From assembly GCA_945860915.1 (NCBI GenBank), contig CAMARR010000008.1, positions 62,001-126,000 of the forward strand: DNA of 64,000 nt, read 5' to 3'. Position numbers and translations under genes: made by a program. The DNA comes from Candidatus Kuenenia stuttgartensis (GTDB lineage Bacteria > Planctomycetota > GCA-002687715 > CAIWVZ01). Below, piece by piece: positions 1 through 64,000 of this stretch (within the stretch, counting starts at the first letter, position 1; each line of letters opens with the position of its first letter). The notes beneath the pieces were generated by a model. It was not told where the DNA came from. It worked only from the letters and a program-made list of their open reading frames with translations, and did not search any database.

Positions 1-1
1 C

Positions 2-220
2 CCGGGAGCAATTGAAGCCGCCGGATGTGCTTCTGCGGCGCTTCCCCAAGGGCCGCTGCGAACAGCAGCTCTCGTCATAGAGGCCGAGTATCTGATTGCG
101 TCAGGCGATCCGTCAACAGCCATCATTCGACTTGAAAAAGCCCTCTCGGAGACGCCAACCGATGAGAAGGCCAAGGCGCTTCGCGCCACACTTTCCAATC
201 GCGGAGAAAATCCGAAATGA
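2..220 (+). CDS. C-terminal end of a TPR-like protein (partial)
   Basis: A reading frame is open from base 2 to a TGA at 218-220 and encodes at least 72 residues; its start lies outside the window. The visible part contains a helix-turn-helix pattern typical of tetratricopeptide repeats (AEYLIASGDPSTAIIRLEKAL). The stop codon overlaps the ATG of the downstream dnaA-like gene (ATGA), so the two are probably translationally coupled. The function cannot be told from this fragment; it is probably the last part of a TPR or tetratricopeptide-containing protein cotranscribed with the replication genes. Confidence 0.55.
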   Translation, partial: PGAIEAAGCASAALPQGPLRTAALVIEAEYLIASGDPSTAIIRLEKALSETPTDEKAKALRATLSNRGENPK

Positions 221-1512
221 TGGACTTGCTCAACGATACGTGGATGCGACTACGGGATTCACTTGCCCGAGACCTAGGTGATCGTGCCTTCACTCTCTGG
301 TTCCGTGATGTCCGGGTGCTTGGTCTGGCCCGAAGTGTTCTCACGCTTGAGACACCCACGCCCGATGCTCGCGCGTGGATCGCACAGAATTATTCGGATT
401 TGGTAGCGAGAAGAGCCTCCGAGGCGATCGGGGCACCTGTTCGTGTAGAGCTTCGCGTCGCGAGGGATGCGGTATCGGCGAATGATGACGACGAGATCGG
501 CGGACCGTCCAGAGTCTTTTCGACATTCCTCGCTACGCCGCGATCTGAAATCTGTCTTCGAATTCTGCGTTGGACCGCAGCCGGGCGAAGTCCAAGTTTC
601 TCACCTGTGGTGATCTTCGGTTCCGAAGGGGTAGGGAAGAGTCACCTCGCATCGGCGGTCGTTGCGGCGGCTTCATTCTCCGACCGGGCCTTGTTGCTGA
701 CCGCTGACGCCTTTACGGCTCGTTTTACGGCCAGCATGAAGGTGCGGAGGCTTGCCGAGTTCCGCGACTCCCTCCTGCGCCATAGGCTCCTTGTCATCGA
801 CGGCGTTGAGCAGCTGGCGTCTCGAGCAGCCACTGCGCGGGAACTTGGATCGCATCTCCAGGCGTTGCATGCACAGGGTGGACGGGCTGTCGTGATGTCA
901 AGGCACCACCCGAACGAGATCAACGGGCTCGATGCGCGACTTGTTTCAATGTTGGTTTCAGGATACACAACGTTACTCGACGCTCCAGGCCATGAGGAGC
1001 GATGCGAGATCATTAGGTCCGTGATGCGACGTGCTGGGCGCGACCTTTCGACCGATGTCGTGCATGCCATCGTTAGCTCAGAGTCCACTTCCATCGCGCG
1101 AGCGTTGCGCATAACTAAGAAGATGGTGGCTGTCGCAGCTGCCTTTGGCGAACCGCTCGACCCGGCATTTGTCGAGAAACACAGACCGGGGGCGACAGGC
1201 GCACCCGATCCGCGCTCTCGCGCGGCTGAAACTGCCATTGGGATCGTCTGCGATAGATTTCAGGTTGATACAGACGCGGTGCGATCGAAGCGCAAGATCC
1301 CGGTATTGGCGATCCCGCGAGAGGTGATCGTATGGGTTTTGCGCGAACATGCCGGGATGACGCTTCGCGAAGTCGGCTCGTGTCTCGGAGGTCGTAGTCA
1401 CACGTCGATTCACATCATGCAAATGAAATTCGCAGCTCGCATGGCAACGGACGCAGGGCTCACCCTTGTCGTGGAAGAAGTCGCACGGCGTCTCGGATCG
1501 GTTGAGGGATGA
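217..1512 (+). CDS. dnaA: Divergent DnaA-family replication initiator-like protein
   Basis: This 431-residue protein has the DnaA layout: an N-terminal domain I (about 1-80, with the WFRDV-type motif), a short linker, an AAA+ domain (about 100-330) and a C-terminal helix-turn-helix domain IV (about 335-431). The P-loop GSEGVGKSH (136-143, Lys141) is intact. Several other hallmarks differ from E. coli DnaA: the Walker B pair DD is DG (195-196), the arginine-finger position in box VII is Met245, the sensor-2 Arg seems to be Ala294, and the DnaA signature RDHTTV reads RSHTSI. Known DnaA proteins bind DnaA boxes and open oriC; here ATP hydrolysis or oligomer sensing may be altered. It overlaps tmk by 4 bases. 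It may be the chromosomal initiator of a divergent lineage or a second, regulatory DnaA/Hda-like paralogue. Confidence 0.8.
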   Translation: MMDLLNDTWMRLRDSLARDLGDRAFTLWFRDVRVLGLARSVLTLETPTPDARAWIAQNYSDLVARRASEAIGAPVRVELRVARDAVSANDDDEIGGPSRVFSTFLATPRSEICLRILRWTAAGRSPSFSPVVIFGSEGVGKSHLASAVVAAASFSDRALLLTADAFTARFTASMKVRRLAEFRDSLLRHRLLVIDGVEQLASRAATARELGSHLQALHAQGGRAVVMSRHHPNEINGLDARLVSMLVSGYTTLLDAPGHEERCEIIRSVMRRAGRDLSTDVVHAIVSSESTSIARALRITKKMVAVAAAFGEPLDPAFVEKHRPGATGAPDPRSRAAETAIGIVCDRFQVDTDAVRSKRKIPVLAIPREVIVWVLREHAGMTLREVGSCLGGRSHTSIHIMQMKFAARMATDAGLTLVVEEVARRLGSVEG

Positions 1513-2129
1513 CCTTCGTCACATTGGAGGGTCCCGATGGAGCAGGTAAGTCGACTCTTAGTGTCGGCATCAAGCGTGAACTTGAGTCGATGGGATTTTC
1601 CGTAGTTGCGCTCCGCGAACCCGGATCGACACCTGTCGGAGAACGCGTCCGCGCGATACTCCTCGACCCCGCGGTCGGGGCATTGGATCCGATGACTGAG
1701 GCACTTCTGTTTTCCGCCTGCCGCAGTGAACTGGTGCGGACTGCGATCCGCCCCGCGCTTGCGGCCGGCAGCATTGTCCTGCTTGATCGCTATTTTGACA
1801 GTACGATGGCTTACCAAGGGGCCGGAGGCGGCGCGGATCCGGGAGCCCTCGAAGCTCTCGCGCTCGCCGCGACGGGAGGCCTCATCCCGGATCTGACTTT
1901 GGTTGTTGATGTGAGCCCGAATGTGAGCGCGCGCCGGCGATTGACCTCCCCTGATCGCATGGAGGCGAAGGATCACGCCTACCGCGCACGAGTCAGAGAG
2001 TCATTTCTGTCCCTCCCGAATCGACGCCCAGGTCGCGCCATCGTGTTGAATGGAGAGTCGGATCGGGAGGCTTTGGTAGCCGAAAGTGTCGCCGAGATCA
2101 TCAAACGAATACCGCGTGTCATACCGTGA
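1509..2129 (+). CDS. tmk: Thymidylate kinase
   Basis: The 206-residue product phosphorylates dTMP to dTDP in the cytoplasm. It starts with the P-loop EGPDGAGKST and carries the DR(Y/F) motif of the family (LLDRYFDSTMAYQGAG) and a short LID region. Length is normal for bacterial Tmk. The ATG overlaps the TGA of the dnaA-like gene, and its own TGA overlaps the GTG of the delta-prime gene, so the three form one translationally coupled unit. A tmk-holB pair is a common bacterial arrangement; having a dnaA-type gene directly in front is unusual. Confidence 0.95.
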   Translation: MTFVTLEGPDGAGKSTLSVGIKRELESMGFSVVALREPGSTPVGERVRAILLDPAVGALDPMTEALLFSACRSELVRTAIRPALAAGSIVLLDRYFDSTMAYQGAGGGADPGALEALALAATGGLIPDLTLVVDVSPNVSARRRLTSPDRMEAKDHAYRARVRESFLSLPNRRPGRAIVLNGESDREALVAESVAEIIKRIPRVIP

Positions 2130-3232
2130 AGGATCGATTTTCCGACGTATTCGGACATGACGCCGTCAAGGACCGACTTGCTCGTTTGTTGGCAGAAGGA
2201 CGTCTCCCGAACGGAATCCTGCTCGTAGGCGAGGAGGGGCGGGGCAAGCGCACGCTCGCCTGTGCCTTCGCGCGGGAGATTCTTCGGGAGGCAGATCCGA
2301 TTGATCCCGAGGGCGCCGCTCGGGACGCAGAATTGGGCCGTCATCCTGGACTCGTGGTTTGCGAGCCGCTTCCCGAAGAACGAACAACGCCCGTTCGCCG
2401 TTTGCGCTCCATGATGGGCCGCTGCGGTTTGTCGATTGGTCGGGGCGACCGACGCGTCGTGGTGTTGCCACGACTTCATCGGGTCAACACTGAAGGTGGA
2501 AATACGCTGCTGAAATTCCTTGAGGAGCCGCCGGTCGGGACGATCATCGTCGCGACCGCTCGTGATCCAGGGAGCGTCCTCGAAACGATCCGTTCGCGTC
2601 TTTCGGTCTTGCCCTGTGCGGCCCTTGATCGCGATGGCGTTCGTTCCGTACTTACGATCAAGGGTTTTAACGCCCAAGACGCGGCGTTCCTCGCGCCGTT
2701 GTGCGATGGAGCGCCGGGCGCCGCATTCAGACTTGCTCGTGGAAACCTCGAGGCGAATCTGATTGCACCGCTTCAGTCACTCCTTGCCAACGAGACACCG
2801 GCTTCTGTGATCGCTGAGGCGCTTGCGCGCCAAGCCAAGGACGCAGGTGCCGATTGGATCGAAGCGAGGGAGGAAATTGGGCCACGGGCAGCGATCGCAG
2901 CATGGCGAGACTTGCGAAGTGCTCAGGAGTCCGGGGTCGACGATGAGAAGGCCTCCGAAGGCACTCTGGAGCCGACTCGCGTCTGGATTCGCCCCGTATT
3001 TGAGGCGCTGGGTGTCGTGATCAGGCAGTGCATGAGGGCGTGTGTCGAACAGCGAAGTCTTGCCCCCCCATGGGATTCCGTCGTCGGAATAGCCACCCCA
3101 ATGCGTTCTGACCAACTCCCCGATTGGGAGCGAAGGGCCGTAGCCGTGCTTCGGGCCCTTGAAAACCTTGACCGGAACCTTACGCTGCCTCTCGTTACGG
3201 AGTCGTTGGTCATGGCGATGCGTTCGCGCTGA
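2126..3232 (+). CDS. holB: DNA polymerase III delta-prime-like clamp-loader subunit
   Basis: The 368-residue protein resembles the delta-prime subunit that, with delta and gamma/tau, loads the beta clamp. It opens with the family's typical DVFGHDAVKDRLARLL stretch, a P-loop-like GEEGRGKRT, and the GNTLLKFLEEPP motif followed by SRLS (sensor/Arg region). No zinc-binding cysteine cluster is visible. The start is a GTG at 2126 overlapping the tmk stop (GTGA). The C-terminal third (about 230-368) is poorly conserved, as usual for this subunit. The pairing with tmk supports the call. Confidence 0.88.
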   Translation: MKDRFSDVFGHDAVKDRLARLLAEGRLPNGILLVGEEGRGKRTLACAFAREILREADPIDPEGAARDAELGRHPGLVVCEPLPEERTTPVRRLRSMMGRCGLSIGRGDRRVVVLPRLHRVNTEGGNTLLKFLEEPPVGTIIVATARDPGSVLETIRSRLSVLPCAALDRDGVRSVLTIKGFNAQDAAFLAPLCDGAPGAAFRLARGNLEANLIAPLQSLLANETPASVIAEALARQAKDAGADWIEAREEIGPRAAIAAWRDLRSAQESGVDDEKASEGTLEPTRVWIRPVFEALGVVIRQCMRACVEQRSLAPPWDSVVGIATPMRSDQLPDWERRAVAVLRALENLDRNLTLPLVTESLVMAMRSR

Positions 3233-3252
3233 CCATCCCTCGAAAAGCCACG

Positions 3253-3648
3253 GTGTCACACGACATGCCTGATGAGTTGGAAATGATCGAGCAGGTTGCT
3301 CGATCCAAAGGACGATTTGCAACGGAAGCCTATACATTTACGGTAGAGGCACTGAACATCACGTTGCTTAAGCGCCGAAAGCGCGGCGTCACCGGACATA
3401 TTTCGGGACAAGAGCTGCTCGCGGGCATCAAGCAAGTTGCGCTTGACCGATTCGGCTATCTCGGACGCACCGTATTCGAAGCCTGGGGCCTACGGAGTAC
3501 CGCGAACTTCGGTGACATTGTGTTCGATTTGGTTGAGGCGGGAGTGCTTTCAAAACAAGACTCAGATTCAAAGGATGATTTTGTTGGTGGCTTCGACTTC
3601 GTTGAAGCGTTCGAGCGCTCCTTCATCGCGTCACAACCATCCAAGTAG
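3253..3648 (+). CDS. Minf_1886 family protein
   Basis: The 131-residue protein matches my recollection of the Minf_1886 family, small proteins of unknown function found almost only in planctomycetes and verrucomicrobia. Recognisable parts are the FATEAYTFTVEAL segment, a GHISGQELL motif, YLGRTVFEAWGL, and the GDIVFDLVEAGVL ending. It lacks a signal peptide or membrane segment and is probably cytoplasmic. The start is a GTG at 3253, or an ATG at 3265; neither has a clear ribosome-binding site. It is the last gene of the dnaA-tmk-holB unit, 20 bases after holB, and is followed by a strong hairpin. It is useful as a lineage marker; function unknown. Confidence 0.8.
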   Translation: MSHDMPDELEMIEQVARSKGRFATEAYTFTVEALNITLLKRRKRGVTGHISGQELLAGIKQVALDRFGYLGRTVFEAWGLRSTANFGDIVFDLVEAGVLSKQDSDSKDDFVGGFDFVEAFERSFIASQPSK

Positions 3649-3649
3649 A

Positions 3650-3683
3650 AACCCCTCGTCCGCCGGGCGCGCAACGAGGGGTT
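3650..3683. terminator. Bidirectional terminator-like hairpin
   Basis: A perfect 10-bp inverted repeat (AACCCCTCGT at 3650-3659 and ACGAGGGGTT at 3674-3683) with a 14-base loop sits between two convergent genes, the Minf_1886-type gene and the S41 protease gene. No clear T-run follows on the plus strand, so it is an atypical or processing-type terminator, but its position fits transcription ends from both sides. Confidence 0.7.
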
Positions 3684-3704
3684 CAGAGATCAAACGGGAT
3701 GATC

Positions 3705-6050
3705 TCAGGGCTTCTTGGCGCCCTCTTTTCCTAGGTCCTTCGGCTTCTCTGGCTGCGGGATTTTGTCTGCAAAGATCGAGTATTCAGGAATCGACTTGAT
3801 CTCGACGCCGCCTTTCGCAAGGACGTCTGCGATGGCACGCTGAACTTGGGGGTCTTCTTGGAAATCCGCAACCAATTCACGGCCTCGAAGGTCCTGAGCC
3901 TTACGTCGCATCTCGCGGCGAAGAAGCCAGCGTACATCGTCCTTTGGAAGCGGAGAGCTGAGTGACTTCAACAGTTCATCGAAGTCCGGGTAGCGTGCCG
4001 TATCGAATTGGTCTGTAACCGCGTTGCGCCCGATCGCCTCCGGGTCTTTTTTCGCAAGGTCGTTGATGTAGTCATCGAGCTTCTTCGACTCAAGTAGACG
4101 TGTGAGTTCCTCGACCTTCCACCCATCGAGATCCTTCGGGTTGATGGACTCGTCCGGCATCACACCACCGAGCGCAAGCACCTTGCCAGACTTGTCTCGC
4201 TCGGTGTGGATGCTGCGGCCGGATGGAAGAAAGTACCGCGCGATCGTGAGTTTGAGCTCGGGAGCCGTGTCGTACTTCCCGTTCGCATTCGTGTCTGTGA
4301 ATGGCTCAGCGGCGTCGAACTTACCATTGCCATTGCGATCGGTGTAGGGCTCGTTCGCATCGCGCACGCCGTTGTTATTTACGTCCGTGAAGGGTTCGCC
4401 TGCTTCCCATTGTTCGTTTCCATTCGAATCCTGGAAGGGCTCAGCTGGCGCGGATCGAAGGGGAAATACCTTCTGCACAGACCCCTTGCCGAACGAGCGT
4501 GTCCCGACGACCGTTGCGCGCTTGTGATCCTGCAGGGCACCCGAGACGATCTCCGAGGCCGACGCGGAGTTCCCGTTGACGAGAACAACCAGAGGAGCGG
4601 TGCGGACTTTTGCGGGCTCAAGGGACGTAAGTGACCGTCGGGGAGCGACCTTCTTGTTTCGCCCCTCCCAGTAGCAGATCTCTTGCTCACCCTTCAGGAA
4701 CTTCCCGGCGACTTCCTGCGCCGCGCGCAGATAGCCTCCGCCGTTGTCACGGAGGTCGAGGATGAACGCCGTGGCGCCTTGTTTCTCGAGGAGTTCAAGT
4801 GCAGTTTCCAACTCTGCGCCGGTTTCTCCACCGAACGTGCGCACGAGCACATAGCCGATGTTGCCGGGCAGCATGTCGCCGAGCACGGTTGGGATCTGGA
4901 TCGCTTCGCGAACGATCGTGAACTCCCGTGGAGCTTTCCATCCCTTGCGCCAGATTTCGACTTTAGTCGTCGTTCCGACAGGGCCTTTGAGGCGAGCCGT
5001 GATCTCTGGAAGCGCGCGATCAGCGGTGTCCCAACCATCGACCTTCAGAATCTTGTCTCCGGATTGGAGGCCCGCACGGTACGCAGGTCCCGAGTAAATC
5101 GGCCGCGAAATGTAGATGCGGTTGTTCTCGTCAAGGTTGACGTACGAACCGATCCCGGCGTAGTTCGGGTTGAGGTCGAAATTCCAATCGATGACTTCCT
5201 TCGGAGTGAAGTAGGTCGAGAAAGGGTCGAGGCGTTCAAGAAGACCTTTGGCCGCGTATTCGCGCAATTCCTCGTCGGTGAACTTGTCGCCGTCCTGATG
5301 CACGATACGGACGAGTTCAATGATCTCGTCGAGCTGAGCGCGAGTGTCACTTGCCTTCGGGGCCTCAGAGCCCCAAGACTTTTGAAGCAGTTGGATGTAA
5401 TTGGCGAGAGCGATTTGTGTCGCCGCCAAGCGACCGCGTTCGGACGGCTCGTTTCGGAGTTCTTCAAGGACGGGCTTCGCGGAGTCGAAGTCCTTGATTT
5501 CCGCTAGGGCGAGAGCTGCGGCAAAACGCGTTTCGGTTTCCGTTGACGCCAAGAGTCGGAGGAGTTCTTGCTTGGCCTCTCGCGAGTGGTCATCTGAGAG
5601 TGCGAAGACTGCCCGTGCGACCCGAGCCTTCAACGGTGCCGCCATCGGCTCCGCGAGAAGTTTGGCCAGACCGGCGCCGGCTTCCTCGACGTTGCGATCT
5701 GTCAGAAGGTCGGCGGCTTCTATCCGCAGGTGGTCTTCCGTTGAGTCCTTGACGACGGCGAGCAGGACCTTCGCCGCACGGTCGCGATCTCGCAGCATGA
5801 GTAGCGCACGGGCGAGTTCGAGGCGGACCGCGGAATTGGGGTGCTCAAGTTTCCCTTCGATCACGGGAACCGCAGGGTCTCCGAGGCGGGCCAGCTCGGC
5901 AGCAAGTCGCCATGCATCGGCACGTTTCGCTTTGTCGATTCGCACGACAAGATCTTCCACCTTGCTGGCGAGGGCATTAGCGGGGTCTTGCGCCGGCAGA
6001 GCCAGAGTGAGGAGGACAAGGACAGCAGTGAAGCGTGCTTTGAAATTCAT
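3705..6050 (-). CDS. S41 C-terminal processing peptidase with HEAT repeats and a Ca-loop-like insert
   Basis: The preferred start at 6050 gives 781 residues with a signal peptide (MNFKARFTAVLVLLTLALPAQ). Residues about 30-240 are HEAT-like helical repeats. A PDZ domain follows (GPAYRAGLQSGDKILKVDG), then the S41 protease core with the serine in GNSASASEI and the lysine in SFGKGSVQ, the Ser-Lys dyad of tail-specific proteases. Just after the lysine, about 55 residues (DNA about 4262-4441) form four tandem loops of the kind DxNxNGxxDxxEPF, resembling EF-hand or dockerin calcium loops; typical family members have only a short connection there. The sequence then resumes with LTIARYFLPSGRSI. The protein is likely secreted or periplasmic and degrades proteins from their C-terminus. 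It is transcribed alone, convergent with the Minf_1886-type gene and divergent from the asparaginase gene. An upstream in-frame start at 6167 is possible but would bury the signal peptide. Confidence 0.9.
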   Translation of the reverse strand: MNFKARFTAVLVLLTLALPAQDPANALASKVEDLVVRIDKAKRADAWRLAAELARLGDPAVPVIEGKLEHPNSAVRLELARALLMLRDRDRAAKVLLAVVKDSTEDHLRIEAADLLTDRNVEEAGAGLAKLLAEPMAAPLKARVARAVFALSDDHSREAKQELLRLLASTETETRFAAALALAEIKDFDSAKPVLEELRNEPSERGRLAATQIALANYIQLLQKSWGSEAPKASDTRAQLDEIIELVRIVHQDGDKFTDEELREYAAKGLLERLDPFSTYFTPKEVIDWNFDLNPNYAGIGSYVNLDENNRIYISRPIYSGPAYRAGLQSGDKILKVDGWDTADRALPEITARLKGPVGTTTKVEIWRKGWKAPREFTIVREAIQIPTVLGDMLPGNIGYVLVRTFGGETGAELETALELLEKQGATAFILDLRDNGGGYLRAAQEVAGKFLKGEQEICYWEGRNKKVAPRRSLTSLEPAKVRTAPLVVLVNGNSASASEIVSGALQDHKRATVVGTRSFGKGSVQKVFPLRSAPAEPFQDSNGNEQWEAGEPFTDVNNNGVRDANEPYTDRNGNGKFDAAEPFTDTNANGKYDTAPELKLTIARYFLPSGRSIHTERDKSGKVLALGGVMPDESINPKDLDGWKVEELTRLLESKKLDDYINDLAKKDPEAIGRNAVTDQFDTARYPDFDELLKSLSSPLPKDDVRWLLRREMRRKAQDLRGRELVADFQEDPQVQRAIADVLAKGGVEIKSIPEYSIFADKIPQPEKPKDLGKEGAKKP
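4262..4441 (-). repeat. Tandem repeat encoding DxNxNG calcium-loop-like motifs
   Basis: Within the S41 protease gene, four units of about 45-54 bases repeat with variation. Each encodes an acidic loop (for example DRNGNGKFDAAEPFT) followed by a spacer. The pattern D-x-N-x-N-G-x-x-D-x-x-E is that of EF-hand-like or dockerin-type calcium-binding loops. The repeat is in frame and does not interrupt the gene. Confidence 0.75.
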
Positions 6051-6188
6051 GGAATGTAGGGTGTCGCCAGAGTCCCATGGTAGGTTTCCGGCAACGCTCG
6101 GGGAAGGATCGGAATCGTGGGCATCGCGGCTCAAGTTAGAACGATCCTCGAACCCACATGCTCCCATAACATTTCGGACTTACACGCC

Positions 6189-7190
6189 ATGACGCGACCA
6201 TCGATTCTGTTGATCACCACGGGAGGCACCTTTGGCATGCTTCCCGGCGGCAAGGGATTCAGGGAAGGCGTCCTCGAGGCCGTCCCAGAGGTTGCACGAT
6301 TGGCGCGTCTTGAGGTGCGGTCACCATTTGCGCTTGACTCGTCATCGCTTTCGCCGTCGCATTGGGCTGAGCTGGCGTCCCTGCTCGCCGCCGAGCGTGA
6401 CAACCATGATGGCTTCGTTGTAACCCATGGTACGGACACGATGGCCTACACTGCCGCGGCCTTGTCGTTCATGCTTCCCGGCTTCGCGAAGCCCATCATT
6501 TTGACGGGGGCGCAGCGTCCGCTCGCCGAGATTAGAACCGATGCCCGCTCGAACCTGATCGATGCCGTCGAGGTGGCGACCAAGGCATTCCCCGAAGTCG
6601 CGATCGTCTTTGGTGGCCTTGTGTTGCGGGGAAATCGCTCGCGTAAGCGCAGCCTCGAGGACTATCGAGCGTTTGATTCCCCGAATTACCCGGCGCTGGG
6701 CGAAGTTGGCACCGAACTGCTCCTGAACGAGAACGTGATCCGACGCTCGGACGAGGCGTTCTGTCTCGCGGCGGACCACGACCCGCATGTTCTTCACATT
6801 CGTCTCGCGCCTGGCATGCATGGGTCGAGCCTAGAAGGGCTTGATACACGCTTGACTCGAGGTGTCGTGCTTCAGGCGTTCGGTGCGGGGAACGTTCCGC
6901 TCACCGGTGGGCGGGAGGCGTTTCCGCTCGCCCGTTTGCGTGACGAGGGCGTTCCCGTCTTGGTCCTGAGTGGATGTGAATTCGGAATGGTGAACCTCTC
7001 TCTGTACGAAGGAGGCCAGCGCGCGGCCGCCCTCGGGGCGGTTTCCGGCCGGGACATGACGGCTGAAGCCGCAGTCGTCAAGATGATGTGTGCGCTTGGA
7101 CGGTCGCGTGACCCCAAGGTGGTTCGAACGCTCCTCGCGGCCGATTGGGCTGGCGAATTGACCCCTGATCCCGATGCTCGATCGACGTAG
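6189..7190 (+). CDS. ansA: Type I L-asparaginase
   Basis: The enzyme hydrolyses L-asparagine to aspartate and ammonia. From the ATG at 6189 it has 333 residues, the usual length of the family. Both catalytic threonine motifs are visible: TTGGTFGM near the N-terminus and HGTDTMAYTAAALS around residue 80, plus the LTGAQRPLAE stretch. No signal peptide is present, which favours the cytoplasmic type I class. A longer frame to 6117 exists but the extension does not resemble the family, so 6189 is preferred. It is divergent from the S41 gene and 9 bases ahead of the radical SAM gene, probably cotranscribed with it. Confidence 0.9.
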   Translation: MTRPSILLITTGGTFGMLPGGKGFREGVLEAVPEVARLARLEVRSPFALDSSSLSPSHWAELASLLAAERDNHDGFVVTHGTDTMAYTAAALSFMLPGFAKPIILTGAQRPLAEIRTDARSNLIDAVEVATKAFPEVAIVFGGLVLRGNRSRKRSLEDYRAFDSPNYPALGEVGTELLLNENVIRRSDEAFCLAADHDPHVLHIRLAPGMHGSSLEGLDTRLTRGVVLQAFGAGNVPLTGGREAFPLARLRDEGVPVLVLSGCEFGMVNLSLYEGGQRAAALGAVSGRDMTAEAAVVKMMCALGRSRDPKVVRTLLAADWAGELTPDPDARST

Positions 7191-7199
7191 GATGGGCGC

Positions 7200-8492
7200 A
7201 TGACCGTCACGCGTCGCAATCCCGGCGAACTTGAGATAGACCTGTTTTGTCATGGGGTGCGGATCGATCCGTCGTGCACCTTGAAGGAAGACGCCCGTGC
7301 GATTTCGCGAACACGCGCGGGACTAGGCTCAGGGCTTGAAGTCGTTATTCCAGGCGACCTCAAGGACCTTTGGCTTAATGTGCCGGTTGAGGAGGACTTC
7401 GCTGCCAAGTCTCCTTATTCGATCCACCGCGAAAGTACGGGCTACCAAGTTTGGGATGCCCGAAACGGAGAGCGTTACGTTGTCCGAATTCCCGAGGAAC
7501 CAGCTTGGTATCGCGAGCGAACCAGCAAGGGAACCTTGATGAAGGAGGTAGGTGTCCTGCAGGGGACCTACCTCGGAATCTACGTCTCGAACTCGTGCAT
7601 GTATTGGTACCGGGATAATCCTGAGAACTGCAAGTTCTGCACCACGGGCTACAACGTCGGCGTCAACGAAGTGGCGGTCAAGGACATTGACGACGTTGTC
7701 GAAGTTGCGGCGCGTGCGAAGGCCGAATCCGGCGTCACGTTCGTTCACTTCAACACCGGCGATCAAAATGGGAAGGGACTGCGGCAGATCGCGCCCTACG
7801 TCAAGGCAGTCAAGGAGCGGGTGGGAGCGCTCGTCGGTGTTCAAGCCGTTCCGCCCGCGACCGATCAGGGCCTGTGGGAGTATGACTGGCTCCGCGATCT
7901 CGGTGCGGATCACTTCTCCTTTTGCTACGAATTTCACGACCCGGAGGTGTTTGCGCGACTGCTCCCGGGCAAGGAGCGCACGGTGGGGCAGAAGGCCTTC
8001 TTCCGGGCGATGGAGTATTGCCAGGCCAAGATGCCGAAGGGCGCATGCTCAGGAGAGATCATCGCGGGAGTGGAACCTGTGGATGTTACGTTGCGTGCTA
8101 TAGACTACATAACCGGAGTGGGAGCATTCCCGACCATCTGCATCTTTCGCCCAGTTGTTGGATCAGACATGGAACATGTCCCGTCGCCAAACTACGAGGA
8201 CATGGTGAAAGTGATGCGCCACATGTATGTCGCCTGCCGCCGACAGGGGATCCCAATCGGAGTTGCTCCCAATATCGAGGTCTCGCTTATCGTGAACCCA
8301 GACGACGCCCAGTATCTGGTACCACGCGACCTTCGTTTCAGGCTCGATCGTTGGTGGCTGCGTGCACTTAAGACGTTGGCGGGTCCAAAATTCGCGCACG
8401 AATTGAGACCGCATCCGGTCAAGGGCCGCATCGAATTGGCGGATGAGCGCGACAAAGCAGATCGATCTGCACGGACGAGGATTTCCGTCTGA
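7200..8492 (+). CDS. Radical SAM protein with atypical CX10CX2C cluster motif
   Basis: The 430-residue protein looks like a radical SAM enzyme: cysteines 133, 144 and 147 (CMYWYRDNPENCKFC) would bind the [4Fe-4S] cluster, followed by a TIM-barrel-like alternation of strands and helices and a TGDQ segment at the place of the usual GGE motif. The spacing CX10CX2C differs from the canonical CX3CX2C; other families with unusual spacing are known (for example some QueE enzymes, HmdB). About 120 residues precede the cluster with no domain I can name. The stop codon overlaps the start of the next small gene by one base. The substrate is unknown. It lies 9 bases after the asparaginase gene. Confidence 0.75.
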   Translation: MTVTRRNPGELEIDLFCHGVRIDPSCTLKEDARAISRTRAGLGSGLEVVIPGDLKDLWLNVPVEEDFAAKSPYSIHRESTGYQVWDARNGERYVVRIPEEPAWYRERTSKGTLMKEVGVLQGTYLGIYVSNSCMYWYRDNPENCKFCTTGYNVGVNEVAVKDIDDVVEVAARAKAESGVTFVHFNTGDQNGKGLRQIAPYVKAVKERVGALVGVQAVPPATDQGLWEYDWLRDLGADHFSFCYEFHDPEVFARLLPGKERTVGQKAFFRAMEYCQAKMPKGACSGEIIAGVEPVDVTLRAIDYITGVGAFPTICIFRPVVGSDMEHVPSPNYEDMVKVMRHMYVACRRQGIPIGVAPNIEVSLIVNPDDAQYLVPRDLRFRLDRWWLRALKTLAGPKFAHELRPHPVKGRIELADERDKADRSARTRISV

Positions 8493-8878
8493 TGTTGGCA
8501 GCGATGGTGAGCCGACCCGCAGACCAAGCGGCGGCAGCTTTTTTCGATGCGGTGCTTCGACATGCTTCAATGTTTGATGTGGATGCGTTGCGGTCGGGTT
8601 TTGACGTGTTGTGTCGGACGGCGGATGCGTCATTGCCCAGCAGAGCGCGGCTCAAAGGCTTCAGTCCGCGCGCCGGGACGTTCGTTGTATTCCTTTACAA
8701 GGACTCCAATGTGCCGTTCTCCGATGATCGGTTCTCGTATGGAGCTCTTGTCGCAAAAGGTGATGCCCCGGATGTCGAGGATCTGCGTGCGGTTCTCGAC
8801 TACGCAGCCACCGGTTTCAACCCCGAACATCGTCCGGCGTGTGCCAAGCGCACCATTCCGTTTACGGTCCCGCGCTAG
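8492..8878 (+). CDS. Hypothetical protein coupled to the radical SAM gene
   Basis: I do not recognise this 128-residue protein. It has no signal peptide or membrane segment, is rich in Ala and Asp, and contains a stretch FVVFLYKDSNVPFSDDRFSYGAL. The ATG shares one base with the TGA of the upstream radical SAM gene, so the two are likely coupled in translation and may work together, for instance as enzyme and accessory or target protein; this is inference from position only. An internal ATG at 8504 (MVSRPADQ) is an alternative start. Confidence 0.6.
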   Translation: MLAAMVSRPADQAAAAFFDAVLRHASMFDVDALRSGFDVLCRTADASLPSRARLKGFSPRAGTFVVFLYKDSNVPFSDDRFSYGALVAKGDAPDVEDLRAVLDYAATGFNPEHRPACAKRTIPFTVPR

Positions 8879-8952
8879 GCGCTTTGAGGCGAGCGAGTAG
8901 GCGCTCTGTCGCAAGCTGTCGCGCATCATTCTCCCTGGTTCTCGCGTTGGGA

Positions 8953-8981
8953 CAGGGGTACCCGCGTTGGTATCACCCCTG
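8953..8981 (+). repeat. Hairpin in the efp leader
   Basis: A perfect 7-bp inverted repeat (CAGGGGT at 8953-8959, ACCCCTG at 8975-8981), extended inside by TACC/GGTA, ends 14 bases before the efp start. It could be a transcription terminator of the preceding operon or a leader element controlling efp. No T-run follows, so I cannot tell which. Confidence 0.4.
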
Positions 8982-8995
8982 GTCGAGGTTCCACT

Positions 8996-9568
8996 ATGCC
9001 GTCCATCAAAGCGACCGAAGTGCGCAAGGGCATGATCATTCTTCACCAAGGGCAACTCCATGTAGTTGCTGAGTTCGAACACATCGCGCCCGGGAATTGG
9101 CGCGCGATTAATCAGATCAAGCTCAAGCACATGAAGACCGGAAGCAACGTGCTCATCCGAATGGGTTCTTCTGAGAATATCGAGCGCGCCAACCTAGACC
9201 CCAAGGCATGCACCTATCTTTACCTTGACCACAATCAGGGCTATGTGTTCATGGATTCGGAGTCGTACGAGCAGTACAGCATCTCTGAGGAGATGATGGG
9301 CGACAAAAAATACTACCTTCTCGAGAATGCGCCGTGTCAGGTGACCTTCTACGAGGGGAATCCAGTAAGCGTGGAGCTTCCACCTTCGGTCACGCTCAAG
9401 GTTGTCGAAGCCGAGACTGTTGCGCGCGGGAACACCGTGAACGGCGTCACCAAGAATGTGAAGCTTGAAACCGGACTCGAATTGAAGGTCCCCGCGTTCA
9501 TTGAGAACGGCGAGTCGGTGAAGGTTTCGACTGAGACCGGAGAGTTTCAGGGTCGTTCAAACAAGTGA
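8996..9568 (+). CDS. efp: Elongation factor P (Asn at position 34)
   Basis: EF-P binds ribosomes stalled at polyproline and helps peptide bond formation. The 190-residue protein has the three-domain length of the family and the conserved C-terminal segment (GLELKVPAFIENGESVKVSTETGEF). In E. coli the loop PGKGQA carries Lys34, modified to beta-lysyl-lysine; here the loop reads PGNWRA with Asn34, so neither the lysylation nor the Arg32 rhamnosylation site is present. Known unmodified EF-Ps usually stabilise this loop differently; the consequence here is inference. No modification genes (epmA/B, earP) are in the window. The gene stands alone with a hairpin in its leader. Confidence 0.95.
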   Translation: MPSIKATEVRKGMIILHQGQLHVVAEFEHIAPGNWRAINQIKLKHMKTGSNVLIRMGSSENIERANLDPKACTYLYLDHNQGYVFMDSESYEQYSISEEMMGDKKYYLLENAPCQVTFYEGNPVSVELPPSVTLKVVEAETVARGNTVNGVTKNVKLETGLELKVPAFIENGESVKVSTETGEFQGRSNK

Positions 9569-9633
9569 AGCGACGCGAGTGTTCCTTGTGTCGGCAAGGG
9601 ACGTGAGTCTCAAAGGGGCGTCTGACTGGCAAC

Positions 9634-11163
9634 ATGCCAGCAACGGCTCTAGGAACTGTTCTGGACGGCATCGACGCCGTTCTCGTGACTGTCGAGGCCC
9701 GCACTTCATTTGACGTTCCTGCTGGCGGATGCCGAGTTATCGGTTTGCCGGATGCCGCGGTTAAGGAAGGCATCCTTCGCGTCAGGATGGCAGCGAATCC
9801 GATGCTCGGCGACCTCCCGTTCAAGGAGGGGTTCGGCACGCTACTTAATCTCGCGCCTGCCGATGTCCGCAAGGCGGGGAGGGGGCTCGATCTCTCGTTG
9901 GCCGTCGCGTACGCCGCTCACATCCTGAGCTACGCTCAACAAGCTCTCAGCAAGTTCCTGTTCCTCGGCGAAATCGCTCTCTCGGGAGAAATCAAACCTG
10001 TCACGGGGGCGTTCTCGGCGGCGATTCTCGCAAAGCGTCACGGACTGGCGCTCTGTTGTCCTAATGAAAATTTGCGCGAGGCCCGGTTGGTCTCGGGACC
10101 AAAACTCTTCGGTGTCAGTGATCTATCCGAGGCACTCGCGGTGGTTCGAGGAGAATTACCTGAAGATCAGGGTGAGCGAGGCGTTAACAGTTTGCTTAAG
10201 ACGCGCGAACCTCGGATCGACCTGTCGGAGGTCAAGGGACAGTGGCTCGCCCGTCGCGCGCTCGAAATTGCTGCGGCCGGAGGACACAACCTCCTGTTGG
10301 AGGGACCACCGGGTTCCGGTAAGTCACTCCTTGCTCGGCGCATGACTACCATTCTTCCGCTTCTGTCGGAGGGAGAAGCACTCGAGTCAGCGCGAATTGA
10401 GGCGTCATTGCGTCCGCTCGATGTCACGCGGTTCAGAGAACCCCCATTTCGCAGTCCCCACCACATGACGACCCCTGTCGGTCTCGTCGGAGGGGGCCAT
10501 CCCGTAAGGCCTGGCGAAATCTCGCTAGCCCACCGAGGGGTTCTCTTCCTTGATGAGCTGCCTGAGTTCCCCCGTGAATCACTCGAGGTCCTTCGTGAAC
10601 CAATGGAGGAACGTGTCGTGCACATGACGCGAGCCGGAAGGTCGCGTGTGATTCCGGCTGACGCATTGGTCATTGCGGCGATGAATCCGTGCCAATGCGG
10701 GCATTTCGGTGCGGGGGATGGAAAGTGCCGTTGCACGCCGCACGCGGTTTCACGGTACCGAGGAAGATTATCGGGTCCGCTGCTTGAGCGCTTCGACCTT
10801 CGAGTGCGTTTGCGCGCAGTGGAAGCCCGCGATCTTGTGGACTCGGCGCTTGGGGAAAGCTCCCAGTCTGTTGCCGATCGCGTTGCGAAGGCCCGCGTGC
10901 GTCAGGAGGAACGGCAGGGGGAAGTCAACGCACGCGTTCGGGACGCCGATGTCCTGCGGATGTGTGCGCTTGGGGCAACCGAGATGTCGCGGTATCGCCG
11001 GCAGATCGAAGACTTGGGACTTTCGGCACGCGCTGCCCGGCGGCTTCTACGTGTCGCCCGAACCCTCGCCGATATGGCTGGGGACCTTCAGGTTACGTCT
11101 CAACAACTGGCCGAGGCCGCATCCTTTCGATTGGCTGCGGACTCGGGCAATGTCGGTTCTTGA
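9634..11163 (+). CDS. comM: YifB/ComM-family Mg-chelatase-like AAA+ ATPase
   Basis: This 509-residue protein has the ComM layout: an N-terminal Lon-protease-like domain (about 1-170), an AAA+ Mg-chelatase-like domain with P-loop GPPGSGKSLLAR and Walker B GVLFLDELPEF, a zinc-type cluster around CQCGHFGAGDGKCRC, and a C-terminal helical domain (ARAARRLLRVARTLADMAG). In naturally transformable bacteria ComM is a helicase that helps branch migration during integration of taken-up DNA; in other species the role is less clear. It ends head-on, without a gap, against the minus-strand small transporter gene. Confidence 0.92.
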   Translation: MPATALGTVLDGIDAVLVTVEARTSFDVPAGGCRVIGLPDAAVKEGILRVRMAANPMLGDLPFKEGFGTLLNLAPADVRKAGRGLDLSLAVAYAAHILSYAQQALSKFLFLGEIALSGEIKPVTGAFSAAILAKRHGLALCCPNENLREARLVSGPKLFGVSDLSEALAVVRGELPEDQGERGVNSLLKTREPRIDLSEVKGQWLARRALEIAAAGGHNLLLEGPPGSGKSLLARRMTTILPLLSEGEALESARIEASLRPLDVTRFREPPFRSPHHMTTPVGLVGGGHPVRPGEISLAHRGVLFLDELPEFPRESLEVLREPMEERVVHMTRAGRSRVIPADALVIAAMNPCQCGHFGAGDGKCRCTPHAVSRYRGRLSGPLLERFDLRVRLRAVEARDLVDSALGESSQSVADRVAKARVRQEERQGEVNARVRDADVLRMCALGATEMSRYRRQIEDLGLSARAARRLLRVARTLADMAGDLQVTSQQLAEAASFRLAADSGNVGS

Positions 11164-11400
11164 TCAGGGGCCATACCCTGACGGCGGCGGTGTCTCGCTG
11201 CCCTCAGGTGCCGTCAGTACCGCCCGAAAACACAACGCCGTCCAGATGACGACGCCTCCGACTGAAATGAGCATGAAGGCCCAGCCGGCTGTTGAGAGCT
11301 TCGGATCATGCCGCGCCGCATTCGCAGCAAGTGCCGCAGCATCCTGAACCGCAGGCAGACCAAGGACACACGCGCACGATGTCAAGAGATGTGAAAGCAT
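11164..11400 (-). CDS. MetS-like small subunit of the NSS symporter
   Basis: The 78-residue protein has one clear membrane helix (GWAFMLISVGGVVIWTALCF, about 39-58) and a proline-rich tail. It begins 5 bases after the end of the NSS transporter gene. In MetPS of Corynebacterium a tiny single-helix subunit next to an NSS-type transporter is needed for uptake; position, size and the helix fit such a symporter accessory protein. The N-terminal 35 residues are longer than in typical MetS and include a hydrophobic start that could be a signal peptide. An AAGGA-type ribosome site precedes the ATG. Confidence 0.6.
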   Translation of the reverse strand: MLSHLLTSCACVLGLPAVQDAAALAANAARHDPKLSTAGWAFMLISVGGVVIWTALCFRAVLTAPEGSETPPPSGYGP

Positions 11401-11405
11401 GGCGA

Positions 11406-13028
11406 TTAATCCTTCTCCCCGTCGAGGTCAAGGCCCATCGCGCGCCAGCGCTTGGCGCCCGCCGCTGTCATGGCGACCAAAAGCACGATGACAAATCCTA
11501 TGAAGATGAGGCTCTTCTTGGCCACGGGATTCGAGTCGAGTGCCTTGAGGTAGTCGGGGAGATTCTGAATACAGAACATCACGAATACCACAATCAGATA
11601 GAGCGGCGACACGTACTTCATGATGAACCGGAAGATCCTAGGGATCTTCATTTGAGCACCCTCTTCGGCCGTCGCGATGCCCTTGTCGACGCCATAAACC
11701 CAAGAGAAGCAGATGATCTGGAGTGAGGCCATCACGAAAATGAGCACCGTTCCAATCCAGAAGTCGATGGTGTCAAGCGCCATCAGGTCCTTCGAATACC
11801 ACATCACGAATAGATTGCCGACGAGGGCTAAAGGGATCAGGAGCTTCAGCCCTTGGCCACGCGTCCAGCCCATGGCTTCCTCGAAGAATGCCAAGGTAGG
11901 TTGCAACATGGAAAGCGATGAAGTGATCGCGGCGAGGAACAGCATGAAGAACCAAACGAAACCCACAACGTTTCCGAAGGCACCCATTTGCGCGAACACA
12001 ACGGGTAGCGTCTTGAAACCTAAACCGAAAGTGCCCGTCTGAACCGCTTCAATGGTTCCCATCGCACCTAGGAACACGAATGCAGCCGGCACCGTGATGA
12101 GGCCCCCGAGTCCGACTTCGAAGAACTCGTTGGTCGCCGACGAGGTCATGCCGGAGAGCACGACGTCGTCTTTCTTCTTGAGGTAGGTGGCGTAGTTGAT
12201 GATCACGCCGAAACCTACCGATAGTGAGAAGAAGATCTGCCCGGCCGCTGCCATCCAAGTTTTCGGTTCCCAAAGCGCATCGAAATTGGGATTCCACATG
12301 AACGCAAGCCCGGCCTCGACGGACTGGTCCGGAAACTTCGGATCAGGTGTGCCAAGAGTCAACACACGCGCAAGAACGATGATGCCTGCGACGGCCATTG
12401 CGGGCATAGCCCACTTGCAAAACGTCTCAATTCCCTTCGAGAGTCCCCGCCACACGAACCAAAAGTTGAGGGAAATCGTGATGATCCAAAACAGAATGCT
12501 CGTTTTGTGCGTCCCGGCGGCCCCCGACGCGGTGTCAAAGAGAGATCCGTCTCCACCTGCACCCGAGAAGTGGGTGAAGTGGTCTTTGGATGCGACGACC
12601 TGCTCGGCCATCGTCATGCCGTTTTTCATCCCTATTGCGGGGTCGCCGAAAAGAGCGAGGAAGTACTCGTAGCAGTATCCAAGGCACCACGACTCGATCA
12701 ATACATAGTAGAAGTAGACCGCCAAAGGGATGAGGACGCCGATGACGCCGAGGTATCGGGCCCACGAGCCTTTGCCCATGACCCCCATGACGCCGGGAGC
12801 CGAATGGAATCCCTTCTGTCCACCATGGCGGGCCATCGCCCATTCGGCCCATCCGATAGGGATACCGAGCAGGAGCAATGCGGCGAAGTACGGAATCATG
12901 AAGGCGCCGCCGCCGTTTTGGGCTACTTGCCCTGGGAAACGGAGGAAGTTTCCGAGGCCGACTGCCGACCCTGCCACCGCGAGGATGACTCCGAGTCGGC
13001 TTCCCCATTCTTGCTTTTGTCCCGACAT
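11406..13028 (-). CDS. NSS-family sodium-dependent symporter
   Basis: This is a neurotransmitter:sodium symporter family protein of 540 residues from the start at 13028, which is preceded by a GGAAGG ribosome site. The family signature near the N-terminus is clear (SAVGLGNFLRFPGQVAQNGGGAF), and about 11-12 hydrophobic segments follow. Bacterial members import amino acids (leucine, tryptophan, methionine, alanine) with sodium; the substrate here cannot be read from the sequence, though the small MetS-like partner downstream suggests a MetP-like transporter. A longer frame to 13208 overlaps moaA and is not preferred. It is divergent from moaA with a 148-base gap. Confidence 0.92.
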   Translation of the reverse strand: MSGQKQEWGSRLGVILAVAGSAVGLGNFLRFPGQVAQNGGGAFMIPYFAALLLLGIPIGWAEWAMARHGGQKGFHSAPGVMGVMGKGSWARYLGVIGVLIPLAVYFYYVLIESWCLGYCYEYFLALFGDPAIGMKNGMTMAEQVVASKDHFTHFSGAGGDGSLFDTASGAAGTHKTSILFWIITISLNFWFVWRGLSKGIETFCKWAMPAMAVAGIIVLARVLTLGTPDPKFPDQSVEAGLAFMWNPNFDALWEPKTWMAAAGQIFFSLSVGFGVIINYATYLKKKDDVVLSGMTSSATNEFFEVGLGGLITVPAAFVFLGAMGTIEAVQTGTFGLGFKTLPVVFAQMGAFGNVVGFVWFFMLFLAAITSSLSMLQPTLAFFEEAMGWTRGQGLKLLIPLALVGNLFVMWYSKDLMALDTIDFWIGTVLIFVMASLQIICFSWVYGVDKGIATAEEGAQMKIPRIFRFIMKYVSPLYLIVVFVMFCIQNLPDYLKALDSNPVAKKSLIFIGFVIVLLVAMTAAGAKRWRAMGLDLDGEKD

Positions 13029-13176
13029 CGTTGTGCCTTCCAGGTTGGACTCGACGACCGACCTTCCAATTCGCGGATCGTAGGGGAGGGGGGAGAATCG
13101 TGCAACCGAACTCCAATGACTTTCGGCGCACGAATGATGGGTATGATGACCGTCACGTCTGTCCTGGAGGTCTTCC

Positions 13177-14133
13177 ATGCTTTTGGATCGATATGGCCGC
13201 GCGATCACCTATCTGAGGGTGTCGGTTACGGATCGCTGCAATCTCCGCTGCCAATACTGCATGCCGGAGGAGGGCACCGAGCTGTTCGACAAGGGCGATC
13301 TCTTGACCTACGAGGAGCTGACTGAAGTGATCTCGGTCGCTGTGGAACTCGGCATCACCAAGTTTCGAATTACAGGGGGTGAGCCGCTTGTTCGTCGGGA
13401 ATTGCCTGTTTGGCTAGGGGCGCTTCGTGCCGCCGTTCCGGGCATTCGGTCGCTGGCTATCACCACCAATGGCCTGCTTCTGGCGCAGCACGCTGTGGCG
13501 CTGCGAGCAGCTGGAATCGACAAGGTCAATCTGTCTCTCGATTCGTTTGATCGCGCCACATTCGCGCGTCTCACGCGTCGCGACACCCTCGACAAGGTCT
13601 TGGAAGGCCTTGCAGCTGCCGAGCAGGCCGGATTTCCGGTCATCAAGCTGAATGCAGTGTTGATGCGAGGGTGGAACGACCAAGAGCTGCCCGCATTCCT
13701 TGAAGTGGCTCGGGAGCGACCGTTGCACGTGCGATTCATCGAGTTCATGCCGAACGGCGAGTGGACCGACCCTTCGTTGGTTGTTCCGGTGACCGAGATC
13801 ATCGGGTTCATTGAGTCGGCAGGTTTCCTTCCTGATCGCGGGCCGGATGGACATGGGCCTGCGAGGTACTGGCGTCACCCAACGGGACGTGGAACGGTGG
13901 GCGTCATCTCGCCTGTCACCGCCAAGTTCTGTGAAAACTGCAATCGAATTCGACTCAACGCTCGCGGAGAACTTCGCGGATGTCTTCTGGATGAGAGCAT
14001 GGTGCCTCTTCGAGATGCGCTGAGGGCCTCGGGGCGCGATGGAATCCGCACCGCCTTTCTTCGAACGCTCTCTATGAAGCCGGAGAAGCACTTCGACGTA
14101 AGAACATTCCATATGTCGACCATAGGTGGATAA
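13177..14133 (+). CDS. moaA: GTP 3',8-cyclase (molybdenum cofactor step 1)
   Basis: MoaA is a radical SAM enzyme that, with MoaC, turns GTP into cyclic pyranopterin monophosphate. The 318-residue protein has the N-terminal cluster CNLRCQYC, the ITGGEPLVR segment, and the second cluster for substrate binding (KFCENCNRIRL and GCL). The C-terminus ends in the conserved double glycine (STIGG), which is needed for activity in the family. A GGAGG site lies 6 bases before the ATG. Its stop overlaps the moaC start. Confidence 0.97.
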   Translation: MLLDRYGRAITYLRVSVTDRCNLRCQYCMPEEGTELFDKGDLLTYEELTEVISVAVELGITKFRITGGEPLVRRELPVWLGALRAAVPGIRSLAITTNGLLLAQHAVALRAAGIDKVNLSLDSFDRATFARLTRRDTLDKVLEGLAAAEQAGFPVIKLNAVLMRGWNDQELPAFLEVARERPLHVRFIEFMPNGEWTDPSLVVPVTEIIGFIESAGFLPDRGPDGHGPARYWRHPTGRGTVGVISPVTAKFCENCNRIRLNARGELRGCLLDESMVPLRDALRASGRDGIRTAFLRTLSMKPEKHFDVRTFHMSTIGG

Positions 14134-14624
14134 TGAACGAATCGAAACTCTCGCACGTGGATGATTCGGGACATGCACGGATGGTCGATGTCTCAACAAA
14201 GCCGGAATCTCGGCGTGTCGCCGTGGCTGAAGGTCTCGTGGTCCTAAGGCCTGAAGTTCTTGCTCGGCTTTTGTCGGGCGATTTGCCAAAGGGCCCCGTC
14301 ATCGAGACCGCACGAATTGCCGGGATCATGGCGGCGAAGCGGACCTCCGACGTGATTCCGTTATGCCACCCCATCAGGCTTTCTGAAGTCGACGTTCGAC
14401 TAGCCCCATTCGACTCGTCGACGTTGAGGGTCGAGGCCACGGCGATCGCGATGGATCGGACGGGAGTCGAGATGGAAGCGATGACAGCCGTCGCGGTAGC
14501 AGCGCTCACCGTTTACGACATGGTGAAAGCCGTGGATCGTGCGGCGGTGATCACGGGCATTCGCCTCATCCGGAAGGAAGGTGGCAAGTCCGGCACTTAC
14601 GCTGCGGATGAGGTCACGCCATGA
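14133..14624 (+). CDS. moaC: Cyclic pyranopterin monophosphate synthase
   Basis: MoaC completes the conversion of the MoaA product to cyclic pyranopterin monophosphate. The 163-residue protein has the hallmarks SHVDDSGHARMVDVSTKPES, AAKRTSDVIPLCHPI, and GVEMEAMTAVAVAALTVYDM(V/C)K. The ATG overlaps the TAA of moaA by one base and the stop overlaps the mog start, giving a compact moaA-moaC-mog operon. Length is normal. Confidence 0.97.
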   Translation: MNESKLSHVDDSGHARMVDVSTKPESRRVAVAEGLVVLRPEVLARLLSGDLPKGPVIETARIAGIMAAKRTSDVIPLCHPIRLSEVDVRLAPFDSSTLRVEATAIAMDRTGVEMEAMTAVAVAALTVYDMVKAVDRAAVITGIRLIRKEGGKSGTYAADEVTP

Positions 14625-15139
14625 ATCAAGTCCGGGCCGCTGTTCTCGTTGCGTCGGATCGCGCGTCGGTCGGCGTGCGTCCTGATGTGGTCGGCCCGAT
14701 CCTCGTCGCGCGTCTGACCGAGCTCGGATATTCGGCAAGCCTCGAAGATGTTGTCGTCGCGCCTGACAACCGAGGGCTTCTCCTCGGACATCTCTATGCG
14801 TTTGCAGCCCGGGGCGTGAGGTTTATCGTGACCACGGGTGGCACGGGAGCGGCGGTTCGAGATGTCACGCCCGACGCAACGCGCGACTTCATTGAGCGCG
14901 AACTTCCTGGATTCGGGGAACTCCTTCGCGCTGAGTCAATGAAGATCACGATCTACGCAGCTGGATCTAGGGCGACGGCTGGCACGCGTGGCGATGTCCT
15001 AGTCCTGAACTTGCCCGGAAGCCCTTCAGGCGCGCGCGAGGGATTGGATATTTTGGCGAAGCCCGCAAGTCATGTACTCGACCTGATCGCCGGCTCGGTT
15101 GCGGATTGCAAGCCCGTTCGGGATGCCGAAAACCGTTGA
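14621..15139 (+). CDS. mog: MogA/MoaB-family molybdopterin adenylyltransferase
   Basis: The 172-residue protein belongs to the MogA/MoaB family, which adenylates molybdopterin before molybdate insertion. It has the MPT-binding stretch TTGGTGAAVRDVTPDAT and the second conserved segment LNLPGSPSGAREGLD. The ATG overlaps the moaC stop (ATGA). MogA and MoaB are hard to tell apart by reading alone; the operon context supports the molybdenum cofactor role. No MPT synthase (moaD/moaE) or MoeA is in the window. Confidence 0.85.
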   Translation: MNQVRAAVLVASDRASVGVRPDVVGPILVARLTELGYSASLEDVVVAPDNRGLLLGHLYAFAARGVRFIVTTGGTGAAVRDVTPDATRDFIERELPGFGELLRAESMKITIYAAGSRATAGTRGDVLVLNLPGSPSGAREGLDILAKPASHVLDLIAGSVADCKPVRDAENR

Positions 15140-15173
15140 CGCGTCAGGGGGGGGCGGCTAGGGTGGAGGCCGT

Positions 15174-15191
15174 CGCCCCATTGGGGGGGCG
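15174..15191 (+). repeat. GC-rich hairpin before accB
   Basis: CGCCCC at 15174-15179 pairs with GGGGCG at 15186-15191 across a 6-base loop, in an 80-base gap with runs of G. It could end the mog operon or act in the accB leader. Confidence 0.35.
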
Positions 15192-15219
15192 TCACTGACC
15201 ACCAACTGAGGTTTGCGGG

Positions 15220-15684
15220 ATGGAAATCAAGGAACTTCGAAAGCTGATCTCGCTCATGACCGAGAACGACCTCGTCGAGCTCGAGGTTTCATCCGAGGGA
15301 TCGAAGGTCGTCCTCAAGCGAGCGGCACCAAATCTCAACGGCGGTTCGATGGTCTATGCCCCCGCGCCATATAGCGTGGGCGCACCTCAGGTTCAGAATT
15401 CAGCGCCAGCTGCTTCGACTCGGGCGCAAAAGGGTCCGGCTGACGATACGGTGACGTTCAATTCGCCGATGGTCGGCACATTTTATCGATCGACCTCGCC
15501 GAAGGACCCACCCTTAATCAAACAGGGAGACAAGGTCAGTCCTGAGACGGTGCTTTGCTTGATTGAAGCGATGAAAGTGTTCAACGAAATCAAAGCCGAG
15601 ATGTCGGGCACCGTGGTTGAGGTGCTTGTTGAGAACCAAGAAGCCGTCGAGTTCGGCCAACCCCTCTACCTGATCAAGCCCTGA
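15220..15684 (+). CDS. accB: Biotin carboxyl carrier protein of acetyl-CoA carboxylase
   Basis: BCCP carries the biotin that is carboxylated by AccC in the first step of fatty acid synthesis. The 154-residue protein has the acidic N-terminal helix, an Ala/Pro-rich linker (about 45-75) and the C-terminal biotinyl domain with the lysine in EAMKVFNEI, plus the TFYRSTSPKDPP 'thumb' segment typical of acetyl-CoA carboxylase BCCP. It is followed 7 bases later by accC, the standard accBC pair. Confidence 0.97.
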   Translation: MEIKELRKLISLMTENDLVELEVSSEGSKVVLKRAAPNLNGGSMVYAPAPYSVGAPQVQNSAPAASTRAQKGPADDTVTFNSPMVGTFYRSTSPKDPPLIKQGDKVSPETVLCLIEAMKVFNEIKAEMSGTVVEVLVENQEAVEFGQPLYLIKP

Positions 15685-15691
15685 CCTTCAG

Positions 15692-17050
15692 ATGTTTTCC
15701 CGAATTTTGGTAGCAAACCGCGGCGAGATCGCGCTGCGGATCATCCGCGCGTGCAAGGAACTCGGAGTCGAGACTGTGGCGGTGTATTCAGAAGTCGACG
15801 AAGATGCACTCCATCTTCGATTGGCTGACGACACGATCTGCATCGGCCCTGGGCCGAGCCTCAAGTCCTACCTCGACATCAACCGCATCATTGCAGCCGC
15901 GGAAATCGCGAACGTCGATGCGATCCATCCTGGGTACGGATTCCTCTCGGAGAACGCCAGATTCGCCGAGGTTTGCGGCGCTTGCAAAATCCACTTCATC
16001 GGTCCGAGCCCTGAGACCATCAGCGCAGTAGGCAATAAGGCTCGCGCTCGCGAACTTGCTCGCCTCGCGGATGTCCCGACGGTCCCTGGCAGTCTAGGTG
16101 CTGTTGCTGATGACGTCGAAGCTAGGAAGATCGCGGCCGAAATTGGCTACCCGGTCATGGTGAAGGCTGCGGCGGGCGGCGGTGGGCGAGGTATGCGAGT
16201 TGCTCAGAACGAGATATCGCTCGTTTCTGGATTTGCAGCGGCGAAGGCCGAAGCTACGGCGGCGTTCAACGACGGCACGGTCTACATCGAGAAATTCGTA
16301 GAAAAGCCGCGCCACGTTGAAATCCAAATCATGGCGGATTCGCATGGCAACGTCGTCTTTCTCGGCGAACGAGATTGCTCCGTGCAACGACGCCACCAGA
16401 AGCTCGTCGAAGAATCGCCTTCTCCGATCATGACACCCGAGTTGCGGAAGAAGATGGGGGAAGCGGCCATTCGCTTTGCCAAGGCGGGTAACTACGTCAA
16501 CGCCGGGACGGTCGAGTTCCTTGTTGATCGCCACCGCAACTTCTACTTCATGGAAATGAACGCGCGCATCCAGGTTGAACATCCGGTAACAGAGCTTGTG
16601 TACGGTGTTGACTTGGTGAAGGAACAGATTCGCGTGGCTTCGGGCATGCCGCTGTCATTCACGCAAGAGGACATGATTCCACGCGGGCACGCGATTGAGG
16701 TGCGTGTGAATGCGGAGGACCCCGAGAACGATTTCCGACCGTCTCCCGGGAAGGTCACGACGTTCGTTCCTCCAGGAGGACCTGGTGTTCGCGTTGATTC
16801 GCATCTTTATTCGGGATACACGATTCCTCCGCATTACGACAGCCTAGTTGCGAAGGTCCTGTCGCACCGCGCGACGCGCGACGACGCCATCGAGACTCTG
16901 CGTCGCGCATTGTCTGAGATGCAAATCGCAGGCATCCGGACCACGATTCCATTGTTGCTTCGAGTGCTCGACAATGGCGACTTTCGCAAGGGCGACATCG
17001 ACACCGGGTTCATCGATACTCACAAGAAGACTCTCTTCTCGAAGGGCTGA
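15692..17050 (+). CDS. accC: Biotin carboxylase subunit of acetyl-CoA carboxylase
   Basis: AccC uses ATP and bicarbonate to carboxylate the biotin on BCCP. The 452-residue protein has the full ATP-grasp fold: N-terminal [19 protein letters not shown], the glycine-rich [12 protein letters not shown] loop, [12 protein letters not shown], and the active-site stretch [13 protein letters not shown]. Length is normal. Three bases separate it from the UDP-xylose synthase gene, so transcription may run from accBC into the sugar cluster. Confidence 0.97.
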
Positions 17051-17052
17051 TC

Positions 17053-17994
17053 ATGGCGCGCGTGCTTATCACAGGTGGTGCAGGTTTCCTCGGCTCTCAT
17101 TTGGCGGACGCCATGATGGGCCGCGGCCACGAAGTGATTTGCATGGACAACCTTCTTACCGGGAGCACGTCGAATCTCGGGCACTTGTTTGGCAAGCCCG
17201 GATTCCAGTTCGTCAAGCACGATGTGACCAATTTCATCCATATCGACGGGCCACTCGACGTCATTCTGCATTTTGCGTCGCCGGCAAGTCCTATTGACTA
17301 TCTTCAACTTCCAATACAGACGTTGAAAGTTGGATCCCTCGGCACACACAAGGCTCTCGGACTGGCAAAGGAAAAGAACGCACGGTTCATCATTGCATCG
17401 ACCAGCGAGGTGTACGGAGATCCTCTCATCCATCCGCAGCCGGAGTCATATTGGGGCAACGTGAACCCGATTGGTCCACGTGGTGTCTATGACGAGGCGA
17501 AGCGGTTCGCCGAGGCGATGACGATGGCGTACCATCGGGCCCACGGGGTCAACACCGGCATCGTCCGCATCTTCAACACCTATGGGCCTAGGATGCGCCT
17601 TAACGACGGGCGCGTGTTGCCAGCGTTCATGGGGCAGGCGTTGACGGGGCAGGACTTCACGGTATTCGGTGACGGTTCACAGACCCGGTCGTTCTGCTAC
17701 GTTTCGGACCTCGTCGAGGGCATTTGTCGCCTTGCATTCTCGAACGAGCACTTCCCGGTCAACATCGGGAATCCTCGTGAGATGACCATCCTCGAGTTTG
17801 CAGAGGAAGTCCTGCGGGTTACCGGCGCCAAATGTAAAATTGTGTTCAAGGACCTGCCGGAAGACGACCCCAAGGTGCGACAGCCCGATATCACGCGGGC
17901 GAGAGCGCTCCTCGGTTGGGAGCCCAAAGTGGCGCTTCGCGAGGGTCTCGAGCACACCTTGGCCTATTTCCGCGGTCGCGTCACGGCTTCTTGA
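17053..17994 (+). CDS. UDP-glucuronate decarboxylase (UDP-xylose synthase)
   Basis: The 313-residue SDR-family enzyme resembles UXS, which converts UDP-glucuronate to UDP-xylose. It has the NAD-binding [48 protein letters not shown] and the catalytic YDEAKR motif, all typical of UXS, and ends with the usual [15 protein letters not shown]-glucuronate would have to come from a UDP-glucose dehydrogenase, either elsewhere or the dehydrogenase encoded at 20009. It begins the nucleotide-sugar block, 3 bases after accC. Confidence 0.88.
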
Positions 17995-18151
17995 GCCCTT
18001 AACGCTTTCTGTGGCGCGGTCTAAGTTGCTTCTGGTAGCGCCTTTGCGCCCGTAGGCGATTCGGAACTTCTTCGCAATGGCTGCTAACCTAAATGCCAGC
18101 CGGGTGCCGATCCTGAACCTCGGTCCCATTACCCGGGGTGTCTGCGTCACC
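17995..18151. other. Leader gap before glmS with a possible hairpin
   Basis: This 157-base gap contains an imperfect stem built from CCGGGT (18100-18105) and ACCCGG (18131-18136) with an inner CCGA/TCGG pairing, close to the glmS start. I looked for a glmS ribozyme core and did not recognise one. The element may be a terminator or leader structure. Confidence 0.3.
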
Positions 18152-19984
18152 ATGTGCGGAATCATTGGATGTGTATCTCGTAGGGAGCCCGTCGTCGAGC
18201 TCCTGCTTCGAGGCCTGAAACGGCTGGAATACCGCGGATATGACTCCGCGGGGATCGCCGTTGAATACCCGTCTGGCATCCGAATTACTCGAGAGGTCGG
18301 CAAAATCCGGCGCCTCGAAGATGCCGTAGGGGCCTCACCACAGGACGGGACTACTGGTGTCGGACACACTCGCTGGGCGACTCACGGAAAACCAAGCGAG
18401 GCCAACGCCCATCCCCACGTCAGCGCGGATGGCCGGGTCGTTGTGGCCCACAACGGCATCATCGAGAACTATCGTGATCTCCGTCGCGGGCTCGAGAGCC
18501 GTGGAATCGTCTTCTGTTCGGAGACCGATAGCGAGGTCATCCCCAATCTGATCGCAAGTCACGATCGCGGTGACTTTCCGGCGGCCGTGCGCGCGGCCTT
18601 GGCGGAGCTCCACGGGTCATTCGCGATCGCCGTGATGCACCACGATCACCCAGGTGTCGTGATCGGTGCGCGTAAGGACAGCCCACTCATCGTCGGAATC
18701 GCTTCCGATCGAATGCTGCTTGCGAGCGACGCGGCTGCCATGCTTGAGGCCACGCGCGAGATGGTGTTCCTCGAAGATGGTGACATGGCCGTCCTCACCG
18801 CGGAGTCGGCCTCATTCTCTCGATTTGACGGAACCAAAGTGCTTCGGCCTTCCGTGACCATCTCATGGGATCTGGCGCGTGCGGAAAAGTCGGGCTTTGA
18901 GCACTACATGCTCAAGGAGATTCATGAGCAGCCCCAGGTCGTCAGCGACGCGCTGCTTGGCGCGATTGGTTCTGGCCATGAAGTGAATCTTGAACAGATT
19001 GGACTATCCGATGAGGTGCTGCGCAGCCTCGATCGGATGTGCATTGTTGCCTGCGGAACTTCTTGGCACGCGGGTCTTGTGACCAAGTTCTGGTTGGAGC
19101 GATTTGCTCGTATCTCGTCAGAAGTCGATTACGCCTCCGAATTCAGATACCGCGATCCCGTCATGGACTCGCGGACAGGCCTCATTGCCATCAGCCAATC
19201 AGGTGAGACGGCGGATACGCTCGCAGCACTTCGACGGGCAAAGACGGATTTCAATGCTCGAACGCTTGGCATTTGCAATGTGCAAGGGGCGACAATCGCC
19301 CGCGAGTGCGACGGACTAATCATGACCCACGCGGGTCCCGAGATCGGAGTCGCATCGACCAAAGCGTTTACTGGTCAACTTGTGGCAGGGTTCCTTTTGT
19401 CACTTAAGTTGGCAGCTGCGCGTGGCACGCTGAGCCCGCACGAAGTCCGCCGATTGACGGATCAGTTGCGTCGGGTGCCCCAGTGGATTGCCCGAGCTCT
19501 TGAATCGGCAGACGCGGTGCGCGATGTCGCCGCCTCGGTAGCCGATGCGCGGGGCTTCCTGTTCCTTGGTCGCGGCGCGAACTATCCGGTTGCGCTTGAG
19601 GGCGCACTCAAGCTCAAGGAAATCTCCTACATGCACGCCGAGGGTTATCCCGCCGGCGAAATGAAACACGGGCCCATTGCCTTGATCGACGAGGGCTTGC
19701 CTGTCGTCGTCATTGCAACTCGGGGTCCCGTTTACGACAAGGTGGCATCGAACGTCGAAGAAGTGCGCGCCCGTGGCGGGCGCGTCATTGCCATCGTCAA
19801 TCCAGGTGACGACCGAGTGTCGAAACAGGCATCCGCCATCATCACCGTCCCCGAAACTGATCCATTGCTCAGCCCCATGATCAACGTGGTGCCGTTGCAA
19901 TTGCTTGCCTACGAGGTGGCTCGAATCCGTGGCTGCGATGTCGACCAGCCTCGCAACCTTGCCAAGAGTGTCACTGTCGAGTGA
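18152..19984 (+). CDS. glmS: Glutamine:fructose-6-phosphate aminotransferase
   Basis: GlmS makes glucosamine-6-phosphate from fructose-6-phosphate and glutamine, the entry to UDP-GlcNAc for peptidoglycan and the surface sugars encoded around it. The start at 18152 is chosen because the protein must begin MCGIIG, with Cys1 as the glutaminase nucleophile after Met removal; an in-frame ATG at 18077 would mask it. The 610 residues comprise the Ntn glutaminase domain (RGYDSAGIAV, HTRWATHG) and two SIS sugar-isomerase domains (SQSGETADTLAALR, ending RNLAKSVTVE). Normal length. Confidence 0.97.
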   Translation: MCGIIGCVSRREPVVELLLRGLKRLEYRGYDSAGIAVEYPSGIRITREVGKIRRLEDAVGASPQDGTTGVGHTRWATHGKPSEANAHPHVSADGRVVVAHNGIIENYRDLRRGLESRGIVFCSETDSEVIPNLIASHDRGDFPAAVRAALAELHGSFAIAVMHHDHPGVVIGARKDSPLIVGIASDRMLLASDAAAMLEATREMVFLEDGDMAVLTAESASFSRFDGTKVLRPSVTISWDLARAEKSGFEHYMLKEIHEQPQVVSDALLGAIGSGHEVNLEQIGLSDEVLRSLDRMCIVACGTSWHAGLVTKFWLERFARISSEVDYASEFRYRDPVMDSRTGLIAISQSGETADTLAALRRAKTDFNARTLGICNVQGATIARECDGLIMTHAGPEIGVASTKAFTGQLVAGFLLSLKLAAARGTLSPHEVRRLTDQLRRVPQWIARALESADAVRDVAASVADARGFLFLGRGANYPVALEGALKLKEISYMHAEGYPAGEMKHGPIALIDEGLPVVVIATRGPVYDKVASNVEEVRARGGRVIAIVNPGDDRVSKQASAIITVPETDPLLSPMINVVPLQLLAYEVARIRGCDVDQPRNLAKSVTVE

Positions 19985-20008
19985 CCTCGCTTACATCATC
20001 AAACTCCC

Positions 20009-21322
20009 ATGAACCAAACGGCCCAAGAACTCCTGAAGAAACTCGAGCAAAAGACTGCGCGTATCGGCGTGGTCGGACTCGGATATGTCGGCATGCCCCT
20101 AGCCCTCGAATTTGCGAAGGCGGGCTTTCATGTGATCGGCTACGACGTCGATTCACGTCGAATCGCCGAGGTCAATGCTGGGCGTTCGTACATCGGTGAC
20201 ATCAAGGACGCGGAGCTCGCCGAGCAAGTCAATGCCGGACGACTTCGGGCGTCACTGCCCGATGACTCGATCGGTACATGTGACACGATTTCAATCTGCG
20301 TTCCAACGCCCCTTCGTAAGTCGAAGGATCCGGACATGCGCTACATCGTCAGCGCGACGGATGAGATTGCGAAGCGTGCGCGCAAGGGGCAGCTAATCGT
20401 TCTCGAGAGCACGACATACCCGGGCACAACGACGGAAGTCGTGATGCCTCGTATCGAAGCTAAGGGCCTCAAGGCCGGCGAGGACTTCTTCATCGCCTTC
20501 AGCCCCGAACGAGTCGATCCAGGTAATCCGACATTTCATACTCGCAACACTCCGAAGGTCGTGGGCGGCTATTCGGACGCGTGCCGAATTCTCTCGAAGG
20601 CACTCTACAGCCACGCGGTTGATCGGGTCGTCATCGTTTCGAGCCCTGCCGCGGCTGAGATGGTGAAGCTCCTCGAGAATACGTTCCGCAGCGTCAACAT
20701 CGGCCTCGTGAACGAAATGGCCATCATGTGTCGCAAGCTTGACTGCGACGTGTGGGAGGTCATCGAAGCGGCATCGACGAAACCATTCGGATACATGACG
20801 TTCTGGCCGGGTCCCGGACTTGGCGGACACTGTATTCCGATCGATCCCCACTACCTCTCGTGGAAGTTGAAGACGCTCAATTACAACGCGCGGTTCATCG
20901 AGATGGCCGGCGAAATTAACAGCCACATGCCGGACTACGTCGTCGAGCTCGTTGGCGATGCCTTAAACGACGCGGGCAAGTCCGTCAAGAACGCGCGCAT
21001 CCTCATTCTTGGCGTCGCCTATAAAAAGAACGTTGATGACTGCCGCGAATCGCCTGCGATCGACGTGATTGAACTCCTGCGCAAGCGCGGCGCGACGGTG
21101 TCGTATACCGATCCGTTTGTCCCGCATCTCCATCATGAACCGGTCACGATGGACGGCGTCGCCTACGACGCCGCAACGGTTGCCGCGGCCGACTGCGTCG
21201 TGGTCGTCACCGATCACAGTGCATTCGACCCAGAAATTCTGACCCGCCACGCCAAGATCGTCGTTGATACACGCAACATGATGAAGGGTCGCAAGGCCGC
21301 TGGACGCGTAGTCAGGCTCTGA
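20009..21322 (+). CDS. WbpA-like UDP-N-acetylglucosamine 6-dehydrogenase
   Basis: The 437-residue protein is a nucleotide-sugar dehydrogenase that oxidises C6 twice using NAD. Motifs are GVVGLGYVGMPLA, LESTTYPGTT, FSPERVDPGN, the cysteine active site in GPGLGGHCIPIDPHYL, and VAYKKNVDDCRESPA. These sequences resemble WbpA/TviB, which act on UDP-GlcNAc or UDP-GalNAc, more than UDP-glucose dehydrogenase, but substrate cannot be fixed by reading. It lies 24 bases after glmS and 1 base before the next epimerase gene. Confidence 0.85.
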   Translation: MNQTAQELLKKLEQKTARIGVVGLGYVGMPLALEFAKAGFHVIGYDVDSRRIAEVNAGRSYIGDIKDAELAEQVNAGRLRASLPDDSIGTCDTISICVPTPLRKSKDPDMRYIVSATDEIAKRARKGQLIVLESTTYPGTTTEVVMPRIEAKGLKAGEDFFIAFSPERVDPGNPTFHTRNTPKVVGGYSDACRILSKALYSHAVDRVVIVSSPAAAEMVKLLENTFRSVNIGLVNEMAIMCRKLDCDVWEVIEAASTKPFGYMTFWPGPGLGGHCIPIDPHYLSWKLKTLNYNARFIEMAGEINSHMPDYVVELVGDALNDAGKSVKNARILILGVAYKKNVDDCRESPAIDVIELLRKRGATVSYTDPFVPHLHHEPVTMDGVAYDAATVAAADCVVVVTDHSAFDPEILTRHAKIVVDTRNMMKGRKAAGRVVRL

Positions 21323-21323
21323 G

Positions 21324-22277
21324 ATGGCGCGGGTCCTTGTCACCGGTGGTGCGGGATTCATCGGATCGCACGTGGGGGAGGCACTTCTCGCCCGCGGCGA
21401 TTCGGTCATTGCCGTCGACAATTTCAATGCGTTCTACGATCCTAGTATCAAGCGACAGGTAGCCGCGCTGCTTTCGCGACACGCCGGATTCAGGCTGATT
21501 GAAGGCGACATTCGCGACCGGGCTCTCATGGCGCGGGTTATGACGGATGAGAGGGTCGACGGTGTCATCCACCTCGCAGCGATGGCAGGAGTCCGTCCGT
21601 CCATCGAAAATCCTTCTCTCTATGCCGACGTGAATTTGATGGGGACCGTCTCGATTCTCGATGCCGCCGCGCTCGCCAAAGTCAGCCGAGTTGTGTTCGC
21701 TTCGTCGTCAAGCGTCTACGGAAATCGCGACGGAGGACCATTTCGGGAGTCTGACCGCGTCGACAACCCTGTGTCGCCTTACGCGGCAACCAAGAAGTCA
21801 GGCGAGCTTCTCTGTCACTCATGGCATCACCTGCTAGGCATTCCGGTGACCTGCCTCAGGTTTTTCACCGTTTATGGACCACGCCAACGTCCCGATCTGG
21901 CGATCTCCAAATTCGCAGCACTCCTTGACGCAGGTAAGCCGCTGCCCTTTTTCGGCGACGGTTCCACACGGCGAGACTACACGTATGTCAGCGACATCAC
22001 GGATGGGGTGCTCCGTGCCTATGACCGAGCCTCTGGCTATCGAATCTATAATCTTGGCGAGTCGGCGACGATCTCGCTGAGCGAGATGGTCGATGCCCTT
22101 GGGGAGGCCATGGGCGTAACGCCAGTTCTCGATCGTCAGCCCGAGCAGCCAGGCGATGTCCGCATGACGTTTGCCGATGTTTCGCTTGCTCGCGCAGAAC
22201 TTGGCTACGCTCCTTCCGTTCCATTTCGCGATGGCGTCATCAAGTTCATCGCGTGGCGTCGCAAGGGAGATGGCTGA
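21324..22277 (+). CDS. NAD-dependent sugar epimerase (UDP-glucuronate 4-epimerase-like)
   Basis: A 317-residue extended SDR protein with GGAGFIGSHVGEALL, HLAAMAGVRPSIENP, SSSSVYG and the catalytic YAATKKSGE motif. The AGVRxSxENP stretch and FTVYGPRQRPDLA are typical of UDP-glucuronate or UDP-glucose 4-epimerases. The product may supply UDP-galacturonate or a related sugar. Its TGA overlaps the ATG of wecB by one base, indicating translational coupling. Confidence 0.82.
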   Translation: MARVLVTGGAGFIGSHVGEALLARGDSVIAVDNFNAFYDPSIKRQVAALLSRHAGFRLIEGDIRDRALMARVMTDERVDGVIHLAAMAGVRPSIENPSLYADVNLMGTVSILDAAALAKVSRVVFASSSSVYGNRDGGPFRESDRVDNPVSPYAATKKSGELLCHSWHHLLGIPVTCLRFFTVYGPRQRPDLAISKFAALLDAGKPLPFFGDGSTRRDYTYVSDITDGVLRAYDRASGYRIYNLGESATISLSEMVDALGEAMGVTPVLDRQPEQPGDVRMTFADVSLARAELGYAPSVPFRDGVIKFIAWRRKGDG

Positions 22278-23389
22278 TGTCTCTTGATGTCATCACGATC
22301 GCCGGCGCACGTCCGAATTTCATGAAGATCGCGCCATTGTCTTGGGCGTTTGGGCGTCGGCCTTCGGTGCGTCATCGTATCGTTCATACCGGCCAGCATT
22401 ACGACGCCAACATGTCGGGCCGCTTCTTCGAGGATCTTCGGATTCCCGAGCCCTGGCGCAATCTCAACGTGGGATCGGCTCCCCATGGTCGTCAGACGGC
22501 AGAAATCATGTCTCGCTTTGAGCCGCTCCTTGAAGAGGACCGTCCGGACGTGGTCGTCGTCGTTGGTGATGTGAATTCGACGATTGCTTGCGCGTTGGTC
22601 GCGTCCAAGATGGGAATTCCCGTCGCGCATGTGGAAGCGGGCCTTCGATCGTTCGATCGTTCGATGCCGGAAGAGATCAACCGTCTTCTCACCGACGCCA
22701 TCGCGGACGTGCTGTACGTCACCGAGCCCTCGGCGGTTAGGAACCTCGCGCACGAGGGCTGTGATCCGAAGCGCGTAGTCATGACTGGCAACGTCATGAT
22801 CGATACGCTGCTTGAATTCCGTGAGCGCGCGACCCATTCGGACATCACCGAGAGACTGGGAGTCCCTCGGAAGAGCTGTGTCACGATGACCTTGCACCGG
22901 CCCTCCAACGTTGACGATCGCGTCAAGGTGCGCGCGCTGGTGGACATGATGACCGAGGTCGCATCGCTCGCCCCCGTGGTCTTTCCAATTCACCCGCGGA
23001 CCCGCACGCGCATCAAGGAAGCCGGCGTCGACCTTGCGTCGATACCGGGTCTCGTGACGTGCGATCCGCTCGGTTACGTCGATTTTCTCGCGCTCATGGA
23101 CCGTTCGCGCCTCCTCATGACAGATTCCGGCGGCGTCCAGGAGGAGGCATGTCTGCTCCAGGTTCCGTGTCTCACCTTGCGCGATAACACGGAACGTCCG
23201 GTCACGGTGGACGTGGGCGTTAATCGACTAGTAGGAAGCAATCCCGCAGAAGCGCTGCGGGTCGCGAAACTCATTTTGCGCGATGGCGCTGGCAAAATGG
23301 GCATCCCCGAGATGTGGGATGGCCACGCTGCAGAGCGTATCGTCACCGACCTCGTTGCCCGCTTCTCGGGCCCCGGATCACCTGCATGA
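22277..23389 (+). CDS. wecB: UDP-N-acetylglucosamine 2-epimerase (non-hydrolysing)
   Basis: WecB interconverts UDP-GlcNAc and UDP-ManNAc. The start at 22277 (MSLDVITIAGARPNFMK) overlaps the upstream stop by one base and fits the family; a longer frame to 22253 adds residues inside the previous gene. The 370-residue protein has the ARPNFMK opening, GDVNSTIACALVASK, HVEAGLRSFDRSMPEEINR and the DSGGVQEEA motif. Together with the dehydrogenase at 20009 it could give UDP-ManNAc uronate. Its stop overlaps the next gene's ATG. Confidence 0.93.
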   Translation: MSLDVITIAGARPNFMKIAPLSWAFGRRPSVRHRIVHTGQHYDANMSGRFFEDLRIPEPWRNLNVGSAPHGRQTAEIMSRFEPLLEEDRPDVVVVVGDVNSTIACALVASKMGIPVAHVEAGLRSFDRSMPEEINRLLTDAIADVLYVTEPSAVRNLAHEGCDPKRVVMTGNVMIDTLLEFRERATHSDITERLGVPRKSCVTMTLHRPSNVDDRVKVRALVDMMTEVASLAPVVFPIHPRTRTRIKEAGVDLASIPGLVTCDPLGYVDFLALMDRSRLLMTDSGGVQEEACLLQVPCLTLRDNTERPVTVDVGVNRLVGSNPAEALRVAKLILRDGAGKMGIPEMWDGHAAERIVTDLVARFSGPGSPA

Positions 23390-24333
23390 AGGCACTCGTA
23401 ACAGGCGGCGCCGGTTTCATCGGCTCGCATATTTGTGACGCCCTCGTCGCACGTGGCGATGAGGTCGTGGTATTCGATAACTTTGCAACGGGTCTCGAGT
23501 CCAACCTCGAACACCTTGCGGGAAAGATTCGCATTCACCGAGGTGACGTTCGCAAGGCTTCGGACTTGGCCGCCGCGATCGGAGGTTGTGAGGTAGTCTT
23601 CCACCTAGCCGCGATGCCGTCGGTGCCGAGAAGCGTGGAAGACCCCGTCACTTCATTTGAGGTGAACGCCATGGGGACGCTCAATGTCCTTAATGCAGCG
23701 CGACTGCACGGCGTCCGTCGCGTGGTCTACTCGGGGTCCTCGTCGGCCTATGGCGACACACCGACTCTCCCGAAGATCGAATCCATGGCTCCGAACCCAT
23801 TGAGCCCGTACGCAGCCGACAAGCTCCACGGCGAGAACGCGGCGCGAGTCTTCCATCTTTGCTACGGACTTGAGACCGTGACCTTGCGCTACTTCAACGT
23901 TTTCGGGCCCCGCCAACGCCCCGATTCGGCCTATGCTGCGGTGATTCCGAAGTTCACCGATTGTTTCGTGAATGGACGAGAGCCTGTGATCTTCGGTGAC
24001 GGCGAACAGAGCCGCGACTTCACCTTCGTCAGAAACGTCGTTACCGCGAATTTGCTCGCGGCGTCCGCGAAAGGCGCTTCGGGGCGTATTTTCAATGTTG
24101 GAAATGGCGTCCGGACGACTCTCAATGAGTTGTTGCGTCAGATCGCAGATCTCTGCGGGGTGAAGGCGTCGGCTCGCTACGAACCCGTGCGGGCTGGGGA
24201 CGTGAAACACTCGCTTGCGGATATCTCCGCCGCGCGGACAATTCTCGGCTACGAGCCCCCGGTTGACCTTCCCACGGGATTGCGGGCGACGGTGTCGTGG
24301 TTCCGGGACACGACCGTGAAACAGGAGACTTGA
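23386..24333 (+). CDS. NAD-dependent sugar 4-epimerase (WbpP/GalE-like)
   Basis: The 315-residue extended SDR protein has the NAD loop GGAGFIGSHICDAL, HLAAMPSVPRSVEDP, SGSSSAYGDTPTLPK and the catalytic YAADKLHGE. The PSVPRSVEDP and PTLPK stretches recall UDP-GlcNAc/GalNAc 4-epimerases such as WbpP. The ATG overlaps the wecB stop (ATGA). Two similar epimerases three kilobases apart suggest separate substrates. It is followed 2 bases later by the nucleotidyltransferase gene. Confidence 0.82.
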   Translation: MKALVTGGAGFIGSHICDALVARGDEVVVFDNFATGLESNLEHLAGKIRIHRGDVRKASDLAAAIGGCEVVFHLAAMPSVPRSVEDPVTSFEVNAMGTLNVLNAARLHGVRRVVYSGSSSAYGDTPTLPKIESMAPNPLSPYAADKLHGENAARVFHLCYGLETVTLRYFNVFGPRQRPDSAYAAVIPKFTDCFVNGREPVIFGDGEQSRDFTFVRNVVTANLLAASAKGASGRIFNVGNGVRTTLNELLRQIADLCGVKASARYEPVRAGDVKHSLADISAARTILGYEPPVDLPTGLRATVSWFRDTTVKQET

Positions 24334-24335
24334 TT

Positions 24336-25067
24336 ATGAAGGGCATCATTCTTGCTGGTGGTCTCGGGACGCGACTCGCACCCTTGACTCACATCACAAA
24401 CAAGCACCTGCTGCCGATCTGGGACAAGCCCATGATCTACTACCCGATCGAGTGCCTAGTGAACGCCGGTGTCCGCGACATCATGATCGTCACGGGCGGC
24501 AACTACGCCGGCGACTTCCTCAGGCTCCTTCGCAACGGCGAAGATTTTGGCCTCAAGCGCTTGAACTACGCCTACCAAAAGGGTGAAGGCGGAATCGCAG
24601 ACGCGTTGCGCCTCTGCGAGGATTTTGCCGACGGAGATCGCATCTGCGTGGTGCTTGGTGACAACATCATCGAGCGCAACATCAACGATGCGGTCCGCGA
24701 CTTCGAGAAGCAGGAACGCGGCGCCAAGATTATTCTGAAAGAGGTTCCGGACCCGGAACGCTTCGGAGTTGCGGAATTTAAGGGTGATCGCGTCATCGGA
24801 ATCGAAGAGAAGCCCAAGTCGCCGAAGTCTAAGCACGCCGTTATCGGTATCTACATGTTCGATTCCACGGTGTTCGACATCATCCGGACACTGAAGCCTT
24901 CGGGACGCGGCGAGCTTGAGATAACCGACGTTAACAACGCTTTCATTCGGGCCGGCACGATGACTTGTGACGTCTTGGACGGGTGGTGGACGGACGCAGG
25001 CACCTTCGAATCGCTTCACCGAGCGACTTGCTTGGTCAAAGAGGGCGGCGCCAATCGGGTAGGCTGA
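24336..25067 (+). CDS. rfbA: Glucose-1-phosphate thymidylyltransferase (short form)
   Basis: The enzyme joins glucose-1-phosphate and dTTP to dTDP-glucose. From the ATG at 24336 (SD-like AGGAG just upstream) it has 243 residues with the signature GGLGTRLAPLTHITNKHLLPIWDKPMIYYP split across residues 8-37, the GDNIIE metal site, and GWWTDAGTFESL. It is shorter than the 290-residue E. coli RmlA and lacks its C-terminal extension, as in the short RmlA-like group. It is followed by rfbD and rfbB. Confidence 0.88.
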   Translation: MKGIILAGGLGTRLAPLTHITNKHLLPIWDKPMIYYPIECLVNAGVRDIMIVTGGNYAGDFLRLLRNGEDFGLKRLNYAYQKGEGGIADALRLCEDFADGDRICVVLGDNIIERNINDAVRDFEKQERGAKIILKEVPDPERFGVAEFKGDRVIGIEEKPKSPKSKHAVIGIYMFDSTVFDIIRTLKPSGRGELEITDVNNAFIRAGTMTCDVLDGWWTDAGTFESLHRATCLVKEGGANRVG

Positions 25068-25075
25068 GCCTCTCT

Positions 25076-25933
25076 ATGCGGATCCTACTCGTCGGCTCTC
25101 GTGGGATGCTCGGGCGTCGGCTTGAGGAGTCATTGAGGACTCGCGGCGAACTGGTTACGTGTGCGCGTACAGGCGCCGACATTGCACTCGATGTCACAGA
25201 CCGGGATGCGGTGCTGTCGGCGGTCATATCCGCCAAGCCGTCAGTCATTGTGAATTCGACAGCTTGGACTGCAGTCGACAAGGCCGAATCGGAAACCGAC
25301 GCGGCCTTCGCCGTGAACTCACTGGCTCCCGGTTATCTCGCCGAGGCGGCCGACCGACTTTCGGCCATGTTGGTTCACGTGTCGACGGATTTCGTATTCG
25401 ATGGAACGCTTGGACGCGCCTATGTCGAGTCCGACTCGGTCCGACCGTTGTCAGCATACGGAAGGTCTAAAGAGGAGGGGGAGCGTCGTGTGCGGAGCTC
25501 TTGCGCGCGGCACATCATCATTCGAACGCAGTGGCTTTATGGGCCAGATGGCAAGCACTTCATTGCGACGATGCTTCGACTTGCTCGGGAGGGGAAGCCG
25601 CTCAGAGTCGTCTGCGATCAGATTGGCATTCCGACCTGTACCGTCGATGTTGCTGAGTCCATCGGCCGCTTGATCGATGGCGGGGTCGCGGGCACCGTGC
25701 ATGTCGCTTCACGCGGTGAAACCTCTTGGCATGGTTTCGCATGCGAGATCATGCGATTGGCTGGAATTCCTGCCTCGGTAAGTCCCATTGCTACGAGTGA
25801 ATATCCGACGCCAGCACGTAGACCCGCGCATTCTTCCTTGCGCAATCGAGTGATGGAGGTCACCATCGGGGATAGGATGCCTTCATGGCAAGACGCCTTG
25901 GCGGCGTACTTCCACCGTTGGCCCCCAAGCTGA
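25076..25933 (+). CDS. rfbD: dTDP-4-dehydrorhamnose reductase-like protein
   Basis: A 285-residue SDR protein that would reduce the 4-keto group of a dTDP-sugar with NAD(P)H. Motifs are GSRGMLGRRL, VNSTAWTAVDKAE, HVSTDFVFDG and the catalytic YGRSKEEGE, followed by RTQWLYGPDGKHF. The start at 25076 is preferred to 24983, which lies inside rfbA. No rfbC (3,5-epimerase) gene is next to it or elsewhere in the window, so the product might be L-rhamnose with an epimerase encoded elsewhere, or another 6-deoxyhexose. Confidence 0.85.
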   Translation: MRILLVGSRGMLGRRLEESLRTRGELVTCARTGADIALDVTDRDAVLSAVISAKPSVIVNSTAWTAVDKAESETDAAFAVNSLAPGYLAEAADRLSAMLVHVSTDFVFDGTLGRAYVESDSVRPLSAYGRSKEEGERRVRSSCARHIIIRTQWLYGPDGKHFIATMLRLAREGKPLRVVCDQIGIPTCTVDVAESIGRLIDGGVAGTVHVASRGETSWHGFACEIMRLAGIPASVSPIATSEYPTPARRPAHSSLRNRVMEVTIGDRMPSWQDALAAYFHRWPPS

Positions 25934-25936
25934 ATT

Positions 25937-26962
25937 ATGACTTCGATTCTTGTTACCGGCGGCGCCGGGTTCATTGGTTCGAATTACGTCCGTCGCATTC
26001 TTGCGTCGGGGGTTGCCGACAGCGTTGTGAACCTCGATGCGTTGACCTACTCCGGGAATCTCGAGAATCTCGATGGCGTGCTAGACGATCCACGCCACCG
26101 ATTCGTGAAGGCTGACATAGCCGATGCCCCGGGTGTTGACTCCGCGCTCGGCGGAATTGACTTTGACCAGGTCGTCCACTTCGCAGCTGAAAGCCACGTT
26201 GATCGGAGCATTGAGGATGCTGGCGCCTTCCTGCGCACCAACGTGCTTGGGACGCAGGTGTTGCTGGACCTCGCGCGGCGTCGAGGTGTCACTCGGTTCG
26301 TCCATGTTTCGACGGACGAAGTCTACGGAGCACTTGGACCTACTGGGCTCTTCTCCGAAACGACACCGCTTTCTCCCAATAGCCCGTATGCCGCCTCTAA
26401 AGCGGCGAGCGACCTCCTCGTCCGAGCCGCCATTCACACACATGGTTTTCCCGCGCTCATCACACGATGCTCGAACAACTATGGGCCGTACCAGTTTCCG
26501 GAGAAGCTCATCCCACTGATGGTCAGCAACGCGCTGGAGGACCGCCCGCTGCCGGTTTACGGCGACGGGATGCAGGTTCGAGACTGGATTCACGTCAACG
26601 ATCATTGCGACGGGATTGAAGCGGTGCGGCAGCGTGGCAGAGTCGGCGAGGTCTACAATCTTGGAGGTGGCAACGAACGCGCCAACATCCAAGTTGTGAA
26701 GGCGATTCTCGCGGCCACGTCAAAGCCAGAATCTCTGATTCGCTATGTCGCGGATCGTCTTGGTCACGACCGGCGCTATGCCATCGATGCGACCAAGGCG
26801 GAGACCGAGCTTGGGTGGTCGCCCTTGGTTTCGTTCGAGGCGGGCCTCGCACAGACCATTGACTGGTACATCAGCAATCGCCGCTGGTGGGAACGCATCA
26901 AGTCGGGAGCCTATCTCGAATTCTATGCCCGCCATTACGCGGCAAGACTCGGAGGCAACTAA
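25937..26962 (+). CDS. rfbB: dTDP-glucose 4,6-dehydratase
   Basis: RfbB converts dTDP-glucose to dTDP-4-keto-6-deoxyglucose. The 341-residue protein has GGAGFIGSNYVRRIL, LDALTYSGNLENL, HFAAESHVDRSIED, STDEVYG and the catalytic YAASKAASD motif, then RCSNNYGPYQFPEKLIPL, all diagnostic of the family. It begins 3 bases after rfbD and is followed by the glycosyltransferase gene one base after its stop. Confidence 0.95.
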   Translation: MTSILVTGGAGFIGSNYVRRILASGVADSVVNLDALTYSGNLENLDGVLDDPRHRFVKADIADAPGVDSALGGIDFDQVVHFAAESHVDRSIEDAGAFLRTNVLGTQVLLDLARRRGVTRFVHVSTDEVYGALGPTGLFSETTPLSPNSPYAASKAASDLLVRAAIHTHGFPALITRCSNNYGPYQFPEKLIPLMVSNALEDRPLPVYGDGMQVRDWIHVNDHCDGIEAVRQRGRVGEVYNLGGGNERANIQVVKAILAATSKPESLIRYVADRLGHDRRYAIDATKAETELGWSPLVSFEAGLAQTIDWYISNRRWWERIKSGAYLEFYARHYAARLGGN

Positions 26963-26963
26963 A

Positions 26964-27695
26964 ATGCTTCTTTCGGTGATTGTCCCGGTCTACAACGAAG
27001 AGCGCACTCTCGAAGAGCTCTTGCGCAGAGTTCAGAACGTTGATCTCGAGAAAGAGATTATCTGCATTGACGATGCGTCGCGTGATGGCTCCTTCGCGAT
27101 TCTAACTAGAGTCGCCGCGGAGAATCCAAACATCCGTGTCCTCAGACACGAAGTGAATCAAGGCAAGGGCGCGGCCATCCGCACGGGGCTTAGAGCGATC
27201 AAAGGCGACATTGCCGTGATTCAAGATGCCGATCTCGAATATGACCCGAAGGAATACTTCGTTCTGATCGGACCGATCCTCGATGGAAGGGCGGACGTCG
27301 TGTTCGGTAGCCGCTTTCTCGGCGGACCTCACCGAGTGCACCTTTTCTTCCATTATCTTGCCAACAAGTTCCTGACCTTCGTCTCCAACGTGTTCACTAA
27401 TCTGAATCTCACGGACATGGAGACTTGCTACAAGGTCATGCGGCGCGAAGTCGTCGAGCGTTTGAATCTAGAGACCAATCGCTTCGGAGTTGAGCCCGAA
27501 ATCACTGCCAAGGTCGCGCGGATGAGGGCACGCGTTTACGAGGTTCCGATCTCCTATAGCGGTCGCGACTTCAATGAAGGCAAGAAAATCGGGTGGAAGG
27601 ACGGATTCCCAGCCCTGTGGGCTATCTTGAAATTCAATCTCTGGGCGGGCTCAGTGGAGCCTCTTCCACGCCCGGACCGCCCCGCCGGCCGCTGA
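26964..27695 (+). CDS. Family 2 glycosyltransferase
   Basis: The 243-residue cytoplasmic or membrane-associated enzyme belongs to the GT2 fold: SVIVPVYNEERTLEELL, the IDDASRDGS nucleotide-binding stretch, the DADLEYDP metal site and GSRFLGG. It resembles DPM1/dolichyl-phosphate-mannose synthase-like or DesI-type polyprenyl-phosphate sugar transferases. The start at 26964, preceded by GGAGG, is chosen over a longer frame to 26745 that overlaps rfbB. It ends the nucleotide-sugar block. Acceptor and donor are unknown. Confidence 0.85.
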   Translation: MLLSVIVPVYNEERTLEELLRRVQNVDLEKEIICIDDASRDGSFAILTRVAAENPNIRVLRHEVNQGKGAAIRTGLRAIKGDIAVIQDADLEYDPKEYFVLIGPILDGRADVVFGSRFLGGPHRVHLFFHYLANKFLTFVSNVFTNLNLTDMETCYKVMRREVVERLNLETNRFGVEPEITAKVARMRARVYEVPISYSGRDFNEGKKIGWKDGFPALWAILKFNLWAGSVEPLPRPDRPAGR

Positions 27696-27940
27696 TTCAC
27701 GGCGCATTCCTCGCTTTTCCATAACCTGCTCGCCATAAGACCTTATGAGGCAAGGGATGGTGTTTGCTATCCTGTTGATGCTTGGGGGGTTGCGGCGTTC
27801 GAGGCTTCGTTCAACCTCGAGCCCCGACCCGGCCGAAGTAAGGCTAGACCCGTCTTTGCGGATGGGAATGGAATCCATGGATTCGATGGGAATCGGATCG
27901 CCCGGTGGCTCGCCGCCGGGGTTCAGGAGGTTAGTCCGGG
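27696..27940. other. Intergenic region before the export genes, with a palindrome
   Basis: This 245-base gap holds a perfect 6-bp palindromic pair, CATAAG/CTTATG with a 2-base spacer (27734-27747), which could bind a dimeric regulator. An AGGAGG site lies about 10 bases before the lipoprotein ATG. A short open frame at 27745-28008 has no family resemblance or ribosome site and is not called as a gene. The gap is a likely place for the promoter of the export genes, but I see no confident -35/-10 pair. Confidence 0.4.
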
Positions 27941-28753
27941 ATGACACGGTCAGCGATCCGCGCCCTAGTGGCCAGCCTCGTATTGATTGCTTGCGGGTGT
28001 GCCAGTAATGGCCCCGCTAGCACGTTCAATGAACTTGGTCCCGATGCCAACACCAAGGGCTTCGGCGATCTCTATCCGCCTGACAACGACGAAGGTCGAT
28101 TCTCGTTCGGGCTAGGCGACGAGGTCATTCTTAAGACCGACGGGGCTCCCGAATTCTCGGGTTCGTTCTCGGTCGGCATTGAAGGCCGAATCACGATGGA
28201 GATGATCGGCGATGTGATGATCGCCGGTTTGACTACCGACCAGGTCAAGCGAAAGTTCGAGAACAAACTCTCGACGTTCCTTCGCGAGCCGAATGTCAAT
28301 GTCTCGATCGGTCGCATCGTCTCGAAGAAATTCTATGCGGCGGCCCTCGACACACAGGGCGGCGGTTACCTGGTCAAGGCGATCCCTTACACGGGCGACA
28401 CGACGCTCTTTGATGTATGGGTCGCGATGGGCAGCCCATCGAGCCTGCTCCAAGATGAGTGCCACGTCAAAGTCATTCGAGGTGATCCGAGACGTCCTCA
28501 AGTCCGAACAATCAACGTTCGCGAGATGCTCGTGGGCGGGTACACGGGTGGAAACATCCAGATCCGGCCGAACGATATCGTCTATGTCCCGCCGACGTTT
28601 TGGGGAAGCCTGAATCGCGTGCTGACGGGCATCTCAGTTCCGTTTACCGGGCTCTTCCGGATCTCGTCCACTATTGAGCAGAGTGATCGCGCGTGGCGCG
28701 TCCTCAAGGGCGAGAACCTCTACCGCTACGGCGGCAATTCCTACCTACCCTGA
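27941..28753 (+). CDS. Wza-like polysaccharide export lipoprotein
   Basis: The 270-residue protein has a lipoprotein signal (ALVASLVLIACGC; the cysteine in IACGC) and a poly_export/SLBB-type region: FGLGDEVILKTDGAPEF, SGSFSVGIEGRITMEMIGDV, GLTTDQVKRKFENKL. This family (Wza, and the PEP-CTERM locus export protein) forms the outer-membrane channel for capsule or exopolysaccharide. It heads the export gene row with the chain-length gene 6 bases downstream. An outer-membrane location is inferred from the family. Confidence 0.88.
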   Translation: MTRSAIRALVASLVLIACGCASNGPASTFNELGPDANTKGFGDLYPPDNDEGRFSFGLGDEVILKTDGAPEFSGSFSVGIEGRITMEMIGDVMIAGLTTDQVKRKFENKLSTFLREPNVNVSIGRIVSKKFYAAALDTQGGGYLVKAIPYTGDTTLFDVWVAMGSPSSLLQDECHVKVIRGDPRRPQVRTINVREMLVGGYTGGNIQIRPNDIVYVPPTFWGSLNRVLTGISVPFTGLFRISSTIEQSDRAWRVLKGENLYRYGGNSYLP

Positions 28754-28759
28754 TCTCTG

Positions 28760-30394
28760 ATGGAAACTCCCACGCAGGACTCTGAACCGGGACTGATCGA
28801 CATACTCGGCGTTGTCAAGCGCCGCGCAACGTCGATTCTGCTCGTGTTTCTGGCCGTAACGGTGCTTGGCACCGCCGTGGCATTCGTCATTCCACCCGAA
28901 TTCGAGGCAACGACGCTGGTTCGTGTCGAGGATCCGGACACGGTCGGCAGCTTCTTCACCGGAATCGGTCTTCCCATTCCCCACAAGCAGATCCTGACGT
29001 CCATTGACCTCGACATTCGCCGGGGCGAGTTTCTAAGGGAACTCATCGAGCGCATCGACATCGACGAGGGATATCGCCGTGGTGACCAACGAGAATACAA
29101 CCGCCTCATGGATCGCGTTCTTCGCAATCTTAAGGTGAAGCTGGTTCCCCAGAAGCTCGGACCTGATTACTTCGAGATTACCTATTCAGGACGTGATGGC
29201 GCGAAGGTCGCGACCTTTGTCAACGCCATCCGTGACAAGTACCAAGCAGAGTTCGAACGTCGCTATCGCGATGACATTCGGTCTGCTCATGACACGGTGA
29301 AGGCGATTCGCGATGCGGCGAACAATACCCACATTTTGTCGACTAGCGCATTTGAGAGATTCCAAGCCACCGAGGGTGCGGAATATGGACATCCTGATGA
29401 TGCTTACACGCGGTTTCGTGATCGCCTCTTAAAGCTCGAACAAGACCGTGATGCGATCGACGCTGACTACAGAATGAAATCGCAGGCGCTCACCGATACG
29501 GACGCGCAGATTGCCGCGACAACTCAGTTCACCGCAGCGGGTAGCACTAAGACCATCAGCGAGTCATGGAAGGCACAGAAGGCTCGCGTGGATGCACTCG
29601 AGGAGAGCCTCGCGCAGCTTGCTAAACGCGTACTTCCTGCTCACCGTGATTTCCAGAAAACCAAGGCCTCACTCGAGATCGAAACAGCTCGTCTAGCGAA
29701 GATCCCTCAATGGGATGAGACTTCGCAGAGTACGGCTCAGAATCAGGTTTGGATTGACCTCGACACGCGTCGCAAATCGCTTCAGGTTGAGGCGGAGGGG
29801 CTCAAAACTAGGCTCGGTCGCCTAGACAGTGGTCTGCTCGCACTTCGCAATGAGATCAAGTCAGTGCCCGACAAGGTCTCCCGAGCGACAGACCTAAAGG
29901 CCGCCGTCGATCGCACGATGGCGGAGTTGTCTCGAGCGTCTGCCGCATTCTCGTCGGCTCGGACGACCAAGGAGCGATTTGTAGACAAGTCTCGATCGCT
30001 CTTCGTTTCGCTCAAGGTACCGACGCCGAAGGAAGTTTCCGAGGACGATCCAATCTTCCCGAATCTCGGTTTGATCATCGGACTTGGTGCGGTTATCGGA
30101 CTCTTGCTCGGAACCGGAATTGCATTCGTTCGAGAGTTTGCGACTCCGTCGTTCACAGCGGCAAGCCAGGTCGCCTCGGCCATTCCCGTCCCATTACTCG
30201 GATCAGTCGGTTCGATTACGACGCTGAGCGAACGTCGCGAGTCGACGGCTCGGAATCGGACAACGTGGGTCGTATGTTCCGTGGTCGTGGTGCTCTTAGG
30301 CTGGGCTCATATCGCGTACTTCAATAAGGGGCTGAACAACACCTTGCCACGCTGGGCTTACGAGTCCATGCGGCGCATCTACGGAAAGAACTGA
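28760..30394 (+). CDS. Wzz/GumC-like chain-length determinant
   Basis: A 544-residue inner-membrane protein with two membrane helices (about 25-45 and a second near 435-455) that bracket a long coiled-coil-rich periplasmic part, the layout of polysaccharide co-polymerases. A further hydrophobic helix lies near 500-520. It resembles the chain-length protein of PEP-CTERM exopolysaccharide loci. There is no fused kinase domain; a separate CpsD-like protein follows two genes later. It would control polymer length together with the export lipoprotein encoded upstream. Confidence 0.85.
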   Translation: METPTQDSEPGLIDILGVVKRRATSILLVFLAVTVLGTAVAFVIPPEFEATTLVRVEDPDTVGSFFTGIGLPIPHKQILTSIDLDIRRGEFLRELIERIDIDEGYRRGDQREYNRLMDRVLRNLKVKLVPQKLGPDYFEITYSGRDGAKVATFVNAIRDKYQAEFERRYRDDIRSAHDTVKAIRDAANNTHILSTSAFERFQATEGAEYGHPDDAYTRFRDRLLKLEQDRDAIDADYRMKSQALTDTDAQIAATTQFTAAGSTKTISESWKAQKARVDALEESLAQLAKRVLPAHRDFQKTKASLEIETARLAKIPQWDETSQSTAQNQVWIDLDTRRKSLQVEAEGLKTRLGRLDSGLLALRNEIKSVPDKVSRATDLKAAVDRTMAELSRASAAFSSARTTKERFVDKSRSLFVSLKVPTPKEVSEDDPIFPNLGLIIGLGAVIGLLLGTGIAFVREFATPSFTAASQVASAIPVPLLGSVGSITTLSERRESTARNRTTWVVCSVVVVLLGWAHIAYFNKGLNNTLPRWAYESMRRIYGKN

Positions 30395-30395
30395 G

Positions 30396-31301
30396 ATGTA
30401 CGAGTCTTTCCATGGGTTCGAACGGCCTCCGTTCGCAAACGTCCCCGACACGTCGTTCTTCTTTCCTAGTGGCCACCACACTGAGGCGCTCGCGCAACTC
30501 GTCCATACGGTTGAAGCGCGTCGTGGTTTCGCGGTGCTCACGGGGGAAGTCGGTGCGGGGAAGACCACGATTACGCGCGCCCTATTCCGGAAACTCAGTC
30601 CAGACACGGTTACCGCCGTCGTGACCAACAGTCGACTAACTGGCGTTCAGCTTCTTTGTGCGGTCGCTCGCGAGTTCGGCATCGAAGACGTGAAACCAAA
30701 TCGCGTGGATCTGCTCGATCGAATCAACCGATTTCTGATCGATTGTCTAGCGAAGGATCGGAACGTCGTGCTCTTGGTTGATGAGGCTCAGGACCTACCG
30801 CTTTCGACTCTTGAGGAGATTCGACTCATCTCGAACCTCGAGACCGAGCGCGAGAAGCTCATTCAGATTCTCCTCGTTGGTCAGCCGGAGTTGAGACAGA
30901 GCATCGACCATCCGTCGCTTCGCCAGCTCCGTCAGCGCATCAATTTCCGCTACCACTTGGCACCGCTTTCGGCGTCACAGGTGGCGGATTACATCAAACA
31001 CCGCCTTCACGTTGCAGGACCTCTGAGCCCCGTCAGTTTTACGGATAGGGCGATCGAAGTCGTGCACCGCTATTCGGGCGGTATTCCTCGTGTGGTGAAC
31101 CTTGCATGTGACAAGGCACTCCTCGTGGCGTTCACCGAGGATACGCACCGCATCGATCACAAGATCGTGATCGCTGGAATTCGTGAGATCGAAGGACCGC
31201 ATTGGATTCTCCCCTCGCGCGCGGAGATGGCCGCCGCGGGTTCGGGTGAGCCACGTCGTACATTCCTCAGGCTGCCGTTTTTCGGCGGCCGAACGAGCTG
31301 A
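30396..31301 (+). CDS. XrtA-locus-type secretion ATPase (AAA/ExeA-like)
   Basis: The 301-residue protein opens MYESFHGFERPPFANVPD, followed by the P-loop GEVGAGKTT (50-58) and Walker B VVLLVDEAQDLP. This is the GspA/ExeA-like AAA family, and the opening matches the subfamily that accompanies exopolysaccharide and PEP-CTERM (exosortase A) loci. The exact role is unknown; it is thought to support polymer or protein export. It sits one base after the Wzz-like gene and 11 bases before the CpsD-like gene. ATPase motifs are complete. Confidence 0.88.
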   Translation: MYESFHGFERPPFANVPDTSFFFPSGHHTEALAQLVHTVEARRGFAVLTGEVGAGKTTITRALFRKLSPDTVTAVVTNSRLTGVQLLCAVAREFGIEDVKPNRVDLLDRINRFLIDCLAKDRNVVLLVDEAQDLPLSTLEEIRLISNLETEREKLIQILLVGQPELRQSIDHPSLRQLRQRINFRYHLAPLSASQVADYIKHRLHVAGPLSPVSFTDRAIEVVHRYSGGIPRVVNLACDKALLVAFTEDTHRIDHKIVIAGIREIEGPHWILPSRAEMAAAGSGEPRRTFLRLPFFGGRTS

Positions 31302-31312
31302 GATTTTCACCA

Positions 31313-32098
31313 ATGGGACGCATGGAAGACGCGCTCAAGAAGGCCTCGGAAGATCGAGAGCGTGTTCGCACCGTCGAGGGAGCGGCACCACCGAGCAAGG
31401 CATCGAGCGGCGCTCCATCCACTGCAGGTGGACAGCTCGCCGGCGCCTCGGTTGGCGCGTTGTTTTCGGACCGGCTCGACGAGCGGTTGGTGATGGTTAC
31501 CGAGCCGCTCTCAGCGCGAGCCGAGGAGTTTCGTCGCCTGAAGGCAAACCTTGTAGCGCTGTCGCCGTGCCCGAGAATCTTGACCGTCGCTGCGCCTACC
31601 GATGGTGATGGTGCGCATATCATTGCTGCGAATCTTGCCATCGCCCTCGCCGAGTCCCGCAACGGCAAGGTCCTCATTGTCGACGGTGATTTTCGACGTG
31701 GCGAGATCGCTCGACTCTTGGCGGTGACCGCAGCTCACGGTCTTTCCGAGCTCGTCATGAATTCTGAGGGTCGGGCGAAGTCGGTGCCTGTCGCCAGTTT
31801 TGTTCCGAACCTCGATGTTTTGGTCGCCGGTTCCATCGGTCTTGATGCCACACGACAAATTCGACCTGGTATTCTGAAGGAGATCCTTCAGCGGATAGCC
31901 GCCGATTACGCCGCCTGTGTGGTCGTTGTCCCTGCGATCGATGGCTTCGCCGATGCTCGGGTGCTGGCCGCCGACACGGACGGTGTGGTGCTGGTGTCGC
32001 GGATAGGCGGTAGCGATCGTCAAGCGCTCAAACGTGCGTACGACGCGCTGCTGGGTGCTCGGGCACGGGTCCTTGGGACCGTGGCCTTCGGTGACTAG
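31313..32098 (+). CDS. CpsD-like tyrosine-kinase homologue with destroyed P-loop
   Basis: The 261-residue protein aligns with BY-kinases (CpsD/CapB): a linker region (1-60), then EPLSARAEEFRRLKANL and the ATPase core. In the Walker A position, where active members read GEGKST, it reads GDGAHI (98-103), so the lysine and the serine/threonine are missing. The Walker A-prime VLIVDGDFRR (120-129) remains, but the Walker B region reads CVVVVPAIDG, lacking the aspartate before the PP pair. The C-terminal tyrosine cluster is also absent. It is very likely unable to act as a kinase and may be a structural regulator of the Wzz-like protein. It keeps its place in the operon, so the gene seems under selection rather than decaying. 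Confidence 0.75.
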   Translation: MGRMEDALKKASEDRERVRTVEGAAPPSKASSGAPSTAGGQLAGASVGALFSDRLDERLVMVTEPLSARAEEFRRLKANLVALSPCPRILTVAAPTDGDGAHIIAANLAIALAESRNGKVLIVDGDFRRGEIARLLAVTAAHGLSELVMNSEGRAKSVPVASFVPNLDVLVAGSIGLDATRQIRPGILKEILQRIAADYAACVVVVPAIDGFADARVLAADTDGVVLVSRIGGSDRQALKRAYDALLGARARVLGTVAFGD

Positions 32099-33305
32099 GG
32101 AACCCCCCTTGAGGATCCTGCTCCTCGTGCACCGATTCCCTTTTCCCCCCGACAAGGGGGACAAGATCCGGGCTTGGCATGTCCTCAAGGCGTTGCTGAA
32201 GGAGCATGAAGTCGATGTGGTGACGCACATCGACGACCGTGCGGACCTTGCGCTCGTGAGCGAATTGGCGGCGAAAGTTCACTCGCTTTCAGCCTCTTAT
32301 CTAAGTTTGCCGCACCGGATTGCTTCGGCTCTTCTGGGTTTTGTTCGTGGTCGCGCCGCATCACTTGCCTGGTTCGATCATGGAGATGCCCGCCGAGTCG
32401 TCGCCGACTTGGTTCGGTCGCGACGCCCCGACGTCATCGTCGCAGTCTCGGCACAGCCCCTCGAGTACGTTCTTCACCTTCCGGAGGCGCGGGGAATCCC
32501 GATTGTCGCAGACCTAGTTGACGTCGATTCGGAGAAATGGGCTGCCTATGCGCGTGGCATCTCGTGGAAACGGCTGGGGCCGCTTGGCCAGTGGTTCATG
32601 CGTACGGAATCTAATCGCGTACGGGATGAGGAGCGCCTCATCGCCGAACGCGCAGCGTCAGTCATCGTGACCACGTTGCGTGAAGCGGAGCTATTCACGA
32701 GCAAGGTGTCGAATGTTCCGGTGCTCGCCATCCCGAATGGTGTCGACAGGACGGATTGTGACGGCAGAACGCCGGATGAAGCCTTGTTGACGTTCATCGG
32801 CACGATGGACTACTCAGCGAACGAAGATGCTGCGATGTGGGCCGCCTCCGAGATCCTGCCGGCCATAAGACGTGATTGCCCAAGTGCCCGATTGCGCATC
32901 GTTGGACGAAATCCGACGAAGCGCGTTCAGGAACTCGGTATGCAAACGGGTGTTGAGGTCACAGGTGCGGTTGAGTCGATTCGTCCTCACCTCAATGCTT
33001 CAACTCTCTCTCTTATTCCTTTGCGTGTTGCACGCGGTGTTCAAAATAAAGTGCTCGAAGCGCTCGCCGCGGCGGTTCCGGTCGTAACTACCCGAGCCGT
33101 TTGTGATTCGCTCGGTGCAACACCGAATGTTCATGTCTTAGTTGGGGACTCGGCAGCCGAACTTGCCGCTCATTCCGTCAGACTGATTCGTGATCCTGCG
33201 CTTGCGAAGAGTCTCGGTATTGCCGGACGAGAGCTCGCATCAAAGGACTATCGATGGGAGGACTTCGACACTTCGATCCTCGCCGCTGTCGGGGGGGCGC
33301 GCTAG
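32091..33305 (+). CDS. Stp1-like glycosyltransferase of XrtA/EPS loci
   Basis: A family 4-like glycosyltransferase of 404 residues from a GTG at 32091 (overlapping the CpsD-like gene) or 398 from a TTG at 32109 with an upstream AGGGA. The N-terminus (ILLLVHRFPFPPDKGDKIR, EHEVDVVTHIDD) is the characteristic opening of the sugar transferase found next to exosortase A genes. The C-terminal part has the usual IGTMDYSANEDAA, GRNP and the VLEALAAAVPVV nucleotide-sugar site. It would add a sugar to a lipid-linked repeat unit in the cytoplasm. A longer frame to 32034 starts inside the upstream gene. Confidence 0.85.
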   Translation: MTREPPLRILLLVHRFPFPPDKGDKIRAWHVLKALLKEHEVDVVTHIDDRADLALVSELAAKVHSLSASYLSLPHRIASALLGFVRGRAASLAWFDHGDARRVVADLVRSRRPDVIVAVSAQPLEYVLHLPEARGIPIVADLVDVDSEKWAAYARGISWKRLGPLGQWFMRTESNRVRDEERLIAERAASVIVTTLREAELFTSKVSNVPVLAIPNGVDRTDCDGRTPDEALLTFIGTMDYSANEDAAMWAASEILPAIRRDCPSARLRIVGRNPTKRVQELGMQTGVEVTGAVESIRPHLNASTLSLIPLRVARGVQNKVLEALAAAVPVVTTRAVCDSLGATPNVHVLVGDSAAELAAHSVRLIRDPALAKSLGIAGRELASKDYRWEDFDTSILAAVGGAR

Positions 33306-34655
33306 ATGTCGCTCCGCTTCGCCGTCATTCTGATGTATGTGCTCGCCTCGTCGGGCGTGGCATTGGTCCGTCCATTCGTCGGCCTCTTGGCACTGGTCGC
33401 GATGTACTACTTTCGTCCGGACATCTGGACCCAGCCTCCGTGGTTTCGACCTCAGCTATGGTTGACCGCATCCATCGCGATCGGGTGGGCATTGTCGGCG
33501 AAGAGCATCAAGGTAACTCCTGTGATGCTGGCTGGATTCCTTGCAACCGGCACGCTCTTCATCGGGTCCTTCACGGCAGTTGACGACACAGAAATCGCCT
33601 ACTTCGGGGCCGTGGTTGTCCTCAAGTTGGCGCTTGTGATGTTCCTCACGTTGAATCTTGTGAATTCGACGGAGCGGGTTCGTCAGTTCCTATGGGCGAA
33701 CATCATCGGGATGTTGTGGAATCTCAAGTCCATCATAGTGACCGGACTTCGCGGTGGCGAAGTCACCGAACAGCGTGTGGATATCGGAGTTGGGCAGGGT
33801 GGTGGTGCAAATTACATCGCCATGGTCCTCGTCGCGGCCATTCCATTCCTCATGGTGCGAGCGCAGGAGGGGACGACGCGTGAGCGATTCTGGGCGAAGA
33901 TTCTCTTGTTTCCCCATGTTATCGCACTCATTCTGACGGGTTCCCGCGCCGGATTTCTGGCCTTTGGTGCCGTGATGCTGTGGACCACACTCCGTTCGAA
34001 GCGAAAGCTTGGCGCGCTCGTGATGGCAGGTGCGTTGGGCATCGTCTTTTTGCTCGTCGTCCCCGACAGTTTCATAGACCGGTTTCAGTCCGGCGTGGGG
34101 CAGGATGGGGTACGTGACAGCTCTGCCCAGACCCGGCTCGTTCTCTGGAAGGGCGCCACGAAGATGTTTCTTGAGCGCCCGCTTACGGGCGTTGGAATGG
34201 ACAACTATCCACTCCTCTCGCCTCGCTACGTAGGCTTCTACGCCGGTCGCACAGCGACGCCTTATCAGCCTGGCGTGAAGGGCCCTGGATTCGTCACTCA
34301 CTCGACTTGGTTTCAGACGATCGCGGAGGGCGGGCTCCTGACTGCCGTGCCTTTCATTGGGATGATCATCCTTGCATGGTTTTGCACGATGCGAGTCAAG
34401 GGATCGAAGTTGGTCTCGAACGCGGCAGACCAACTACGCGCGCATGCGACCGCAATGCAAGGCATGCTGATTGGCATCGTGATTACGTCCACTTTCGGCA
34501 GCCACATGAAAATTGACTTCCTGTGGTGGTATGCCGGTCTCGCATCAGCTCTAGTTCTGATCATGGAGCAAGAGCGTCGCGCCGTGCGCATCTTGGAAGC
34601 GTCGCGCGTGACTGCCGTGCCGTCTCCGGAGTTGGCTACTTCCGTGAACTCGTAG
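33306..34655 (+). CDS. O-antigen-ligase-like membrane protein (Wzy/WaaL family)
   Basis: The 449-residue protein has about 10-12 membrane segments and, near residues 280-300, the ligase-type pattern LVLWKGATKMFLERPLTGVGMDNYP, followed by an H-containing periplasmic loop (VTHSTWFQTIAEGG), which marks O-antigen ligases and polymerases. The N-terminus (SLRFAVILMYVLASSGVALVRP) resembles the exosortase-A-associated ligase group. It is next to the glycosyltransferase gene with no gap. It may polymerise or attach the exopolysaccharide; which one cannot be decided. Confidence 0.8.
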   Translation: MSLRFAVILMYVLASSGVALVRPFVGLLALVAMYYFRPDIWTQPPWFRPQLWLTASIAIGWALSAKSIKVTPVMLAGFLATGTLFIGSFTAVDDTEIAYFGAVVVLKLALVMFLTLNLVNSTERVRQFLWANIIGMLWNLKSIIVTGLRGGEVTEQRVDIGVGQGGGANYIAMVLVAAIPFLMVRAQEGTTRERFWAKILLFPHVIALILTGSRAGFLAFGAVMLWTTLRSKRKLGALVMAGALGIVFLLVVPDSFIDRFQSGVGQDGVRDSSAQTRLVLWKGATKMFLERPLTGVGMDNYPLLSPRYVGFYAGRTATPYQPGVKGPGFVTHSTWFQTIAEGGLLTAVPFIGMIILAWFCTMRVKGSKLVSNAADQLRAHATAMQGMLIGIVITSTFGSHMKIDFLWWYAGLASALVLIMEQERRAVRILEASRVTAVPSPELATSVNS

Positions 34656-34699
34656 TTGGTGGTGGCGGGCCTACTTCCCACGTGGCATCATGGGGTCCT

Positions 34700-36682
34700 A
34701 TGCGACGGTTTGCTCCTCTTCTGGTCGTTCTAAGCGTTGCAGCCGTCCTTCTAGGGATCGCAGTAGTGGGGGAAGGATACCCGTCCTCTTTCTATGCTGA
34801 CGAGCGCGTCAACATCCAGCGAAGCCTGTATTTTGGCGCCGTTGAAAGTTTGAATCCTGGCTACTTCAACAAGCCGGCGCTCTCCTACTACTGTGGCTTT
34901 GCCGCCTATGGCGTGGTGTACGTCGTAGGGCGCATCAGTGGCGTTTTTCAGGGAGCGGAGGACTTCGGAGTCTGGACCATCGATCACGAACACGTGCTAC
35001 TCCTCGTTGGGCGCATCGTGGTTGCAATCTCAGGCTTGTTCATGCTCTGGTCGACTTGGTGGCTTGCCAAGAAGTTCGTCTCGCCTTATGCGGCGGCATG
35101 CGCGGCGCTGATAGTTGCTCTTTCACCCGCATGGATCGGCTCATCAGCCGTCATCAAGGAGGACGCGCTTAGCGCCGCGTTCTTTGCGTTGGCGTTGGCA
35201 TCCATCGTCGAGACATCCCGTACACGATCATGGCGCGACGCAGCACGGGCGGGCTTGTGGGGCGGCCTTTCGATGGCCGCAAAGTACTATGCGGTGGCGC
35301 TGATCGCTCCGGCGATTGCCATGCTCGCCGTGGTCGGACTGTCTTCGCGTGCTCCGGGCGAATCACGCTCGTTTGATCGAGGAGCAAGACTTCTCGGCGT
35401 TGGCGCGATTTTCTTCCTCGGCGGGTTCTTCATGGGAAGTCCCTTCAACTTCATAGACCCGGCATTTGCCCGTGATCAGGTGCTTCCTGGCTTGCGGTCG
35501 GTGATGAAACTGATTGGGATCGGCGGTTGGCTTGCGCCAAAGGCAGCGTTCTTTCCACAGAATCCAACCTTGTTCGTCGATCCACATCGCGAGTCTATTT
35601 TTTCGCTCATGTTGCATTCTGTATCGGTGCTCGCCTCCGCGGCGACATTAGGGCTCGGCGCGTGTCTTCTGGGGGTCGCTGGGTGCGTCGTTGCGTCGTT
35701 CCGTCGAAACGCCTCTGCAATCGGGTTGGCAGTAGGCACCATTGGAATTCTCGCGGTTGTTACGGCTGCGAATCGCCAACATGCGTCGCCTCGGCATTTG
35801 CTTGTGCTCCTTCCTAGCATTGCAGTCATGGGGGTCATCGCACTTGAGGCTGGATTCGCTTGGATCGTTGCCCGGCATCCGTGGTTTGCACTGCGTGAGG
35901 CGTTGTATATGCCCGCCTCGATCCTCTTGGTGATGCTCGTGCCATCGATGGGAGGAAGTCTGATTTCGGCCACCCTCGGAATCGTAAATGACGGCCTTAC
36001 GCGCGACCCTCGACTCGAAGCCATCAAGTGGATCGAGAAGGAGATTCCTCGCGGGTCGACGGTGCTGAGCTACAACGAGGGGATTCCGCTGCGATTCTCG
36101 GAGGCGAGATGTGATTGGGCCCTCGATGCGATCCCTCGCGCAAATCGAGTCAACATGGCGACTCACCAGAGGGGATACGACGCTCTGTGGAAAATCCGCA
36201 AGTTGGCGGCCCAGCGCCGCTCCGGCCATGACTTGGATCTCATCCTTTTTGAAGCTCCCTGGCAGGGGAGCGAAGAGAGTGCCATCGAGTCCTCAAAGAT
36301 CGGATACAACCCACTTTGGATGGAGAGGATGCCGACGCGCCCGGATACCCTCTCGCCGGTCGAACGTTTGACAAATACGCCTCGTGGTGCAAGGACTGCG
36401 GCGGTCATGGCAGATTGGCCGATTGCCCGCTGGCTAAGGCAGGACACCGCCGTTCAGTTTCTTGTGATTCTTGACATCGGAGACAGCAACTTTGACCAAC
36501 CCGACCGTCGAGCGGCGTATCCCACGTTCGCTGCGTTTTTCGACGATCTTCATCGCCATTACGATTGTTGGCAATGGACGGACCCCAAGGCTCGCATGAG
36601 TCGCACGGTGCGCGTCTATGATCTTCGCTCGCGTGCTTTCGGCAGGGAACCGCTCCGTCGGGAAATGTTCGCTTCAGGTTAG
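34700..36682 (+). CDS. GT39-like membrane glycosyltransferase
   Basis: From the ATG at 34700 the protein has 660 residues: an N-terminal helix, then the ADERVNIQRSLYFGAV segment with the acidic DE that is catalytic in GT39/ArnT-type enzymes, about 10-12 membrane helices, and a soluble C-terminal domain (about 430-660). Such proteins move sugars from polyprenyl phosphate onto lipids or proteins in the periplasm. The family 2 glycosyltransferase at 26964 could supply the lipid-linked sugar. A longer frame to 34523 would start inside the ligase gene. Family assignment rests on topology and the DE motif. Confidence 0.7.
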   Translation: MRRFAPLLVVLSVAAVLLGIAVVGEGYPSSFYADERVNIQRSLYFGAVESLNPGYFNKPALSYYCGFAAYGVVYVVGRISGVFQGAEDFGVWTIDHEHVLLLVGRIVVAISGLFMLWSTWWLAKKFVSPYAAACAALIVALSPAWIGSSAVIKEDALSAAFFALALASIVETSRTRSWRDAARAGLWGGLSMAAKYYAVALIAPAIAMLAVVGLSSRAPGESRSFDRGARLLGVGAIFFLGGFFMGSPFNFIDPAFARDQVLPGLRSVMKLIGIGGWLAPKAAFFPQNPTLFVDPHRESIFSLMLHSVSVLASAATLGLGACLLGVAGCVVASFRRNASAIGLAVGTIGILAVVTAANRQHASPRHLLVLLPSIAVMGVIALEAGFAWIVARHPWFALREALYMPASILLVMLVPSMGGSLISATLGIVNDGLTRDPRLEAIKWIEKEIPRGSTVLSYNEGIPLRFSEARCDWALDAIPRANRVNMATHQRGYDALWKIRKLAAQRRSGHDLDLILFEAPWQGSEESAIESSKIGYNPLWMERMPTRPDTLSPVERLTNTPRGARTAAVMADWPIARWLRQDTAVQFLVILDIGDSNFDQPDRRAAYPTFAAFFDDLHRHYDCWQWTDPKARMSRTVRVYDLRSRAFGREPLRREMFASG

Positions 36683-36700
36683 GCTCGTCGCGACGTCTCT

Positions 36701-36730
36701 AAGTCCTTATTGCAAATAGAAATAGGACTT
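36701..36730 (+). terminator. Possible terminator after the GT39-like gene
   Basis: AAGTCCT (36701-36707) and AGGACTT (36724-36730) form a 7-bp stem around an AT-rich 16-base loop, with four T on the plus strand at its end. It lies 18 bases after the GT39-like stop. The stem is weak, so this is a tentative call. Confidence 0.35.
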
Positions 36731-36811
36731 TTGGAGTTGATCGTAGATGCCGATCAATACAAATGTCAGAAAGGCGGCGCGGAGCCAACGAACTCCTAAC
36801 CGAATCCTGTT

Positions 36812-36839
36812 TTGACTCCGGTAGTACGGATCGTATACT
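36812..36839 (+). promoter_or_regulatory. Predicted sigma70-type promoter
   Basis: TTGACT (36812-36817) and TATACT (36834-36839) are separated by 16 bases; each hexamer differs from consensus by one base. It would start transcription near 36846 and give a leader of about 150 bases before the sugar transferase gene, with the hairpin at 36957-36970 in that leader. Confidence 0.6.
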
Positions 36840-36956
36840 CAATTCCCGCGACCTCCGTGTGCGAAGGCACCATCAGGAGTTTAGCGGTGTTACCTTGCCG
36901 CCCGGTTTCGTTGTCTCAAATTCCGAAAGAACAGTAGGAGCACATTGCAGCCTTCT

Positions 36957-36970
36957 CCGGCTTACGCCGG
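36957..36970 (+). repeat. CCGGC-GCCGG hairpin in sugar-transferase leader
   Basis: A 5-bp GC-only stem with a TTAC loop, ending 25 bases before the ATG at 36996. It may affect translation or be incidental. Confidence 0.4.
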
Positions 36971-36995
36971 TGGCGCGTCGTGTCGTAACGCATCC

Positions 36996-37610
36996 ATGAC
37001 CCTAGCCTCACTCATTCTTCGAAAGCCGTTCGGTCTCGTCAAAGAGCTGGTTGACAGGCTGTTGGCGGTCATTGGGCTCGTAGTGCTGCTCCCGCTGCTG
37101 TTCTTGGTCGGTGTCGCCATCAAGATGTCAAGCAGGGGTTCGGTCTTCTTCCGTCAGTCACGGGTCGGAAAGGACGGGGTCCTATTTAACATCATCAAGT
37201 TCCGAACCATGGTGCAAGACGCCGAGTCAAGCACAGGTCCTATTTGGGCGATGGCGAACGATCCACGTGTCACACGACTAGGGCGATTCCTTCGAAATTC
37301 TCATATCGACGAGATTCCGCAGTTGATCAACGTCCTTCGCGGCGAAATGAGCATTGTCGGGCCTCGCCCCGAACGTCCGGTGTTCGTCGAAAAGTTCCGT
37401 CTCGAAATACCGAATTACGAACAACGTCTTCGAGTGAAGCCGGGCATTACTGGTCTCGCTCAGGTGTGCCACAAGTACGATGAGACCGTGAAGGATGTAA
37501 GGCGCAAGTTGGCCTATGACCTCCTCTATATCCAAAAAATGTGCCTTATGGTCGACATGGCCATCGTATTCCTCACATTCCGCTGCTTGACCGGGCGGGG
37601 CGCACGCTAG
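36996..37610 (+). CDS. Short undecaprenyl-phosphate sugar transferase (WcaJ/EpsB C-terminal type)
   Basis: A 204-residue polyprenyl-phosphate sugar phosphotransferase that would start repeat-unit synthesis by placing a sugar-1-phosphate on undecaprenyl phosphate. It has one N-terminal membrane helix (LLAVIGLVVLLPLLFLVGVAI), then the core motifs GSVFFRQSRVG, FRTM, SHIDEIPQLINVLRGEMS(I)VGPRP and the PGITGL segment. It lacks the large N-terminal region of WcaJ, as in PglC-like minimal enzymes. The start at 36996 is chosen over 36945, whose extension does not resemble the family. It has its own upstream promoter. Confidence 0.9.
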   Translation: MTLASLILRKPFGLVKELVDRLLAVIGLVVLLPLLFLVGVAIKMSSRGSVFFRQSRVGKDGVLFNIIKFRTMVQDAESSTGPIWAMANDPRVTRLGRFLRNSHIDEIPQLINVLRGEMSIVGPRPERPVFVEKFRLEIPNYEQRLRVKPGITGLAQVCHKYDETVKDVRRKLAYDLLYIQKMCLMVDMAIVFLTFRCLTGRGAR

Positions 37611-37625
37611 GTCACCGCTGTCTTT

Positions 37626-37641
37626 GCCGGCGGGGGCCGGC
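37626..37641 (+). repeat. GCCGGC hairpin between sugar transferase and deacetylase
   Basis: Two copies of GCCGGC (37626-37631 and 37636-37641) around GGGG form a strong stem 15 bases after the sugar transferase stop. A second inverted repeat, AGGGTG/CACCCT (37651-37656, 37671-37676), follows. They could attenuate transcription into the deacetylase gene. Confidence 0.4.
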
Positions 37642-37710
37642 GCATGTCAGAGGGTGGTTCTCATGATTTGCACCCTGTGGGCTCGATAGAAGCGTGTAGG
37701 ATTCTGCATC

Positions 37711-38565
37711 GTGGTAAGCCCCCAAAACGCCTTCTCTATTGACGTTGAAGACTACTTTGATGTCTCCGTATTCGATGGGCGCCTCTCTGGTGAATTGAGG
37801 GCAGGTCTTCCGTCGCGCGTCGAAGGAAGTGTGCGCGCAATCATCGCGCTTCTCGAAGAGGCCAACGTGTCCGCGACGTTCTTTTGCCTCGGATCAGTGG
37901 CCAAGTCCAAGCCTAGTCTGATTCGCGAGATCCACGCCCACGGCCATGAAATCGCCAGCCACGGGGTTACGCACACCAAACTTGACCACCTCGGCGAAGA
38001 CGCCACGCGGCGCGAGCTGCGAGATAGCAAAGCGTTGCTCGAGGACATCACCGGCGCAGTCGTTTGCGGATTTCGTGCGCCGTCATTCTCGATAACCCAT
38101 AGGAACCTGTGGGCCCTCGATGCGATTCTTGATGCGGGATATCTCTACGATTCCAGCATCTTTCCGATTGGGCGACCGGACTATGGCATTGCAGGGTTCC
38201 CGCTTTCGCCGCATCGTGCGACCGCGCCGTCGGGTCGCAGCATTGTCGAGTTTCCTTTGACGGTGGCAACGGTGGCAGGAGTTCGACTCCCTGTCGCAGG
38301 AGGCGGCTACTTTCGTCTGCTTCCATATGGCGTGACGCGCTGGGGGTTTCACAACGCGAATAGCGCGGGCCGACCCGGCATGTTCTACATGCATCCATGG
38401 GAAGTCGATCCTGGGCAGCCCGATCTGCGCGCCCATGCGGGGCGACTTGGCGCATTTCGGCACTACACGGGATTGACCCGCACCGCCGGTCGCCTGCGTT
38501 CGCTTGTTCGCGAGTTCTCTTTCACGCGAACCGACCGCATCCTCGAATCGATGGGCTTGATCTAA
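37711..38565 (+). CDS. Polysaccharide deacetylase of the XrtA/DUF3473 type
   Basis: The 284-residue NodB-fold enzyme removes acetyl groups from N-acetylated sugars. It begins FSIDVEDYFDVSVFDG, the characteristic opening of the deacetylases encoded in PEP-CTERM exopolysaccharide loci, with the metal Asp pair in SIDVEDY. The HEIASHGVTH motif supplies metal histidines, and GFRAPSFS follows. The C-terminal part, ending FYMHPWEVDPGQPD, fits DUF3473. The start is a GTG at 37711. It ends the plus-strand exopolysaccharide row, convergent with the TPR gene 23 bases away. Confidence 0.88.
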   Translation: MVSPQNAFSIDVEDYFDVSVFDGRLSGELRAGLPSRVEGSVRAIIALLEEANVSATFFCLGSVAKSKPSLIREIHAHGHEIASHGVTHTKLDHLGEDATRRELRDSKALLEDITGAVVCGFRAPSFSITHRNLWALDAILDAGYLYDSSIFPIGRPDYGIAGFPLSPHRATAPSGRSIVEFPLTVATVAGVRLPVAGGGYFRLLPYGVTRWGFHNANSAGRPGMFYMHPWEVDPGQPDLRAHAGRLGAFRHYTGLTRTAGRLRSLVREFSFTRTDRILESMGLI

Positions 38566-38588
38566 GAGCTAGACCATTCACCGGCGTA

Positions 38589-41500
38589 CTAATTTTGAGG
38601 GGAGAGAAGTTTCACCATCTTCTCCAGACTCAATCGTTCATTCGACAGTGGACTTAGCCGAGTCCACGACTCGGATAGCTCTCGGATCACCGACACATTC
38701 GAACGGTTAACACGCACGATCTTGATAGTCAGAATTGAAGCCTCGGACTTCGCTGCGAATGTGAGGAGTGCCTCGACAAGTCGAGGAGCTAGCGCATGGA
38801 ATTCCATGCCTTTCGACTCAGCAATAGCCTTAATGCGATTTGTTGACTCTTTCCTTAGTATCTTACTTCGCGCATCGAGCCAGAGAGCGGAAATCTCATG
38901 AGTGTTAGATGTCCATTTGAGGTCGGGCGACCATCGAGGCGAGAGGAAAGAGGCCGCAATGTTGGCATCACCCTCGGTGGCAGCGACTTCAAAAATGAGG
39001 TCGCGGTCGATTGCCGACGGAGACTTGATTCTCTTGAGAACCTCACGAGCAACAGGCTTGCGACCCTTCTGCCAAGCGCGCATCGCAAGATCGCCGATAA
39101 CTCGGTCCGTCGGCGGGGAAGGGAGAGTTGAGACAAACTTCGCCAAATTCGCGATTCCGCCGTTCTCGAGGGCAAGACATGCTCCCACGTACTGAACCGC
39201 GGGATGTGAGCCCGGTCGTTCAAGCAGAGGCATGATCGTCGATGTCGCTCGGGGCAGGTCGCCCCGATCGATGGCTGCCATCGATCGAAGCGCGGCAAGC
39301 TCGACTTGCGCATCCGGGACCAATTCTGCAATGCGACGCCAGTCTGCGTCGGGATCGCCGCCGGGTACACCGAGCGCCCATTCGATCCAAGCCCGGGTGA
39401 GTGCTTGTGCTGCAAGTCCAGCGTCATGCGCGGATGCGGCTGCACGGCCAGCGACTGTTTCGAGTGCCGTTCGCAGCGACGGCGGTAAGTAAGCAACCCG
39501 TGCAGCTGCAGCCGTCGCGGCAGTTGGATCGCGCTTTTGAATCGCCGTCACAACATCCGCTACTCCATTGGATGGCGCGGCTTGTCCGGAAAGTGCAACA
39601 AGGAGGCTGTGGATCTCGCGCGAATCACTGACGGCCCCTGGACGGTTTTGCATCACATCGCGAGCTCCAACGACATTGCTTTGACGGAAGCGCGCTGCCG
39701 CGAGGCAAGCCGCAGCACGAGACGTCCAGACTCCGCGCTCCGGGTGGGCTGAGAGGAGCCTGTCTGCAGCGTCTGGCGCCGACGCGCGAAGAAAGGCTTC
39801 AGCTATGGCGATACGGCAATCCAATTGCCTCTGGTCGAGCGCAAGAAGGGCGTCAAGCAGGCGCATCGCGCGCACGGTATCCCCGCGTGCGGCCATAGCC
39901 AAGCATGCTTCGCGTAATCGGTCCTGCGCTCGAAGATCCCCAGGGATCGGCTTAACGCCAAGGAGTTTATCGGCTGCGTCGCGGTCGCCGGTGGACGCAC
40001 GCATGGCGAGTTCGTCTGGTTCAACTAGGGCCGCGGCGTGGGGGATCCGACGGAGATCCGCAAGAACGCGCTCGGCGTCGCGGATGGAACCGACCGCGAG
40101 GAATGCTGTCATGGAGTGTTCTAAGCTCGGTACGTCGAGACGGCCAGTTCCGAGGATCGGGCGCGAAATCGCCGCGACAATCTCGTAGGCGCGATCTCGG
40201 GTCAGGACCTCAATGAGCCACCAAAGGTAGGTGGATGACTGACCTGTCGTAGCCAACTCATCGAGGATTGCATAAGCCAGTTCGATGTCCCCGCCCCACC
40301 AGGCATCCAATACTGCGCCTCGCTCTACGCCGTTGCGAGCGTCACCTTGCATGGAGCGAACAAGCACCCGGCCCATGCGCGCTGCGAGCACAAGACGAGT
40401 TGTCGATCGAAGCTCTTTCAGGCACGCAAGTCGAACTGATATTGGAATTGCCTGGTCGGCCGCGAGCTCTTCAACCCTCGTGTCGGCAGTAGTTGATCCG
40501 AGTCGCAGCGATGCGAGGGCGAGCAATGCCTCGGACTCTCGGTCGTTTGAATCAAGATCGAGGGCGGTCTGAAATAGGTCGCGCGCACCCGCAGCGTTGT
40601 CGAGTTGAAGTCGGGCTCTGCCTAGAAGGCGCAGAACACGCGCGTCTTTCGGGTACTCGGCAAGCAAGGTGGTCGCGATGCTCTGAGCTTCGAGGGCCTG
40701 CCCTGCCTCGATATCGAGTTCCGCTAGGAGGAGTCGAGACCAAGCTTCTTTGGGCGCCAATTCATAGCACCGTCGGGCAGCGACCATCGCGCGATCGGCA
40801 TAGCGTGCAAGCTGTAGGGCGCGCGCTTCATCGTGCCATGTTGCCGCGTCGTCTGGAGCGAGTCGCCGGGCGACTTCTGCGGCTTCGATGGCAAGCGCGA
40901 CGGGTAGTCGTCCTATTGTCGCGAGATGCAGGCGAATGCGCGCGAGAAGTCGCCAACCCTCGGGGATGTTGGCTTGAGACTGCGTAACCTCTTCCACACG
41001 TTGAAGGGCCATGCCCGTTCGATCCCCGTAATCACTCCCTGGGCGAGTCGATTCGCTGAACTCAAAACTCGCGACGGCGATCCGAAGGAGGGGGTTCGAT
41101 GGGTCGAGCCGGAGTCGATCGTAGGCTTCCTGAAGTGTCTTAATATCCGCGCCCACATCCTTATGGAGAGATCGGTAGACATCGCGAATCTTGGCGAACG
41201 CCGGAGACCGCGTGTCACCGATGGAGGCAAGTCGGCCTGAGATGTACGAGCGCGCTTCCTCAAGCTCTCCGCGCTTGGTCAGGACGTCGATGATTGCGAT
41301 CACTGCTTCGTCATCGAGAGGACGAAACTGTACGACGGAGCGGAGCGTCGATTCGGCGGCGTCTGGTTCGCCCGAGTTGAGCAGGGCGAAACCGAGCGAG
41401 CGTCGGTACTCGAGACTCGTCGAAAGAGTTGAGGCCTTGCGGTAGTAAGGAACTGCATTCGAGACGTCACCCTGCGCCTCGAGAATGCGTCCTTTAACCC

Positions 41501-42518
41501 AATTGGCATGCGGGGAACGCGGGTCCTCGTCGAGGGCCTTGTCGATCGATGAATTAGCACCTGCCATTTGCTTTGAAACCAGATAGGCCTCGGCGAGAAG
41601 CGCGAGTTTGGAGCCGTCCTCGTTCGTGCGCGGCGTCAGAAGGGCGATCGCATCGTCAGCCTTGCCAGTCGCGATTGCCAACGATGCGAGGGATTCGAGC
41701 GCCGCGTCGTGGGCTCGCAAGGCTGCCTCGGCACGTAGGGCGTCCATTCCATCCATCTTCATGTCGATCAAGGGCATGAGGTGGGACTTCGCAACGTCGT
41801 AGTTCCGGTCACTGGCCGCCTTAAGTCCGAGCTCTAGTCGGGCGCGGAAGGCATTTGGGTCGGCAAGGCACTCGTTAAAGAGCTTTCTGGCAGCCAGCGT
41901 TGAATTGCGAATGGGCTCTACGATGTCGCTGAGAGTGCTGGGTTGAGTCAGACCTGCGGTCTGAATGAGACGCGTCGTGAGTTGGCTAAGTCGCGCGTCG
42001 TAGCTCTCTTTCTGCACCCCGTGGAGGTCCCAGAGAGCTTGTGAGACCCATCCGGCCGTTGTTGTCGAGACATGCGCCTCGAGTGCCGTTCGCATCTTGA
42101 CTCGCAAAGCTTGCGCCTGTTCCTGCAGGCAGATGGCAAGGGCTTCCCGGAGCAGGAGATCGCTCGGAGCCGAATCGACGGCGGCCTGAGCCACTGCGAT
42201 TGCTTCTGTATGGCGTTGGCCTTCCATGAGAGTCTCAGTGAGACCCATCACGGCCATCAGTCTCCACGTAGGATTCGAAACGTGAGGACGAAGCAAAACA
42301 TCGGCTTCTTCGGTGCGTCGTGCGCGCGCGAGACAAACTCCGAGGACAATGGCTACATCGACCCGCTCGGGATTTCCTTGATGGGCGATCGTTAACAGGT
42401 CGGCAGCTGTCTTGGTGTCGCCCTTCGCGAATGCTGTCAGGCCGTCTCCAGCGAAATCGCCTCCGCATCCGGCAAAGAGGGAAACCGCGACGACTATCGC
42501 AATGACATGGCGACTCAT
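38589..42518 (-). CDS. Giant TPR lipoprotein, PrsT-like
   Basis: From the ATG at 42518 the protein has 1309 residues. The start gives a lipoprotein signal (MSRHVIAIVVAVSLFAGCGG, lipobox LFAGC). Almost the whole rest consists of tetratricopeptide-like helical pairs (for example LLRPHVSNPTWRLMAVMG, RLGSTTADTRVEELAAD). Exosortase A loci often encode a large TPR lipoprotein named PrsT; the size, signal and position next to the exopolysaccharide genes fit. It is likely a scaffold in the outer membrane or periplasm. It is divergent from the BadF-type kinase gene, 60 bases away. Assignment to PrsT is by context, not by motif. Confidence 0.75.
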   Translation of the reverse strand: MSRHVIAIVVAVSLFAGCGGDFAGDGLTAFAKGDTKTAADLLTIAHQGNPERVDVAIVLGVCLARARRTEEADVLLRPHVSNPTWRLMAVMGLTETLMEGQRHTEAIAVAQAAVDSAPSDLLLREALAICLQEQAQALRVKMRTALEAHVSTTTAGWVSQALWDLHGVQKESYDARLSQLTTRLIQTAGLTQPSTLSDIVEPIRNSTLAARKLFNECLADPNAFRARLELGLKAASDRNYDVAKSHLMPLIDMKMDGMDALRAEAALRAHDAALESLASLAIATGKADDAIALLTPRTNEDGSKLALLAEAYLVSKQMAGANSSIDKALDEDPRSPHANWVKGRILEAQGDVSNAVPYYRKASTLSTSLEYRRSLGFALLNSGEPDAAESTLRSVVQFRPLDDEAVIAIIDVLTKRGELEEARSYISGRLASIGDTRSPAFAKIRDVYRSLHKDVGADIKTLQEAYDRLRLDPSNPLLRIAVASFEFSESTRPGSDYGDRTGMALQRVEEVTQSQANIPEGWRLLARIRLHLATIGRLPVALAIEAAEVARRLAPDDAATWHDEARALQLARYADRAMVAARRCYELAPKEAWSRLLLAELDIEAGQALEAQSIATTLLAEYPKDARVLRLLGRARLQLDNAAGARDLFQTALDLDSNDRESEALLALASLRLGSTTADTRVEELAADQAIPISVRLACLKELRSTTRLVLAARMGRVLVRSMQGDARNGVERGAVLDAWWGGDIELAYAILDELATTGQSSTYLWWLIEVLTRDRAYEIVAAISRPILGTGRLDVPSLEHSMTAFLAVGSIRDAERVLADLRRIPHAAALVEPDELAMRASTGDRDAADKLLGVKPIPGDLRAQDRLREACLAMAARGDTVRAMRLLDALLALDQRQLDCRIAIAEAFLRASAPDAADRLLSAHPERGVWTSRAAACLAAARFRQSNVVGARDVMQNRPGAVSDSREIHSLLVALSGQAAPSNGVADVVTAIQKRDPTAATAAAARVAYLPPSLRTALETVAGRAAASAHDAGLAAQALTRAWIEWALGVPGGDPDADWRRIAELVPDAQVELAALRSMAAIDRGDLPRATSTIMPLLERPGSHPAVQYVGACLALENGGIANLAKFVSTLPSPPTDRVIGDLAMRAWQKGRKPVAREVLKRIKSPSAIDRDLIFEVAATEGDANIAASFLSPRWSPDLKWTSNTHEISALWLDARSKILRKESTNRIKAIAESKGMEFHALAPRLVEALLTFAAKSEASILTIKIVRVNRSNVSVIRELSESWTRLSPLSNERLSLEKMVKLLSPQN

Positions 42519-42578
42519 AGGATGGAAGATAACCCACGGGGGAGGCCCCCCCGAGTGCCAACGGGCTATCATCTTTTC

Positions 42579-43463
42579 ATGCAATCAGGAGCACGGGCAC
42601 TTGTCATGGATCTCGGGGGGACGGGGGCGCGTGCCCTGCTGATTGACGGACCGGAGAAGATTCATACGGTCGGCCCGGCAGCCAATCCGAACCGGGTCGG
42701 GTTGGACGCGTCAAAGGACTGCATTGTCGGGATGCTCAAACGCCTCCGACTCTCTGGTAAGCGTGTGGAACGGGCCATCATAGGTATGGCGGGCCGGAGC
42801 CATCCCGCGGCCGTGAGCATTGTCGCGAGTGCCATGAAGGAGGCTCACGTAGAGGTCGACATTCGCTGGCTCGTCAACGACGCGGAATTGGCCCACCTCG
42901 CGGCGTTCTCAGGGCAACGGGACCCTGGAGTCTTGGTGGTCGCCGGAACCGGGAGCATCTCGGTGGCGCGCATGGGCTCGGGCCAGTTCGTCCGTGCAGG
43001 CGGTCTTGGACCGAAGGTCGGCGATGAAGGGTCTGGGCATTGGATCGGCGAACGCCTGTTCGGATGGGCGCGGGATAACCCGGGGTTTCGTGAGGCGCTT
43101 AGGAAGCTCGGTGTAACCTCCCTTGACCTTCTCAATGCCGCGCAGACGCCGTCGATCCTTGCCGAGCATATTGACGGACTTGTGGAGGGCGAGCCCCTCG
43201 CCCGCGATCTGGCCGAGCAGGCGGGGCTTAAGTTGGGTCACCTCGCGCAAGAGGCTTGGCGAAAGGCGGCCATCCCTTCGCGTTCGGTCAAGGTCTCGGG
43301 CAGTGTGCTCGTGGAGTCGCGCACGGTCCGGGCCGCGTTCACCTGTGCTTTGGGGAGACTTTCCCCGCCACTTCGAGACGAAGGGGACGTGGGGGACGTT
43401 CTTGAAACTGGAATGGCCTGGCTGCTTGAGTCCCCTTTAAAGCCTGTCCCCCCCGGCTGGTAG
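42579..43463 (+). CDS. BadF/BadG-type ATPase, probable N-acetylhexosamine kinase
   Basis: The 294-residue protein is an ASKHA-fold kinase: VMDLGGTGARALLID (phosphate 1), the AGTGSISVAR phosphate 2 loop and GGLGPKVGDEGSG(H)WIG, which together are typical of the BadF/BadG family that includes N-acetylglucosamine kinases. It may phosphorylate amino sugars for recycling. The start at 42579 is preferred over 42507, which would overlap the divergent TPR gene. The helicase gene follows 50 bases downstream. Confidence 0.8.
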   Translation: MQSGARALVMDLGGTGARALLIDGPEKIHTVGPAANPNRVGLDASKDCIVGMLKRLRLSGKRVERAIIGMAGRSHPAAVSIVASAMKEAHVEVDIRWLVNDAELAHLAAFSGQRDPGVLVVAGTGSISVARMGSGQFVRAGGLGPKVGDEGSGHWIGERLFGWARDNPGFREALRKLGVTSLDLLNAAQTPSILAEHIDGLVEGEPLARDLAEQAGLKLGHLAQEAWRKAAIPSRSVKVSGSVLVESRTVRAAFTCALGRLSPPLRDEGDVGDVLETGMAWLLESPLKPVPPGW

Positions 43464-43513
43464 GTTCGTCCTGTCAGCTCGCTCGGGGTTATGAGTGGGA
43501 GACAGGAGAGTTT

Positions 43514-45826
43514 ATGTCGCTTGAAGCATTCCTTGACGCGTTGCGCGCCGACCGTTCGCTTGCGGACAACGTTGTCAGTTGGACGTCGACACCGGGACGT
43601 AACGGATCGTATGCCGAGTTTCCCGACCGCGTCCCGCAGGCATTGCGCGACGTCCTTAAGGAACGTGGGATCACTCGACTCTATAGTCATCAAGCAGCGG
43701 TCTGTTCCCACGCCCTTGCCGGTCGCGACACTTTGATCGTGACACCGACTGCGAGTGGGAAATCGTTGGCCTATAATCTCCCGGTCTTTTCATCGATCCT
43801 CACCGATGATCCAGATAAAAGGCCGACAGCACTCTATCTGTTCCCGACAAAAGCGTTATCGCAGGATCAGGTTGCAGAGCTTCATTCACTTGCGACAGCC
43901 CTCGGCGACGAAATCGGATGCCATACGTATGACGGCGACACGCCCCCCGATGAACGTCGGATTGCGAGGGACCGTTGCGATGTACTCGTCACCAATCCCT
44001 ACATGCTGCACGTTGGGATATTGCCCAACCACGCCCGATGGGTCTCGTTCTTTCGTCGACTGCGCTACATCGTGGTGGATGAGCTTCATCATTACAAAGG
44101 TGTGTTTGGGTCATCCGTCGCCAATGTCTTGAGGCGACTTGTTCGCATCGCGAACCATCACGGCGGACGCCCCATTTTCATCGCCTGTTCTGCGACCATT
44201 CGCGAGCCGGCTCGGCACTTCGAGCGACTGACTGGACGAACGCCTGCGTTGGTTGACGTCAACGGCGCCCCGTCAGCCGAGCGGCATCACGTGTTTTATA
44301 ATCCGCCTGTCACCGTTCCGGCCCTCGGTATCAGGGCTCGAGCCATTGACCACGTTCGCAAACTCGCCCGTCAGCTAATGCAACACGAGGTCCCGTCCAT
44401 CGTCTTCGGCCGTAGCCGCAGTCGCGTTGAAGTCGTAACGAAGTACTTGCGCGACTCTGCGCGTGAACTCGGCATTCCTGAGTCAAAGGTGGCAACGTAC
44501 AGAGGTGGATATCTTCCTCAATTGCGACGCGACATCGAGCAAGGCCTTCGGGGTGGGAGCATCCGGATGGTTGCAGCCACCAATGCTCTGGAACTCGGCG
44601 TTGACATCGGCGCTCTCGACGCTGTCGTGATGATGGGCTACCCAGGCACCGTGGCGTCCTATTTTCAGCAGGCAGGCCGTGCGGGGCGGCGATCAGGCAT
44701 CTCCCTCTCACTTCTAGTGGGGACATCCGTACCGCTAGACCAATTCGTTCTCACACATCCGGAACGCATTCTGTCTGGGCTTTCAGAGTCACCGGTTATC
44801 AACCCCGACAACCCCATCTTGCTTGCACAACACCTCAAATGCGCAGCGTTTGAACTTCCTTTTCGATGCGGAGATCCCTTCGGCAGTTCGGCGGAGGCAC
44901 CCGAACTTCTCAAGTGGTTGGCATCCGAAGGCGGAGTCCTTCTTGAACGGGGTGATCGATATCACTGGATGGCAGAAGCCTATCCAGCTCAAGAAGTCAG
45001 TCTCGATTTTGTCGATCCCGATTCCTTCGTCGTCCTAGATGTCAAGGACAACACGTCACTTGGCATGGTGGCGCGCTCTGACGCAGCAACGACGATCCAC
45101 AAAGACGCCATCTATCAACACCAAGGTGAACAATACCACGTTGAGAAACTCGACTGGGACGGGCGTCGTGCGTACGCACGCGCAGCACAAGTCGATTGGT
45201 ACACCGATGCAGAAACGGAGACCAAGGTCAGCGTTCTCACCGAAGATGAGCGCATGGAGACGGCCGCGGCCATTGAGGGGCGCGGAGATGTACACGTCAC
45301 GACCCTCGCGACGGTCTTCAAGAGGATTCGTTTCTATACGCACGAAACACTGGATTCTGGCGCAATTCAGCTGCCTCCCGAAGAGCTAGATACGACGGCA
45401 ATGTGGTTTGCGTTGTCGGAAGAGGTCATTGTTGCAGCAAGACTTCGGGATGGCTCGCGTTCGGGTGCCGTTCCGGGGATTGCGTATCTTTTGCGCGGAC
45501 TGGCACCCATTTTTGTCCGCTGTTCGCCCGCAGACATCAAGGGATTCGGGGAATTCGAGAACGACCATTTTCAACGACCGGTGATCATGTTGATGGATGC
45601 TGTCCGAGGTGGTGTTGGCCTCGCAGAGGTTTTCTTTGAGCGACGCCGAGACCTTTTGTCCGCTGCCCGAGACGCGGTGGCGCGTTGCCCGTGCGAGATC
45701 GGCTGCCCTTCCTGCATTGGACTTAATCGTGGCGGGCGAGAGTCGAAGGACGCGGCGCAAGCGGTTCTGGATGTTCTGATAGCATGGGGAAACACGGTGC
45801 CCGAGCAATGCCTGGAGGTTCGATGA
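43514..45826 (+). CDS. mrfA: MrfA-like DEAD/DEAH helicase (DUF1998)
   Basis: A 770-residue superfamily 2 helicase with Walker A TPTASGKSLAYN, VVDELHHYKGVFGSS (DExH box), GSIRMVAATNALELGVDIG and QQAGRAGRRSG (motifs V and VI), and a C-terminal DUF1998 region with four cysteines (RCPCEIGCPSCIG). This matches MrfA/YprA of Bacillus subtilis, which with MrfB repairs mitomycin damage independently of UvrABC; Hrq1 is the eukaryotic relative. The next gene is an MrfB-like exonuclease whose ATG overlaps this stop, supporting the call. Confidence 0.88.
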   Translation: MSLEAFLDALRADRSLADNVVSWTSTPGRNGSYAEFPDRVPQALRDVLKERGITRLYSHQAAVCSHALAGRDTLIVTPTASGKSLAYNLPVFSSILTDDPDKRPTALYLFPTKALSQDQVAELHSLATALGDEIGCHTYDGDTPPDERRIARDRCDVLVTNPYMLHVGILPNHARWVSFFRRLRYIVVDELHHYKGVFGSSVANVLRRLVRIANHHGGRPIFIACSATIREPARHFERLTGRTPALVDVNGAPSAERHHVFYNPPVTVPALGIRARAIDHVRKLARQLMQHEVPSIVFGRSRSRVEVVTKYLRDSARELGIPESKVATYRGGYLPQLRRDIEQGLRGGSIRMVAATNALELGVDIGALDAVVMMGYPGTVASYFQQAGRAGRRSGISLSLLVGTSVPLDQFVLTHPERILSGLSESPVINPDNPILLAQHLKCAAFELPFRCGDPFGSSAEAPELLKWLASEGGVLLERGDRYHWMAEAYPAQEVSLDFVDPDSFVVLDVKDNTSLGMVARSDAATTIHKDAIYQHQGEQYHVEKLDWDGRRAYARAAQVDWYTDAETETKVSVLTEDERMETAAAIEGRGDVHVTTLATVFKRIRFYTHETLDSGAIQLPPEELDTTAMWFALSEEVIVAARLRDGSRSGAVPGIAYLLRGLAPIFVRCSPADIKGFGEFENDHFQRPVIMLMDAVRGGVGLAEVFFERRRDLLSAARDAVARCPCEIGCPSCIGLNRGGRESKDAAQAVLDVLIAWGNTVPEQCLEVR

Positions 45827-46950
45827 ATTCAGGCTTTCTTGATCGGTTGAAGCGTTTGGGCGTAGCCCCGAACGGGAAGATCGACCTATCTCAGAAGCCG
45901 ACAATTGTCACCCCGCGGTCGTCCGACCTGCCGCGACGCCCGAGTGCTTTGGACGCAACACTTGGTATCCCTGGCCTACGCCGCGAGGCCTCTGCGTGGG
46001 TTGTGGATTCCGAGTCCGATCCCGAGGGTCTGCATGGCTCTGTGGCACTCTCGTTCAACGCGGGAACATGGCCCATTTTGGCCGCAGTCGCATCACGGGA
46101 CGCTCGCTTTCGCGATATTCCTGTTGAGGATTGGTGTTTCATCGACACGGAAACCACGTCGTTGAACAGTGGGGCGGGAGTTTGGGTCTTCCTTGTTGGG
46201 GTTGGGAGATTTCAGCGAGGCCGATTCACCGTTCGTCAACATCTGCTCGCAGGGCCCGAGCATGAGGATGAATTCCTCGGCGCGGTTGGCGCTGATCTCT
46301 CTCGCGCCCGCGCGTTGGTTTCTTTCCATGGGAAGTCGTTTGATGCGCCTCGCATCGACGACCGGTTTCGTCTGATGGGTCTTTCGCCTCATTGCCAGGG
46401 CGTTCCTCATCTCGACCTCATTCATCCCGTCCGACGCATGGTGCGAACGCGTTGGCCTGATGTTCGACTTCGGACCGTCGAAGAGCGCTGGCTGGATTTC
46501 ATCCGCGAGGATGATCTTCCGGGTTCCCTTTGTCCGACGCAGTTCTTTAGTTGGCTGCGGGGTGAACAGCATCGGATGGCGGCCGTGTTCGAGCACAATC
46601 GCCTCGACATCGTGAGTCTTGCCGCGTTGACTCGAGTTCTGCTCGATGCCTACAACGGGGACAGAACTCGGGGGTGTCAGGTCGCTGTAGGGCTCGACTA
46701 CCTTTTAGCTTCCGAGACGGAGCGGGCGTTTTCCCGGCTCGAAGAAGGGTTGAATTTGGGGACTTGCACCGATCGGGGGCTGATCGTTCAGGCCTGTCAC
46801 GCCGCGATCGTCCACCGCCGGTTGGGGCTCGCGAGGGCTTACGTTGACCGAATGCGGTCGGTTCATCCCCAAGATGTGAAGACTCCGGTGTTGGCCGAGA
46901 GGCTTGCTCGTCTTGCGACCCGGCTTGCGCGTGCGCAATTCTCTGTTTGA
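45823..46950 (+). CDS. mrfB: MrfB-like DEDDh exonuclease with TPR-like tail
   Basis: From the ATG at 45823 (GGAGG six bases upstream, overlapping the mrfA stop) the protein has 375 residues. Residues about 115-290 form an RNase H-like exonuclease: FIDTETTSL (D and E), HGKSFDAPRI, and HNRLDIVSLAAL (H and D), the DEDDh set. The C-terminal part is helical and resembles TPR repeats. B. subtilis MrfB has the same domains and acts with MrfA on mitomycin adducts. An upstream start at 45784 lies inside mrfA and is less likely. Confidence 0.85.
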   Translation: MNSGFLDRLKRLGVAPNGKIDLSQKPTIVTPRSSDLPRRPSALDATLGIPGLRREASAWVVDSESDPEGLHGSVALSFNAGTWPILAAVASRDARFRDIPVEDWCFIDTETTSLNSGAGVWVFLVGVGRFQRGRFTVRQHLLAGPEHEDEFLGAVGADLSRARALVSFHGKSFDAPRIDDRFRLMGLSPHCQGVPHLDLIHPVRRMVRTRWPDVRLRTVEERWLDFIREDDLPGSLCPTQFFSWLRGEQHRMAAVFEHNRLDIVSLAALTRVLLDAYNGDRTRGCQVAVGLDYLLASETERAFSRLEEGLNLGTCTDRGLIVQACHAAIVHRRLGLARAYVDRMRSVHPQDVKTPVLAERLARLATRLARAQFSV

Positions 46951-46974
46951 ACTTGCACTGTTAGGCCCTATCCT
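46947..46974 (+). promoter_or_regulatory. Possible promoter of the candidate selenoprotein gene
   Basis: TTGAAC (46947-46952) and TATCCT (46969-46974) with a 16-base spacer overlap the end of mrfB. The match to consensus is only moderate. Confidence 0.3.
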
Positions 46975-47022
46975 GCAAACTTGTGCCTGTGCTTGGGGGC
47001 GGCCTGCTCCCGAAAGGTGCTC

Positions 47023-48033
47023 ATGACTCTGTCACGCTTGGTTCGCGGTGTAGGCATGGTGGTGGTCCTCACGACTGCTGCGCTTGCCCAACTCAAAGTT
47101 GGTGAACTGGTCCCCGACAAGACATTCGCCCAGATGCTCAATTCGGATGGGCGTAAGTCCATGGCGGAGCTTAAGGGCAGTCCGGTCCTCATCGACTGGT
47201 GGGGAAATCATTGAGGCCCGTGTCTCGGCGGGAGCGTGCCTCACGCCATCAAGATGCAGGACAAGTACGGCAAGGATGGATTCGTCGCGTTGTTGCTTGA
47301 GTCTCAGGGGCTCGATGCCTCGGATATCCCCGGCTTCATGTGGAAGCGGTTTCCAACCAACAAGACGTGGTTGAGTACGTCGGGAGATGCTCCGTTCCAG
47401 ATGACTGGAGGCGGGTTGCCTCACGCGGCACTCGTTGGTGTCGATGGGACGCTTCTTTGGGAGGGAAATCCGAATGGAGCCCCGAAGAAGATCGAAGAGA
47501 TGGTTGAAGCTGAGTTGAAGAAGTCGAAGTCGGGATGGGGTAAGGGCGCGATCGCCAAGAAGGCTCGCGGACTCCTCTACGGAAAAAATGCGTTTGTCGA
47601 CGCGGCGAAGGTGGTCGCCGATGCTTTAGCCAATGCCAAGGACGACGAAAAGGAAGACCTTGAAGCAGTTGCCCGCGAGATAGAACTCCGGCGCGAGGCG
47701 TTCAAGAAGGCACCAAAGGTTCTTTCAGAGGACGCTCGCTACCTCGAGGGCGTCAAGGCTGCTGAGAATTACGCCAAGTGGGTCAAGGGCAATCCCGAAT
47801 GGGAGAATGAGGCCAACGCGATTGTGTTGGATTTCCAACGGCCAGAGATCGTGAAGGAATTGGATCTCGAGAAGGGCCTCAAGAAGATCTTGGCGTCCGC
47901 AGGCGATAAGGCCCCGACGGCCGACCTCGCGAAGTCACTACGTACGTTCGCCAAGAAAAATGATGGTTCTCGCATGGCTGCACGTGCCACCTTGTTGGCT
48001 GCAGCAGCTGAGTTCGATCCCAACAAGAAGTGA
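47023..48033 (+). CDS. Candidate selenoprotein: secreted thioredoxin/TlpA-like protein with UGPC
   Basis: A single reading frame from the ATG at 47023 runs to 48033 apart from a TGA at 47212-47214. Reading this TGA as selenocysteine gives 336 residues with a signal peptide (LVRGVGMVVVLTTAALAQ), a TlpA-like thioredoxin fold, and a Lys-rich helical tail (about 170-336). The TGA (residue 64) falls exactly at the first cysteine of the redox motif: VLIDWWGNH-U-GPC aligns position by position with the usual VLVxFWAxWCGPC. The cis-Pro region GGLPHAALVGVDG is intact downstream. A stem-loop that fits the bacterial SECIS pattern follows the TGA. TGA is an ordinary stop in neighbouring genes. The alternative is a nonsense mutation or a sequencing error (TGT/TGC to TGA). 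Conventional gene callers would split it at 47214 and 47236. Sec-insertion genes (selA, selB, selC, selD) are not in the window. Confidence 0.75.
47212..47214 (+). other. In-frame TGA, proposed selenocysteine codon
   Basis: The TGA replaces the codon for the first cysteine of a CGPC thioredoxin motif; the second cysteine (TGT at 47221-47223) is present. Reading continues in the same frame for 273 further codons with recognisable thioredoxin-fold features. Confidence 0.7.
47227..47247 (+). promoter_or_regulatory. Candidate bacterial SECIS-like stem-loop
   Basis: GGCG (47227-47230) pairs with CGCC (47244-47247), a G-A mismatch follows, and GAG (47232-47234) pairs with CTC (47240-47242) around the loop CGTGC (47235-47239). 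The loop begins 21 bases after the TGA, within the distance usual for bacterial SECIS elements, and contains a G followed by U. The stem is short, so the evidence is suggestive rather than decisive. Confidence 0.5.
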
Positions 48034-48043
48034 GCGTTAGATC

Positions 48044-49456
48044 ATGGCTACGCGTTTACTACGCGTGCCTCGACTGGCTGCGGCCGTTGCCCTCGTGGCT
48101 GCGGCCGTTTGCCTTTCAGGCTACGCACAGACGGCTAAGTCAGATTCAGTCTCGAGTTACTTGCCGATATCCCGTCGCATCGCGATGGCGGCTTTACTCG
48201 GAAACGAGGCGCTGTCCAACCTTCATGTGCTCTGTCACTCGGTTGGGCATCGACTCTCCGGTTCGCCAGGAGAAGCGAAGGCGATCCCATGGGCGGTCGA
48301 TGCGCTCAAGCGAGCAGGTTGTGATCGCGTCACGACCGAGCCGGTGGCGGTTCCGACGTGGTCGCGGGGGCATACTTCAGTCAAACTACTGACGCCTGTC
48401 ATTGAGGACCTGCCCGCTCTCGCGTTGGGGGGCTCGGTTGGAACGACCAGCGGCCCCATCGAAGCCGATGTTGTTGTTGCGCGGTCGTTCAATGACTTGG
48501 AGCGCTTAGGCAAGCTTGGCATTCAAGGGAAGATCGTCGTCTACGATGTTCCGTGGGATGGGTACGGGAAAACCGTTCGCTTTCGATCTGATGGGGCGAG
48601 TCGGGCGGCTGAGTACGGTGCGGTGGCTGTGCTGACCCGATCTGCGGGTTTTGGCGGCACTCGGACTCCGCATACAGGTGCCATGACCTACGCCGACGGA
48701 GTCGCCAAGATCCCAGCGGCAGCCCTCGCGTTCGAGGATGCGGGTCGCATCGGCAAGTACGCATCCGCCGGGGTGGCGGTGCGAATGCGGATTGACCTCG
48801 GATGTCGAACGTCTGCAGATTCAATGGGCGCAAACGTCATCGGCGATTATTTCGGATCTGACCGACCCGACGAGATTGTTCTCCTTGGAGCTCACCTTGA
48901 CTCGTGGGATGTCGGGCACGGGGCCCAGGATGACGGCGGTGGGGTTGTATCGGTTATCGAAGCAGTGGCTGTTCTCAAGAGACTGGGTCTTCGGCCTCGT
49001 CGGACCATCCGCGTTGTGCTTTTCGCCAACGAAGAGAATGGCCTACGAGGCGCGCGTGCCTACGCAGCCGCTCATGCACCGACGATGAAATTGCACGTTG
49101 CGGCGATCGAGAACGATGGCGGTGTTGAGAAGCCCGTCGGGTTCGGAATGAATTTTCCGAAAGGCACCCTCGCGACCGACCCCCGTGCGGTGGCGTTCCG
49201 CGACATCGTAGGGCTGCTAGAGCCGCTCGGGGCCGCGAATGCCGCGATGGAGGGCGGAGGCGCGGATATCGGCCAACTAGGGCCCTATGGGGTCCCTTTG
49301 ATGTCCATCAACACGGTGGGAAGCCGGTACTTCGAGTGGCATCACACCGAATTGGATACATTCGATAAGATCGTTCCAAGCGAGCTCGATAAGCATGTCG
49401 CGGTTCATTCAATCATGGCATTCGTGCTCGCTGACATGACCACGACGCTGCGCTGA
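48044..49456 (+). CDS. M28-family zinc aminopeptidase
   Basis: The 470-residue protein has a signal peptide (LAAAVALVAAAVCLSGYAQ), an inserted protease-associated-type domain (about 130-255), and the M28 core with GAHLDSWDVGHGAQDDGGG (metal His and bridging Asp), FANEENGLRGA (catalytic Glu and metal Glu), ENDGG (metal Asp), and a final HHTELDTFDKI (metal His). All five ligands are in place. It likely trims peptides outside the cytoplasm or in the periplasm. It is 10 bases after the candidate selenoprotein gene and probably cotranscribed with it. A small inverted repeat overlaps its stop. Confidence 0.9.
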   Translation: MATRLLRVPRLAAAVALVAAAVCLSGYAQTAKSDSVSSYLPISRRIAMAALLGNEALSNLHVLCHSVGHRLSGSPGEAKAIPWAVDALKRAGCDRVTTEPVAVPTWSRGHTSVKLLTPVIEDLPALALGGSVGTTSGPIEADVVVARSFNDLERLGKLGIQGKIVVYDVPWDGYGKTVRFRSDGASRAAEYGAVAVLTRSAGFGGTRTPHTGAMTYADGVAKIPAAALAFEDAGRIGKYASAGVAVRMRIDLGCRTSADSMGANVIGDYFGSDRPDEIVLLGAHLDSWDVGHGAQDDGGGVVSVIEAVAVLKRLGLRPRRTIRVVLFANEENGLRGARAYAAAHAPTMKLHVAAIENDGGVEKPVGFGMNFPKGTLATDPRAVAFRDIVGLLEPLGAANAAMEGGGADIGQLGPYGVPLMSINTVGSRYFEWHHTELDTFDKIVPSELDKHVAVHSIMAFVLADMTTTLR

Positions 49457-49468
49457 GACTGAGTCTCA
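49454..49468. repeat. Small inverted repeat at the M28 peptidase stop
   Basis: TGAGAC and GTCTCA form a 6-bp inverted repeat with a 3-base centre (TGA), beginning at the stop codon. Possible weak terminator or incidental. Confidence 0.3.
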
Positions 49469-49524
49469 TCGTGGCCTAGAGTATCGGGCGAAGCGCGCAT
49501 AGAATCCCGCGCCGACTGCGAGGC

Positions 49525-49539
49525 TCGGGAGGCTCCCGA
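49525..49539. repeat. Palindrome in the ferredoxin leader
   Basis: TCGGGAG-G-CTCCCGA is a 7+1+7 perfect palindrome 28 bases before the ferredoxin ATG. Because the centre is one base, it is better suited as a DNA operator than as an RNA hairpin. No regulator is identified. Confidence 0.4.
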
Positions 49540-49567
49540 CATTCGTAGTCTCAAGGAAATTACGCAC

Positions 49568-49912
49568 ATGGCCTACGTCGTTACTCGTCTTTGCGTTGAC
49601 TGCATCTCAACCGAGTGTGTGGATGTGTGCCCGGTTGACTGCTTCTACAAGCCCGCGGCATCTTCGGAGGGTATCCCCAACATGCTCATGATCAGCCCAT
49701 CCGAGTGCATCTCGTGTGCTGCTTGTGAGCCGGCGTGCCCATGGCAAGCGATTTTCGAAGAGAATGCTGTTCCTGCGGTCGCAGTGGATGACAAGGCTTG
49801 GAATACTTACGTCGACAGCAATCGCGAGGTATTCGAGAAGGCTGAGTACGAGAACAAGGAGAACCCGGGCCCCGAAGCCGTCGCTGCGAATCGGGTCCGC
49901 TGGGGAATGTAA
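49568..49912 (+). CDS. fdxA: FdxA-type 7Fe ferredoxin
   Basis: The 114-residue ferredoxin carries cysteines for two clusters: an N-terminal set in [18 protein letters not shown], with the spacing found in 3Fe-4S/4Fe-4S ferredoxins, and [12 protein letters not shown] for a 4Fe-4S cluster, followed by an extended C-terminal tail (about 70-114) as in FdxA. It transfers electrons at low potential in the cytoplasm. Partners cannot be named. It is transcribed alone, in front of two strong inverted repeats. Confidence 0.88.
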
Positions 49913-49976
49913 GACACAAGATTTCGTCTTGTGTCCTCGGCCGAAGCCGCGATCGTCAAGAGACGGCGCGGCTTCG
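49913..49976. terminator. Two consecutive hairpins between convergent genes
   Basis: The first has a 9-bp stem (GACACAAGA at 49913-49921, TCTTGTGTC at 49927-49935; loop TTTCG). The second has a 10-bp stem (CGAAGCCGCG at 49942-49951, CGCGGCTTCG at 49967-49976). They lie in the gap between the ferredoxin gene and the minus-strand permease gene, so they probably end transcription from both directions. No long T-run is present. Confidence 0.7.
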
Positions 49977-50009
49977 ATCATGTCCGGCATCGGTCAAAGT
50001 CAGTTAGGC

Positions 50010-50963
50010 TCAAGTCATGCGGCGCGATCGGTCCATTGCGACAACGATGACGATGATCCCCCCGACCAGAATCTCTTGGGCGTAGTTCGGAACGCCTACC
50101 AGATTGCATCCGTTTGCGAGGAATGCCATGACGAGTGCTCCAACTAGTGAGCTCGTAATGGACCCGACTCCTCCGGAGAGGCTCGCCCCGCCGATCACCA
50201 CGGCCGCGATGATGTTCAACTCCAGCCCGGTTGCCGCCGTCGGGTCACCGACCGTCAAACGGGAGAACTGCATCAGGCCAGCGAGGCCGGTGAGCAGACC
50301 CGATAGTGCGTAAAGGCGAATCTTGATGCTTGAGACGGGAAGCCCACACAGCACTGCCGTCGACTCATTGGAGCCGATGGCGAATGCGTAGGTACCGATG
50401 ACCGATTTCTTCAGGACGGCACCAAAGAACACACCAAGAACTACGAGCGCCCAGACACCCGGCGAGACGATGAGCCACGCGGGACTCGGTGACTTTGTCA
50501 TCAGGTCTGCTAGCCAACTCGCGGGCGCGTCGATCTTCTGTTCACCAGCAACGTACTTCGCGATTCCACGAACGATTTGGAGTGTTCCAAGTGTGACAAT
50601 GAACGGCGCGATCTTGAGTCGCGTAATGAGGGCCCCGTTCAGAATTCCGACGCAGGCGCCTGATAAGACTCCACACACAGCCGCTAACCAAGGAGACCCT
50701 CCATCGCGGAGTACGCGCGCGACAACGATCGTTGATAGTGCGATAGAGCTGCCAACTGAAAGATCGATTCCTCCGCTGACTACAACAAACGTCATTCCTA
50801 TTGCGCCGAGTCCTACAATAACCGTTTGTGTCAAGACCGTTCGGATGTTTTGAAACGCTAAGAACTTCTCTGGTTCGAGAGACCCGAACAGGACCAGAAC
50901 CAACAGAAGTCCGACGAGCGGGCCCAGAGATCGAAGGGTCGAAACAAGTCGATTCTCAGGCAT
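50010..50963 (-). CDS. RbsC-type ABC sugar permease
   Basis: The 317-residue inner-membrane protein has about 8-10 helices and the family signatures VVVSGGIDLSVGS and FIVTLGTLQIVRGIA, with GGASLSGGVGSI near the C-terminus. The start at 50963 has a GGAGA site about seven bases upstream and overlaps the ATPase gene stop; a longer frame to 51038 begins inside that gene. With the ATPase and the binding protein it forms a CUT2-type (ribose/xylose-like) importer. The sugar is unknown. Confidence 0.92.
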   Translation of the reverse strand: MPENRLVSTLRSLGPLVGLLLVLVLFGSLEPEKFLAFQNIRTVLTQTVIVGLGAIGMTFVVVSGGIDLSVGSSIALSTIVVARVLRDGGSPWLAAVCGVLSGACVGILNGALITRLKIAPFIVTLGTLQIVRGIAKYVAGEQKIDAPASWLADLMTKSPSPAWLIVSPGVWALVVLGVFFGAVLKKSVIGTYAFAIGSNESTAVLCGLPVSSIKIRLYALSGLLTGLAGLMQFSRLTVGDPTAATGLELNIIAAVVIGGASLSGGVGSITSSLVGALVMAFLANGCNLVGVPNYAQEILVGGIIVIVVAMDRSRRMT

Positions 50964-52473
50964 GGATATCTCCGGACCCAGCAGTCGCTTCAACAAGAAG
51001 AGAATGTTCCGTCCATGCGGAGGCAGCCTTCTTCTCACCGAGGCGGCCGCGTTGCATTACCATCAGCGCATCACATCCCGCGAGCATCTCAGGAAGGTGC
51101 GACCCGACGACAAGAATGGCCTTTCCCGAAGCGGCGAGGTCTCGAATGAGATTCCAGATTGTGGCTTTACTCCGAACATCAATTCCTCGTGTCGGTTCGT
51201 CCAAGAGGAGGACATCGACATCGTGGTGAAGGAGGCGAGCTAGAGCGACTTTCTGTTGGTTTCCACCTGAAAGTGATCCGACTGGGGCATCAACCGACGA
51301 CGCACGAATATCAAGTGATTGAATCCACTTCATCGTCTTTTCGACGAGTGCCGACCGGGAGATCCATCCATTGACGGCTACTGAATCAACTCGCGAAAGG
51401 ACGAGATTGTTGCTGATGGGAAGATCAAGCATCAGTCCCTCGCCCTTACGATCTTCGGACACCATACCGATCCCAAGTTTCCACCTAGAATCAACACCGT
51501 CCGAAGAGCGGAATCCATGCGCACCGACACGCACGGTGCCAGCTCGAATGCGCTCCAAACCGAAGACCGTGCGCAGCAGCTCTGTGCGCCCAGCGCCTAC
51601 AAGCCCCACAATGCCGAGAATCTCGCCCCGATGCAGAACGAGAGAGGCACCCTGCGGGAAGCGTTCACCCGACAAGTCACTCACACATAGCAACTCCTCG
51701 CCACGGTTCTCTGCAAGGTGACTACTGGCTCGCTCAACGGGTCGGCCAGCCATGAGCGTGACGAGCTCATTGTCCGTGACATCCTTCATGAGTCCGCTTC
51801 CCACGGTCGCGCCATCGCGAAGCACGGTGTACGACTCTGCGACTTCGCGCAACTCATCCATGAAGTGGCTGATGTAGACCACCGCACATCCTTCGCGGGC
51901 GAGTGCCTTCGTGATCTCGAAGAGTCTGAGTGAGTCTGAACGAGAAAGTGATGATGTGGGCTCATCCATGATCAGGACTTTTGCGCCGTCTAGGAGTGCG
52001 CGTGCAATTTCGATAAGCTGCTTTGCGCCCTGACTCAAACTGCCGACAAGCGTGTCTGGCTCCAAATCTGCGATTCCAAGACGGCGCAGAACGTCATAGA
52101 TTTGGGGGCGCATGGCGTCACGAAGGACGAACCCGAATTGAGATTGTTCTCGACCTAACGAGAGATTCTGCTCTACGGTGAGGTGGGGCGCGAGATTGAG
52201 CTCTTGGTAGATCATGGCCACCCCTCGGCGCCGTGCGTCACTTGGACCACGTGGTGAGTAGGTCTCGCCGTCAACGAATAGCGTTCCACTGTCGGGTTGC
52301 AGCGCACCCGATAGAACCTTCATGAGTGTGCTCTTGCCGGCCCCGTTCTCGCCGATCAGGGCATGGACTTCGCCTGCATTTATGTTGAGTGATACACCGC
52401 GAATCGCCTGTGTTGCGCCGAATGACTTGGTGACGCCCTCGATCGAAAGGCGAATGGGTGCCGTTGATGTCAA
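50956..52473 (-). CDS. RbsA-type double-domain ABC sugar ATPase
   Basis: The 505-residue protein has two ABC domains. The first has Walker A GENGAGKST, signature LSQGAKQ and Walker B VLIMDEPTSSL. The second has a degenerate Walker A (GLVGAGRTE), as in all CUT2 ATPases, with LSGGNQQK and VLLLDEPTRGIDV. It powers the sugar importer with the permease encoded next. It lies one base after the binding protein gene and overlaps the permease gene. The tail (about 480-505) is longer than usual. Confidence 0.93.
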   Translation of the reverse strand: MTSTAPIRLSIEGVTKSFGATQAIRGVSLNINAGEVHALIGENGAGKSTLMKVLSGALQPDSGTLFVDGETYSPRGPSDARRRGVAMIYQELNLAPHLTVEQNLSLGREQSQFGFVLRDAMRPQIYDVLRRLGIADLEPDTLVGSLSQGAKQLIEIARALLDGAKVLIMDEPTSSLSRSDSLRLFEITKALAREGCAVVYISHFMDELREVAESYTVLRDGATVGSGLMKDVTDNELVTLMAGRPVERASSHLAENRGEELLCVSDLSGERFPQGASLVLHRGEILGIVGLVGAGRTELLRTVFGLERIRAGTVRVGAHGFRSSDGVDSRWKLGIGMVSEDRKGEGLMLDLPISNNLVLSRVDSVAVNGWISRSALVEKTMKWIQSLDIRASSVDAPVGSLSGGNQQKVALARLLHHDVDVLLLDEPTRGIDVRSKATIWNLIRDLAASGKAILVVGSHLPEMLAGCDALMVMQRGRLGEKKAASAWTEHSLLVEATAGSGDIHA

Positions 52474-52474
52474 G

Positions 52475-53449
52475 TCAACGCACCGTCGGCGGGAGCTTCG
52501 GACTTAGAAGTTCGGTAATCACAGGAGTGTTCATGTTCTCCTGAGTGGCAATCATCACGCCTGTGTCGATGCGAGCCGGAACGGGCTTTTTATCGAGGAC
52601 GTCGATGGCAGTTTTGACTCCGAGGTACCCCATGCGAAATGGATTTTGCAAGACCAACCCGTGGATGTCCCCGTTGCGAAGGCCCTCGGCGAGTTTGGTG
52701 CTCGAGTCGAATCCGACGAACTTAACCTTCCCGTTGCGGCCGACGGAAGTGAGCGCTCGCAACATGCCGAAGGTCGCTGACTCGTTTGGACAGAAAATCC
52801 CATCGATATCAGGGAATTTCTGCAGGAGGTCCTCGGCTTTCGCATAGGCCATTTCGGCAGTCGCTCCCGCGTACTGATTGTCGGAGACGACACGAATCCC
52901 CTCGTACTTTGCAATCCCCGCGAGGAAGCCGCGCTCGCGCTTCTCTGTTGAAGCCGACCCGACCTGGTAGCGCAGCAAGAGCACGCGTCCCTTGCCCCCA
53001 AGGATGCTGCCAAGGCGTTCGGCTCCCATCATCCCGCCTTTTTCGTTGTCGGTTGCAACAAACGAAGAGTGACTCGCCCCCTTCAGGTCCGAATCGATGA
53101 CCACGGTTGGCACACCGTCTTTCGCTGCTTCGGCGACGGAGGCCGCAAGCGCAGTCTCGTCGAGCGGAGCCAACACAATTGCAGAAACGCGTCGGGTTAC
53201 CGAGTCTTCGACGACTTTGATCTGCTCGTCGCGATCATCTTCCTTGGGTGGCCCCTTCCACGCGATTTCAACTCCGGACTCGGCCGCGGCTTGAAGGGCA
53301 CCCGCGTGAATCGACTTCCAAAATTCGTGCGTGGTGCCTTTGGGAATCACCGCGATTACACGGCGGCCTTCTGAAGCGTCTTTGCCGCAACCTGTGAGGA
53401 TCAGGATAAACGCAGCAACGGTTGCGGTAGCAAATCGGCACATCGTCAT
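52475..53449 (-). CDS. RbsB-type sugar-binding lipoprotein
   Basis: The start at 53449 (MTMCRFATATVAAFILILTGC) is preferred because GGAG stands six bases before it; 53461 is an alternative. The 324-residue protein has a lipobox (ILTGC) and a type I periplasmic-binding fold: VIPKGTTHEFWKSIHAGA, IVLAPLDETALAASV, VVIDSDL and FVGFDSSTKLAEGL. It presents the sugar to the permease encoded downstream. Ribose, xylose, galactose or other small sugars are possible. Confidence 0.92.
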   Translation of the reverse strand: MTMCRFATATVAAFILILTGCGKDASEGRRVIAVIPKGTTHEFWKSIHAGALQAAAESGVEIAWKGPPKEDDRDEQIKVVEDSVTRRVSAIVLAPLDETALAASVAEAAKDGVPTVVIDSDLKGASHSSFVATDNEKGGMMGAERLGSILGGKGRVLLLRYQVGSASTEKRERGFLAGIAKYEGIRVVSDNQYAGATAEMAYAKAEDLLQKFPDIDGIFCPNESATFGMLRALTSVGRNGKVKFVGFDSSTKLAEGLRNGDIHGLVLQNPFRMGYLGVKTAIDVLDKKPVPARIDTGVMIATQENMNTPVITELLSPKLPPTVR

Positions 53450-53505
53450 GCTTGGCTCCATGTAGGAGGATGCCCCATGGGACAGGCCAGTTCAACGTCT
53501 CTAGT

Positions 53506-56052
53506 TTATGGGAGTACGATCGTGATGGGCGGCGATATCTCGAGAGGCGTATTGGAGGGCAGCAACGTCACGGCTGCCATGTTGAAGGAGATCCCAGTAA
53601 GTCCAGGGACCGCAGGGATCGCGATATTGGCGATCGCGATCCCGCTGCCCGACAACACGCCGATGTTCCCGGTAAAAATGGACTGAAGTGGATCCATTGA
53701 GAAGGTCGTCAGGGTGTCCACGGCGAGCGGGATTTCGCGACCGTCTCCCAATGCGAGCCCAGGAGTCGATGCGAAGGCGGCTGCCGCGATGTAGGTTCGA
53801 TTTGCGGATGCTGGGAACTCGAGGATGAGCGGGAGATTGCCGCCTAGGGTGGGTGTGCCCCCGAGACGAAGCGGTAGAGGCGCCATGAGCTTTAGGATGC
53901 GTTCAAGAAGCTGGGCGCGCTGCGGCACGGTCGGAACTGCGTCGATGGGGAAGCCGATGCCAAGAACGCGGGCGTCATTCCGAAGCATGGCTGCACCGGC
54001 ACCGCTGGAGTATTGGAGCACCACGGTGGATGTAGACCCGGCCATCGGCCCAAGCGTGTCAGGGTAATCGACATCGTAGATGCCCGCTGTCCCATTATCG
54101 AAAGTCAATGCGGGCAGAGGTGCTAATGGACCAGAATTGAGCGGTAGTGTCGTGTATGTTCCGGCGTCATCGGTGAGGTAGTTCTGTCCAAGAATTCCTT
54201 CGTAAAACGACCGATCTCCGAGCGACCCCAAATGGTCGAGATCCCATCCGACTTCGGCGCCGGAGAACCAGAACCGTCCACCACCGGCAAGGTATGTCGA
54301 CACCAACGACTGCTCCTGCACTGAGAATGTCTCATCCGCAGTTGACTCTTCACCGAGTATCCAACCAACCGATCGATAGCTCAGAAGTGATATGAGCCCA
54401 GTTGTCACGGCCTCATTCGTCCCTCCGTCAAAAGGCCATGCGGCCGACGGGATCGCTACGAGGGCCTCGGCTGTTCGAGACATCCCGTCGTGGAGATTGT
54501 TCTGCGACTTCACGTATCGGTCGTGACGGTCGAATGCGTGGACCAAGAGCAGTGGCGTCGTACCCTGTGGAGCGACACGTCCGCCGACTGGTTCGCTGAA
54601 GGGGCCAGTTCCACCGGCGTTAACAGCAGCGACGCGCACGAAGCGCACGGCACCGTGTGGTAAATCCGGGAATGTGTACGCAGTTGCTCCGCCCGAAACC
54701 ACGAAGCCGTCGTCAAATGCGAATCCATCTGTCGACACTCGAATACGATATGCCGTCGCACTGACCACCGGGACCCAACGGGCCTCAAGCGTCCCTGTAG
54801 GCGTACCAACGACCGCGACCGCATCAGGCGGGTCCAAGGTGAAGGGGACCCCGGGTGCCAAAAACGAGGCAAGCCCGCGGTACATCGCGCGGGCTGCGAT
54901 TCTTCGGAACTTAGGGTTGTGTAACGAAACTAGATCACCTGAAGGGGTGTCGTGAAACGCCAATTCAATCAGAGCCGCAGGAATTGTGAGATAACTGCCG
55001 TTGATCTCGCCGAAGTTGGCTGTCTGTTGTCCACGGTCAGTCCAACTCGGATCCCAATACGAGCGAATGTCGGAGATGACTCGAGTGTGAACAAGAGACC
55101 GGAGAGAGGTCGAGTTAGGCGGAGCATTCGATGAATGAGAGTAGGTTTCGGTGCCCGTTCCGCCCCCTGCATTGGTGTGCAGTGAGAGGAATGCGTCGGC
55201 ACCCCACCACTCGGCATAACGTGGACGACACGAAACATCGTCTGTGTTGTCTTCGCCTGATGCCGAATCATAGACAGACGAGGATGCACCGTTGAACTGT
55301 GCGAAGTAGCGCGAACACTCAAGCCAGCGAGGTTGTCCGCTTGTCAAAGTTCCTCGCACGATGGATCCCATGCCTTCGCCGATCCGAACCGCGTCCGCAA
55401 TCACAACTCCGGATGATGTCGACGCGTTCGAGACATGTACTTTGAATGGAAGGGCGGGATTTCCTGGGAATGTTCCGACGTAAACCCAGCGCCCCCCATC
55501 GCGTGTTTGATTCACGATGCGGTGCGAAATGCCTGCGGCATGTTCGATTTCGATTCGCGCGGCTGGCGTTCGATTTGACGACGCAACGAAGTTGACGTAG
55601 ACGGGAAATTCGCGACGTGCTTGTACGGTGGTACTAAACGTCGCGCGAGCGGTTTCGAACGGTGCCGCCGTGGCGTAACGGTAGGTGCCTCCGTAGCCGG
55701 TCGCCGATCCCGTGGTCCAAAGTCCCTGCTCTGAGTAGCCTGCAGCAATTGAATCGTTGTTTACGATGTACTCTTCAGTTGTTCGCGAACGCCCGCGCAC
55801 CATGATTACGTTTGCACCTGCGCCTTCCAGCCATTCGAGCAGGTGGTCGATCACGATTTCGTTTGTGTGTCGATCTTCAACCGTGGTGTCGATGATCCCT
55901 CGTTGAGTCGTCCATCCGAGACTCGAATGCCAGTAGTATCCGTGCCCAGGTGAGAGCACGATCCGCTTAGTTGAAAGTGGACCCGAAGGATTTTGTCCGA
56001 CCGCTGTCAATGCGAGTAAGACCGAGGTGAGCAATACGAGTCGGATCATCAT
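53506..56052 (-). CDS. N-acetylmuramoyl-L-alanine amidase with inserted golvesin-like domain
   Basis: From 56052 the protein has 848 residues with a signal peptide (MMIRLVLLTSVLLALTAVGQ). The catalytic amidase (Amidase_3-type) is split: IVLSPGHGYY (zinc His) and VEDRHTNEIV (zinc Glu) come before an insertion at about residues 125-225 that resembles the golvesin/Xly carbohydrate-binding-like domain, and FLSLHTNAGG (zinc His) and ALIELAFHD (catalytic Glu) come after it. An FnIII-like domain follows (about 385-470), then a glutamine-amidotransferase-like or similar middle region, and a C-terminal beta-rich segment (about 725-848) similar in style to the end of the FG-GAP protein at 58527. It probably acts on peptidoglycan in the periplasm or outside the cell. 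The next gene downstream on the minus strand is the sugar-binding protein, transcribed separately. Confidence 0.85.
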   Translation of the reverse strand: MMIRLVLLTSVLLALTAVGQNPSGPLSTKRIVLSPGHGYYWHSSLGWTTQRGIIDTTVEDRHTNEIVIDHLLEWLEGAGANVIMVRGRSRTTEEYIVNNDSIAAGYSEQGLWTTGSATGYGGTYRYATAAPFETARATFSTTVQARREFPVYVNFVASSNRTPAARIEIEHAAGISHRIVNQTRDGGRWVYVGTFPGNPALPFKVHVSNASTSSGVVIADAVRIGEGMGSIVRGTLTSGQPRWLECSRYFAQFNGASSSVYDSASGEDNTDDVSCRPRYAEWWGADAFLSLHTNAGGGTGTETYSHSSNAPPNSTSLRSLVHTRVISDIRSYWDPSWTDRGQQTANFGEINGSYLTIPAALIELAFHDTPSGDLVSLHNPKFRRIAARAMYRGLASFLAPGVPFTLDPPDAVAVVGTPTGTLEARWVPVVSATAYRIRVSTDGFAFDDGFVVSGGATAYTFPDLPHGAVRFVRVAAVNAGGTGPFSEPVGGRVAPQGTTPLLLVHAFDRHDRYVKSQNNLHDGMSRTAEALVAIPSAAWPFDGGTNEAVTTGLISLLSYRSVGWILGEESTADETFSVQEQSLVSTYLAGGGRFWFSGAEVGWDLDHLGSLGDRSFYEGILGQNYLTDDAGTYTTLPLNSGPLAPLPALTFDNGTAGIYDVDYPDTLGPMAGSTSTVVLQYSSGAGAAMLRNDARVLGIGFPIDAVPTVPQRAQLLERILKLMAPLPLRLGGTPTLGGNLPLILEFPASANRTYIAAAAFASTPGLALGDGREIPLAVDTLTTFSMDPLQSIFTGNIGVLSGSGIAIANIAIPAVPGLTGISFNMAAVTLLPSNTPLEISPPITIVLP

Positions 56053-56094
56053 TGAATTGTGTCCGGGAGTACTCGGTCGCGCCAAAAACAGATT

Positions 56095-57966
56095 TTATGG
56101 TTTCGCGAGATCCACGTAGGTTCCGCCTGATTGTTGAGCTAAAGCTCTCAAGAATAGGGAGTTAGGAAGGCCGACACCGATGGTGTGGATCTTGATTCTG
56201 CGCACGCGATTTCTGTCACGGATGTCTGCCAACAGGGCGGTTGCGTTCACGATAGCCCCCGAGGAAGGCTCGCCGTCGGTGAGCAGGAAAATCGTGTCGA
56301 TTCCCTGACTGAAATTCTCGGTGAAAGTCCAATCGGGATCTGGATAGAACGCCTTCACGAGGGCACCGTGGATGTTCGTCGAGCCCATCGGATTGAGTCC
56401 GCGGACACGTTTCAGAGCGTCGGCCCGAGTTTCGTCATCCGCATCGAGAATCCTGCCGTTCTTCCACGAAGAGATTTCAGTTCCGAAGAAAACGAGCTGG
56501 AATGCCGTGCGAGGGGGCAACGTCGCGATCGTATGCTGAAGTTCCTCCTTCGCGAGGTCCAGCCGAGTTTCGAGACGCTTCTCTCGTAGGTGGGGCGCCT
56601 TTGCGGCATACGCCTTCGCCGCAGCTGTCAGTTTCTCTTTCATGGACCCAGAGAGATCGATTGCGAATGCGATGCGTCCAGGAAGGACGGGGACACCGTA
56701 AAAAGACGATGATCCGTACGCCGAACGCTGCCCCTTCGGGCCCTTGGCATCGGGGTCAAACGTCGCGCGGTTTGCTTCCCACCAGCGAGTCCATGCGCCG
56801 GTATCTTCTCCCAAGTCTCGACCGGCAAGCACAACCAAGGCGTTGTTGGCGTCATCTCGGATACGCGCATTCCCGTCCTTGAGAAACGGAATGAGGCCAC
56901 CGATTGCATCGCCGGTCCGAATGACACGGAGTGCCTCAATCCGCGCTGACCGCACTTGCCATGGATCATCTTTGTGAGAGACCAACTCGGGGATCAAGGC
57001 AGTTGCATCGCGTCGCATGAGTGCCCCGATAGCAGCAACCTGATCTGGGGGGGATCGTCGGTCCTTTGCGAGGGTCAAAAGCCATTCTCGGGCGGCAAGT
57101 CCTGGCATACGTCCGAGGGCATCAATCCACCTCCAGCGATGCGTGGTGACGGCCTTTCTTGTGCGGACGATCGCCTCAGCGATCGACTCATCCGTGCGGG
57201 AGCGCCCAGCAATCCCGATTGCGTCATCAACTAAGAGGGCCGAGGGCTCGTTCGCTAGAACTTGATCGAGGATCTTGATGCGGCGTCCCGTATCGTACTC
57301 GCGGAGCGACTGGATGAGCAGGGTGCGTTGCGCGGGGTTGGCGTTTGGAAATCCGTCTTCGAACGCCTTGTACGTGCGTGCCTCGGCTTCGGGGGAGCCT
57401 GCATCGGCAACAAACGAAACTCGAAGCCGGTCGAAAATCAGGTCGATGGGTTGGGGCTGGGAGAAAACGTAGAACGTGACGGAAGTTAAATCCTCCGGGT
57501 CTAGGAGGCGGCTTCCGGACGTGGTTCTCAGGTCCATAAGGCTGATGCTTAGCTCGTTCCACCCCGGTTCCATGCGTCTTGGGCTGCGGTGAAGTTCTGC
57601 CTCGGTTGCACGCGACTTCGCGTCGTCGATTCTCACGCCAAGACTGACGCTCTTTTCTTGTGGATTAAAAACGTCAAGCCGAATGCTCCGCGCACCTCGA
57701 ACTTGCAGTATCTGCTTTGAAATCGTCAGCGACGGCAACACGGTGGGCTTTGCGAATGTGATTCGAAGCGACTGGATTCCGGATTTGACTAGGCTTGGAC
57801 TACGTTCGGCCGTTGGCGTGCCGGAAACCACATAGCCTTCAACCTCCCCGCCTTCAAAATCGAGGACGGTTTTTTCTGAATCTTGAGCACTCACAGGCGC
57901 AGAGAGAAAGGCGACGGAAGCCAGTAGTGCCAATGCGAGGTGGAGGGCTTGATTCAGATGACGCAT
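56095..57966 (-). CDS. Secreted HEAT and von Willebrand factor A protein
   Basis: A 623-residue protein with a signal peptide (LALALLASVAFLSAPVSAQ), a beta-sandwich N-terminal domain (about 30-190) that looks like a CIA30- or carbohydrate-binding-type module, HEAT-like repeats (about 200-400) and a C-terminal VWA domain with the MIDAS motif DLSGS, then LTDGEPSSG and IGVG. It likely binds metals, proteins or sugars at the cell surface. It precedes the amidase gene on the same strand by 42 bases. Confidence 0.8.
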   Translation of the reverse strand: MRHLNQALHLALALLASVAFLSAPVSAQDSEKTVLDFEGGEVEGYVVSGTPTAERSPSLVKSGIQSLRITFAKPTVLPSLTISKQILQVRGARSIRLDVFNPQEKSVSLGVRIDDAKSRATEAELHRSPRRMEPGWNELSISLMDLRTTSGSRLLDPEDLTSVTFYVFSQPQPIDLIFDRLRVSFVADAGSPEAEARTYKAFEDGFPNANPAQRTLLIQSLREYDTGRRIKILDQVLANEPSALLVDDAIGIAGRSRTDESIAEAIVRTRKAVTTHRWRWIDALGRMPGLAAREWLLTLAKDRRSPPDQVAAIGALMRRDATALIPELVSHKDDPWQVRSARIEALRVIRTGDAIGGLIPFLKDGNARIRDDANNALVVLAGRDLGEDTGAWTRWWEANRATFDPDAKGPKGQRSAYGSSSFYGVPVLPGRIAFAIDLSGSMKEKLTAAAKAYAAKAPHLREKRLETRLDLAKEELQHTIATLPPRTAFQLVFFGTEISSWKNGRILDADDETRADALKRVRGLNPMGSTNIHGALVKAFYPDPDWTFTENFSQGIDTIFLLTDGEPSSGAIVNATALLADIRDRNRVRRIKIHTIGVGLPNSLFLRALAQQSGGTYVDLAKP

Positions 57967-58017
57967 GACGCTTGATTCAGTGAGGTGATAATGACGCGGG
58001 AGCTATCCCACTTGATC

Positions 58018-58482
58018 TTAAGTCGCTTCAGTTCCACTGCGCATGCGATTGGGCAGCCAAATGCAGACTACCGCCAAAACCCCGCACCAGAGAGTGCCCG
58101 CGATCGTGGTGCCGAAGGCCGTACCCAATGCAGCCAGAAACTTGCCGCCGACGGTGGCCGCAATTTCGGGGGCGCGTCCCTTGGCAAATCGACCGTGATC
58201 CCATCCGGCATATTGAGCTGTTAGGTAGGAGACGAAGTTGGGAAGGAACCAAGCACCCGCAGCCATCCACGTGGAGATTCCCAAGACGCGTCCGATGGAT
58301 CGCTCGCGAATCGTCCCAGAGAATCCGAGCGCAATGAAGATGCCGAGCGAGGCTCCGTACACACCGAATGCGTCAAAGAAGCCTGGGTTTCTTTGGAATT
58401 CCAAAACATATCGAAGAGCGGCGACACAAAGAAGCGCCCGCAGATAGGGCTTTGCGATGCAGAGGATGGACGGTGATGTCAT
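58018..58482 (-). CDS. Four-helix membrane protein of unknown function
   Basis: The 154-residue protein has about four hydrophobic segments (near 12-27, 42-60, 75-92 and 115-142). I do not recognise a family. It lies between secreted-protein genes on the minus strand and may be cotranscribed with the FG-GAP gene upstream (44-base gap). Probably located in the inner membrane. Confidence 0.6.
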   Translation of the reverse strand: MTSPSILCIAKPYLRALLCVAALRYVLEFQRNPGFFDAFGVYGASLGIFIALGFSGTIRERSIGRVLGISTWMAAGAWFLPNFVSYLTAQYAGWDHGRFAKGRAPEIAATVGGKFLAALGTAFGTTIAGTLWCGVLAVVCIWLPNRMRSGTEAT

Positions 58483-58526
58483 GCGCGCATCCTAGTCCGC
58501 GAGCAACACGGAGAGAACCCATTACG

Positions 58527-60353
58527 TCAAAAGGTAATTCTCACGATGTTGGACAGGGCGGGCGAGGGCCCGAGGAACACCGCGCGCGAGTCGATGCTGA
58601 AGCCGAGAGGGACGCTGCCCGGAGGGAAACTCGTCACCTGAACGCCATTTGCATCAAGGTATCCATGCAACGGGGGCAACACGGGAGGGAGCGAGACTAC
58701 AAACCACGCATCGGCGCCAAGACCGAGCAACGGACCTGAGCCAAGCGGATTGGAGACGACGGTCGACACGAAGAGAAGCTCCTCTGCAAACGGATGTCCG
58801 GGCGCAGAGAGGGTGACAGTGAAAGCGCCCGCTCCTTGATTCATGATGGAAAGAGTGGGTGCGGGAAAGCTCGTTGGCGAGAACACGGTCGGGTTGGTCG
58901 TCGTGGCGTTGCTTCGGCGATCAACAGCCGTCACGGTGAACGACACCGCGGCGCCTTGCGGCACGTTGGGAATCGACGACTGAAAAATGTCAAATCCAGC
59001 CCACTTCATGGGAGAAGTGAAGGGTGACCCATTGACGGTGCCCTGAAGCGTGACCATGTATCCTGGGTTGCCTTCAGTCACGAGGATGTCGCGCACGGCG
59101 CAACGCACGGGGATTGTTCCGAATGGTGTTGATGCCCCAAATGCCGGAAGTCGGACCACAGGCGGTCGCGTGTCGCTTGGTCCGGTCGTGTTGATGTACA
59201 CGCGATTTTGAAAAGCGCCCGATTCACCGACTGCGCTTACGTAGTCAAGATCGCCGTCGTTGTCCACATCGGCGAGCTCTCCATCCATGCTTGAGTCGGT
59301 GAATGACGTAAACAGAGCCGAGTTCTGGGTGAAGACGCCGCCGGCATTTACCAACGCGCGCTCGGGCGTGCTCAACGCAGCAACCACAACGTCGAGGTCG
59401 CCGTCGTTGTCGATATCACCGAGGTTGGCGTCGTTGTCGTCGGAGCCGCTGTTGCCCACGACGCTCGCCAGTGAAGAGGTGAAGCTGCCGCTCCCATTGT
59501 TGACGAGGACGCCTTCTGAAAGTCCGCTCAACCCGGTGACGAAAATGTCGACATCGCCGTCATTGTCTACGTCGCCCGGCTCGAATTCGTAGGTGCCTGA
59601 GCCCTCAGGTGGGAGTGAGGCTGTCACAAAATGGCCGGCTCCATCATTAACGAGAAGGAGGCTCTGCCCATCGCGACTGGTGATTGAAGCATCGAGATCC
59701 ATGTCGCCATCTATGTCGAGAAAATCGCAGTCAACCTGAGCAATCAGTGAAATAGTTGGGAGCGAAGTGCCGGTTTGGTCAGTGAAGTGACCGGTGCCAT
59801 CGTTGATGAATAGACGCGGCTGTCCGCCTGCTCCGCCAAACTGACTGGCTCCGGAATTGCAAAAGAGAAGATCGATGTCGCCGTCTGCATCTATGTCCGC
59901 TCCCGCCACGCTGAATGAAAGAAGGGTGATGGAAGGGAACCGAGTTGCAGTGCCGTCGGTGAAGAATCCGAGTCCGTTGTTCAACCAAATGCGGGGTTGC
60001 GCACCCCACGCGTTTGCGAGAACAAGGTCGGTGTCTCCGTCTCCATCCACATCGATCCCGTCGATGTCCTTGGTGTGGGCGAGCAACACAGGAAGCCGTG
60101 CGGCCGTTGCGTCGGTGAAGCCCCCTGAACCATTATTCAGAAGAAGGGTGCACTGGCGGGCGGTGCCGGCCGACGAGAAGCCGTCGCCTTTGCCGTAGAG
60201 CAAGTCGAGATCGCCGTCGCCGTCGACATCGATCGCGTCAACCTCTTCGGTCCAAACGGCCTGAGCCGGAAGGCGAGCGGCTGTCTGATCCTGGAATTGT
60301 TGTGCGCTGACATGGAGCGCCGCCAGAGCGAGTACGAGGGTCCATCGGAGCAT
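58527..60353 (-). CDS. Secreted FG-GAP/VCBS repeat protein
   Basis: The 608-residue protein has a signal peptide (LRWTLVLALAALHVSAQ) and about 7-8 FG-GAP repeats with calcium-loop motifs such as DVDGDGDLDLL and DIDNDGDLDVV (about 25-390). These form a beta-propeller like that of integrin alpha chains. The last 200 residues are beta-rich, with a C-terminal segment like that of the amidase at 53506. It is probably a surface-exposed binding protein. A weak inverted repeat lies upstream. Confidence 0.88.
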   Translation of the reverse strand: MLRWTLVLALAALHVSAQQFQDQTAARLPAQAVWTEEVDAIDVDGDGDLDLLYGKGDGFSSAGTARQCTLLLNNGSGGFTDATAARLPVLLAHTKDIDGIDVDGDGDTDLVLANAWGAQPRIWLNNGLGFFTDGTATRFPSITLLSFSVAGADIDADGDIDLLFCNSGASQFGGAGGQPRLFINDGTGHFTDQTGTSLPTISLIAQVDCDFLDIDGDMDLDASITSRDGQSLLLVNDGAGHFVTASLPPEGSGTYEFEPGDVDNDGDVDIFVTGLSGLSEGVLVNNGSGSFTSSLASVVGNSGSDDNDANLGDIDNDGDLDVVVAALSTPERALVNAGGVFTQNSALFTSFTDSSMDGELADVDNDGDLDYVSAVGESGAFQNRVYINTTGPSDTRPPVVRLPAFGASTPFGTIPVRCAVRDILVTEGNPGYMVTLQGTVNGSPFTSPMKWAGFDIFQSSIPNVPQGAAVSFTVTAVDRRSNATTTNPTVFSPTSFPAPTLSIMNQGAGAFTVTLSAPGHPFAEELLFVSTVVSNPLGSGPLLGLGADAWFVVSLPPVLPPLHGYLDANGVQVTSFPPGSVPLGFSIDSRAVFLGPSPALSNIVRITF

Positions 60354-60383
60354 GTGGATAGTGTACCGGAGGGCTTTGTCATT

Positions 60384-60401
60384 TTCGGTAAATCAACCGA
60401 A
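60384..60401 (-). terminator. Possible hairpin after the CRTAC1-type gene
   Basis: TTCGGT (60384-60389) and ACCGAA (60396-60401) form a 6-bp stem in the 65-base gap between the two FG-GAP genes. Read on the minus strand it could end transcription of the CRTAC1-type gene. The stem is short. Confidence 0.35.
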
Positions 60402-60418
60402 TAATTGCTCCGAGTTGC

Positions 60419-62062
60419 CTACTTGATGTCGACGGTGGTGTAGCGATTGATTTCTGGACTGACCGTCACGGATTTCTTGCCCACGGTCACGGTCATAACT
60501 TGGCCCGGGGAAAAGCCGTACGAAGGTTCAACGAAGATCACCGAGGGCTCGGACTGAGCTAGGAATGAACCGTCGACTCGCAGGCGGGCAGTCGCCGTAG
60601 GGGAATGGCCCATGATGGAAAGGGTCGCACCAACGCCGTCGAGGTTGCTCGTGCCGCCGCGGATTCGAATGCCGATCCAGCGTCGTTCTTTGGCCCGGTT
60701 ATGCAGAATCACGGGTGGGCCATCGATCCGGCTCATCACGGCATCGAGTCGGCCGTCCGCGTCGAAATCACCCAACGCAAGCCCACGCCCAACCCGCGGC
60801 GTCTCGATCGCAGGCAACTCTCTCGCTTGACGGAACCGCATCTTTCCTGAATCGTTTGTTCCACCGAGATGCAAGGTCATCGGCATCTCGAACGTCGAGC
60901 CGACGAGCTTGGCGTCGGGATAGACATGTCCGTTGGCAACGAGAATGTCGGCGCGTCCGTCGCCGTCGAAGTCCCTGATACCGACGCCCCAGCCGAGCCG
61001 AGGTCTGTCGACCGGCGCTGTCCCACACGAAGCAGACACCTCGGCAAAGCCGCCCGAGGTGCGCTGAATGAGAATCGAATTGGTCTCGCCTTCAAAATTG
61101 GTGATGACGAGATCGTCAAGACCATCTTGATTCAAGTCGCCGACGTCGATCCCCATTCCAGCTTGCGGTGCTCCGTCCGCACTAAACGCGATTCCGGCTG
61201 TCGCACCTTCCTCGTGGAAGCCGCCGTCGGCGTCAGAAACAAAGAGAAGGTTTGGCGTCATGTCCGCCGCAACGGCGATGTCGGGACGGCCATCACGGTT
61301 GACGTCAAGCGCCACAATCCCTAGTCCATAGACGGCTTCGCAACGGTCAAACCGCCACTCTGTCGTCGCGTCTTTGAAGCCGATCGTGTTGCGGCGAAGG
61401 GCGAGCGGTCGCATCGGAGTGAATCCGCGCGGACCACAGACTGTCGGATGTCCCTTGTAGCGACATACACGCCCATTTGCGCCATCCCGTGGTGGATTCT
61501 CCCACGGAAACTCGAGATACCTCGCCACAACAAGGTCTAAGTCTCCATCGAGATCAAGGTCTGCCCATGTGGCCGAGGTACACCAGCCGGCATTGATCGC
61601 GGAGTCGGGCATCCACTCCTTGGTGGTGTCCGCGAAGCGAAAGTCGCCGAGGTTACGCCAGCATCGCAGGCCATTCACGGTCGACCACACGACGTCACGA
61701 CGCCCATCGCCGTCGAGATCGTCGTAGATTGATCCCATCGGCCACGAAAGGGCTGGCCAGGATGCTGACTTTACTTCTTCGAACCGCATCGCACCGAGCC
61801 CGCGCCAGATGCGGGGAGGGGGCGTGGGTCGTTTGGCAATGACGTCATCGACGCGTCCGGGTATGCACGCGACGATGTCGAGGATTCCGTCGGAATCGAG
61901 ATCAACTACCGAAACACCGCCGCCCTTCGCCTCGGGAATGTGTGAAATCATCATTGCAGGGCGCGACGCGGCCATGGGTTCGAGTTCGATGGACTGAAAG
62001 AGCGGAGACTGCGACATGACCTCTGCCGCTGCAAAAAGAAGAACGATGGCGCGCAGAATCAT
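60419..62062 (-). CDS. CRTAC1-family FG-GAP and ASPIC/UnbV protein
   Basis: The 547-residue protein has a signal peptide (ILRAIVLLFAAAEVMSQ), FG-GAP repeats with calcium loops (VVDLDSDGILDIV, DLDGDGRRDVVW, DLDLDGDLDLVV, DFDADGRLDAVM) and a C-terminal ASPIC/UnbV domain (about 455-547). This combination is abundant in planctomycetes. It is exported and probably binds calcium. It follows the TPR gene with an ATGA overlap. Confidence 0.9.
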   Translation of the reverse strand: MILRAIVLLFAAAEVMSQSPLFQSIELEPMAASRPAMMISHIPEAKGGGVSVVDLDSDGILDIVACIPGRVDDVIAKRPTPPPRIWRGLGAMRFEEVKSASWPALSWPMGSIYDDLDGDGRRDVVWSTVNGLRCWRNLGDFRFADTTKEWMPDSAINAGWCTSATWADLDLDGDLDLVVARYLEFPWENPPRDGANGRVCRYKGHPTVCGPRGFTPMRPLALRRNTIGFKDATTEWRFDRCEAVYGLGIVALDVNRDGRPDIAVAADMTPNLLFVSDADGGFHEEGATAGIAFSADGAPQAGMGIDVGDLNQDGLDDLVITNFEGETNSILIQRTSGGFAEVSASCGTAPVDRPRLGWGVGIRDFDGDGRADILVANGHVYPDAKLVGSTFEMPMTLHLGGTNDSGKMRFRQARELPAIETPRVGRGLALGDFDADGRLDAVMSRIDGPPVILHNRAKERRWIGIRIRGGTSNLDGVGATLSIMGHSPTATARLRVDGSFLAQSEPSVIFVEPSYGFSPGQVMTVTVGKKSVTVSPEINRYTTVDIK

Positions 62063-62955
62063 GGGGACTTTCGTGTAGCGGGACGGGACTCTGTACGTAG
62101 TCCTTCGATCATGTTCTTCGCACGGGTTGATGTTGGATCGCGGTCAAGCGCGCGCTTCGCCCAAGTTCGAGCGAGTTCTCGATCGCCTACGTTGGATGCG
62201 ATTCCAGCGATTGAAATGCAAACTTCGGCGGGGACCTTGGACGTCGGAATCGTAGCGACAAGGGCAGCCATCTGGTCGTTTGCCGTGAGGAGAACCCGGT
62301 GACGTGCGAAAGCTGTTTCTGCTTCGATCGGGCGGTTAAGCCGGGCAAGAGTTAACGCCCTTGTGTGTGCGGCCGCGACCGAGGTCGGCTTTGCGGACAG
62401 GGCTCGATCTGCGTGGGCGAGCGCTTCCTCCAAACGAGATTCGGAGAGGTCCAACTGCGCCAGTCGGATCAGGACGCGGCCGTTCTTTGGAGTGACCAAC
62501 AAGGCCTCGTTCAAGAGCTTTCGGGCTATGACAACCTTGTCGTCTGCGAGCGCGGCCAAGGCCGAATAGTAATACGCGGATGCACGGCGGTCGGCGTTGC
62601 TGCTGGTGAGAAACGGCCTGAGCCAGGCGACAGCATCGTCCGTGCGCCCGGTCCGAACGAGTGCGAAGCCATATCTGACCATAAGCGGATCGAGTGATGC
62701 ATCTAGCTCGTGAGCTTTTGCAAAATGCGCGCAGGCTTGTTCGAATTCTTCCAGCTCTACCAGCGATTCCGCCGCGATAGCCCACCAAGCAGCACTGTCG
62801 CGTGCCGTCGTAAGGCGCGCGCGCGCCAGATCCCTCACGTCAACGAAGCGTCCGTCCGCAAAAAGTCGCGACGCCTGAGCGCGCAGTGGCTCGGCGGGGA
62901 GCGACTGCCCGAAGGAGACGAGAACCGCGAAGCAAGCGACGACAATGAACTTCAT
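62059..62955 (-). CDS. Secreted TPR protein
   Basis: The 298-residue protein has a signal peptide (MKFIVVACFAVLVSFGQS) and about six TPR units (for example ACHFAKAHELD-type, ALAALADDKVVIARKLLNEA). It is probably an adaptor in the periplasm or outside the cell. Its ATG overlaps the stop of the dipeptidase gene and its own stop overlaps the CRTAC1-type gene start, so the three genes are coupled. Confidence 0.8.
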   Translation of the reverse strand: MKFIVVACFAVLVSFGQSLPAEPLRAQASRLFADGRFVDVRDLARARLTTARDSAAWWAIAAESLVELEEFEQACAHFAKAHELDASLDPLMVRYGFALVRTGRTDDAVAWLRPFLTSSNADRRASAYYYSALAALADDKVVIARKLLNEALLVTPKNGRVLIRLAQLDLSESRLEEALAHADRALSAKPTSVAAAHTRALTLARLNRPIEAETAFARHRVLLTANDQMAALVATIPTSKVPAEVCISIAGIASNVGDRELARTWAKRALDRDPTSTRAKNMIEGLRTESRPATRKSP

Positions 62956-63770
62956 CGCCGTTCGAGCTCGTCAAAGGAAACATCGAGAATCGGGTAATTC
63001 ATCCAGTCGCGGTAATCGAAGTGCCACCACTCCCTTGAGTTCACATAGAAACCTTCGGCTTCCATAGCAGCGCGCAGAATGTCTCGGCGCCAAGTTTGAA
63101 TTGCTGTACCGCCGCGAAAGGTAGGAGCGGCAGAGTCAGTGAAAGCGTCGTAGTCGCTTGGACAGGCGACTGGGGCTCCCGTCGCGAGGTCGAACAGTGA
63201 GACATCAATGGCACAGCCCCGATTATGGCGTGATCCGCGGGATGGGTCTGCGACGAAGGCCCGTTGGTCCGGCGGAACGGCTTCGAAGAATAACTTGGTT
63301 ACCCGCCAGGGTCGGTAGCCATCGTGCAGCATGAGGCCGAAGCCAAGCGGCCGCAGTCGACTCTGAGCGCGAACTAGCGCCTCGGCCGCGGGCCGCTGGA
63401 GATAGACCCGACCCGTGGGGTAGATCGGTGCTCCGAGAAAGTTCCGATCCGTTGCGTAGCGAACGTCAAGTCGAAATCGAGGATCAAGCTGGACCGGTTC
63501 GACCAAGTCGACAGCACTTTTTGATGGCGGCTCGACCGGCGGTTTTGCGCCGTCGATGAGGCATCGAATTTCTTCTAGCGAGGCGACCGGGACAACACGG
63601 AATGGCTCGAGCGTAGGTGGGGCATCTATCAGTGCAACCGCAGGACGCGCGGCAGCCACAAAATCAAAGCTCGGTCCATGATCGAGTGCGTTCGAAAATG
63701 GTGCCGATGTGCCGGCGCAAGCCGTAAGGAGGATCAGGGCGAGAATCGGATAGGCGCGCATCCCTTGCAT
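62952..63770 (-). CDS. VanX-like D-alanyl-D-alanine dipeptidase (lipoprotein)
   Basis: The 272-residue zinc peptidase of family M15 cleaves D-Ala-D-Ala dipeptides. It carries the motif SRHNRGCAIDVSL (metal His and Asp) and EWWHFDY (catalytic Glu and metal His), and the RPAAEALVRAQSRL segment. A lipobox (ILLTAC) near residue 17 suggests an outer-surface lipoprotein, unlike cytoplasmic VanX, so the role is probably peptidoglycan peptide processing rather than vancomycin resistance. The start at 63770 or 63761 cannot be resolved; neither has a good ribosome site. The divergent esterase gene starts only 15 bases away. Confidence 0.85.
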   Translation of the reverse strand: MQGMRAYPILALILLTACAGTSAPFSNALDHGPSFDFVAAARPAVALIDAPPTLEPFRVVPVASLEEIRCLIDGAKPPVEPPSKSAVDLVEPVQLDPRFRLDVRYATDRNFLGAPIYPTGRVYLQRPAAEALVRAQSRLRPLGFGLMLHDGYRPWRVTKLFFEAVPPDQRAFVADPSRGSRHNRGCAIDVSLFDLATGAPVACPSDYDAFTDSAAPTFRGGTAIQTWRRDILRAAMEAEGFYVNSREWWHFDYRDWMNYPILDVSFDELERR

Positions 63771-63785
63771 TATGCTGCGCGAGTC

Positions 63786-64000
63786 ATGAATGCCCTAGTA
63801 CCCAGTTGCTCGTTGCGTCTCTTCCATCTCTTCACGGTCTTAATCACCATGTCAGTTCCGCTGTTCGGGCAGGAGTCGCGTCCGAGTCCGGGCCGCGTTT
63901 GGGTCTTGGCCGGGCAGTCGAACATGGAGGGCAACGGCTACCTCGATGCCGCTGCGGCCGACCCTAGGGTCCTGATTTTACGGAAGAAAGAAACCGGAAG
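63786..64000 (+). CDS. Sialate O-acetylesterase family protein (partial)
   Basis: The ATG at 63786 opens a frame that runs to the end of the window, at least 71 codons. A signal peptide (LFHLFTVLITMSVPLFGQ) is followed by VWVLAGQSNMEG, the block I motif of the SASA/GDSL-like esterases, with the catalytic serine in GQSNM. Planctomycetes encode many such enzymes, which remove acetyl groups from sialic acids or other sugars. The rest of the protein, including the catalytic Asp-x-x-His, lies outside the window. The divergent start is only 15 bases from the VanX-like gene. Confidence 0.85.
   Translation, partial: MNALVPSCSLRLFHLFTVLITMSVPLFGQESRPSPGRVWVLAGQSNMEGNGYLDAAAADPRVLILRKKETG

Follow-up and report, generated by a model that had tools for sequence, protein, structure and literature searches.

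Does an in-frame TGA at the catalytic position of a thioredoxin-like gene end a protein, or does it encode one of its active-site residues? The question is raised by the frame 47023-48033 of the window, by which we mean the whole stretch of 64,000 nucleotides analysed here (positions 62001-126000 of contig C8 in a draft genome of 2.37 Mb, phylum Planctomycetota). A TGA at 47212-47214 is the sole interruption of this frame, as an earlier note on this DNA had observed and as our translation confirms. When TGA is read as selenocysteine (U), the frame yields a single protein of 336 residues in which U64 sits in the motif WWGNHUGPC, and a normal TGA at 48031-48033 is the terminal stop (Table 1).

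We consider it highly likely that the gene specifies an exported Sec selenoprotein of the TlpA/ResA-like type, one that most likely reduces disulfides and docks by a helical tail. As judged from the sequence, the in-frame TGA very probably encodes the active-site selenocysteine. The data supporting this reading are the conserved UGA, the Sec machinery, the coding constraint downstream, the enrichment of a hairpin together with UGA and the similarity of the domain to known ones.

Table 1. Coordinates of the gene, its proposed elements and the adjoining gene in the window
Feature	Position	Strand	Remarks
TlpA-like gene, very probable selenoprotein	47023..48033	+	336 aa, U64; an orthologue in each of two same-genus genomes, 82% identity
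Probable Sec-type signal peptide	47023..47088	+	Residues 1-22, ALA before Q23; read by eye
Thioredoxin (TlpA/ResA-like) domain, about residues 24-164	47092..47514	+	Profile A1 positions 9-153 against ResA 4nmu
UGA codon for probable selenocysteine 64	47212..47214	+	Conserved in relatives, aligned with Cys of homologues
Cys67, putative resolving residue of UGPC	47221..47223	+	Column nearly invariant in A1
Twelve change-free codons (68-79)	47224..47259	+	Window against both same-genus orthologues
Proposed SECIS hairpin GGCG-G-GAG (CGUGC) CUC-A-CGCC	47227..47247	+	Identical in three genus genomes
Pro133 of GLPHAAL, presumed cis-proline position	47419..47421	+	Nearly invariant column, 21-row alignment
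C-terminal tail, predicted helical, residues 165-336	47515..48030	+	Profile A3
M28 peptidase gene	48044..49456	+	Starts 10 nt past the stop; Pfam PF04389, E 1.1e-26

Taken alone, the open frame is weak evidence, because 21 long frames in the window can be joined in the same way over one stop (11 TGA, 6 TAG and 4 TAA; a single stop with at least 50 codons before it and at least 150 after); the force of the argument comes from homology. That geometry lends something to the view of the gene as a pseudogene, its TGA due to nonsense mutation or faulty sequencing, as does the fact that a lone stop may be erroneous when the genome is a draft. Yet the TGA is found at the identical codon in both same-genus genomes (G001 and G002; the G001 gene is split over two contigs). 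Past the UGA, dN is 0.103 and dS 1.674 in the comparison with G002 (272 codons), which indicates that selection acts on the protein encoded there. With TGA also standing at the same column in many distant relatives, we regard a pseudogene as extremely improbable.

The comparison with these relatives was made on two sets of Planctomycetota loci. The first set comprises 76 segments from the 70 loci fetched; 43 of them have TGA at the aligned codon, 16 TGC, 11 TGT and 6 something else. These segments represent 73 distinct genes, three of them read twice via overlapping loci (L030/L052 twice, L020/L054 once), and matches starting past query residue 60, such as the tail-only match of L054, were left out. 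The second set of 72 loci, with the best-scoring gene counted for each (for L111 a neighbouring copy), gives 50 TGA, 15 TGC, 2 TGT and 5 other codons. Its ratio of TGA to Cys is not a frequency, because 12 loci were taken automatically and 60 were hand-picked by the stops column (40 with TGA, 20 without a stop). Being homologous to the first, this set is a fresh sample and not one of independent lineages.

Altogether, the 148 aligned codons comprise 93 TGA, 44 Cys and 11 others, with neither TAA nor TAG at this position in either set. The placement of the TGA at the first catalytic cysteine of a TlpA-like motif, proposed in the earlier note, is thus borne out by homologues with Cys opposite U. 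The random nonsense that the same note had considered as a contrary sign is not what the relatives display, since they keep TGA and have no TAA or TAG there.

The same alignment bears on a reading as two genes, a secreted peptide of 63 residues followed by a protein restarting at GTG 47236. A mechanical list of open reading frames (at least 80 aa) does yield this 3′ part, its sole entry in the frame being 47236-48033 with a GTG start and 265 aa. However, a restart at that GTG would lose U64-GPC and the preceding strand, both sides of the UGA align to ResA as one domain, and the Cys homologues run without a stop at the UGA position. Two separate genes are accordingly very improbable.

For the single selenoprotein that we favour, the genome holds the required equipment. 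The earlier note had proposed a search for selA, selB, selD and tRNA-Sec, and all four are present. ARAGORN concurs on the tRNA-Sec (73.5 bits), which is separated by 79 bases from the match to selA (482.7 bits). The contig of the window also carries selB (363 bits), and selD scores 355 bits. Passages of PMC4807772 report Sec machinery and selenoproteins in planctomycetes. Two further genomes with UGA members (G005 and G040) have SelB above the cut-off and no tRNA-Sec above the cut-off; their tRNA-Sec is probably missing from the draft assemblies. Since 45 of 59 genomes have tRNA-Sec anyway, the link between UGA genes and the tRNA across genomes is not used as evidence. We also observed that SelD itself carries an in-frame UGA near its N-terminus, in GGGUASK (L050, C2:245018-245938 of the same genome).

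SelB and tRNA-Sec would decode the UGA as Sec under the direction of an in-frame hairpin. A candidate begins 12 nt past the UGA, with its loop CGUGC at 20 nt; the energy is -8.1 kcal/mol for the 21-mer with a 7-bp inner stem and -14.5 for the extended form of 15 bp. The region is unusually quiet in the comparison with G002: codons 61-80 have a pS of 0.243, the minimum among 17 stretches of 20 codons (the next is 0.324), and pS over all codons past the UGA is 0.669. As an observation apart, the GTG (47236-47238) that starts the listed 3′ ORF falls inside the apical loop of the proposed SECIS.

A bacterial SECIS model is given in passages of PMC13188914 (loop of 3-9 nt, G in loop position 1-2, spacing 16-37 nt, 4-16 bp, MFE -7.5 or lower), and the window hairpin lies within every constraint stated there. 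In this family the published model alone is not specific: it accepts 65 of 91 UGA genes and 4 of 10 other genes, and also 14 of 43 Cys genes. With the addition of GU within loop positions 1-3, the counts become 54/91 UGA, 0/43 Cys and 1/10 other. Taken singly, the window hairpin is unremarkable: the 51 nt that begin at the UGA, folded as a single sequence, give no signal (z 0.21), and 15 of 100 synonymous shuffles match it. The signal comes only from family comparison.

The rule used for that comparison was not the first. An initial hairpin rule, which accepted any G in loop positions 1-2, was dropped for its poor separation of the classes; its mean z goes in the wrong direction (-0.89 for 40 UGA versus -1.59 for 26 Cys genes) and its median in the right one (-1.08 versus -0.23). 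An initial count of GU loops in the first set (21/40 UGA versus 0/26 Cys) is not independent, because the GU rule was chosen after inspecting those loops.

The final GU-loop rule was fixed before the second set was fetched. On that set it is satisfied by 33 of 49 UGA, 1 of 17 Cys and 0 of 5 other genes (p 9e-6), and p is 7e-8 against synonymous shuffles; on the first set it finds 30/41 UGA and 1/26 Cys. The initial count in the first set (21/40 versus 0/26) and the counts in the second refer to distinct 60-nt stretches only, and those for the published model, for the final rule on the first set and for both sets pooled refer to the 144 rows of a tree of the family. Pooled in this way, the hairpin is present in 63/91 UGA, 2/43 Cys and 1/10 other genes. 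Once shared branches of the tree are taken into account, the link between UGA and hairpin amounts to 8 independent pairs with a median p of 0.06 (on average 5.2 agree, 0.0 oppose and 2.8 are equal). The GU-loop hairpin is missing in 28 of the 91 UGA genes, including two paralogues of other architecture on contig C6 of the same genome.

This enrichment bears on whether the UGA could be read as Cys or Trp, or passed by unspecific read-through, with no part for selenium. The same open frame would be expected then. What tells against such decoding is the hairpin's preference for UGA over Cys genes, the full Sec machinery of the genome and the use of TGA as a stop: it terminates 29 of the 44 ORFs of at least 200 codons in the window (picked without much overlap), in keeping with the earlier note, which had called TGA an ordinary stop in neighbouring genes. 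We therefore hold decoding without selenium to be most unlikely, and insertion of selenocysteine would remain the best account of the codon.

The RNA element also seems to constrain a few residues past the active site. In both sets, the loop GU is most often located on a Val codon, or spans the junction ahead of a Leu codon, immediately before a conserved PH; Val (or Leu with the preceding base) would be favoured at this site because the GU lies there. Among 40 UGA genes, the residue before PH is Val in 18 and Leu in 8, with a PH-type motif not found in 7. Among 26 Cys genes, it is Val in only 1, Ile in 11, Met in 4 and Leu in 4, with the motif not found in 6. Eight UGA rows have one extra residue after UxxC; in seven of them (L017, L018, L020, L023, L131, L134 and L158) the loop lies at 20-21 nt and not at 16-18, a shift that keeps GU and Val codon in register, and L129 differs. 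Such a constraint is directly testable.

We next turn to the protein. By eye, the N-termini of the window protein and of both orthologues look like signal peptides, which suggests that the protein would be exported. The thioredoxin fold is supported by profile: against solved structures, the family profile matches ResA (4nmu, E 7e-34) and TlpA (1jfu, E 1.4e-15), and the window protein alone matches 28db_A (E 1.6e-12) and 4nmu (E 5e-4). Both the U64-GPC67 motif and P133 are present. We take P133 to be the cis-Pro of the thioredoxin fold; its column is nearly invariant in the 21-row alignment, and the earlier note had likewise described the cis-Pro region as intact.

In such a domain Sec64 would attack and Cys67 would resolve. 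The protein would most likely serve to reduce extracytoplasmic disulfides or oxidised thiols, and electrons may reach it through a membrane conduit of the DsbD type; the same genome has a DsbD-type membrane domain (87.9 bits). A selenoprotein whose role is instead that of oxidase, isomerase, peroxidase or selenium-dependent chaperone is unlikely in our estimate, though well worth keeping in mind. Family members also match Pfam AhpC-TSA (16 of 21, best E 5.5e-27) and glutathione peroxidase (7 of 21, best E 1.1e-7), and related genes keep the tail while losing the active site. Set against this, UGPC is closer to CGPC, the reducing motif of thioredoxin, than to the CPHC motif of DsbA, and ResA and TlpA, both reductases, are among the best matches of known structure.

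In the gene neighbourhood, genes for an MrfA-like helicase and an RNase H-like protein lie upstream; downstream, the M28 peptidase is followed by a ferredoxin. The G002 record (L047) shows the same gene order, and in all three genus members the M28 peptidase adjoins the gene. In nine wider contexts (L181-L189), tblastn at E 1e-6 finds no match to the peptidase. As a neighbour within the genus only, the peptidase is not named as substrate. A consensus scan found no promoter-like sites, and five terminator-like sites against 1.6 expected, which we leave uninterpreted. Plasmid searches gave no DNA matches and one distant TlpA. Among named records, close relatives of the gene are found in the uncultured planctomycete LaPlata_bin-2350 and the Planctomycetota bacterium DEBay_Sum019D.

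Behind the thioredoxin domain trails a tail of about 170 residues, which may bind a partner or substrate. The structure matches of the family profile that are listed (60 of 224) all fall inside profile positions 8-158 of 311, so the tail is uncovered by them, and residues 165-336 have no Pfam match at E 0.001. The tail is predicted to be helical from its sequence and from a low-confidence AlphaFold2 model built with three sequences; at a mean pLDDT of 45.7, the structure as such is too poor to rely on.

The tail profile is present in 44 of 119 Planctomycetota genomes. For a subset of the tail-profile rows, 31 loci with 38 tail-bearing genes, the heads were read: 25 are UxxC, 4 are CxxC and 9 are other. 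By eye, five of these nine are thioredoxin-like without the first catalytic residue, two resemble an alpha/beta hydrolase and two are cut by a contig end. In L210 and L213 the same tail follows the hydrolase-looking domain, so the tail is not confined to thioredoxins. On this sequence comparison, the helical tail appears as a common Planctomycetota module and not as a peculiarity of the window gene. The earlier note had proposed a secreted selenoprotein with a long helical tail, a combination not known to have been described; the selenoprotein is supported, and the tail, with its presence in those 44 genomes, is not unique. In the article passages searched, we found no description of such a tail on a UxxC thioredoxin.

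How does the protein compare with known systems? Predicted selenoproteins with UxxC are reported in passages of PMC13188914 for the Redoxin family (PF08534) and a thiol-disulfide isomerase-like group (cd02966). Like the window protein, they combine a thioredoxin-type domain with Sec as the first residue of UxxC; those passages do not mention a helical tail, and the likeness is taken from their description. Against Pfam Redoxin the window protein scores 17.8 bits, below the cut-off of 26.6.

With ResA and TlpA (NF002854, NF047696) it shares the fold, the position of the motif and the cis-Pro, but Sec replaces the first Cys and a long C-terminal tail is added. It is not ResA or TlpA proper, scoring 20.3 of 170 bits for NF002854 and 16.7 of 230 for NF047696. 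The C-terminus of NF041382 (VPGUxxT type 1 (seleno)protein; positions 188-347) resembles the tail in 4 of 21 members, and in 4 of the 7 proteins of a smaller comparison (L024, E 4.5e-19; L030, 7e-15; L029, 5.3e-14; L037, 3e-8). All family scores are nonetheless far below its 350-bit cut-off, and the head of the window family is UGPC, not VPGUxxT; the window protein itself lacks the VPGUxxT motif and reaches 13.7 bits (E 0.028) over the tail only. NF041054 (WAxxUGC_long ResA-like) shares the ResA-like domain and is matched by 10 of 21 members (best E 2.9e-12), but its motif differs and the window protein has no match to it at E up to 1.

Passages of PMC1794560 describe the conversion of Cys to Sec, mostly in thiol-based redox families, with UxxC among the motifs. 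Because UxxC selenoproteins of similar fold are catalogued in the cited passages of PMC13188914, the kind is already known; our finding is one branch of a large selenoprotein family and no new principle. Gene finders that read UGA as stop would drop the signal peptide and the active site from this protein and from numerous relatives, so that exported redox enzymes of an environmental phylum are probably mis-annotated, and the large Planctomycetota family is probably under-annotated.

Next, we investigated the evolution of the family. On a quick, unrooted tree of 144 domains (91 UGA, 43 Cys and 10 other), no fewer than 14 switches between Sec and Cys, in either direction, are required. The window protein falls in a clade of 15 rows (support 95), five of which lack the active-site residue (L021, L025, L074, L176 and the second gene of L020). 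Four of these five group together (support 97) and are joined to the UGA member L020 (support 85). Since several relatives have lost the active site, redox activity does not account for everything in this clade.

We consider it about evenly balanced whether these genes form one Planctomycetota-wide family of exported thioredoxins, in which heads with Sec, with Cys or without catalytic function share the tail, and in which Sec, Cys and inactive residues have replaced one another repeatedly at a single position, sometimes between neighbouring copies. If true, one fold would show Sec enzymes turning into non-catalytic binding proteins. It would also show a SECIS shaping protein, with Val or Leu favoured before PH and the Cys versions mostly having Ile, Met or Leu. 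The paired Sec and Cys versions, some of them adjacent on a contig, make it possible to ask what selenium adds in an exported thioredoxin.

Paralogues are found both in the same genome and beyond it. L063 (C11:20214-21173 of the same genome) is a second TlpA-like gene that contains a UGA; its tail is similar, and its SECIS-type hairpin lies farther downstream (loop AGUU at 34 nt, -11.5); L053, the same-genus copy of L063, has a compensatory stem change in this hairpin. At L072 (C6:32560 and C6:33816, same genome), two UGA thioredoxin genes are adjacent; in both, the helical part precedes the thioredoxin domain, and the GU-loop hairpin was not found in them. Adjacent paralogues of which one is UGA and the other Cys or dead occur at L181, L052, L188, G076:C95, G110:C23, G125:C4 and G140:C3, and copies stand in tandem, four in G076:C95 and three in G110:C23.
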